The position numbers and the translations under genes were made by a program. Below the pieces are notes generated by a model. That model made no database searches, was not told the origin of the DNA, and was given only the letters and a program-made list of their open reading frames with translations. From a virus, in the IMG/VR virus record IMGVR_UViG_3300042520_002148, positions 1 to 26,547 of that record: a stretch of 26,547 nucleotides of DNA; one strand, written 5' to 3'. This document shows positions 1 through 26,547 of this stretch, one piece after another (position 1 is the stretch's first letter; every line of letters begins with the position of its first letter).

Positions 1-746
1 GCAGCAGTTGATGTCATTCCTTCATCAACTTCAGCAAAAATTTCATTTTTGACTTTTTCCTGGAGTTGATTGTTAAGTTCAATATTAGCTTTGGTTTCTT
101 CTTCAAGAGTTGATTCTAGAGTTTCAACTCTGTTCACCAGAGCTTCAACCACATCAACCTTCGATTCAGGAACGTTTAAGTTGTTTTCAACGAAAACATT
201 ATAAATTCCCTGCATCAGAGATTCTGCGATTTCATTCTTGAGTGATGATTCTAGTTCAAGTTTATTTTCTTTGACCCACTCAGAAGCAACATAATTAAGA
301 TATTGGTCTAGAACTTCTGTAATCTGAGAAACAGTTTCTTCTGCTTCTTCTGCTAGTTTTTGTTCATACTGTTCTTCAAGCTCAGCACGAATTGTGATAG
401 TTTTGGCTTCCACTAGAGCATTGAAAACGTCTGTAGCTCTTTCAGTGAATTCTTCGGTTAATGTTTTGTCATTGCCAAAGATCTGAGCGATATCTTCTTT
501 TGTGGCCATGGCCCCACCAGTTTTTGCCATGATAGATGCTGCATTTTTGGCTGCGGCACCAGGAGGAATGTTATCTGCTTCATGGCCAATTTGTGCCATT
601 GCATCATTGAAGAAATGAGAGAGATCTTCTTGTCCGAGTTGTGCTAACATCTGCGTAAGAGTTGAGAGCATTTCTGGACGAGAAGGATTGGGTTTGAGAG
701 TAGCAGCTGCTACTGATTCTTCTTCGTTTAACCTTTTCTTAGTCAT
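1..746 (-). CDS. gp22: Prohead scaffold (core) protein gp22, partial at left edge
   Basis: I translated this from the minus strand. It starts at ATG 746 and stays open to base 1, giving 248 residues with the C-terminus outside the window. The protein is acidic, rich in Glu, Ala and Leu, and predicted largely helical. A middle segment with YVASEWVKENKLELE and a later VPESKVDVVEALVNR match the signature of T4-like gp22 scaffolds, followed by coiled-coil-like text. Gp22 forms the inner core on which the gp23 capsid shell assembles and is later degraded by the gp21 protease, encoded just upstream. A late-promoter sequence at 775-782 sits 29 bases upstream of the ATG. Family recognition rests on remembered sequence similarity plus the 20-21-22 gene order. 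Confidence 0.9.
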   Translation of the reverse strand, partial: MTKKRLNEEESVAAATLKPNPSRPEMLSTLTQMLAQLGQEDLSHFFNDAMAQIGHEADNIPPGAAAKNAASIMAKTGGAMATKEDIAQIFGNDKTLTEEFTERATDVFNALVEAKTITIRAELEEQYEQKLAEEAEETVSQITEVLDQYLNYVASEWVKENKLELESSLKNEIAESLMQGIYNVFVENNLNVPESKVDVVEALVNRVETLESTLEEETKANIELNNQLQEKVKNEIFAEVDEGMTSTA

Positions 747-774
747 TATTTTAAACTCCGTTTGAGCTATATTG

Positions 775-782
775 TATTTATA
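775..782 (-). promoter_or_regulatory. T4-type late promoter for gp22
   Basis: The minus strand reads TATAAATA exactly, the T4 late-promoter box read by the sigma-like gp55 with gp33. It lies in the 48-base gap between gp21 and gp22, 29 bases upstream of the gp22 ATG. Confidence 0.8.
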
Positions 783-794
783 ATTTTTTGTGTT

Positions 795-1454
795 TTATAT
801 TCTTTTTGCAACACCATTAAGAAATCTTTCAAAAATCTCAAGTTTTTTGTCATCGTCCAGTTCTCTTGATGTTACAGCTTGTTCGATTTGTCTCTCAGCT
901 TTGCGCGCAACAAGAAGATTATTTTCCCAAAGCCAATCTACACCTTCCATAATGCCGTTAACAAAGGCATCAGGAGCAGAAGGATCAGCTACAATATCAG
1001 CAGCTGTTGAAAGGAAAAAGTCATCTTTGACCAGTTTGTATCCTTTGTTTGTTTCTTCGAGTGTGCCGAGACCACGAGTCGAAACGCCGAGTTTACCACC
1101 AGCTTCCATGATACCACAAGCAATGTTACCCATAGGCGTTGAGAGAATTTTTGCTCTTCCGATATAATTGTTTCCGTCTCTTTCAAGTTTTTCGATCAGA
1201 TGAGAAACTCTATCAAGATTGATTGATGGACCATCTGGATGACCGAGTTCTCCGAATGCTCTCTTTTCTGTAATGTGAGATTTTGTATATTTGTCAACAG
1301 CTGATTCTAACACTGCGGCGGGATAAAATCTTCCGTTACGATTTTGAACCTCGCCCATCATAAAGATACCTTCGATATAGAAGTTCTTTTTACCGTTTTC
1401 GGCAGCTTCTGTGATAATCTTTACGTCTTCAATTTGCTCAGAAATAAGTTTCAT
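795..1454 (-). CDS. gp21: Prohead core protein protease gp21
   Basis: This 219-aa protein has the features of the T4 gp21 prohead protease (MEROPS U9, herpesvirus-protease-like fold). That enzyme cleaves scaffold and capsid proteins during head maturation and then itself. Visible motifs are NRNGRFYP (39-46), GELGHPDGP with candidate catalytic His72, and GVSTRG with candidate nucleophile Ser125. Length agrees with the family (T4 about 212 aa). The start is clear: AAGGAGG lies 6 bases ahead of ATG 1454. It sits between the head genes and scaffold gp22, its main substrate. An opposite-strand reading frame at 790-1167 is a shadow. Confidence 0.93.
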   Translation of the reverse strand: MKLISEQIEDVKIITEAAENGKKNFYIEGIFMMGEVQNRNGRFYPAAVLESAVDKYTKSHITEKRAFGELGHPDGPSINLDRVSHLIEKLERDGNNYIGRAKILSTPMGNIACGIMEAGGKLGVSTRGLGTLEETNKGYKLVKDDFFLSTAADIVADPSAPDAFVNGIMEGVDWLWENNLLVARKAERQIEQAVTSRELDDDKKLEIFERFLNGVAKRI

Positions 1455-1465
1455 TTAGATCCTCC

Positions 1466-1876
1466 TTATTGTCCTGGTACTACATAATCGCTATTAGCAC
1501 CAAGTGGGGGAGCTCCACCTGTTCCTAGCTTTTGCAAATCTAATATTAGAGTTCCTGCTGTAGAACCAATGAGATTTGCAGTTAGATCTGCAGAACCATC
1601 TAGGGTAAGCTGTCTTCCATTACCAGAAAAATCTAGCCAGCAAGAAGAATCAACAACAAGAACCACATTGGCTCCGCGCTTGATTTCCCAATATGAGTTT
1701 GCTCCAGATGGCGAACCAGCCCAAAGCTGGTTGATGACAGCTGTTACGATGTTTTCTCCGGGAAGAGCGATGTTTGAAACAGAGTTATTTCCAGCAATAA
1801 CAATATTGCCAGAATTTGCATTCATGTGAATTGCCACAGAACCATTTTTCTTATTATTCATAATCCTATATGGCAT
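1466..1876 (-). CDS. Hypothetical protein between gp20 and gp21, possible virion component
   Basis: This 136-aa protein is rich in Asn, Gly, Ser and Ala, with alternating hydrophobic stretches that suggest beta structure. It has no cysteine pairs, signal peptide or membrane segment. I do not recognise a family. Its ATG at 1876 overlaps the stop of the 351-aa gene by one base (TAATG), so the two are probably translationally coupled. It ends 11 bases before gp21. T4 has no obvious equivalent in this position. A head decoration or other capsid-associated role is plausible only from location and beta-rich composition. Confidence 0.75.
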   Translation of the reverse strand: MPYRIMNNKKNGSVAIHMNANSGNIVIAGNNSVSNIALPGENIVTAVINQLWAGSPSGANSYWEIKRGANVVLVVDSSCWLDFSGNGRQLTLDGSADLTANLIGSTAGTLILDLQKLGTGGAPPLGANSDYVVPGQ

Positions 1877-2931
1877 TAGTCGATTCCCTTTTCAATTGCG
1901 AATTCAACAAGACTTACAACGCCTTCTTCGCTTTCCATCAGTTTTAACATAACTTCTCTGTTCTCTTCGTTTAGAGTGTTGTAGAGGCTTGTGATTGCGT
2001 ATTCAAAATGATTTTTATGAACCCTTGGATTTTCCATTCCAAAATGGTTTTTCCAATAACCCATCCAACGCTTTAGTGTATCGCTTGATGATAAGTTTGG
2101 AGCTCCAGGTTGAGTTGTTCTGTTTATTACTGAAACGGGGTCTGATGGAACAACTTTTCCTCTTTCAAAACTTTTATTTGCCATAACTTTCATCGCGTCT
2201 GTTTCTTGTGCAAGGATTTCTCTTGTTTTTGCTTTTTCTGCTTCTTTAGCAGCTCTGGCAGCCATTCTAGCAGCTCGTTGTTCTTGAGTGGAAGCCAATA
2301 ATGGTCTTTTAGCTTCAGAAACAAGGGACTCACCAAATAATTTCCAAGCTCTTGCATATAAAACTCTCAAACCCTTTTCTTCGCCATATTCTTTGATAAA
2401 ACGAGATTTGTTGGATCTAATCCAATTTTCGGCGTCTTTTCCGGGAGGGGCAGATTCTGTTACGTAATCATACTCAAAACTCTGAGTGAGATATTTGTTG
2501 TATTTATCTCTCATGGTTTTTCCAAAGGCTTTGCGCGAAGATCTATGATCGTCTTCTAAGCCGTCAATTATATCTTGAATATTATTGATTCTAACAGCTT
2601 TGGTTAAACGTGCGCGTTCTTTTCTTCCTTTGATTAAACGTTGACGTTCTTGTCTTTTAGTATGTATTCTTTTATACGCACTTTCATAAATTTCCTCGTC
2701 TTTTCCAGGATCATAACCATGCTCAGGAGAACGTTTTACTGGAGTAATGTTTGATGCTTTATAAACATCATCTCCATTACCAGCTGGATCAGGATGATGA
2801 ACAGCAACATGTTTTTTGTAGAAATGCTGTGTTGCGACAGTATTGTCTTTTGGTGGCTGAAGAGGCTCTAATTTGACCTTTCCGCCTTTGGCCGAAGCTT
2901 TTTCTCTGAGTTGTCTGAGGTTCTTAGACAT
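1876..2931 (-). CDS. Conserved hypothetical protein of the gp20-gp21 interval
   Basis: This is a 351-aa protein. The N-terminal third has a GNGDDVYKASNI segment (51-62) that I associate with uncharacterised head-region proteins of T4-like phages. It is followed by a very basic stretch (about 86-115). Residues 165-202 carry AENWIRSNKSRFIKEYG and VLYARAWKLFGES, a helical motif recurring in such phages. Residues about 210-240 are Ala/Arg/Glu-rich and helical. The C-terminus (about 310-351) is another helical segment. Start and stop are both coupled by one-base TAATG overlaps to the flanking genes. Position suggests a prohead-core or head-assembly role, but I cannot assign a function. Confidence 0.8.
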   Translation of the reverse strand: MSKNLRQLREKASAKGGKVKLEPLQPPKDNTVATQHFYKKHVAVHHPDPAGNGDDVYKASNITPVKRSPEHGYDPGKDEEIYESAYKRIHTKRQERQRLIKGRKERARLTKAVRINNIQDIIDGLEDDHRSSRKAFGKTMRDKYNKYLTQSFEYDYVTESAPPGKDAENWIRSNKSRFIKEYGEEKGLRVLYARAWKLFGESLVSEAKRPLLASTQEQRAARMAARAAKEAEKAKTREILAQETDAMKVMANKSFERGKVVPSDPVSVINRTTQPGAPNLSSSDTLKRWMGYWKNHFGMENPRVHKNHFEYAITSLYNTLNEENREVMLKLMESEEGVVSLVEFAIEKGID

Positions 2932-3623
2932 TAGGATTTGCCTTTTTTAGAATATTTTCTTGGGTGCTTTTCGTCGCCCTTTTCGTTTTCGTGTTTTTTC
3001 ATTTCTGAAATTTCTTCATCTTCAAAATCTTCATCGTCGAGATCTAGATCTTCAAGATCTTCGTCGGAGATATCGAAATCCTCGTCTTCATCGACTTCAT
3101 CTTCTTCTGGTTCGAAAGATTCTTTTTTAAGCGTATGCTCGCGTTCTTCATCAATTGGCACCCAACGTAGTTCTAATTGTTCATCAATTGGCACCCAAGC
3201 TCGTTTTAATGGTTTGCATTCTTTTTTTTCGGCGTCAAACCAATCGGGATATCCTGAATTTTCCCAGCCATCATGACCGTGGTGGTTCCAAACTTGATGA
3301 GGTCCATATAATTTTACGTGTCTGTCAACTGCTTTTGTAAATTGTGGATTTATGTTTCCGCCTTTATGCAGTTTTGGTGCAACATGTTCATCCCAGTGGT
3401 TTAAAGCTTCATCAGTCCGATCCTGATCATGGCTTTCGCCGAACATTGACTGGGCGATCTCGTCTTTCATCTCGTCAGAGATATCTACGATCTTGGCGAG
3501 CATGATTTCGTCAAATACTTCTCGGAAAGCGTTTGGTTTTTCTTCAAGAGCAAGTTTAAGAAGTTCTCTTGTATCTTCTGCACAAGAAGATTTACCTTTA
3601 CTTTTTTTACGTGTACCGTACAT
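2931..3623 (-). CDS. Highly acidic protein, candidate gp67-like prohead core protein
   Basis: This 230-aa protein follows the portal gene, where T4 has genes 67 and 68. Residues 18-63 (RELLKLALEEKP, then FDEIMLAKI and EIAQSMFG) resemble a short helical motif seen in prohead-core proteins of T4-like phages. The middle (76-130) is rich in His and Trp. Residues 142-163 hold a tandem duplication of WVPIDE. Residues 169-206 are almost entirely Asp/Glu, and the last 25 residues are basic. The start at 3623 has AGGAG upstream and a TATAAATA box 24 bases ahead. The gp67 assignment is inferred from position and acidity. T4 gp67 is only about 80 aa, so this would be an expanded form. Confidence 0.65.
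   Translation of the reverse strand: MYGTRKKSKGKSSCAEDTRELLKLALEEKPNAFREVFDEIMLAKIVDISDEMKDEIAQSMFGESHDQDRTDEALNHWDEHVAPKLHKGGNINPQFTKAVDRHVKLYGPHQVWNHHGHDGWENSGYPDWFDAEKKECKPLKRAWVPIDEQLELRWVPIDEEREHTLKKESFEPEEDEVDEDEDFDISDEDLEDLDLDDEDFEDEEISEMKKHENEKGDEKHPRKYSKKGKS
3147..3198. repeat. In-frame 33-bp tandem duplication (19-bp identical cores)
   Basis: TTCATCAATTGGCACCCAA occurs at 3147-3165 and again at 3180-3198, a period of 33 bases or 11 codons. In the acidic 230-aa protein it encodes two consecutive WVPIDE units. Confidence 0.9.
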
Positions 3624-3646
3624 TTGTTATCTCCTAAAATTCTTTC

Positions 3647-3654
3647 TATTTATA
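3647..3654 (-). promoter_or_regulatory. T4-type late promoter ahead of the acidic core-protein gene
   Basis: There is an exact TATAAATA on the minus strand in the 34-base gap after gp20, 24 bases upstream of the ATG at 3623. Confidence 0.8.
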
Positions 3655-3657
3655 TAA

Positions 3658-5223
3658 TCAAGCTTTTTTATTTCTCGGAACTTTTGTTTTTGTTGGTGGT
3701 GCTTGCTGCGGTTCTTGTTCTAACAATTGTGGGTTGAGAATAGGATTTTGCATCTCTTGTGCAATCAATTCGTTTTCTTGTTCTATTTCTTCTTCAGTTT
3801 GTTTTAAGATATTCTTCCTCACATATTCATGAGAGAAATATTTGCCGATAAATGGATCCATGTCCATCAACAGATTCATTCTGGTGTTCATAACCTCAAT
3901 GTCTTTCATTTCTGCCATGTGGCTGTCGTCCAAGAAAATGTATTCGAAATATGGTTTGAAAATTTCCCATTCTTGGTCATTCATAATACCGCGAAGAATC
4001 AGTTGTTTTTCGAGAAGAACGTTGAATAATTCAGAGAATTTAGCTCTCATTCTTTTGATGAATTTGGTAAACTTAATTTCATCTCTTGAGATTTCAGTAG
4101 CCCTTCCCAGAGAATACACTGCAGAAGGATCAAGTCTAGAAACTGGAACGTTCAAAGCTTTGAATAGGTTATTTTGGAAATATTGAATGTCTTCGATTTG
4201 ACCGAGGTTTTGACCGCCTGGAAGTGTTGTGATTTCTGTTCCTCTTCCGCCCTCTCTTCTAGGAAGCCAGAAATCTTCAAGCATTGTCATATATTTTCTT
4301 TCGTCTCGAACTTCGCCAGTCGAGGCATCATATGTGACCTTGTTCTTAAACTTGGTCATAATATCTTTTAGATATTGTTCGGCTTTCATCTTGGGAAGAT
4401 TGCCAACGTCGATATAGAATATCCTGCGCTCGGGAGCGCGAGAGATACGATAGATGACAAGGCTGTCTTCCATAGCCTTTAATTGGTTTAATGGTTTGAT
4501 GGCTTTGTGAAGATAACCAATCACAAGATCTCCAGTCGTATTAGTCAGACCGCTTGTGATATGGGCGATTGAATCTTTTGTGATCTTAATACCAGTTACT
4601 GCATGATCAACAGGTGCTGTAGCTGGAGAAGCTGGAATTTTACCAAAGCCTCTAGGATTGTAGACGTAGTATTCGTCAACCGTTTGTGCTATAGGAATTG
4701 TTTGTATTCTGTCATTTTTGACTTGTCTAACTTTTCTAATCTTTCTTGGATCAACATAACGTAGTTGCTGAATTCCTAAAGCTGGATTCTTGTTGTCAAT
4801 AATAACATGGTAGTACAAACGCCCATCAACATACCAGTTGCGGAAAATATCATAGCCTTTATTTTTAAAATCTAAGACTTTCATTACTGTTTGAAATTCT
4901 TGCAGTATAAGTTCTTTGATTTTTGGTGGCTGCTCTAGTTTATCCAGATTTAACTTAACAGTGTCTAGACCGTCTTCCAAACAAATAGCTTCGTTGACTA
5001 TATCATCAATAGCAATATCAATTTCTGGATTTAGTGCCATTTCTCTATATTTGGCAACAGCTTCGGCTTCGTTTCTTACGCTTCCATCAAGGTCAATATA
5101 AAAACCTTGTGCACCGCCTGTTGCAGTTGTGATGATAGCTCCGTCGTCTCTAATCTCTGGCGCGAAAGAGACGACGGGCTTTTCTTCTCTAGTTATGCGG
5201 AATCCAAAAAAGTTCAGGTCCAT
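3658..5223 (-). CDS. gp20: Portal vertex protein gp20
   Basis: This 521-aa protein is recognised as the T4-like portal, the dodecameric ring at the unique head vertex through which gp17 pumps DNA and to which the neck attaches. Family segments include MALNPEIDIAIDDIVNEA (about 66-83), the IRNW/DGRLYYHVIID-type region and LRYVDPRKIRKVRQV (about 154-168). Further on are SGLTNTTGDLVIGYLHKA and SRAPERRIFYIDVGNLPKMK. The C-terminal tail is Gln/Glu/Pro-rich and ends basic. Length is close to T4 gp20 (524 aa). GGAG lies 8 bases before ATG 5223. No obvious promoter lies in the 39-base gap from gp19, so it is probably read through from there. Confidence 0.96.
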   Translation of the reverse strand: MDLNFFGFRITREEKPVVSFAPEIRDDGAIITTATGGAQGFYIDLDGSVRNEAEAVAKYREMALNPEIDIAIDDIVNEAICLEDGLDTVKLNLDKLEQPPKIKELILQEFQTVMKVLDFKNKGYDIFRNWYVDGRLYYHVIIDNKNPALGIQQLRYVDPRKIRKVRQVKNDRIQTIPIAQTVDEYYVYNPRGFGKIPASPATAPVDHAVTGIKITKDSIAHITSGLTNTTGDLVIGYLHKAIKPLNQLKAMEDSLVIYRISRAPERRIFYIDVGNLPKMKAEQYLKDIMTKFKNKVTYDASTGEVRDERKYMTMLEDFWLPRREGGRGTEITTLPGGQNLGQIEDIQYFQNNLFKALNVPVSRLDPSAVYSLGRATEISRDEIKFTKFIKRMRAKFSELFNVLLEKQLILRGIMNDQEWEIFKPYFEYIFLDDSHMAEMKDIEVMNTRMNLLMDMDPFIGKYFSHEYVRKNILKQTEEEIEQENELIAQEMQNPILNPQLLEQEPQQAPPTKTKVPRNKKA

Positions 5224-5262
5224 GTCAAAAACTCCAATATATATTTGATGCAGTCAAAGAAG

Positions 5263-5838
5263 TTACTCTCCGATTGTTCCTCTGTTTATTCCACCATAAG
5301 GAGTTCCGCTCTCAACTTTCCAGAAGTCATACTCGAATAGAACTGGGAAAACTTCAATCTGGTCTACGTTGGCCCAGTCTAGAGCAATATCACCAACCTG
5401 TACAGGGAAGATACCCTCAAATTTATATGTTCTAATTGGAGAACCAGTTTTTCCATATTGTGTTACGGTTGCTGTTTTCTTATAGTCGTTTCGTGACACC
5501 TGGGTTTTTCTTTTATTACCAGCAAGCTCGTTTATTGCATTGGACCATAGTTCCATAGCATGACGAATTTTAAAGTCTTCGTCATTGATAACGTTAACCT
5601 GCCAACCTGGATACGTTCTGTCTCCAGCAAGTTTCATGAAACGTCCAAAATAAGGTACCTGGATTATTCCAAGTGTTGCTGGAGGAATTTGTGCTGATTG
5701 CACTTTAAATGTGGTGTCTCTTTCTGCGTCAGAAGGAATACCAATATTTCTTGGAAATTCGATTTGAACGCTAAAAAGATTTGGTCTTGCTCCACCAAAC
5801 TTCAGCTCGTTTTTCATATCGTTGATATTAAAAGTCAT
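5263..5838 (-). CDS. gp19: Tail tube protein gp19
   Basis: This 191-aa protein matches the T4 tail-tube family, whose hexamers stack to form the inner tube through which DNA passes. Family-like segments are the N-terminal FNINDMKNELKFGGARPNLF (3-22), RFMKLAGDRTYPGWQVNVIND and the C-terminal FPVLFEYDFWKV. It directly follows sheath gp18, as in T4. CAGGAG lies 9 bases ahead of ATG 5838, and an AATAAATA box lies 22 bases upstream. Length is slightly above T4 gp19 (163 aa), as in other exo-T-even phages. Confidence 0.95.
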   Translation of the reverse strand: MTFNINDMKNELKFGGARPNLFSVQIEFPRNIGIPSDAERDTTFKVQSAQIPPATLGIIQVPYFGRFMKLAGDRTYPGWQVNVINDEDFKIRHAMELWSNAINELAGNKRKTQVSRNDYKKTATVTQYGKTGSPIRTYKFEGIFPVQVGDIALDWANVDQIEVFPVLFEYDFWKVESGTPYGGINRGTIGE

Positions 5839-5859
5839 GCGCTTAATCTCCTGTTGTCT

Positions 5860-5867
5860 TATTTATT
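5860..5867 (-). promoter_or_regulatory. Variant late promoter (AATAAATA) ahead of gp19
   Basis: The minus strand reads AATAAATA, fitting the NATAAATA form I recall for late promoters of marine T4-like phages. It is 22 bases upstream of the gp19 ATG and overlaps the gp18 stop codon. Confidence 0.5.
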
Positions 5868-8457
5868 AGAATTGGCCAACGATTTCAGAGAACTCAACCG
5901 AAGATCCAACACCAACGAAATTCAACTGGATGAAATTAATCGATCTTGCTGGTTTAATATAAATGTCTCCAACAAATTTAGCAGCGTCAACAATTTCAGC
6001 AGGGTTGTTTGTTTCGTCGCAAACAACTAGGAAATCAGTAATACCTCTTCTTCCAGCAACTTCCCGGAGGAAAGGTTCTACAATGTTCTTAAACTGCAGA
6101 CGTGTAAAGTCATCATTGAATTCGAACAGAAGCTGATTGGCTGCTGTGGCGATTGTCTTTTCGAGGATAATAAAGAGCCTTCTGACGTTAATATAATCGA
6201 AAGCACTTCCCTGTGAAAGAAGAGTTTTATCTCCGAAAAGAACTGTACCCTGACCTGGGAAAGTTACAACTGGGTTAATGTCAGCTGAGTAGAGAACGTC
6301 ACGCTGGGCTTTAGTTGGATTCCATGCAAGCTTGACAACGTTCTTGATAGCTCCGCGATTAAATCCAGCAGGAGAGAACCATGGATCTCTTACCTGATCG
6401 GTTCTTGCCGCTAGACCAGCGATATCTCCGTTGAGAGGAACCCAACGATACACATCATTGTATTTGTCATATTGATACTTGTATCCAGAGTCAAGAACAG
6501 CATAAGAAGAGTTTGTTAGAGCGTTTCTAAACGCAACAACATTGTCAGTTTCAGATCCTGGAGCGTTCACAACGTCACTCTTTTCGGGAGAAACGAACAC
6601 AACACAATCTTTTCTGACATCAGCAACGTTATCGATGATATAATTTGCCGCCTGAACTCCGTTTACTCCAGTTGGACGACCAGCAACCAAAAGGGCTACG
6701 TCAACTGAAGAAGTATCAGCAAATAGATCCCAAGCTGTAGCTAGATCAGCCATAGCTGCAGTAGATTCGGAAGAACCGTCGCGACCACCAATCATTGAGG
6801 CAGTAAATGGTGTTGTTTCTGTTGAAGAAGCTACATTTACCGCTGTGTTGGAAACTGCGCCAGTACGATCACCCGCAAACCAAACATATTTCGATAGAGA
6901 ATTAATAGCGTCTTTATAATAAGCTACTGTTCCATCCTGATTTTTTGCATCAGTCGCTCTGGAAAGATTAACGAAAGACTCTAGAACTGTTCCTGGAGTT
7001 CCAGAAATCTTGCCATCTTCATCAACAACTACCACAGAAACCTGATCCACCGCTGAAGACCCAACGTCTGAAACAGATTTAGATGTTCCAGGGGCTTTGC
7101 CGACAACATTCGAGTATTCCCAATAACGAGAAACTGTGTTGCCAGAAAATGATGTTGATAGTTTATATGGAGACTCAAAGGTTATTGTAAAGGTGGAAAC
7201 TCCTCCACCTGTTGTTGAAACAGAACCAAGGGATTTGATTTGCAGTTTTTGTTTGTTGATTGAGGTATTTCCGACCTCGATGTAATCACCAACAACCAGT
7301 TTATTTTTAATAGCAGCGGCCACATTAGATGCGTTTGGTACAGAAACAGAGTTGGTCACAAAAACATTAGCTGTTGACGCGCCAACATTTATTGTAATTC
7401 CAGATGGTCCTGGAACAACGCCTGCTGTTGAGTTGGTCGTTACTCCATCTGCAACAATAGCATATGGATTGATAACTGAGCTATATTGATCTGCTGTGTC
7501 TACAACCGAAACTTTTAGAGAATTTCCAAGTTCTCCGGGATATTTTGCAATCCATTTTATATTTGATGGGAAAGTAAGCGTATCATAATGGTCTGCGTTT
7601 TTAACAACAGCCTGTGTTCTGTTTGTTTGGGGGCTTGTGTTAGCAAAAGCGTTATATGAAACAGCAGAATCGCTGTAGTTTAATTCAGAAGCGGCGGTAA
7701 CAGAAGTCGTAGAAACAAGAAATGGAACAGATGACGTGCCTAATGTTGCGCTAGAAGAAATGGTTACTCTGGTATCAGTTGATCTTGTTAAACTGTGGCC
7801 TGATTCATTTGTTCCCGCGGTAAGAGTGATAACAGCACCATTAATCGTAGATGATAGCGAAAGAGTGGTGGAATTAGAATTTCTTACGAAATATGTGCCG
7901 TTGTTAGAAAGTCCAGAAATAGCGGTATTGCCTGCTGCTACCAGATATTTGACTCTTTCACCATCAGCAAAAGGATGTCCCCCAGAAATAGTAATTGTTC
8001 CATTGGCAGCAACTCCTGAAGAATTTGCTAAGAAATTGTTAGAAATAGTAGAATTGTTTACTGCGGTGACGAGAGTTCCATCAGCAATACCAATACCAAA
8101 AACAACTTGACCAACAGCAATATTAGCCGTATTAGAGTATGCTATGACTGTTGTGTTGCCAAGTAACGCACTTTCAACGTCAGTTGACACACCTGATGTT
8201 TTGGCGGCTCTTGAGACATACATTCTATTTGCATAAGCTAGAAAGTTTGCCGCAGAGAAGAACGTTTCGTAGTTATTAGCTGTGGGGCGACCATACTTTT
8301 CAACAAGCTGTGTTTCATTGGAAACCAGTGTTATTTTTCCAACTGGTCCCCAGGAAAATTGGCCAGCGATAGCTCCAGTGGAGGTCGCGTTTTGGGGTAC
8401 AGAAGTAACCAGTGAAACTTCTGTTACGTTAACTCCAGGACTTACTTGAAATGCCAT
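5866..8457 (-). CDS. gp18: Tail sheath protein gp18
   Basis: This 863-aa protein is the contractile sheath subunit. The N-terminus MAFQVSPGVNVTEVSLVTSV and following FSWGPVGKITLVSNETQLV are the standard T4-like sheath opening. The C-terminal third (about 560-863) holds the conserved core, including QGTVLFGDKTLL, NVRRLFIILEK and the terminal ARSINFIQLNFVG. It is about 200 residues longer than T4 gp18 (659 aa). The extra length lies in residues about 95-470, Thr/Ser/Asn-rich beta sequence that probably forms outward-facing domains. Residues 160-225 form a recognisable repeat-type module (HPFADG, then SGLSNNGTYFVR, then LTAGTNESGHSLT). TAGGAG precedes ATG 8457, and a late promoter lies at 8506-8513. 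Confidence 0.96.
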   Translation of the reverse strand: MAFQVSPGVNVTEVSLVTSVPQNATSTGAIAGQFSWGPVGKITLVSNETQLVEKYGRPTANNYETFFSAANFLAYANRMYVSRAAKTSGVSTDVESALLGNTTVIAYSNTANIAVGQVVFGIGIADGTLVTAVNNSTISNNFLANSSGVAANGTITISGGHPFADGERVKYLVAAGNTAISGLSNNGTYFVRNSNSTTLSLSSTINGAVITLTAGTNESGHSLTRSTDTRVTISSSATLGTSSVPFLVSTTSVTAASELNYSDSAVSYNAFANTSPQTNRTQAVVKNADHYDTLTFPSNIKWIAKYPGELGNSLKVSVVDTADQYSSVINPYAIVADGVTTNSTAGVVPGPSGITINVGASTANVFVTNSVSVPNASNVAAAIKNKLVVGDYIEVGNTSINKQKLQIKSLGSVSTTGGGVSTFTITFESPYKLSTSFSGNTVSRYWEYSNVVGKAPGTSKSVSDVGSSAVDQVSVVVVDEDGKISGTPGTVLESFVNLSRATDAKNQDGTVAYYKDAINSLSKYVWFAGDRTGAVSNTAVNVASSTETTPFTASMIGGRDGSSESTAAMADLATAWDLFADTSSVDVALLVAGRPTGVNGVQAANYIIDNVADVRKDCVVFVSPEKSDVVNAPGSETDNVVAFRNALTNSSYAVLDSGYKYQYDKYNDVYRWVPLNGDIAGLAARTDQVRDPWFSPAGFNRGAIKNVVKLAWNPTKAQRDVLYSADINPVVTFPGQGTVLFGDKTLLSQGSAFDYINVRRLFIILEKTIATAANQLLFEFNDDFTRLQFKNIVEPFLREVAGRRGITDFLVVCDETNNPAEIVDAAKFVGDIYIKPARSINFIQLNFVGVGSSVEFSEIVGQF

Positions 8458-8505
8458 TTATGAATTCTCCTAATACGGTTAGATTATTAAATCAATCTTC
8501 GTTCT

Positions 8506-8513
8506 TATTTATA
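8506..8513 (-). promoter_or_regulatory. T4-type late promoter for gp18
   Basis: There is an exact TATAAATA on the minus strand, 49 bases upstream of the gp18 ATG. It overlaps the stop codon of the terminase C-fragment, so sheath and tube can be expressed independently of the packaging genes. Confidence 0.8.
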
Positions 8514-9708
8514 AATTTTGCTTCTCCAAGTCTCTTTCTCCGAAAAAGGAACTGAACTCGTCTCTTTGTTTTTGGTCTAACATAGTTGGCATTTCATTTA
8601 TAATAATATCATCTTCTTCATTTCCAGAAGAATATATCCCAAACGGAAGCATTTCTTCTTCTAACATATTTTCGTTTTGCTCAAATATTCTTTTCCTAAT
8701 ATCCAGATCAGTAATTTCTTTAAAATAATGTTGTGTGGAAAGCCACGAGAAAAGAACGCAGCACATAGCTAAGTCATCATTGCCGCTTTCAGCCTCGTAA
8801 GAATTCCCTTTTTGAGAAAATCTTGACAACTCATAGATAGTTTCATAGTCTTCTATGATAAACTTATCAGACTCAACAAGAGTTTTGAGCGTAGCACAGC
8901 CGATTCTCTTAACCTGTTTTGTTGTCCGAATGCCCCTATGAGTTGAGGTGGCAAATCCACCCGAAAGAGATTGGCCCGCTCTTCCAGAATTAGCAGTAAC
9001 TAGAACGCCTTCGTATTCTAGATCATGATGCAGGATATCAGCAACCTGTTGGCCAATATCGTTAGTCTCCACCAACACCAAAGCGTCATTATATCTTTTT
9101 GCAGTTTCGTATATGATATTAGGATATACTAGAGGACTGATCAGGTTGTTCTTAAAAGTGCAGCATATTTTATATGGGAAAGTGTTGACATTCACAACAA
9201 TAAACGCTGAAGAGTCTTCTCCAACTCCTCTGGCCGTGTCTACAATGATGGCATAGATAACATTTTTTTCTGGCGGGTAATATTCTTTCAATCCTATTTT
9301 ATTGTTGATTGTTGGCGTTTTGTGGACCATTGCTCGAAGTTTTGTGGGGTGGATGAGAGTATTTGCCGAACCTAGGAATTCACAGTTATGAGAAACAATC
9401 CCGTTTGTGTAATATTCAAAATTTGGCACGCCAACAATATCATAATAAGTGTGCTCACCTTCCATGAGTTCAATGTGGTATATTCCAACCAAACCGTTTT
9501 TTGTGATAACCTTGTTTTCTGTTTTTAATCTTGAACACTCAATCCAACCAGAATCGGTTAATATGTTATGTTTAGGAGCACAAACCAAACGATTACCATT
9601 ATTTAAAACGAGTTCCATTTTACCACACTTCACAACCTTTTGCACACCAGCAAAATTTTTAAATCCGCTTGGTGTTAAAATTTCAAAATCTTGGTTCTTA
9701 TAGAACAT
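8509..9708 (-). CDS. gp17: Split large terminase gp17, C-terminal half fused to C-intein
   Basis: This 399-aa fusion has two parts. Residues 1-108 are the C-terminal part of a split intein. Residues 109-399 are the nuclease half of the T4-like large terminase. The terminase part starts with CEFLGSANTLI. It carries candidate RNase H-like metal-binding acids Asp157 (AIIVDTARG), Glu214 (LVLVETNDIG) and Asp311/Asp312 (SGNDDLAM). The first two are 57 residues apart, the same spacing as T4 D401 and E458. It cuts concatemeric DNA once trans-spliced to the ATPase half encoded at 10260-11183. ATG 9708 overlaps the endonuclease stop by 11 bases and has AGGA 8 bases upstream. The spliced protein would be 267 + 291 = 558 aa, versus 610 in T4. 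Confidence 0.95.
   Translation of the reverse strand: MFYKNQDFEILTPSGFKNFAGVQKVVKCGKMELVLNNGNRLVCAPKHNILTDSGWIECSRLKTENKVITKNGLVGIYHIELMEGEHTYYDIVGVPNFEYYTNGIVSHNCEFLGSANTLIHPTKLRAMVHKTPTINNKIGLKEYYPPEKNVIYAIIVDTARGVGEDSSAFIVVNVNTFPYKICCTFKNNLISPLVYPNIIYETAKRYNDALVLVETNDIGQQVADILHHDLEYEGVLVTANSGRAGQSLSGGFATSTHRGIRTTKQVKRIGCATLKTLVESDKFIIEDYETIYELSRFSQKGNSYEAESGNDDLAMCCVLFSWLSTQHYFKEITDLDIRKRIFEQNENMLEEEMLPFGIYSSGNEEDDIIINEMPTMLDQKQRDEFSSFFGERDLEKQNL
9385..9708 (-). other. C-intein (IntC) of the split TerL intein, 108 residues
   Basis: This is coding for residues 1-108 of the C-fragment. It opens MFYKNQDFEILTPSGF, close to what I remember of the AceL-TerL C-intein. Block B is NGNRLVCAPKHNILTDSGW, with His47 as the conserved His. 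Block F is around YYDIVGVPNFEYYTNG and block G is IVSHN followed by Cys+1. The usual TxxH of block B reads A-P-K-H, so the Thr is replaced by Ala44. All splicing blocks except A are in this fragment. The terminal His-Asn and the +1 Cys (codon 9384-9382) are intact, so it should be active. Confidence 0.92.
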
Positions 9709-10270
9709 TGCGTTTTCCTGTTATTATGTTGTATATCTGTTTGGCTGTTACATTATATTTAACAGAAAACGTCTTACTAAAAGCTGTTTCATATGATATG
9801 ATTTTTCCATTCTTGCTTTTTGTGCCAGCCTCTTTTATTTTTTGTTTTTTATTATATTGAGTTATTATTTCTTTACATTGTTCATCTGTTATCTTTAATG
9901 GAGAAAATCTTCTACCTTTTCTGGATACTTTAAACTTTTCAATTGTTTCTTCAGAAAAACATCCTTTTTTGTTTTTGTTCCAAGGAATTGTTCCTTTTTT
10001 GGCTCCACCAACACCAGGTCGTTTTTTTCCTTTTTGTATTTCTGACATATAGTTTGGCCCAAGACCAATTCTTTTTCCTATCAAAGCGGCTGCCGCCCAA
10101 TCACCTTGTTTAATGTGTATATCAAGATGCTCAAAAATAGAAATACATTTTAAATTATCAATAGAATTATTTTTTCTATTTCCATCTATATGATGAATTT
10201 CATACCTAAATCCATATTCATCAACTGGTATTTCGCCAAAATGCGATTCCCATATTTTTCTATAATGCAT
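9698..10270 (-). CDS. Free-standing HNH homing endonuclease with NUMOD3-like and HTH segments
   Basis: This 190-aa protein contains an N-terminal HNH motif: YEIHHIDGNRKNNSIDNLKC at 23-42, with His26/His27, Asn34/Asn35 and Asn39. Then comes a NUMOD3-like DNA-binding stretch (WNKNKKG then SEETIEKFKVSRKGRR, about 97-121). The C-terminus (about 126-188, ending KYNVTAKQIYNIITGK) looks like a helix-turn-helix. It probably cuts intein-less terL genes to spread the element. I place the start at ATG 10270 because GGAG lies 7 bases upstream; an upstream TTG at 10294 in the same frame is less likely. It overlaps the N-fragment by 11 bases (10260-10270) and the C-fragment by 11 bases (9698-9708). It is richer in Lys, Asn and Ile than its neighbours, which fits a mobile gene. 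Confidence 0.92.
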   Translation of the reverse strand: MHYRKIWESHFGEIPVDEYGFRYEIHHIDGNRKNNSIDNLKCISIFEHLDIHIKQGDWAAAALIGKRIGLGPNYMSEIQKGKKRPGVGGAKKGTIPWNKNKKGCFSEETIEKFKVSRKGRRFSPLKITDEQCKEIITQYNKKQKIKEAGTKSKNGKIISYETAFSKTFSVKYNVTAKQIYNIITGKRNVL

Positions 10271-11183
10271 TATTATTCTCCAAAGAATTAACAATCATAT
10301 TTATAAATTTATTGATTGTTAATTTCTTGGTTTTTCCTGTTTTTTTGTTTCTAACTGTTATTTGTGTTTTTCCGTCAACACACTCGTGTTCCTGCCTGAA
10401 TAGATCCTCAGAGGTGTTCGCAATGGTTTCTTCTTTCCACTTTTGGTCTCTTCCAGGAACCTGAGACCAGTGCACCTCAACTCTTTTATAGCTGTTTCTG
10501 CCTTCTTCTGATTCAACCCAGATCTTGTAAAACAGTTCCATACCTTTTGGCGTAGAGGTCATTACCAGCTGGGTTGTTTCACCCGAAGAAATAGTAGGAT
10601 AAACTGATGCGAAGAATTCTTCCTGTATATTCCTCTCGACGTGGGCAAATTCGTCCAAATATACGCATGAATAGGTATCACCACGAGCAGCGGAGGATGA
10701 GGTAGAAGTAGCCACAATCTTAGAGCCATTTTCTAGCTCAATGTTACCTTTGTTCCATTCAGTAACACCTTGCTGCATCCACTGTGGGAGGTTTTCGAAC
10801 ATCTTTTGGATTCTATCCAGGATTTCTCGGGCTTTTTTGTCTTTGTTGGCCAGAATAGCCACGCTATAATGCTCGTTGAAAAGAACTCGCCAAAGAATAA
10901 ATCCAGCAGTTGTGGTTGTTTTTCCGACCTGACGAGGCATCTTACAGATAACGAATCGGTTATCTGAATAGGCACTTATCATTTCTTTTTGGAAGGGATG
11001 CAGTTTAAAGTTTACAAGTCCACGGTCAACGTGGATAATTTTACAGTAAGTTTCAATAAAGTAAATGGCATCTTCTTTACACCTGATCATTTCACGAATA
11101 CGATCTGGCGTCCACTCTATGGCAATGTTAGATTTCTTTAGTTTTTTATTGCCGAGGTAAGAAGTTTTCTTTGCTGGTTGCAT
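10260..11183 (-). CDS. gp17: Split large terminase gp17, N-terminal ATPase half fused to N-intein
   Basis: This is a 307-aa fusion. Residues 1-267 are the packaging ATPase domain of T4-like gp17. The Walker A-type loop is MPRQVGKTTT (82-91), Walker B is VYLDEFA (174-180, acids Asp177/Glu178), and the coupling motif is TSTPKG (209-214). Residues 268-307 are a 40-residue N-intein beginning at Cys268, directly after RQEHE. Alone it lacks the nuclease domain, so function requires trans-splicing to the product of 8509-9708. ATG 11183 is one base after the gp16 stop (TAGTATG), so the two terminase subunits are translationally coupled. The N-extein ends about 49 residues before the first nuclease Asp, near the ATPase-nuclease hinge. 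Confidence 0.95.
   Translation of the reverse strand: MQPAKKTSYLGNKKLKKSNIAIEWTPDRIREMIRCKEDAIYFIETYCKIIHVDRGLVNFKLHPFQKEMISAYSDNRFVICKMPRQVGKTTTTAGFILWRVLFNEHYSVAILANKDKKAREILDRIQKMFENLPQWMQQGVTEWNKGNIELENGSKIVATSTSSSAARGDTYSCVYLDEFAHVERNIQEEFFASVYPTISSGETTQLVMTSTPKGMELFYKIWVESEEGRNSYKRVEVHWSQVPGRDQKWKEETIANTSEDLFRQEHECVDGKTQITVRNKKTGKTKKLTINKFINMIVNSLENNNAL
10263..10382 (-). other. N-intein (IntN) of the split TerL intein, 40 residues
   Basis: This encodes Cys1 through residue 40 of the intein. Block A is CVDGKTQITVRNKKTGK with catalytic Cys1, followed by a Lys/Asn-rich tail. No block B is present: it lies in the C-fragment. Typical split inteins have an N-part of about 100 residues carrying both A and B. 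The short N-part resembles AceL-TerL, whose N-part I recall as about 25 residues. The last 15 codons double as the promoter and ribosome-binding site of the endonuclease gene. Confidence 0.9.
10298..10305 (-). promoter_or_regulatory. Late promoter embedded in the N-intein, ahead of the endonuclease
   Basis: There is an exact TATAAATA on the minus strand, inside N-intein coding sequence and 28 bases upstream of the endonuclease ATG. That spacing matches the gp22 (29) and 116-aa gene (29) promoters here. It would allow transcription of the endonuclease and terL-C separately from gp16 and terL-N. Confidence 0.65.
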
Positions 11184-11184
11184 A

Positions 11185-11586
11185 CTATTTCTTTTTTGAT
11201 TCGGAAATAAGCTTTAAGACATCAGCACTGCTCATTATAAGATTATTGTTAATGGTGCTGGGCTTCTCTTCTTGTTTCCCCATTAGTTCGTTTCTAGTTC
11301 TTCTTAACTCAAGAAGATCTTTGTTTGAATCAATTTGCATTTTTAGAAGAGTTCCAAGAACTTCATATGCTCTTGGATGCTGAGAAAGCTTGGCTACGTT
11401 AATCATCTCGGCCACAACTTCTTTGGATTCCTCAATGGTATCGATAATATTCTGTCTGGCCATCTCAAAGTCTTGTATTGCCTGATCATCGGTTTCTTCT
11501 ACTTTTTGTAGAACAATAGGAGGTTTTTCTTGTTCTATTTCTTCTTCTCTTTCAATTCCAAAGATATCATCAATAGGATTTTTCAT
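11185..11586 (-). CDS. gp16: Small terminase subunit gp16
   Basis: This 133-aa protein lies just upstream of gp17, as in T4. It is predicted largely helical, with an acidic N-terminus, a central segment (about 43-75: AIQDFEMARQNI, EVVAEMINVAKLS) and HPRAYEVLGTLLKMQID (about 77-93). This is the oligomerising helical core typical of T4-like gp16, which recognises and regulates packaging initiation by gp17. The C-terminus ends in a Lys-rich tail. Its ATG at 11586 overlaps the gp15 stop by one base (TAATG). Length is a little under T4 gp16 (164 aa). Confidence 0.93.
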   Translation of the reverse strand: MKNPIDDIFGIEREEEIEQEKPPIVLQKVEETDDQAIQDFEMARQNIIDTIEESKEVVAEMINVAKLSQHPRAYEVLGTLLKMQIDSNKDLLELRRTRNELMGKQEEKPSTINNNLIMSSADVLKLISESKKK

Positions 11587-12395
11587 TAGATATTCTCATC
11601 AAATTGTTGTATAAAAGCATAAGGATCATTTGGATCAACTTCGTCATAAGGAACTGTTTCATTAATATCGAGAGTTGCTTGACCATTGGCTGTTTGTCCA
11701 GGTTGCACTGTAATTGTTACATTCCTATCAACATTATTTAAATTAGACAAACTACTAACTGCTGTCAACCCAACATTGGCAAATCTTATCATTTGTTTTG
11801 TTTTAATTGGACCAAACAAATAGCCTTTCAATGAGAATGAAAGAGTCCAAACAATAGTTCTTCTTTGTTGGAAGCTGCCATCATACAGATCCTGAACAAT
11901 GGTATCATAAAGTACTATTGGGATGTCATAGCTTTTTGCTATTTGTGGAAGAATATTTGCTGTTACCGTAAACTCTGGGGTAAAGTAGGGAAGAATCTGT
12001 TCAACGATTTTTGTTCCATCAGCAGCATTCTTTACCATTATATGTAAAAGAAACTGGAAATCATATGGAACTGGATTATAAACATAATCCGCGTCTGTAT
12101 CGGTTTTCTTTGTTATCTTTTCAATGGTATTAAGTTTCCTTTGACCATCATATTGATAACCTAAGATTTCGAAAGACATTCTTGGAAGAGTTAATGCTAC
12201 TTGATTGGTAAATTCTGGATCTCCAGTCAATCTAGCCAGCATCTTTTCTTTTGGTGCATAAGTCAGAGGAACCTTAATGGTCTGAACAACGGTTCCGCTA
12301 GAATTCTTTCTCGTAAGATATATGTTATTAAACAATGTGCCAAATATGATAACATATTTTCTTATAAGATCATGTGACCAAGTTTGACCAAACAT
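11586..12395 (-). CDS. gp15: Tail sheath stabilizer/completion protein gp15
   Basis: This 269-aa protein is recognised as T4-like gp15, the hexameric ring that caps the finished tail tube and sheath and joins them to the neck. The N-terminal segment WSHDLIRKYVIIFGTLFNNI (6-25) and the following VPLTYAPKEKMLARL are family hallmarks. The MSFEILGYQYDGQRKLNTI region is also typical. Length equals that of T4 gp15 (272 aa). AGGAAG lies 8 bases before ATG 12395. A TATAAATA box lies 76 bases upstream, with an AT-rich inverted repeat in the leader. Confidence 0.95.
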   Translation of the reverse strand: MFGQTWSHDLIRKYVIIFGTLFNNIYLTRKNSSGTVVQTIKVPLTYAPKEKMLARLTGDPEFTNQVALTLPRMSFEILGYQYDGQRKLNTIEKITKKTDTDADYVYNPVPYDFQFLLHIMVKNAADGTKIVEQILPYFTPEFTVTANILPQIAKSYDIPIVLYDTIVQDLYDGSFQQRRTIVWTLSFSLKGYLFGPIKTKQMIRFANVGLTAVSSLSNLNNVDRNVTITVQPGQTANGQATLDINETVPYDEVDPNDPYAFIQQFDENI

Positions 12396-12470
12396 TATAT
12401 CTTCCTAAAAGTGTTTGACTTCTTTTTATAAATCTGGTATAATAAAGATGTCTTTATTAATGTACCATTG

Positions 12471-12478
12471 TATTTATA
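12471..12478 (-). promoter_or_regulatory. T4-type late promoter for gp15-gp16-gp17
   Basis: There is an exact TATAAATA on the minus strand in the 94-base gap between gp14 and gp15, 76 bases upstream of the gp15 ATG. The leader also contains the inverted repeat AATAAAGA-TG-TCTTTATT at 12441-12458, which may affect translation. Confidence 0.75.
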
Positions 12479-12489
12479 AAACAGCTGTG

Positions 12490-13125
12490 TCAGATATTTC
12501 CCTCTGAAAAGGGGTCGACCTCTGTCCAGTCGAATATATTGCTTGTATTAGCCTCTTGTTGTATCTCATCAGTATCATCGATAAGATCTTGTGGTTCGTT
12601 AGTATTTGTGTATATCTGGTCTATCTCAGTTATTCCAGTATTAAATACTTCACCAGAATGTTCGAACATTTCCAGAGTTAATTCATAAAATTGAATTGCT
12701 CCTAACTGATAAAATACTGGAGTTTTATTGACATATGTAATCTGATAGATACGATTGTCAAGAGGCATGTGAATCAAATCACCTTCTCTTGGTCTTACTA
12801 TATTACTATCATAATCAGTTACAGTTTGTTCGAACAATCTTTTTGCTACACAAACAATTAATGTGTCTCTAATTTCTAAATTAAATTTAGAGAGGAATAC
12901 TCCATCACCTTGATAACTGTTATAAGTTCTTATGTATATGTCCATAAAGAAATTAGTATTATATTGAGATATAGAATCTTCTCCATATATCTCATCAAAA
13001 TTTACCAAAGTTTTTGGAAGATAATGTACTCCATGGGCGTACATTTGAAGACTTTCAACAACTAAATTTTCAACGAGAAGCTGCTCGTTGGTGCTGGTAA
13101 AATTGTTGAAATATGGATTAGGCAT
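12490..13125 (-). CDS. gp14: Neck protein gp14
   Basis: This 211-aa protein matches T4-like gp14, which with gp13 closes the filled head and forms the tail-attachment collar. Family segments are NEQLLVENLVVESLQMYAHG (14-33), the YLPKTLVNFDEIYGED stretch and FFMDIYIRTYNSYQGDG. It follows gp13 directly: gp13 stop TAA ends at 13126 and ATG is at 13125, with a GGTGG ribosome-binding candidate inside the gp13 end. Length is somewhat below T4 gp14 (256 aa). Confidence 0.94.
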   Translation of the reverse strand: MPNPYFNNFTSTNEQLLVENLVVESLQMYAHGVHYLPKTLVNFDEIYGEDSISQYNTNFFMDIYIRTYNSYQGDGVFLSKFNLEIRDTLIVCVAKRLFEQTVTDYDSNIVRPREGDLIHMPLDNRIYQITYVNKTPVFYQLGAIQFYELTLEMFEHSGEVFNTGITEIDQIYTNTNEPQDLIDDTDEIQQEANTSNIFDWTEVDPFSEGNI

Positions 13126-13866
13126 TTATGCCACCATCATGTCTGGGGGCAGGCTGTAGGCATCAATCATTTTGTTTTCTAGATCGTTTATCTCTCTTTC
13201 AGCTTCTTCTTTGATAAGCTGTCCGTTGAACTGAACTCCACCAGGAAGAGTCATACCTGTAAATTTGCTTAGATTGCTACCCCACTGATACTTTATCTTG
13301 GCAGTTGTGTACTCTTGAAGCCAACGATCTCCCCAAATATCAGAATATGTGGAAGGATCAATGACTCCATGACACTCAACAACGATCCAAGATCCTTCTG
13401 AAATTCTGGACCAGTCGGTGTCGATATGCAATCTATTAGAATGTCTGCTAAATCTAACTCTTTGGTGGCCCACGAATAATTCTTGGATAAGAGCAAGATG
13501 TTCCATTGCCATATAATACGGAACCAGTTGCAGAGAAGTAAGAGTCCAGATTTCGTTCATTGCGATCTGATACTGGATGTTAAAGATATTAGAAGATTGG
13601 AACGCTGAGCCGATGGGCATAACTCCAGTAACGCCCATGATGTTTTCTGGCATGGGGATATATCTGTCAGCCTTCATCTGAGAAGTTACCTGTATTTTAT
13701 AATACATTTTCTCAGAACCATCAAAATGATAGTCTTGGAAATATTTTAGGGCTTCATCAACCCTGTCGTCAACTTGTTCGTCGCTGACGTTAATCTCAAT
13801 CACTGGTTTGCCCAGTTTCCTGAGGCAATATTCTTTAAAAGAATCTCTGCTATTTGGAACGGCCAT
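13126..13866 (-). CDS. gp13: Neck protein gp13
   Basis: This 246-aa protein matches T4-like gp13, the head-completion connector between portal and tail. The N-terminus (FKEYCLRKLGKPVIEINVSD) followed by DRVDEALKYFQDYHFDG is strongly characteristic. WSRISEGSWIVVECHGVIDP and the C-terminal GQLIKEEAEREINDLENKM also fit. GAGG lies 9 bases ahead of ATG 13866. It is the first gene after the terminator at 13930-13955 and has an AATAAATA box 26 bases upstream, so it probably opens the neck operon. Confidence 0.95.
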   Translation of the reverse strand: MAVPNSRDSFKEYCLRKLGKPVIEINVSDEQVDDRVDEALKYFQDYHFDGSEKMYYKIQVTSQMKADRYIPMPENIMGVTGVMPIGSAFQSSNIFNIQYQIAMNEIWTLTSLQLVPYYMAMEHLALIQELFVGHQRVRFSRHSNRLHIDTDWSRISEGSWIVVECHGVIDPSTYSDIWGDRWLQEYTTAKIKYQWGSNLSKFTGMTLPGGVQFNGQLIKEEAEREINDLENKMIDAYSLPPDMMVA

Positions 13867-13891
13867 GTTTTTATCCTCTAACCATTTCCAT

Positions 13892-13899
13892 TATTTATT
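13892..13899 (-). promoter_or_regulatory. Variant late promoter (AATAAATA) for the neck genes
   Basis: AATAAATA on the minus strand lies 26 bases upstream of gp13, immediately after the terminator. It is the same variant and spacing as at gp19. With the terminator upstream, gp13-gp14 need a start here. Confidence 0.6.
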
Positions 13900-13929
13900 A
13901 AAGCGAAAAGTTGACATTATTTGATCTAG

Positions 13930-13955
13930 AAAAACCCCACTGTTAAGTGGGGTTT
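13930..13955 (-). terminator. Rho-independent terminator closing the fibre block
   Basis: There is a perfect 9-bp stem (AAACCCCAC / GTGGGGTTT, 13932-13940 with 13947-13955) and a 6-base loop. Read on the minus strand it is followed by a short T run (GTGGGGTTTTTC). It lies 26 bases after the stop of the last fibre-block gene. The reverse direction has only a weak T tract, so it mainly acts on minus-strand transcripts. Confidence 0.85.
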
Positions 13956-13981
13956 AAGTTTGTATTCTATTTTTTTAGTTA

Positions 13982-14182
13982 TTATTGTTGGGGCGCAGAT
14001 CCAACTTGTTTCTGGACCTGAGCTACTAGATTTTGCACCACTTCATTAGAAACCTTGAAGGGGAGTTCTCCGAGTCCAGCAACGATAACATTGAATTGTC
14101 TAGGATTGACAACCAGAGTTACAGTTTGTTCAGGGGCTTCAGGAGCGGCTACATTTTCTTGTTTCACGTCATCACCGATCAT
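13982..14182 (-). CDS. Small conserved phage protein, function unknown (66 aa)
   Basis: I chose ATG 14182, which has AAGGA 8 bases upstream, over the in-frame ATG 14200, which has no ribosome-binding site. The protein has a Pro/Glu/Ala-rich N-terminus, then VTLVVNPRQFNVIVAGLGEL, then an amphipathic helix (NEVVQNLVAQVQKQV). Small proteins of this pattern recur near tail-fibre genes of marine T4-like phages as I remember them, but I know no function. It is the last gene before the terminator. Confidence 0.75.
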   Translation of the reverse strand: MIGDDVKQENVAAPEAPEQTVTLVVNPRQFNVIVAGLGELPFKVSNEVVQNLVAQVQKQVGSAPQQ

Positions 14183-14222
14183 ATTAGTATTCCTTTTCAT
14201 TGTCTATTTGTTGGGGTTTATA

Positions 14223-14453
14223 TTATTCTGGAGTGGGTTCCAGAACTTCTTCTTTTGTCTTAACCATGCCAATATTTATTCGATGAAAAAACGCATTTTT
14301 ATGCTGGTTAATTCTTTCTAGTTTTTCTTGTTGTGTTGTGAGATCAAAAACATTGATTTGCTTTTCTTGTTCTAGATCTTCAGCAGAAAATTTGACAGTC
14401 ATTGTGCCATTTTCTTCTTTTACGATTTCGTGTGTGATATCTTCTAATGTCAT
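14223..14453 (-). CDS. Small hypothetical protein (76 aa)
   Basis: I chose ATG 14453 because AAAGGG precedes it by a good spacing and it starts 10 bases after the stop of the glycine-rich gene. A longer frame from 14552 would overlap that gene by 90 bases. The product is acidic and hydrophilic, with a helical central stretch (DLTTQQEKLERINQHKNAFF) that could be a short coiled coil. No family is recognised. It may assist the adhesin upstream, but that is inferred only from location. Confidence 0.7.
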   Translation of the reverse strand: MTLEDITHEIVKEENGTMTVKFSAEDLEQEKQINVFDLTTQQEKLERINQHKNAFFHRINIGMVKTKEEVLEPTPE

Positions 14454-14463
14454 TTGTTTCCCT

Positions 14464-15168
14464 TTATGTGTAATAGAATTGAATTTCGCCGCGTTTACCA
14501 GCAAGAAGACTTGAACCCCCGCCGCCTGGAATTGCATCTGAAGCGCCTCCACCAGTACCTAGGCAAGCTCCACCAGCAGCTCCACCAAGCGAATAATCGT
14601 CTTCTCCAGCTTGACCATCTGTGTTTGTGGATCCTCCGCTAGCAATACCGCCAAGACCGCCGATAGCAGGTGCAAAACTACTTGAAGATCCTGCACCGCC
14701 ACCACCAGCGCTGATACTTGTGATTGATAGGGTGCCACTGGTTACAGTTGAAGCAGTACCAGAGCTGCCTGCAGCGCCACCGCTGCCAACAGAATAGCTT
14801 AATGTTTGTCCGCCTGAGCAAGAATAGGTAGCTTCAACAAAACCTGCTCCACCTCCACCACCAGCGTAGTTAACTCCTGTTCCACCACCACCGCCACCGC
14901 CATAAGCGCGAATACGAACACTGACTGCACCTGATGGCACTGTTTCTGTTCCAGATCCAGAAGTCCGAGTACTGGTAGTTGGAGTAAAGTTAGATTTTCC
15001 ATAGAAGTCGCTCAGAGCAATTGCTCCGCTGGCTTTTCCTGCCAGCGTTCTAAGTGCACTCTCGTTGAGACTTGAGGTGGCAGTCGCAGATCTACCAAGC
15101 TCAAGATTGATAGATCGATCAGTAGTAGATCCACCAATACTCATTGTTCCATTAGCAGCAAGCGTCAT
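14464..15168 (-). CDS. Glycine-rich tail/fibre-tip protein, candidate adhesin
   Basis: This is a 234-aa protein. Residues 1-60 (TMSIGGSTTDRSINLELGRS, then SLNESALRTLAGKASGAI and DFYGKS) match a short N-terminal attachment module found at the start of many tail proteins. From about residue 80 (VSVRIRAYGGGGGGG) to the end, it is a glycine-rich domain with repeated polyglycine runs and a closing RGEIQFYYT strand. This resembles the Gly-rich tail domains of phage tip proteins and, loosely, the polyglycine sandwich of T-even gp38 adhesins. It probably contributes to receptor binding. The ATG at 15168 overlaps the preceding stop by one base (TAATG). Confidence 0.8.
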   Translation of the reverse strand: MTLAANGTMSIGGSTTDRSINLELGRSATATSSLNESALRTLAGKASGAIALSDFYGKSNFTPTTSTRTSGSGTETVPSGAVSVRIRAYGGGGGGGTGVNYAGGGGGAGFVEATYSCSGGQTLSYSVGSGGAAGSSGTASTVTSGTLSITSISAGGGGAGSSSSFAPAIGGLGGIASGGSTNTDGQAGEDDYSLGGAAGGACLGTGGGASDAIPGGGGSSLLAGKRGEIQFYYT

Positions 15169-15518
15169 TATTCATCCGTATCAGGTTTGGGGGGAGCCCA
15201 AGGAAGCTCTTCTTCTTTTACTTCTTCAACAACATTTTTCTTTTGATCAATTTGTTCTTGAATTTTTTCTTCGACATGATCTTTGTATCCACCAACAACT
15301 TGATCTTTAATCCAACCAAGAACCATCTCTTCTGTTAGATCTTCATAAGCTGTAAAGTTTTCCCCTTCTGGCGCTTTAAATGGAGTGGCCCCGTTGAAGG
15401 TTCCAGAATTTCCATCCTCATCAGTGCCAGTAAGCTCCCAATAAGTTTGAATAACAACATTTTCTAGATTACCAGAATTTGTTTTCTTGAGAGACTTAAG
15501 TTTCCAGGTATATATCAT
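15168..15518 (-). CDS. Conserved small protein downstream of tail fibre (116 aa)
   Basis: This 116-aa protein has a beta-type N-terminal half ([33 protein letters not shown]). [15 protein letters not shown] follows at about 60-75. The C-terminus is charged and helical, with a Pro-rich end (PWAPPKP). The pattern 'W..T..D.. ... DLTEE.V..W.K' is one I associate with small uncharacterised proteins next to tail-fibre genes in T4-like cyanophages. It overlaps the 1929-aa fibre gene by 4 bases (ATGA-type). A late promoter at 15547-15554 lies 29 bases upstream, inside the end of the fibre gene. It could be a fibre-assembly accessory factor, which is inference. Confidence 0.78.
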
Positions 15519-18500
15519 AATTTCTCCTTTATCATTTGTTCTAATCTATTTATATGAGCTTGCTGTTCTTTGATTGCCTGAACAAGATATGCTATCAGTC
15601 CTCGTTCTCTGAGGGATAAAGAACCATCGAAATCTCTGACGAGATCTGGAATAACTTCCTGGACTTCTTGGGCAATAAAACCAACATCATTCACAAGATT
15701 TACTTGTGAGTTTTGTGGGGTTTCCTCTTTCCAGTCAAATGTAACTGGACGAAGTTTTAATATTTTATCTAGTGCATTAGGAAGATCTTGAATATTTTCT
15801 TTGAACTTCCTATCTGATGGTGTTCCGTATGCAGTAATGTTTGCAAGGGCTATGAAGTTTCCGCTAGAGTCAAAAGAGAAATGGTTGGTCGAGCCGTTAT
15901 TACCAGACATGTAGAGAGTTCTACCATTATCTACATAAAGTCTAAAGCGTTCTGCACTAGTTGCGTTAGCAAATATCAGATAAGAAGTGTTTGTGCCACT
16001 AGAATATATAGATAGCGCCGAATATCCATTTCTTGCAAATAAATATTGTTGGGCGTTTGTGAGTCCATAAGTGTATATATTTTCGCCAGCTTCGTTATCT
16101 AAGATTAGTGTGCCACCATCTTGAAACTGAATATATCCGTTTCTGGTATTATTTGCTCTTCTCCACTCATAATATGGATTAGCAAATTTGGCACTTGCTG
16201 GATTGTTAAACACCATATTATAAACTTGTGATGTTGATGCAGGATCCAGATAGTAAGAAGTATTATTACTGTCATAAAATATTGGAGAACGCATATCAAC
16301 GTTAGCAGTTACATTCCCAGAAGAGTTTACTGAAAGTCTTACTGTGTTAGCTGTAGCAAAAGAAATAGTTCCGTTTGAGTCGGTTCCAAAAAGCATGCTT
16401 AATGAAAGACCATTACCATTTCCAGCCCACATGTTCCAAGTTAAATTACTAGGATTGCTTGTTGTGCTATAGTTCCAATAAAAAGATGTTCTTGGAAAAC
16501 TATTTTGCGCGCTTGCATTAGTAATGACGTCAGGTGGCGTCCAATGATAACCTATCCAGAAAGGAGAGTTAGCGTCTAAACCGCCGACATTATTAATGTC
16601 CATACGAACATTGTTGTCTTTTTGAAATTGAGCATAACCTCCAGTGAGATATAGAGCGGCAGTACCAGCTCCAGCTGTATATCTGCCTCTAATTACGCCG
16701 TTAACATCTAGAGTATAATCTGGAGTTACTCCTCCTACGCCAACTCTTCTGGTAGAACCTGCCACACGAAGATTTTCATTATATGCGCTTCCCGACCAGT
16801 TTCTTATAACCAGATCGTTACTTTCTCCTTCAACCGCAACGTTTGGAGTTCCATCTGTACTGGAGTCAGTGGTAAATGCTACTTTTCTCGTTCCACCAGT
16901 AAACCAAGCGTCGCCGTTTGCCCATATTACACCCTGTGGTACCGATGTAGAACCACCAAGTGCAAGGTTTGCAAACACAGAAGTTCCTTGAGGATCTGCG
17001 CGATATGCAGTGTCCGCAGTATCATAAAATACAGGGGCTCTCATATCAACACTGGCAATTACGTTGCCACTATTGTTAATTTTTAATCTTTCAGTTACGC
17101 TTAATGGACCAACTGAAGATCCACCCGTACCAAAACTTAATCCTTCGTTATTATTTCCATTAAATTGTATGTAAGCGTGCCAAGTTACATCAACTAATTG
17201 TTGCAATCTCCAGCCAGACGTTGACCAATCACTACCATTACTATTACGAATTTTGAAGAAATTGAGATAATCCGCATTAGATGTAGAAGTTTGTAACCTA
17301 AGAAGTAGCTTTGTATTGCCTTGAGTTGTGCCCAGAGAAGAATCATTTGCATGAATTCGATAATCTGCACTTGTTGTGCCAGCACCAATACTTCCTGCAA
17401 AAATTCCGGAAGTAGTAGAGTTTGATGGATCAATATAATATGCTGTATTGTTACTGTCATAAAATATTGATGATCTAATATCAGGGGCGTAAAACACTCC
17501 TGATGGATATGTCTCAAATCTGCTAAGACCAGCTGTACCATCGTACAGACCAATCATATCATCACTGTCTCTGCCAAAAATATATGCGTTTCTTCCAGTG
17601 AATTGCCATTGTATAGTTTTCTCAGCGCTTGCGGAGTTAAAGTTAATATTTCCAAGGAGACTTAAACTAGTCCCAGTTGATGATGGATCAACGTAATATC
17701 CTGTATTATTAAGATCATAAAAAATATTTGCTCTTACCGAAGAATCGGTATAAAAACCGCCTCGTATTGTTCCGCCATAAGCATAATAAAAATTATTCCC
17801 AGCATAATAATTAATATATGTATCTAGACCAGAAGCAGCATCTATGTGCAAATTACCGTTTGTTGTCGCAACACTAGCATAAGAAGCACTGGCGTGACCA
17901 TCTGTTCCTATTGACAGATATGCAGACCAGGAAGTATTTGGTCCAAAAAGAGCACCACCTCTCATCCGTAAAGCTGTATTTGAGGTGCTGGCAGGATCTA
18001 TATAATACGATGTGTTGTTGCTGTCATAAAAAATTGGAGCGCGGAGAGAATCTGTAGCCTGTAAATAGTTGCGATTAGTAGTTATAATTCCAAGATGATC
18101 AATTGTTAATGCAGTTTTAGAGCCTGCTGCAAACGAATCCGTGGTAGCCAAATACATTTTAGTGCCATATGAACCAGAAGATTGAACATAGACACCAGCC
18201 TGTGCACCACTAGCACCCCAACCCCATGTTATTGCTTGAGCATTATCAGCAGTAGCTTGTCCAGTAAAATTTAATTGATATTCAGTAATACCTGGTGTAG
18301 TAGTATTGATCGACTGGGATCCAGAAGGAATATTAATTTTATTAATTATTGATGTACTTGCTGGATCAACGTAATATCCTGTATTATTGCTGTCATAATA
18401 TATTGGAGAGCGTATATCAACGCTGGCAGTTATGTTGCCCGAAGCGTTAATTTCCATTCTTTGTGTATTTGTGGTACCAAATAAAATCGAGCTATTGTCT

Positions 18501-21304
18501 TTATTAAACAGCCTTAATCCACCGCTAAATCTTAGTTCTGTTCTATCATTAGCAACAGCATCGGTAAGATTTAAAACAGTTGCAACGTCAAATCTTGTTA
18601 ATGCACTACCTGATCTTCGCACAGTAAATTGATAACTGCTAGCCGTAAATGCATCATTATAAACAACAAGATTTAGTGTAGAATTTCCTGCTTCAAATCT
18701 CCAGTTTTTCTCATTGGTACCTGCATCAACATCTCTAAGATCAAAAAACGGATAGTTGGATGTTGAAATAAATCCAGCATCTGAAGTTTTGTTTACTTGC
18801 ACATATGGGGAATAAACATCTACTCCAGTAACAGTAGTTCCAGAACGATAAAAATTCATAGCTATTGTTTCAGAGTTATAGGCGTCATTTACTGCACGTA
18901 AACTAAGCGTTCCTCCACCATCACCAATCATTCTCCATCGTTTTTGATCTGTCGTAGCATCATTCTCATACCACTCAAAATACGGAGCATTAGAGTAGGC
19001 AGCAAATTGTTGTGCTAATAAACTACCATTAGAATCCCGAACAGCTACAGTATTAACAGTTGTGGATGTTGAGGTATTATAACCATCCAACAAGTCTGCA
19101 TCTAAGCCAGAACCTGCACCATCATTGCCAGAATGCCACATCAAGTTAGAGGTATTGTTAAAATAAATAGCTCCTGTTCCTGAGTAGATTAATGAGGTAG
19201 AATTAAAAGCTCCGCCCAATATAGCCGAAGCATTGCCTATTGCAACTGAAGTAACACCGCCATATTGAACAGAAACATAAGAACCTCCATTAGTTCCAGA
19301 ATTGTTACCATTAACAATAATTCCAGCCTCAGAAGTAGCTCCTGTTCCAAACGTTTGACTGCCTGTGATGGCTAAACGAGCAAATCCAGACGAATTAATG
19401 CCATCTAACAAATCAGCGTCTAATCCAGAGCCTGAGCCATCGTTGCCAGCATGCCAGACTGTGCTTCCGTTCACTTTAAAGGCTTTTCCAGAAGCTAATT
19501 CTATACCAGTGCTATCAAAATATCCTAGGCTAGAAGGGGTTGATCCATCAGGACTAAACAAGAAATGCATTCTTCTGGTGCCCGAAATCTCAACAGGAAC
19601 AAATCTTAATTTTGTTCCTACTGTATTATCAGTCAGGTCAAACAAATTGCTGTTTGTGGCCATTTGAATATTTTGTGTTCCGCTCCATGTATTAGTACCA
19701 TTCAACAGAGGAATAGTACCACCAGAAGTTCCTATGTTATAACCGTCCAACAAATCAGCGTCTAATCCAGAGCCAGATCCATCGTTCCCAGCGTGCCAAA
19801 TTAAGTTAGAGGTTCCTGCATATAAAACGCCTGCATTCGTCATTCTGAAACCAGTTGAAGCGTTTGAAGCTCCATAACGTATATCAAAACCCCAAGTTCT
19901 TGATCCTAACCACGAATATGCTCCATCTCCACCAGAGACGTCAAGAATTGATTGAGAATTGCCAACAGTTAATCCAATACTGTTTGCTCCGCCATTAGTA
20001 ATTGTTTGCGTAGCACCCCACGTATTAGTGCCATTCAGTAGAGGAACTGCTCCACCAGAAGTTCCAATATTATAACCATCTAATAAATCTGCATCTAAGC
20101 CAGAACCTGATCCATCGTTCCCAGCGTGCCAAAGTTTATTGGAATTTATAAATGGGTTGCCAGAAGAATCAAACTGAAGCCATGCAGTCGCGCCACGATA
20201 TAATATAAGTTGATCCGCGTCTGGTTTTCCTATAGCCCAATCGGTACCTGAACTATAAAACCTTAAGTATGCTCCATTTGATAAAGTTAGTGGGTATGTT
20301 ACTGTGCCATATGTGTTTACGCCGCTCCAAGTATTGTTTGTTCCAAGGATGCTCGCGCCCGAAGATCCGGTGAAACCGATATCGCCCTTTGATCCAGTAA
20401 ATCCTGTCGAGCCAGTGAAACCGATATCGCCCTTTGATCCAGTGAAACCGATATCACCTTTAGATCCTGTTAGACCAACAGAACCAGTGAAACCGATATC
20501 ACCTTTAGATCCTGTAAATCCTGTCGAGCCAGTAAATCCTATGTCACCCTTTGAACCAACAAAGCCGACAGATCCAGTAAATCCAGTGGGTCCTGTGGGT
20601 CCTGTGGCACCTAACGAACCTGTAAATCCATTAGAACCCGTAAATCCAGTAGGACCAGTTGGGCCAGTTGGGCCTGTTGCTCCTAATGAACCAGTAAAAC
20701 CGATATCTCCTTTAGATCCAACAAAACCGACTGATCCTGTGAATCCAGTAACGCCTTGTATTCCCTGTGATCCTGTAAATCCTGTGACGCCTTGAATACC
20801 TTGAGAACCTGTAAAACCAGTAGCTCCTTGAGGTCCAGTAGGGCCTGTAGGACCAGTAGCACCCAGCGAACCAGTAAAACCAGTTACTCCTTGAATGCCT
20901 TGAGATCCGACAAATCCTGCAGATCCAGTAAATCCAATGTCACCCTTTGAACCTGTGAAACCAATGTCGCCTTTAGATCCAACAAATCCAACAGAACCAG
21001 TATAACCAAGTGGGCCTACCTGCCAAGATCCATCACCTCTTAGCCATGTTGTTGTGTTGGCGGTTCCAGAACCAAGACGAGCAGTGCCTACTGTTCCTGT
21101 GCTGATATTAGTGGCGTTAAGTTGGGTTAATCCTGTACCAGATCCGACGAACCCAGTTGCGTGGACATTTCCGGCAAACGTTACTGTGTTTGCAATTGTT
21201 GTTGATACTTCAACAAAAACTGTATTGTTTGCATTCGAATCAACGAAATTAATGTTAGAAGTTTGTAGTCCATTTTTGACTACAAATTTTTTATCATTTG
21301 CCAT
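15515..21304 (-). CDS. Giant tail fibre/spike with collagen-like stalk and S74 chaperone
   Basis: The order of domains in this 1929-aa protein is as follows. An N-terminal virion-binding segment (1-96) contains [19 protein letters not shown] collagen-like stretch of 74 uninterrupted Gly-X-Y triplets spans 97-318. A region with four HAGNDG...LDADLLDG repeats spans about 390-740. A long beta-rich shaft with six FYDSNNT..YY.DP repeats spans about 960-1690. A C-terminal intramolecular chaperone domain (S74 type) spans 1830-1929. The S74 catalytic dyad would be Ser1830 and Lys1835 in SDRKFKENI. The domain trimerises the shaft and then cuts itself off. The N-terminus is typical of phage fibres, but which T4 fibre it replaces cannot be told. 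A late promoter lies 36 bases ahead of ATG 21304. Confidence 0.93.
15518..15817 (-). other. Peptidase S74 intramolecular chaperone domain
   Basis: This encodes the last 100 residues of the 1929-aa fibre. SDRKFKENI carries the Ser nucleophile (TCA at 15817-15815) and the Lys five residues later. LRPVTFDWK and [16 protein letters not shown] are the standard S74 core segments, and a C-terminal coiled coil follows. Cleavage is expected just before Ser1830, releasing the chaperone after trimer folding. Confidence 0.92.
15547..15554 (-). promoter_or_regulatory. Late promoter inside the fibre gene end, ahead of the 116-aa gene
   Basis: There is an exact TATAAATA on the minus strand within the S74-domain coding sequence. 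It is 29 bases upstream of ATG 15518, the same spacing as the other late promoters here. Confidence 0.65.
16240..18420 (-). repeat. Six-copy FYDSNNT..YY.DP protein repeat in the fibre shaft
   Basis: Six copies of R(S/A)[15 protein letters not shown], spaced unevenly (roughly 260-740 bases), mark joints between shaft segments. The fifth copy (near 17030) has diverged to [13 protein letters not shown]. Such motifs recur in fibres of T4-like phages. Confidence 0.85.
19080..20135 (-). repeat. Four-copy [14 protein letters not shown] fibre repeat
   Basis: Four copies of [19 protein letters not shown] (one with WHSGNDGAG), about 330-340 bases apart, each start a fresh beta-rich block. It is a common tail-fibre motif and a likely site of recombination between fibre genes. 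Confidence 0.85.
20351..21016 (-). repeat. Collagen-like repeat: 74 uninterrupted Gly-X-Y triplets
   Basis: Residues 97-318 of the fibre are a perfect Gly-X-Y run. The frequent units are [18 protein letters not shown] and GATGPTGPT. Proline is found only in the X position, and Thr, Ser, Lys or Ile dominate position Y. A triple helix of about 222 residues per chain would make a stalk roughly 60 nm long. That length is my estimate from standard collagen rise. Confidence 0.95.
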
Positions 21305-21339
21305 TCCGGTTCCACTTTCCCCAGTTAAGCCGTTTTTTA

Positions 21340-21347
21340 TATTTATA
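21340..21347 (-). promoter_or_regulatory. T4-type late promoter for the collagen-like fibre
   Basis: There is an exact TATAAATA on the minus strand in the 57-base gap, 36 bases upstream of ATG 21304. Confidence 0.8.
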
Positions 21348-21361
21348 AAGTCTTTTTTCTT

Positions 21362-21574
21362 TTAAGTGTTATATTGTTTTGAATAACTCTCGGCAGCTTT
21401 TGACATCACAAACTGCACATATTCTTCGTCAGTAGCCAGTAGTGCTGGATTTGGAACCTGTTCACCCTGCTCGTTCGTAACTGTTGCGCCAACAGAAGTA
21501 TTGTAGGCTTCTCTGGCTGCTGTGATTCCATCAAGGTGAGATTCGTCTTCAATTGTAACTGTAAAGGTTGTCAT
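21362..21574 (-). CDS. Small conserved phage protein between fibre genes (70 aa)
   Basis: This 70-aa protein begins MTTFTVTIEDESHLDGITAA and ends YVQFVMSKAAESYSKQYNT. Two amphipathic helices are likely (13-25 and 50-68), joined by an NEQGEQVPNP linker. I recognise the pattern (TFTVTIED, ITAAREAYN, FVM.KAAESY.KQY) as a small protein that recurs beside tail genes in diverse phages, but I know no function. It starts 10 bases after the upstream fibre stop and has TAGGAG ahead of ATG 21574. Confidence 0.78.
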   Translation of the reverse strand: MTTFTVTIEDESHLDGITAAREAYNTSVGATVTNEQGEQVPNPALLATDEEYVQFVMSKAAESYSKQYNT

Positions 21575-21584
21575 TTATATTCTC

Positions 21585-24500
21585 CTAGGCTATTAATAAC
21601 ATTTCTGAAGTTTTGTATTGGGTAGAGTTAGTCGTAGTTCTTGTCGCCATCAGCCTGACATTTCCTGCTGATATATCCACATCATATGTAGCTAATGCTG
21701 CAGAGCCTGTAAACACCACACCATATTCGGTAGATGATGCTGTGGTTCCATTGTGGGCTACCAGTAGTTCAGATATTTGGACTTCGCCAGTGACAGAGTC
21801 GTAAGCCTGGACCATTAGTTTACCAGAACGGAAAGAAGCAGAAGCGAAAGACGCAACCTGAGTTTTGGTTGTTGTTGCCAGAGTTGTAGCTTCTGATGTC
21901 GTTACCAAATTTGTATTGTGTGTAATCTGAGAAGCTGTCAACGGAGCATCTGCAGAATCGTCTGCAAGACGAACATTAATTGCTGTTCCGTTGCGTTTTA
22001 AGGCAGGGAAGCTGGATGTTGAGCCGCTGAAACGCATGATAGGGGTAGTTGCGCCCAATGAAAATGTTGCGTTTGCGGAGCTACTAGCAAAAGCCCATAG
22101 TGTATTAGTATTGTCGGCGTTGTTGATGTTAAGCGTGCTAATTACGCCGTTTGTCAACTTTGTATCTGTACCTACAATAACTGACGTTACAAAATACCCT
22201 GTTCTAGGTCTATTTGCGCCGCTTGCGCCGATGTCATATGTGTTGTCTGCATGAGCTAACATATGACCAGTAGATGTTACTCTCCAACGATCAGTATTAT
22301 TTGTACGAATATAAAAATCTGAAGTGCCCGCAGTACCAATTTGCAGATCTCTGCTTGTTCCTGTTCCTGCTCGCTCAGTTAAAATTTGCAGTGTATTCGA
22401 AGTCCAATTAATTCCAAGACGTTCGTAGTTACTCGCATCCGTAAATGTGTTATAAGATTTCAACGTTTGAGCAGTCGTAGCTGTACGAAATTCCGTAGTA
22501 TTTTGTCCTGATGTTACCAGAGATCCTGTTGTTGCTTCATTATTGATAGTAATATCTGCAATTCCAGTTTGTATCAATCTAAGATTAGATGTTGCTCCAC
22601 TTGGAACAGTAGCTCTAAATCCACTATTATCAATTAAACTATTATAAGTTGAAGATGTGCCTCTGTAAATATCGCCTGCAACAGAAAGTTTGTGAGTTGG
22701 CGCAGTGTTGCCTATTCCGACATCGCCTGTTGTGTTTTTAATAGTAATTGCAGTGGCTGTTCTTGGCCTAATAAAAATGTCACCGCCAGTTGACGCTACT
22801 GTATCAAGATACAATTCAGAGGTTGCGCGAATACCGCTACCATTTATGACTGATAAACTTGCACCCCCAACACCCTGAAACACAATATTATCACTAATTG
22901 CGTGTAAAGCCGCCGAAGGTGTTGTTGTGTTAATACCAACTCTGTTATTTGTTGCGTCAACAAAAAGAACACCCGAATCAACGTTAACGTTACCAGATAT
23001 TGTTTGTAGAGTTCCGGAAAGAGTTGCATTTCCTCCAACCTGTAGTGTAGAAGATACGTTAGCAAATCCAGTAATCGTAGTATTTCCAGTTGATAGAGTG
23101 GTTAGAGTACCAACCGAAGTCAGCGAAGAGCTTACAATCCCAGTTCCCAGAGCAGTTGAGTTAACAACAACAGCACCATTAATCTGATAGCTCTTGGTTG
23201 AAACAAGATTTAGATGCTCTGAAGAAGTCCAGGCATCAGTCGCATCAACCCAATTAAAGGTTTTGTCTGTCGCGCCTTTGAGAGTGATACCACCACCATC
23301 TGCCGTCACATCACTTGGTGTGGTTACGTCTCCGAGAACAATATTCTTATCTTCAACAACAAGATTTGTTGAGTTGACGTTTGTGGTTGGTCCATTGAAG
23401 AACACGTTTCCAGAAACAACAAGATCGCCAGTAATCGTGGTATTTCCGAATGTTCCGGAGCCTGTTGCAATGCTGGAAGAGTTGATAACTGTGTTAACAG
23501 TTGAGTTGCCAATTTGAATCACAGAAGTATTGACGTTGACATTAGACCCAACGTTCAGAACACTGGTTACATTAACTGTTGCAGGAAGTCTAGCAGTGTT
23601 TAACGTGCCCGAAGAAATATTATCTGCGTTTGAAGCGAACGTAGTAGCATTCGAGTAAGCCAGAGCAGCGTTGCCTGAGTATGCAATAGCGTTACTGTAG
23701 GCTGTTGCTGCATTGCTAGTAATAGCAGTATTAACGTTTACTCCATTGATCGTAATAGTAGCAGCACTTATTACAGTATTGATGGTAGAGTTACCAATCT
23801 GTATTGTTGAAGTATTGACGTTTACGTTAGCTCCAACATTTATCACAGTTGAAACATTAACTGTTGCTGGCAATCTAGCAGTGTTTAGAGTGCCAGAAGA
23901 AATATTATCAGCGTTTGCCGAGAAAGCTATTGCGTTAGCATAAGCCAGAGCCGCATTTCCTGAATAAGCTATGGCATTAGAGTAAGCTGTCGCCGCGTTG
24001 CTGGTGATAGCAGTATTAACATTGACACCATTGATTGTTATTGTGGCCGCACTGATAACAGTATTAACAGTGGAGTTTCCGATAAACAGAGTAGAAGTAT
24101 TGGCATTAACATTGGAGCCAATATTGAAAGCTGTTGATACGTTTACGGTGGCTGGCAGTCTAGCAGTGTTAAGCGTTCCTGATGAAATACTATCAGCGTT
24201 GATTGTTGTTATGTTGCTTCCGTTACCGCTGAAGCTATTTGCTGTGATAACGTTAGCTTGGAAATTAGCTATTCTGAAAGAAGCATTGCTGGTGTCAATA
24301 TAAGCGCTTGCGTCAGGCTCAGGAGTATAGCTATCAAAAACTTTCCAGATGCCATCAGTTGCATCGCGGAAGAAACCAGCATGTTTGTAAGAACCATCAT
24401 TATAGTTTCCGGCAAATCCAAGATCAGGATTAGAAGTTGTTGATCCATCGTTAAGATAGATCATGTTATCTTCAACAGCTAAATTTGTTGCGCTGATGGT

Positions 24501-26546
24501 AACAGTTGTTCCTGAAACAGTCAGGTTGCCGTCGATCTGAACGTCACCTCTAATAGTAACGTTATTGGCAGCAAGATTAGAAACAACGTTGGCGCTTGCA
24601 TTAATCGTTAGATTTCCGTTTAGAGTTCCGCCAGACAATGGCAGGAACGTGGAATTTACATAAGTGTTAGAAGCAGCATAAGCAGTAGCGTTTGAATAAG
24701 CCGTAGCAGCCTTTGCATCTGCATAAGTAACAGCATTAGAGTAGGCCGTAGCAGCGTTTGAAGTGATAGCTGTGTTGACATTAACTCCGTTAATGGTGAT
24801 AGTTGCAGCGCTTATAGCGGTATTGACAGTAGAGTTTCCGATAGACAGAGTTGTTGTGTTAAGAGAAACGTTCGAACCAACAGTAACAAGAGCAGAGTTT
24901 ACGCTGACGCTTGCATTGACAAATCCAGTTACGGTCAGGTTTCCAGAAGTAACTGAATTGAGAACGTCTAGAGTACTGCCGAAATAAACGTTGCCGTTTA
25001 CTGATAATTTGTGGGTTGGTGCGCTGTTGCTTATACCAAAATTACCCGTGTTAGAAAATCCAGCAAATAAAACTGAACCATTACTAAATTCCACTGGAAG
25101 ATCGCTTGTTATCCACTCAGAAGAAACCACCCCTCTTCTTGCTCCGCCACTACTTGCAAATATAACAGATCTTTGAGATCTAGAGGAGCTCGAACCAATC
25201 ATCACAATATGATTGGATACAGATACACCACCAGCCCCTAAGTCTGATCCGCTATAAGTTCCAAATGATCCATATCCAGCAACAAACACGTTGCGCGGTC
25301 TTGTGGCATTGCTCGCGCCGATGTCGTAGGTGTTGTCAACTTCCGCCGTCAGGTGGCCATTGGAATTAACACGCCATCTAACTGTCCCAGCGGACATAAA
25401 CCCAAGATTTGTTCCAGACCCATTGGAGCCGATGATAAGGCTTCGCGCAGCTCCTGTGCCTGCCGCAAGCGTTTCCACAAACGCTGTGTTTGCAGACCAT
25501 AAGATGTTTAGCCGCTCATAATTGCTCGAGTCAGTGTATGTATTGTAAATCCTAAACGTTTGAGCGTTCGTGCCCCGCCGCTGGGCGAGGATGTCTGCTG
25601 CATCACGAGCAAGAACAATATCATTAGAGGAACCCAAAGAGATAACACTAGTGTTTGATGTTGCTCTAAAATTTTGCGCTGCATAAACTGTGGCTGCTGT
25701 TATACTTGTATATCCACTATCATCGGCAAGTCTTACATCTATCTCAGCGCTATTGCGCTTGAGAGCGGGGAAACTTGAGGTTGTGCCACCAAACTGGAGA
25801 CGGTTGAAGTCTGTTGAACCGTTATTGTATAATCCTAAAACTCCATCACTTGGAGAAAGAATTCTGCTTCTTCCATTAAATATAAATGTTCCTGTGGCCC
25901 CAGCAAAAAAATTAGCTGCAGTTACAGTATCGCCGACAGTTACGTTTGTGCCAACATAAACGTTTCTTGGCCTATTTGCTCCATTTGCGCCGATGTCGTA
26001 GGTATTATCTGTTGCTGCCGTGAAATGACCACTACCATCAACAATCCAGCGATTGTTTGAGCTACCTGTTTGTAAAAGTACCTGAGCTCCTCTTACAGCA
26101 AAGTTTCTATTAGAACCAGTTCCTGCTGCTTCGTATCCAACAAATCCTAAATTATTTTCAGTAGCAGAAAGCACAACTCGTTCATAGTTGGAAGCGTCAG
26201 TGTATGTGTCATAGACTCTAAGAGCTTGGGCGTTTGTACCATTGCGTTGCGCCAAAATACCAGCAGCATCTCGAGCTAGAATGGTGTCAGCACTAGAATA
26301 TGACGATGTTGCATTTCCCCACGATATAATCGCGTCAGACTTTAAAAATGCCCCATATTGCGAGAACCAAGCCCGACCGCCAGCCAGATATCCATCATCA
26401 GAAGCGGTAACAATACCAGCTTTGGAAACCTTAAATTTGCTGCTTCCGCCAACTTGTAGATCCATCAACAAACTATTACTGTTAGAAGCAGTATCCGTCG
26501 CATTGATTTTAAATGCGGTAAATGTATTGGCGGTCGCATTCCATGT
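21585..26546 (-). CDS. Long tail-fibre protein, N-terminus beyond the right edge
   Basis: The frame is open to the window edge, so 1653 residues are visible and the true start lies outside. The TTG at 26471 is not the start, because the 25 residues upstream (ATANTFTAFKINATDTAS) continue typical fibre text. The shaft is built from modules. One is SNYERL...RWRV...NTYDIGA.GANRPR (at least three copies). Another is a set of 95-residue repeats (NISSGTLNTARLPATVN to TITINGVNVNTAITSNAATAYSN). Two others carry ATNLAVEDNMIYLNDG and STNLVVEDKNIVLGD. The C-terminal 120 residues (from about ASQITHNTNLVTT) form a distinct end domain. No S74 domain is present. The role is probably a long or side tail fibre. 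Confidence 0.88.
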   Translation of the reverse strand, partial: TWNATANTFTAFKINATDTASNSNSLLMDLQVGGSSKFKVSKAGIVTASDDGYLAGGRAWFSQYGAFLKSDAIISWGNATSSYSSADTILARDAAGILAQRNGTNAQALRVYDTYTDASNYERVVLSATENNLGFVGYEAAGTGSNRNFAVRGAQVLLQTGSSNNRWIVDGSGHFTAATDNTYDIGANGANRPRNVYVGTNVTVGDTVTAANFFAGATGTFIFNGRSRILSPSDGVLGLYNNGSTDFNRLQFGGTTSSFPALKRNSAEIDVRLADDSGYTSITAATVYAAQNFRATSNTSVISLGSSNDIVLARDAADILAQRRGTNAQTFRIYNTYTDSSNYERLNILWSANTAFVETLAAGTGAARSLIIGSNGSGTNLGFMSAGTVRWRVNSNGHLTAEVDNTYDIGASNATRPRNVFVAGYGSFGTYSGSDLGAGGVSVSNHIVMIGSSSSRSQRSVIFASSGGARRGVVSSEWITSDLPVEFSNGSVLFAGFSNTGNFGISNSAPTHKLSVNGNVYFGSTLDVLNSVTSGNLTVTGFVNASVSVNSALVTVGSNVSLNTTTLSIGNSTVNTAISAATITINGVNVNTAITSNAATAYSNAVTYADAKAATAYSNATAYAASNTYVNSTFLPLSGGTLNGNLTINASANVVSNLAANNVTIRGDVQIDGNLTVSGTTVTISATNLAVEDNMIYLNDGSTTSNPDLGFAGNYNDGSYKHAGFFRDATDGIWKVFDSYTPEPDASAYIDTSNASFRIANFQANVITANSFSGNGSNITTINADSISSGTLNTARLPATVNVSTAFNIGSNVNANTSTLFIGNSTVNTVISAATITINGVNVNTAITSNAATAYSNAIAYSGNAALAYANAIAFSANADNISSGTLNTARLPATVNVSTVINVGANVNVNTSTIQIGNSTINTVISAATITINGVNVNTAITSNAATAYSNAIAYSGNAALAYSNATTFASNADNISSGTLNTARLPATVNVTSVLNVGSNVNVNTSVIQIGNSTVNTVINSSSIATGSGTFGNTTITGDLVVSGNVFFNGPTTNVNSTNLVVEDKNIVLGDVTTPSDVTADGGGITLKGATDKTFNWVDATDAWTSSEHLNLVSTKSYQINGAVVVNSTALGTGIVSSSLTSVGTLTTLSTGNTTITGFANVSSTLQVGGNATLSGTLQTISGNVNVDSGVLFVDATNNRVGINTTTPSAALHAISDNIVFQGVGGASLSVINGSGIRATSELYLDTVASTGGDIFIRPRTATAITIKNTTGDVGIGNTAPTHKLSVAGDIYRGTSSTYNSLIDNSGFRATVPSGATSNLRLIQTGIADITINNEATTGSLVTSGQNTTEFRTATTAQTLKSYNTFTDASNYERLGINWTSNTLQILTERAGTGTSRDLQIGTAGTSDFYIRTNNTDRWRVTSTGHMLAHADNTYDIGASGANRPRTGYFVTSVIVGTDTKLTNGVISTLNINNADNTNTLWAFASSSANATFSLGATTPIMRFSGSTSSFPALKRNGTAINVRLADDSADAPLTASQITHNTNLVTTSEATTLATTTKTQVASFASASFRSGKLMVQAYDSVTGEVQISELLVAHNGTTASSTEYGVVFTGSAALATYDVDISAGNVRLMATRTTTNSTQYKTSEMLLIA
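23500..24190 (-). repeat. 285-bp tandem repeats in the upstream fibre gene
   Basis: Matching landmarks recur at exact 285-base steps. TCTAGCAGTGTT (third copy near-identical) starts at 23589, 23874 and 24159. GAAGTATTG starts at 23524, 23809 and 24094. Each copy encodes 95 residues (SSGTLNTARLPATVN, INGVNVNTAITSNAATAYSN). A fourth, more diverged partial copy lies near 24700-24850. Confidence 0.85.
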
Positions 26547-26547
26547 A

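What the first reader, a model, noticed from the sequence alone, without database searches (positions are those of the whole stretch)
8509..11183. Packaging ATPase/nuclease gp17 can only be made by protein trans-splicing
Seen: the ATPase half ends RQEHE then Cys plus a 40-residue N-intein. The nuclease half starts with a 108-residue C-intein ending SHN, followed by CEFLG. A separate HNH gene lies between. Known: the ATPase and nuclease domains of T4-like TerL work as one chain, and fractured genes with split inteins exist in phages, including TerL from an Antarctic lake (AceL-TerL). Inferred: phage packaging depends on this intein. A whole 'N-half, endonuclease, C-half' TerL locus in its full late-gene context is rarely available.
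Basis: partly seen in the sequence, partly recalled or inferred. Interest (0 to 1): 0.88.

Follow-up and report, generated by a model that had tools for sequence, protein, structure and literature searches.

The report
Phage packaging motor split by intein
A T4-like virus carries its DNA-packaging motor gene in two pieces, each tipped with half of a self-splicing protein element and separated by a DNA-cutting gene; the arrangement is real and mobile, but the same kind is already present and annotated in several cultured phages.

Summary
TerL (gp17) is encoded as an ATPase half (10260-11183, minus) ending RQEHE|C plus a 40-residue N-intein tail, an HNH endonuclease gene (9698-10270), and a nuclease half (8509-9708) beginning with a 108-residue C-intein ending SHN|CEFLG. 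The genes overlap by 11 nt at each junction. A close relative without the insert (L003) reads RQEHE|CEFLG straight through, so the element is a clean 998-bp insertion. Cys1 and the terminal Asn are kept in all 45 distinct loci occupied at this site. The C-intein matches the solved atypical TerL intein Cat (6dsl) in sequence and predicted fold. Trans-splicing to a 558-aa TerL is very likely, though not demonstrated. Trees show repeated gain or loss, as expected of homing. The 'rarely available' claim is wrong: Aeromonas phage PX29 (annotated N- and C-intein), Yersinia phage TG1, Providencia PSTRCR_127 and Serratia 92A1 have split TerLs in complete genomes with no second TerL. Verdict: new member of a known kind. 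Side results are more unusual: HNH and GIY-YIG endonucleases at this site share one C-terminal module, and some relatives encode TerL in three pieces with two split inteins.

The parts
10383..11183 (-). N-extein: TerL residues 1-267, ATPase (Walker A RQVGKTT at 84, Walker B VYLDEF at 174, coupling motif TSTPKG at 209)
   Evidence: Pfam Terminase_6N 2.8e-27; T4 gp17 3ezk 5.8e-63; motif positions
10263..10382 (-). N-intein (Cys1 + block A) and tail, 40 codons; conserved part about 30 residues
10260..10270 (-). 11-nt overlap of N-half stop and HNH start; GGAG at 10278-10281, 7 nt before the HNH ATG
9698..10270 (-). HNH endonuclease, 190 aa: 'intron-like' HNH half (about 1-80) plus C-terminal module (about 83-183) shared with GIY-YIG enzymes at the same site
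   Evidence: HNH_3 4.3e-12; phrog_12324 4.3e-21
9698..9708 (-). 11-nt overlap of HNH stop and C-half start; AGGA at 9716-9719, 7 nt before the C-half ATG
9385..9708 (-). C-intein, 108 aa (block-B His47, Asp90, terminal Ser106-His107-Asn108)
   Evidence: CatC 6dsl 2.8e-12; fold match to 6dsl, gp41-1, VidaL; invariant residues
8509..9384 (-). C-extein: TerL nuclease, 291 aa from CEFLG plus stop; Asp157, Glu214, Asp311/312 of the C-half align with conserved acids of T4 gp17
   Evidence: Terminase_6C 3.4e-11; 3ezk 1.9e-32; fold 3c6a
9385..10382 (.). The inserted element as a whole, 998 bp, absent from empty allele L003
11185..11586 (-). gp16 small terminase, upstream neighbour
   Evidence: phrog_445 1.5e-28
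5866..8457 (-). gp18 tail sheath, downstream neighbour
   Evidence: Pfam sheath domains

Best explanation
A mobile split intein of the atypical TerL type sits at the ATPase/nuclease junction of a T4-like gp17 gene (T4 position T353|A354). The ATPase half, the endonuclease and the nuclease half are translated from three overlapping, probably translationally coupled genes. The short N-intein tail docks on the folded C-intein. Class-1 splicing (Cys1 thioester, transfer to Cys+1, Asn108 cyclisation) joins the halves into a 558-aa TerL and removes the intein pieces. At DNA level the HNH protein most likely cuts intein-free terL alleles at this site in co-infecting phages and drives copying of the 998-bp unit by recombination (homing). 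Shown: anatomy, empty allele, conserved catalytic residues, fold match, sporadic and tree-incongruent distribution. Inferred: splicing itself, need for splicing in packaging, translational coupling, cutting specificity.
For: Sequence anatomy. Empty alleles join exactly at the splice point. Cys1 and terminal Asn in 45 of 45 distinct site-c loci, His-Asn in 43, +1 residue Cys in 36 and Thr in 9. CatC E 2.8e-12 and fold match E 7e-8, TM 0.74 by target. Purifying selection on intein and HNH against L112: pN/pS 0.16-0.23. At least 8 changes of occupancy on the extein tree, occupied and empty alleles being nearest neighbours three times: window/L003, L004/L015, L002/L018. Extein tree rejects placing L084/L085 with the window group (p 2e-6), whereas the C-intein tree groups them with it. 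A contiguous version, L085, exists in one frame with no stop. No Rfam intron.
Against: No splicing or cleavage was measured. The window is a fragment. The split falls between two domains that could fold alone. In one AU test the C-inteins of L084/L085 were not shut out of a looser alternative placement (p 0.33). Reduced synonymous divergence of the element against L112 is weak and partly explained by gene overlap.
Confidence: 0.9

Rival explanations
1. Gene in pieces without splicing: the two halves associate non-covalently and package DNA as a two-chain TerL, the intein pieces being remnants or docking devices (as reported for a split ribonucleotide reductase interrupted by a homing endonuclease, cited in PMC10448857).
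For: The break lies at the ATPase/nuclease boundary (T4 T353|A354), so both halves keep complete active sites.
Against: Intein catalytic positions are kept across 45 diverged loci and pN/pS of the intein parts against L112 is about 0.2; a mere dock would not need Cys1, the block-B His and the His-Asn end. Relatives of the same type splice in vitro (AceL-, GOS-, Cat-TerL; PMC11766414).
Confidence: 0.07
2. RNA-level removal: the 998 bp is an intron with an intron-encoded endonuclease, the exons being joined at RNA level.
For: HNH enzymes of this type live in T4 introns (phrog_12324 'intron-like'); RNA splicing of terL beside an endonuclease exists in phage ICP1 (PMC10448857).
Against: No group I/II match in Rfam; the insert ends code for conserved intein residues, and a contiguous in-frame relative exists (L085).
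Confidence: 0.01
3. Pseudogene or decaying locus, packaging being done by a second terL outside the contig.
For: The window is an incomplete record.
Against: Purifying selection in both exteins; identical and related contigs keep it; a 97-kb relative and seven complete split-TerL phage genomes hold only one TerL.
Confidence: 0.02

Closest known systems
AceL-TerL, GOS-TerL and consensus Cat-TerL atypical split inteins (PMC11766414, PMC13014065; PDB 6dsl)
   Same: TerL host, short N-piece (25/37/30 aa) and about 104-115 aa C-piece, Cys1/Cys+1 chemistry in AceL and Cat; CatC is the best intein match by sequence and fold, and its match runs on through the CEFLG extein start, suggesting the same insertion site
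   Different: About 37% identity in the fold alignment; here the endonuclease gene and the late-gene neighbourhood are visible
Aeromonas phage PX29 17A/17B (NC_023688)
   Same: Same TerL site; split gp17, annotated 'putative N-intein' and 'C-intein', complete genome
   Different: GIY-YIG endonuclease fused to the C-half instead of a separate HNH gene
Providencia phage PSTRCR_127 and Serratia phage 92A1
   Same: Same TerL site; N-half, intervening ORF, C-half with overlaps, in complete genomes
   Different: Intervening ORF about 237 aa, annotated hypothetical; about 31% identity over the C-intein region
Yersinia phage TG1 gp17 / endonuclease / gp17 (NC_028820)
   Same: Same three-gene order between gp16 and gp18 in a complete genome
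   Different: Different site in TerL (after residue about 178)
Fractured genes with free-standing endonucleases (Dassa et al. 2009, cited in PMC12350094; not held here)
   Same: Host gene broken into two, each with half an intein, endonuclease gene between (from memory of that paper)
   Different: Endonuclease is HNH, not the new endonuclease family of that paper (from memory)

Membership tests
Atypical split TerL inteins (AceL/GOS/Cat type) | N-fragment of about 15-40 aa starting with Cys or Ser | tested here: met
   40-aa tail starting Cys; 27-46 aa in most relatives
Atypical split TerL inteins (AceL/GOS/Cat type) | C-fragment of about 104-115 aa with block-B His and His-Asn end, Hint fold | tested here: met
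   CatC 2.8e-12; fold match 6dsl
Atypical split TerL inteins (AceL/GOS/Cat type) | Same insertion site in TerL as AceL | tested here: inconclusive
   AceL itself not held; match to CatC extends into the CEFLG extein start
Atypical split TerL inteins (AceL/GOS/Cat type) | Trans-splicing activity | not testable with these tools
   Needs co-expression
T4-type TerL (gp17) | ATPase and RNase H-like nuclease domains with catalytic motifs, beside gp16 | tested here: met
Homing endonuclease-driven mobile intein | Precise empty alleles, sporadic distribution, incongruent trees | tested here: met
Homing endonuclease-driven mobile intein | Endonuclease cuts the empty site | not testable with these tools
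   Needs purified protein
Endonuclease family of the first fractured genes (EDHD, from memory) | Vsr-like endonuclease domain | tested here: not met
   HNH_3 only
Group I/II intron | Intron RNA structure | tested here: not met
   No Rfam intron match up to E 1

The most novel reading that the evidence does not exclude
The TerL junction is targeted by a family of composite elements whose endonucleases keep one shared C-terminal, probably DNA-recognising, module while swapping the cutting domain (HNH or GIY-YIG). Repeated invasion of other TerL sites by other inteins has in some relatives (L087, L107, probably L103/L104) left TerL in three polypeptides that need two different trans-splicing reactions to make the packaging motor.
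Probability: 0.6. Interest if true: 0.5.

Novelty: new member of a known kind. Interest (0 to 1): 0.33.

Why it matters
It places an atypical split TerL intein, of the sort used in protein labelling, in its native late-gene setting, with a near-isogenic empty allele and a contiguous relative of the type, so homing and the origin of splitting can be tested directly. As a phenomenon (split-intein TerL with an endonuclease) it is already in annotated cultured phages, which are the better experimental systems.

Tried and rejected
Group I/II intron: no Rfam hit (two sub-threshold microRNA matches are noise). Second TerL in the window: none. Fold search of the HNH model: no significant PDB match, so the C-terminal module has no structural name; Pfam sees a NUMOD3 motif in L128 and weakly in L087. 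NCBIfam: nothing useful. Synonymous-codon test for recent transfer against L112: exteins saturated, N-intein and HNH somewhat above (z about 3), weak and confounded by overlap. Whole-window megablast: no close cultured relative. The Dassa 2009 paper is not held.

Full report
Observation. The three minus-strand ORFs are exactly as described. The first carries the TerL ATPase (Terminase_6N 2.8e-27; T4 gp17 5.8e-63), the last the RNase H-like nuclease (Terminase_6C 3.4e-11; gp17 1.9e-32), the middle an HNH endonuclease. Neighbours gp13, gp14, gp15, gp16 upstream and gp18, gp19, gp20, gp21 downstream give the T4 late order. Walker A, Walker B and coupling motif lie in the first piece, the nuclease acids in the second. 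The junction corresponds to T353|A354 of T4 gp17, near the end of the ATPase domain.

Not chance. L003, a contig with 95% and 87% identical TerL halves, has no insert and reads ..RQEHE|CEFLG..; the DNA alignment is colinear on both sides and lacks exactly the 998 bp from 10382 to 9385. Among the nearest TerL loci that hold both halves, only L002 and L004 carry the element. Two further contigs (L082, L083) are practically identical to the window, and L112 (97 kb) holds the same unit at 74-85% protein identity.

The intein. The C-intein matches the solved consensus atypical TerL intein CatC (2.8e-12). The AlphaFold model of the C-half (mean pLDDT 78) matches RB49/T4 gp17 nuclease and also 6dsl, gp41-1 and VidaL inteins. 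In 45 distinct site-c loci Cys1 and the final Asn are always present, His-Asn in all but two, +1 is Cys (36) or Thr (9), and N-tails are mostly 27-40 aa. Published relatives have N-pieces of 25 (AceL), 37 (GOS) and 30 (Cat) aa and splice in trans (PMC11766414, PMC13014065). pN/pS of intein pieces and HNH against L112 is 0.16-0.23.

Gene arrangement. N-half stop and HNH start overlap by 11 nt, as do HNH stop and C-half start; GGAG and AGGA stand 7 nt before the HNH and C-half start codons, inside the preceding reading frames, and the second overlap is kept at DNA level in the near relatives. Translational coupling is inferred from this.

The endonuclease. Its first 80 residues resemble the 'intron-like' HNH enzymes of T-even phages. 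Residues 83-183 are shared, at 47-55% identity, with GIY-YIG enzymes in the same place in other TerLs. Relatives found over nearly their full length almost all lie at this TerL site; relatives elsewhere mostly share only the HNH half. The simplest reading is a site-specific recognition module with an exchangeable cutter; DNA binding itself was not tested.

Mobility. On a tree of exteins alone, occupancy changes at least eight times, with occupied and empty alleles as nearest neighbours (window/L003, L004/L015, L002/L018). L084/L085 have exteins of another clade (placement with the window group rejected, p 2e-6) but C-inteins grouping with the window's (97/95 support). L085 is nearly the same intein as L084 but contiguous and without endonuclease, so splitting and fusing have happened within this group; the direction is not settled.

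Comparison with the known. Cultured phages already show the kind: PX29 17A/17B with annotated N- and C-intein, PSTRCR_127 and 92A1 and EniLVp02, with no room for an endonuclease (409-nt insert), all at this site; TG1, JK32 and Thanatos-2 at another site. None of these complete genomes has a second TerL above the family cut-off. The finding is therefore a new member of a known kind; the claim of rarity fails. Dependence of packaging on splicing is likely but inferred.

Beyond the window. TerL is hit by inteins at several sites, among them after residue 88 (in Walker A), after about 178-184, and after 267. In L087 and L107 both the first and the last of these are split, so TerL is in three pieces, each piece ending or beginning with intein halves; L103/L104 look similar and carry two further contiguous inteins. 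I found no report of a naturally three-piece TerL in the papers searched, which is not proof of absence.

Noticed in passing
L087 5299-8753; L107 4773-8158: TerL encoded in three pieces with two split inteins, one inside the Walker A motif (GK|C...HN|S/T) and one at the ATPase/nuclease junction.
   Followed up: partly
L104 456-8148 (149-kb contig), also L103: TerL with two split inteins plus two contiguous inteins (one at the STPKG motif, one near the C-terminus).
   Followed up: partly
L085 5116-7182 versus L084 4531-7206: Nearly the same intein at the same TerL site, contiguous and without endonuclease in L085, split with HNH gene in L084: a natural pair for how split inteins arise or revert.
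   Followed up: partly
L087 6977-7543, L090, L092, L094, L098: GIY-YIG endonucleases in the place of the HNH gene, sharing its C-terminal 100 residues (47-55% identity): cutter swapped, recognition-like module kept.
   Followed up: partly
L198 (Vibrio phage EniLVp02): Split TerL intein at the same site with no endonuclease gene at all (409-nt insert).
   Followed up: no
window 15515-21304 (-): 1929-aa tail-fibre-like protein with collagen-type GFTGSKGDI repeats and a C-terminal S74 chaperone domain.
   Followed up: no
window 21585-26546 (-): Repetitive protein of at least 1653 aa with NTAITSNAATAYSNA-type repeats, no Pfam match, running off the contig end.
   Followed up: no

Follow-up and report, generated by a model that had tools for sequence, protein, structure and literature searches.

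How might a virus obtain an intact large terminase (TerL) from a gene that is broken in two? This question is raised by the stretch of DNA analysed here (the window), a 26.5-kb (26,547-nt) IMG/VR virus record that carries T4-like structural genes on its minus strand. TerL is coded by two ORFs, TerL-N (11183-10260) and TerL-C (9708-8509), both on the minus strand, as are all parts of the locus described below. The ATPase half of the protein, a 267-residue N-extein (10383-11183; Pfam Terminase_6N, E 2.8e-27), is separated from the nuclease half, a 291-residue C-extein that begins CEFLGS (8509-9384; Pfam Terminase_6C, E 3.4e-11), by a 998-bp insert (9385-10382) that interrupts the T4-like TerL gene and is composed of an IntN of 40 residues, an HNH endonuclease gene and an IntC of 108 residues. 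The 40 intein residues that close the TerL-N ORF (CVDGKTQITVRNKKTGKTKKLTINKFINMIVNSLENNNAL, 10382-10263; stop codon at 10262-10260) hold block A (CVDGKT..) and the first helix; the 108 that open the TerL-C ORF (MFYKNQDF...CAPKHNIL...YYTNGIVSHN, 9708-9385) hold blocks B, F and G, and then comes CEFLGS. A syntenic relative with ~80% nucleotide identity, L003, is without bases 9385-10382, exactly (the alignments end at 10379 and 9384), and its empty TerL allele reads RQEHE followed directly by CEFLGS; the coordinates and residue counts in an earlier, sequence-only reading of this locus are therefore right to the base.

The HNH gene (9698-10270; 190 residues; Pfam HNH_3, E 4e-12; phrog_12324, an intron-like DNA endonuclease, E 4e-21) is absent from that reading. 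It lies between the intein halves and overlaps both: its ATG is upstream of the TerL-N stop, and its own stop is downstream of the TerL-C ATG. Each of the two internal starts has its own Shine-Dalgarno sequence, GGAG for HNH (10278-10281, 7 nt before the ATG) and AGGA for TerL-C.

The break was originally placed between blocks A and B, and the alignments bear this out. Contiguous relatives (L146, L156, L170, L121 and L102; one ORF of 132-147 residues) align straight across it: IntN aligns with their first 28-37 residues, and the remainder, block B included, aligns with IntC. With gp41-1, the IntC profile match begins at residue 29 of 128. No block B-like residues are present in IntN; IntC has block B as well as F and G. 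This position, S2, is known from AceL-TerL and GOS-TerL, and natural short IntN parts are 15-37 residues long (PMC13014065). Kinship with TerL inteins, also proposed earlier, is upheld by matches to CatN and CatC, the AceL-/GOS-TerL consensus through which alone we compared those two inteins: a profile of relatives aligned IntC with CatC at E 2.7e-28, and a profile of 27 IntN sequences found CatN (PDB 6dsl_A) at E 3.8e-10. In single-sequence searches (phmmer), the window IntC plus a few C-extein residues matched CatC (6dsl_B, E 1.6e-14) and VidaL (2e-4); the 40-residue IntN alone gave no match against the PDB, and a profile was needed. Judged by these matches, the window intein is a member of the AceL/GOS-TerL family, broken at the same S2 site. 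Its longer N-part, once thought to set it apart, does not do so: the GOS-TerL IntN is 37 residues long, and reducible to 27 (PMC11766414), and across 30 split relatives IntN measures 28-56 residues, with a median of 32.5.

We consider it probable that the insert is a fractured and mobile intein cassette. TerL would be made as two proteins, of which the IntN on TerL-N and the IntC on TerL-C would associate into a complete Hint fold; class-1 trans-splicing (Cys1, Cys+1 and cyclisation of the terminal Asn) would then yield one intact packaging ATPase-nuclease. The HNH protein would act as a homing endonuclease and recognise an uninterrupted TerL site through its C-terminal domain. In a mixed infection, cleavage of an intein-free TerL gene would lead to copying of the whole 998-bp insert.

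The distribution of the insert bears on this mobility. In a TerL C-extein tree made by a quick method, four close carriers each pair with an empty allele (window with L003, L002 with L018, L004 with L015, and L083 with L006). Between the window and L083, nucleotide identity is 85, 75 and 77% in IntN, HNH and IntC, and 72 and 66% in the exteins; synonymous divergence is 0.64 for HNH and 0.72 for IntC, lower than in the exteins (0.85-0.88, values that are saturated). Divergence of the insert below that of the exteins is as expected after transfer and so favours it, and the patchy distribution fits loss as well as gain. As to a co-conversion tract, flank identity did not clearly increase on approaching the insert.

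The tail of IntN appears to serve the gene behind it. Beyond a core of ~30 residues, IntN is unconserved in the alignment of relatives, and in the window the DNA of this tail (VNSLENNNAL; GTT AAT TCT TTG GAG AAT AAT AAT GCA TTA TAG) holds the HNH Shine-Dalgarno sequence and start codon. The basic, Asn-rich tail to which the sequence-only reading drew attention is the translated control region of HNH. Within the IntN coding sequence, 35 nt before the HNH start, lies TATAAATA (10298-10305), the core of a T4-type late promoter; it is one of seven copies in the window, each of them 31-83 nt ahead of a gene start on the coding strand, and there are 0 copies on the other strand. We counted this motif in the 110 nt that follow IntN codon 22, where the background is 0.03 per segment: it is present in 14/28 loci whose endonuclease has a separate ORF, versus 0/25 loci without such an ORF (Fisher p 2e-5).

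The promoter is situated in the loop of a predicted RNA hairpin of 17 pairs (10280-10330; -15.4 kcal/mol, z -4.35, 0/200 shuffles), the 3' arm of which lies over part of the HNH Shine-Dalgarno sequence. Covariation points the same way as the folding: over six relatives, 86% of pair cells are preserved and five pairs have changed on both sides (slid controls gave at most one), and in L083 a synonymous TTA-to-CTT change of a Leu codon has its counterpart in changes to the opposite arm. A transcript that begins just after the promoter is without the 5' arm and is predicted to fold at chance level. Prediction and covariation together suggest that the hairpin hides the HNH ribosome-binding site on long transcripts only, so that HNH would likely be expressed late: transcripts from upstream would carry the masking hairpin, and those from TATAAATA in its loop would not.

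A third element partly reproduces the homing site. The sequence TGTTAATTCTTTGGA (10279-10293) matches the start of the C-extein, TGTGAATTCCTAGGT, at 11 of 15 positions, a weak resemblance when the window is taken by itself (p ~0.02). As it sits in a hairpin arm, base pairing may account for some of its sequence, or it may be no more than a relic. Many loci show such a resemblance to the opening C-extein codons (C-E-F-x-G) just downstream of the IntN core, mostly 83-101 nt from the intein start, with matches as high as 13/15 in L111 and 12/15 in both L130 and L115. For 21 loci taken together, the match is 212, versus a mean of 170 (maximum 188) for other C-extein 15-mers (0/5000), a somewhat favourable figure since the group was chosen after the pattern had been seen; of the 28 unselected loci whose endonuclease has its own ORF, 14 individually reach p 0.05, versus 2/19 and 1/6 in the other groups. 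The phage T4 enzyme I-TevI offers a precedent: its late promoter overlaps a homing-site-like sequence that serves autorepression, and early transcripts fold into a hairpin that masks its ribosome-binding site (PMC2988022). By sequence, the layout in the window is the same, with the partial site copy as a candidate operator. The site copy may be an operator, by which the HNH enzyme could repress itself as I-TevI does, or it may be the footprint of an insertion. Indeed, in L115 and L138 a clear copy of the site persists at the same offset with no endonuclease gene, and the hairpin's 5' arm doubles as coding sequence; we therefore give some credence, well short of even, to the idea that site copy, hairpin and TATAAATA together record the arrival of a homing gene rather than forming a working control module. 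The compensatory changes in the hairpin argue against that idea, as does the restriction of TATAAATA, far above its background, to loci with a separate endonuclease gene.

What the HNH enzyme is aimed at can be approached through its relatives. Three catalytic kinds of endonuclease occur at the A/B break: HNH_3 (as in the window), GIY-YIG, and DUF559/MTES_1575 (Vsr/EDxHD-like). An HMM built from the C-terminal part of the HNH members alone matches the GIY-YIG enzymes (E 1e-31 to 5e-6) and has no match to the DUF559-type enzymes. When the 69-residue C-terminal domain of the window's enzyme (residues ~122-190) was compared with 50,697 phage records (up to E 10), 13 matches were returned, of which 10 are credible; all 10 lie in TerL genes of Vibrio phages that have the window-type intein. 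Scans of the collection by HNH or C-terminal domain gave a consistent result, in that 12/12 loci with the full domain carry the TerL intein and L182-L187, which match in the HNH half alone, are without it; single-sequence scans with the C-terminal domain yielded few loci. The simplest reading of these sequences is that one cutting domain was swapped for another next to a target-recognition domain that was retained. Purifying selection acts on HNH where this is measurable (dN/dS 0.11). It is conceivable, if unlikely, that HNH is a passenger, a free-standing homing gene with some other target that inserted into the intein loop, leaving an intein that is split but not mobile with HNH: the HNH half does resemble I-TevIII-type enzymes found elsewhere, and relatives have the dissimilar DUF559/EDxHD-like enzymes in the same slot. 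That proposal must contend with a C-terminal domain tied to the window's TerL site and common to the HNH and GIY-YIG enzymes there, and with the homing-site copy upstream of the gene.

The fractured-cassette reading also supposes an intein that still splices. The window intein has the class-1 residues: Cys1, block-B His47, block-F Asp90, His107-Asn108 and Cys+1. Over 48 IntC sequences, His47, His107 and Asn108 are invariant and Asp90 is nearly so; block B reads APKH, with Ala in place of the Thr of many inteins, a substitution that the family appears to tolerate. IntC dN/dS is ~0.05 (window vs L083), and in two further contigs (L082 and L084) all three ORFs are intact and identical to those of the window. 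The retained catalytic residues, the IntC dN/dS and the intact ORFs speak against a decayed element, in which the intein no longer splices and either TerL is two non-covalent subunits or the virus is defective. There is a parallel for function in pieces, in that a nucleotide reductase whose gene has been left in pieces by a homing gene works unjoined, as cited in PMC10448857; for the window we regard decay as improbable. A group I intron, or some other element spliced at the RNA level, has a negligible chance of being the correct reading of the insert, although homing-gene introns do interrupt TerL in other phages (ICP1, PMC10448857): an Rfam search gave no intron match (just two sub-threshold microRNA-model matches, on the hairpin) and both ends of the insert code for conserved intein halves.

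The break itself is known in kind; the class is much larger than the sequence-only reading supposed when it described a small group with few members, as dozens of TerL inteins from IMG/VR and isolated phages are broken here. By tblastn, relatives occur in 100 of 50,697 phage records, including phages of Escherichia, Yersinia, Campylobacter, Vibrio and Shewanella, and IMG/VR has at least 222 stretches that encode them. Some lie elsewhere in TerL, at the Walker-B site (Yersinia phiR1-RT, Thanatos-2 and G2494) or at the Walker-A site (others). At the window's TerL residue we count ~57 distinct inteins with both sides readable (a tally by script and eye, of relatives that are not independent), ~50 of them split at the window's break. 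A separate endonuclease ORF lies between the halves in 29; a GIY-YIG enzyme is fused to IntN in six and an enzyme to IntC in one (Vibrio phage Va1); ~14 are split with no enzyme found; and seven are contiguous, 0/7 with an enzyme.

A different arrangement is found at the Walker-A site of TerL, where four diverged viruses (L192, L194, L206 and L209, the first being the same as L111) have an unbroken intein frame with a linker of 312-336 residues between IntN and IntC. The DNA of this linker contains, in another frame, an endonuclease ORF of 281-307 codons. When the endonuclease codons were redrawn synonymously, the intein frame averaged 15-31 stops and was never free of them (0/2000 for each virus, with two usage tables); the observed number is zero, and the linker frame therefore appears to be kept open by selection.

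A paper from 2019 places all intein endonuclease domains at one conserved site, and notes that under random invasion other sites should exist (PMC6801210). On balance, we favour the view that the A/B stretch is a second site in inteins that homing endonucleases colonise repeatedly: in TerL, three nuclease families would have settled there, by breaking the gene, by fusion to one half or, in some Walker-A-site relatives, by overprinting, and a separate endonuclease gene there would bring a control region based on a copy of the site that it targets. As far as the literature that we examined goes, an endonuclease at the A/B position, a recognition domain common across nuclease types and an I-TevI-like control region in IntN are new. 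The TerL family offers natural endonucleases at another intein site, in many variants that can be compared, and suggests how such a gene is tolerated, through chain breakage or overprinting. For protein labelling it is a source of dozens of naturally split inteins with a short IntN, and the common control logic connects the homing genes of inteins with those of introns in a way that can be tested.

Among known systems, AceL-TerL and GOS-TerL (consensus CatN/CatC, PDB 6dsl) have in common with the window a TerL host, an S2 break after the first helix, a short IntN and the class-1 residues. The window differs in that its IntC is 36% identical to CatC in the alignment, in having Cys1 where GOS-TerL has Ser1, and in its IntN of 40 residues, whose tail contains the control region for the intervening gene. 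The fractured genes of Dassa et al. (2009) reportedly consist of a host gene and an intein, both split in two, with an endonuclease ORF between. The window is alike in having a split intein and an endonuclease gene inside one broken host gene; its enzyme is of the HNH type, and because its break precedes block B, rather than falling at the usual endonuclease site after block B, its sequence marks it as a variant and not a standard member of that class. The atypically split inteins VidaL and PolB16 OarG share with the window a short IntN and a long IntC, but they are broken earlier, after strand 2 (S1), with an IntN of 15-16 residues, and VidaL is a weak sequence match. Finally, the T4 intron endonucleases I-TevI and I-TevIII resemble the window's HNH gene in their late promoter, in a hairpin placed to hide the ribosome-binding site and in an upstream site copy, partial in the window (PMC2988022), and the HNH half matches the intron-like phrog_12324 as well as phage genes annotated as intron-associated endonuclease 3; the window's gene, however, has a different C-terminal domain and resides not in an intron but in a split intein.

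At the Walker-A site, a TerL insertion site other than that of the window, four related viral loci carry an unbroken TerL intein in which an endonuclease gene lies in an alternate frame between blocks A and B (L192:2238-4454, which equals L111:1256-3472; L194:2205-5351; L206:2256-4439; L209:2268-5069). The intein frame runs without stops across about 280-306 codons in these loci.

We also found split inteins without an endonuclease in L115 (3347-4558) and L138 (3986-5176), each with TerL-N upstream. A clear homing-site copy, i.e., DNA resembling the start of the C-extein, is still present directly after the N-terminal intein half (IntN) in both; these copies are apparently relics of a lost homing gene. 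In L106, L115, L123 and L150, one stop codon alone parts the IntN and IntC reading frames, which are in the same frame; these inteins may be split by that stop, or the stop may be read through.

In the window, the remaining TATAAATA late-promoter sites (21347, 15554, 12478, 8513, 3654 and 782) precede minus-strand genes, with a gene start 31-83 nt downstream of each. Two very large, repetitive tail-fibre-like ORFs occupy 15515-26546 (minus strand): one encodes 1929 aa with collagen-like GFTGS repeats; the other (>1650 aa) is still open where the window ends.

The ORFs preceding IntC in L111/L112 and L119 occupy the endonuclease position and carry NUMOD3 plus the C-terminal domain common to HNH and GIY-YIG enzymes at the window's TerL site; they contain no recognised nuclease domain (L119 being the one scanned). 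A further intein, L124:3950-6241, sits at a different TerL site, near the C-terminus, and its long insert looks LAGLIDADG-like by eye.
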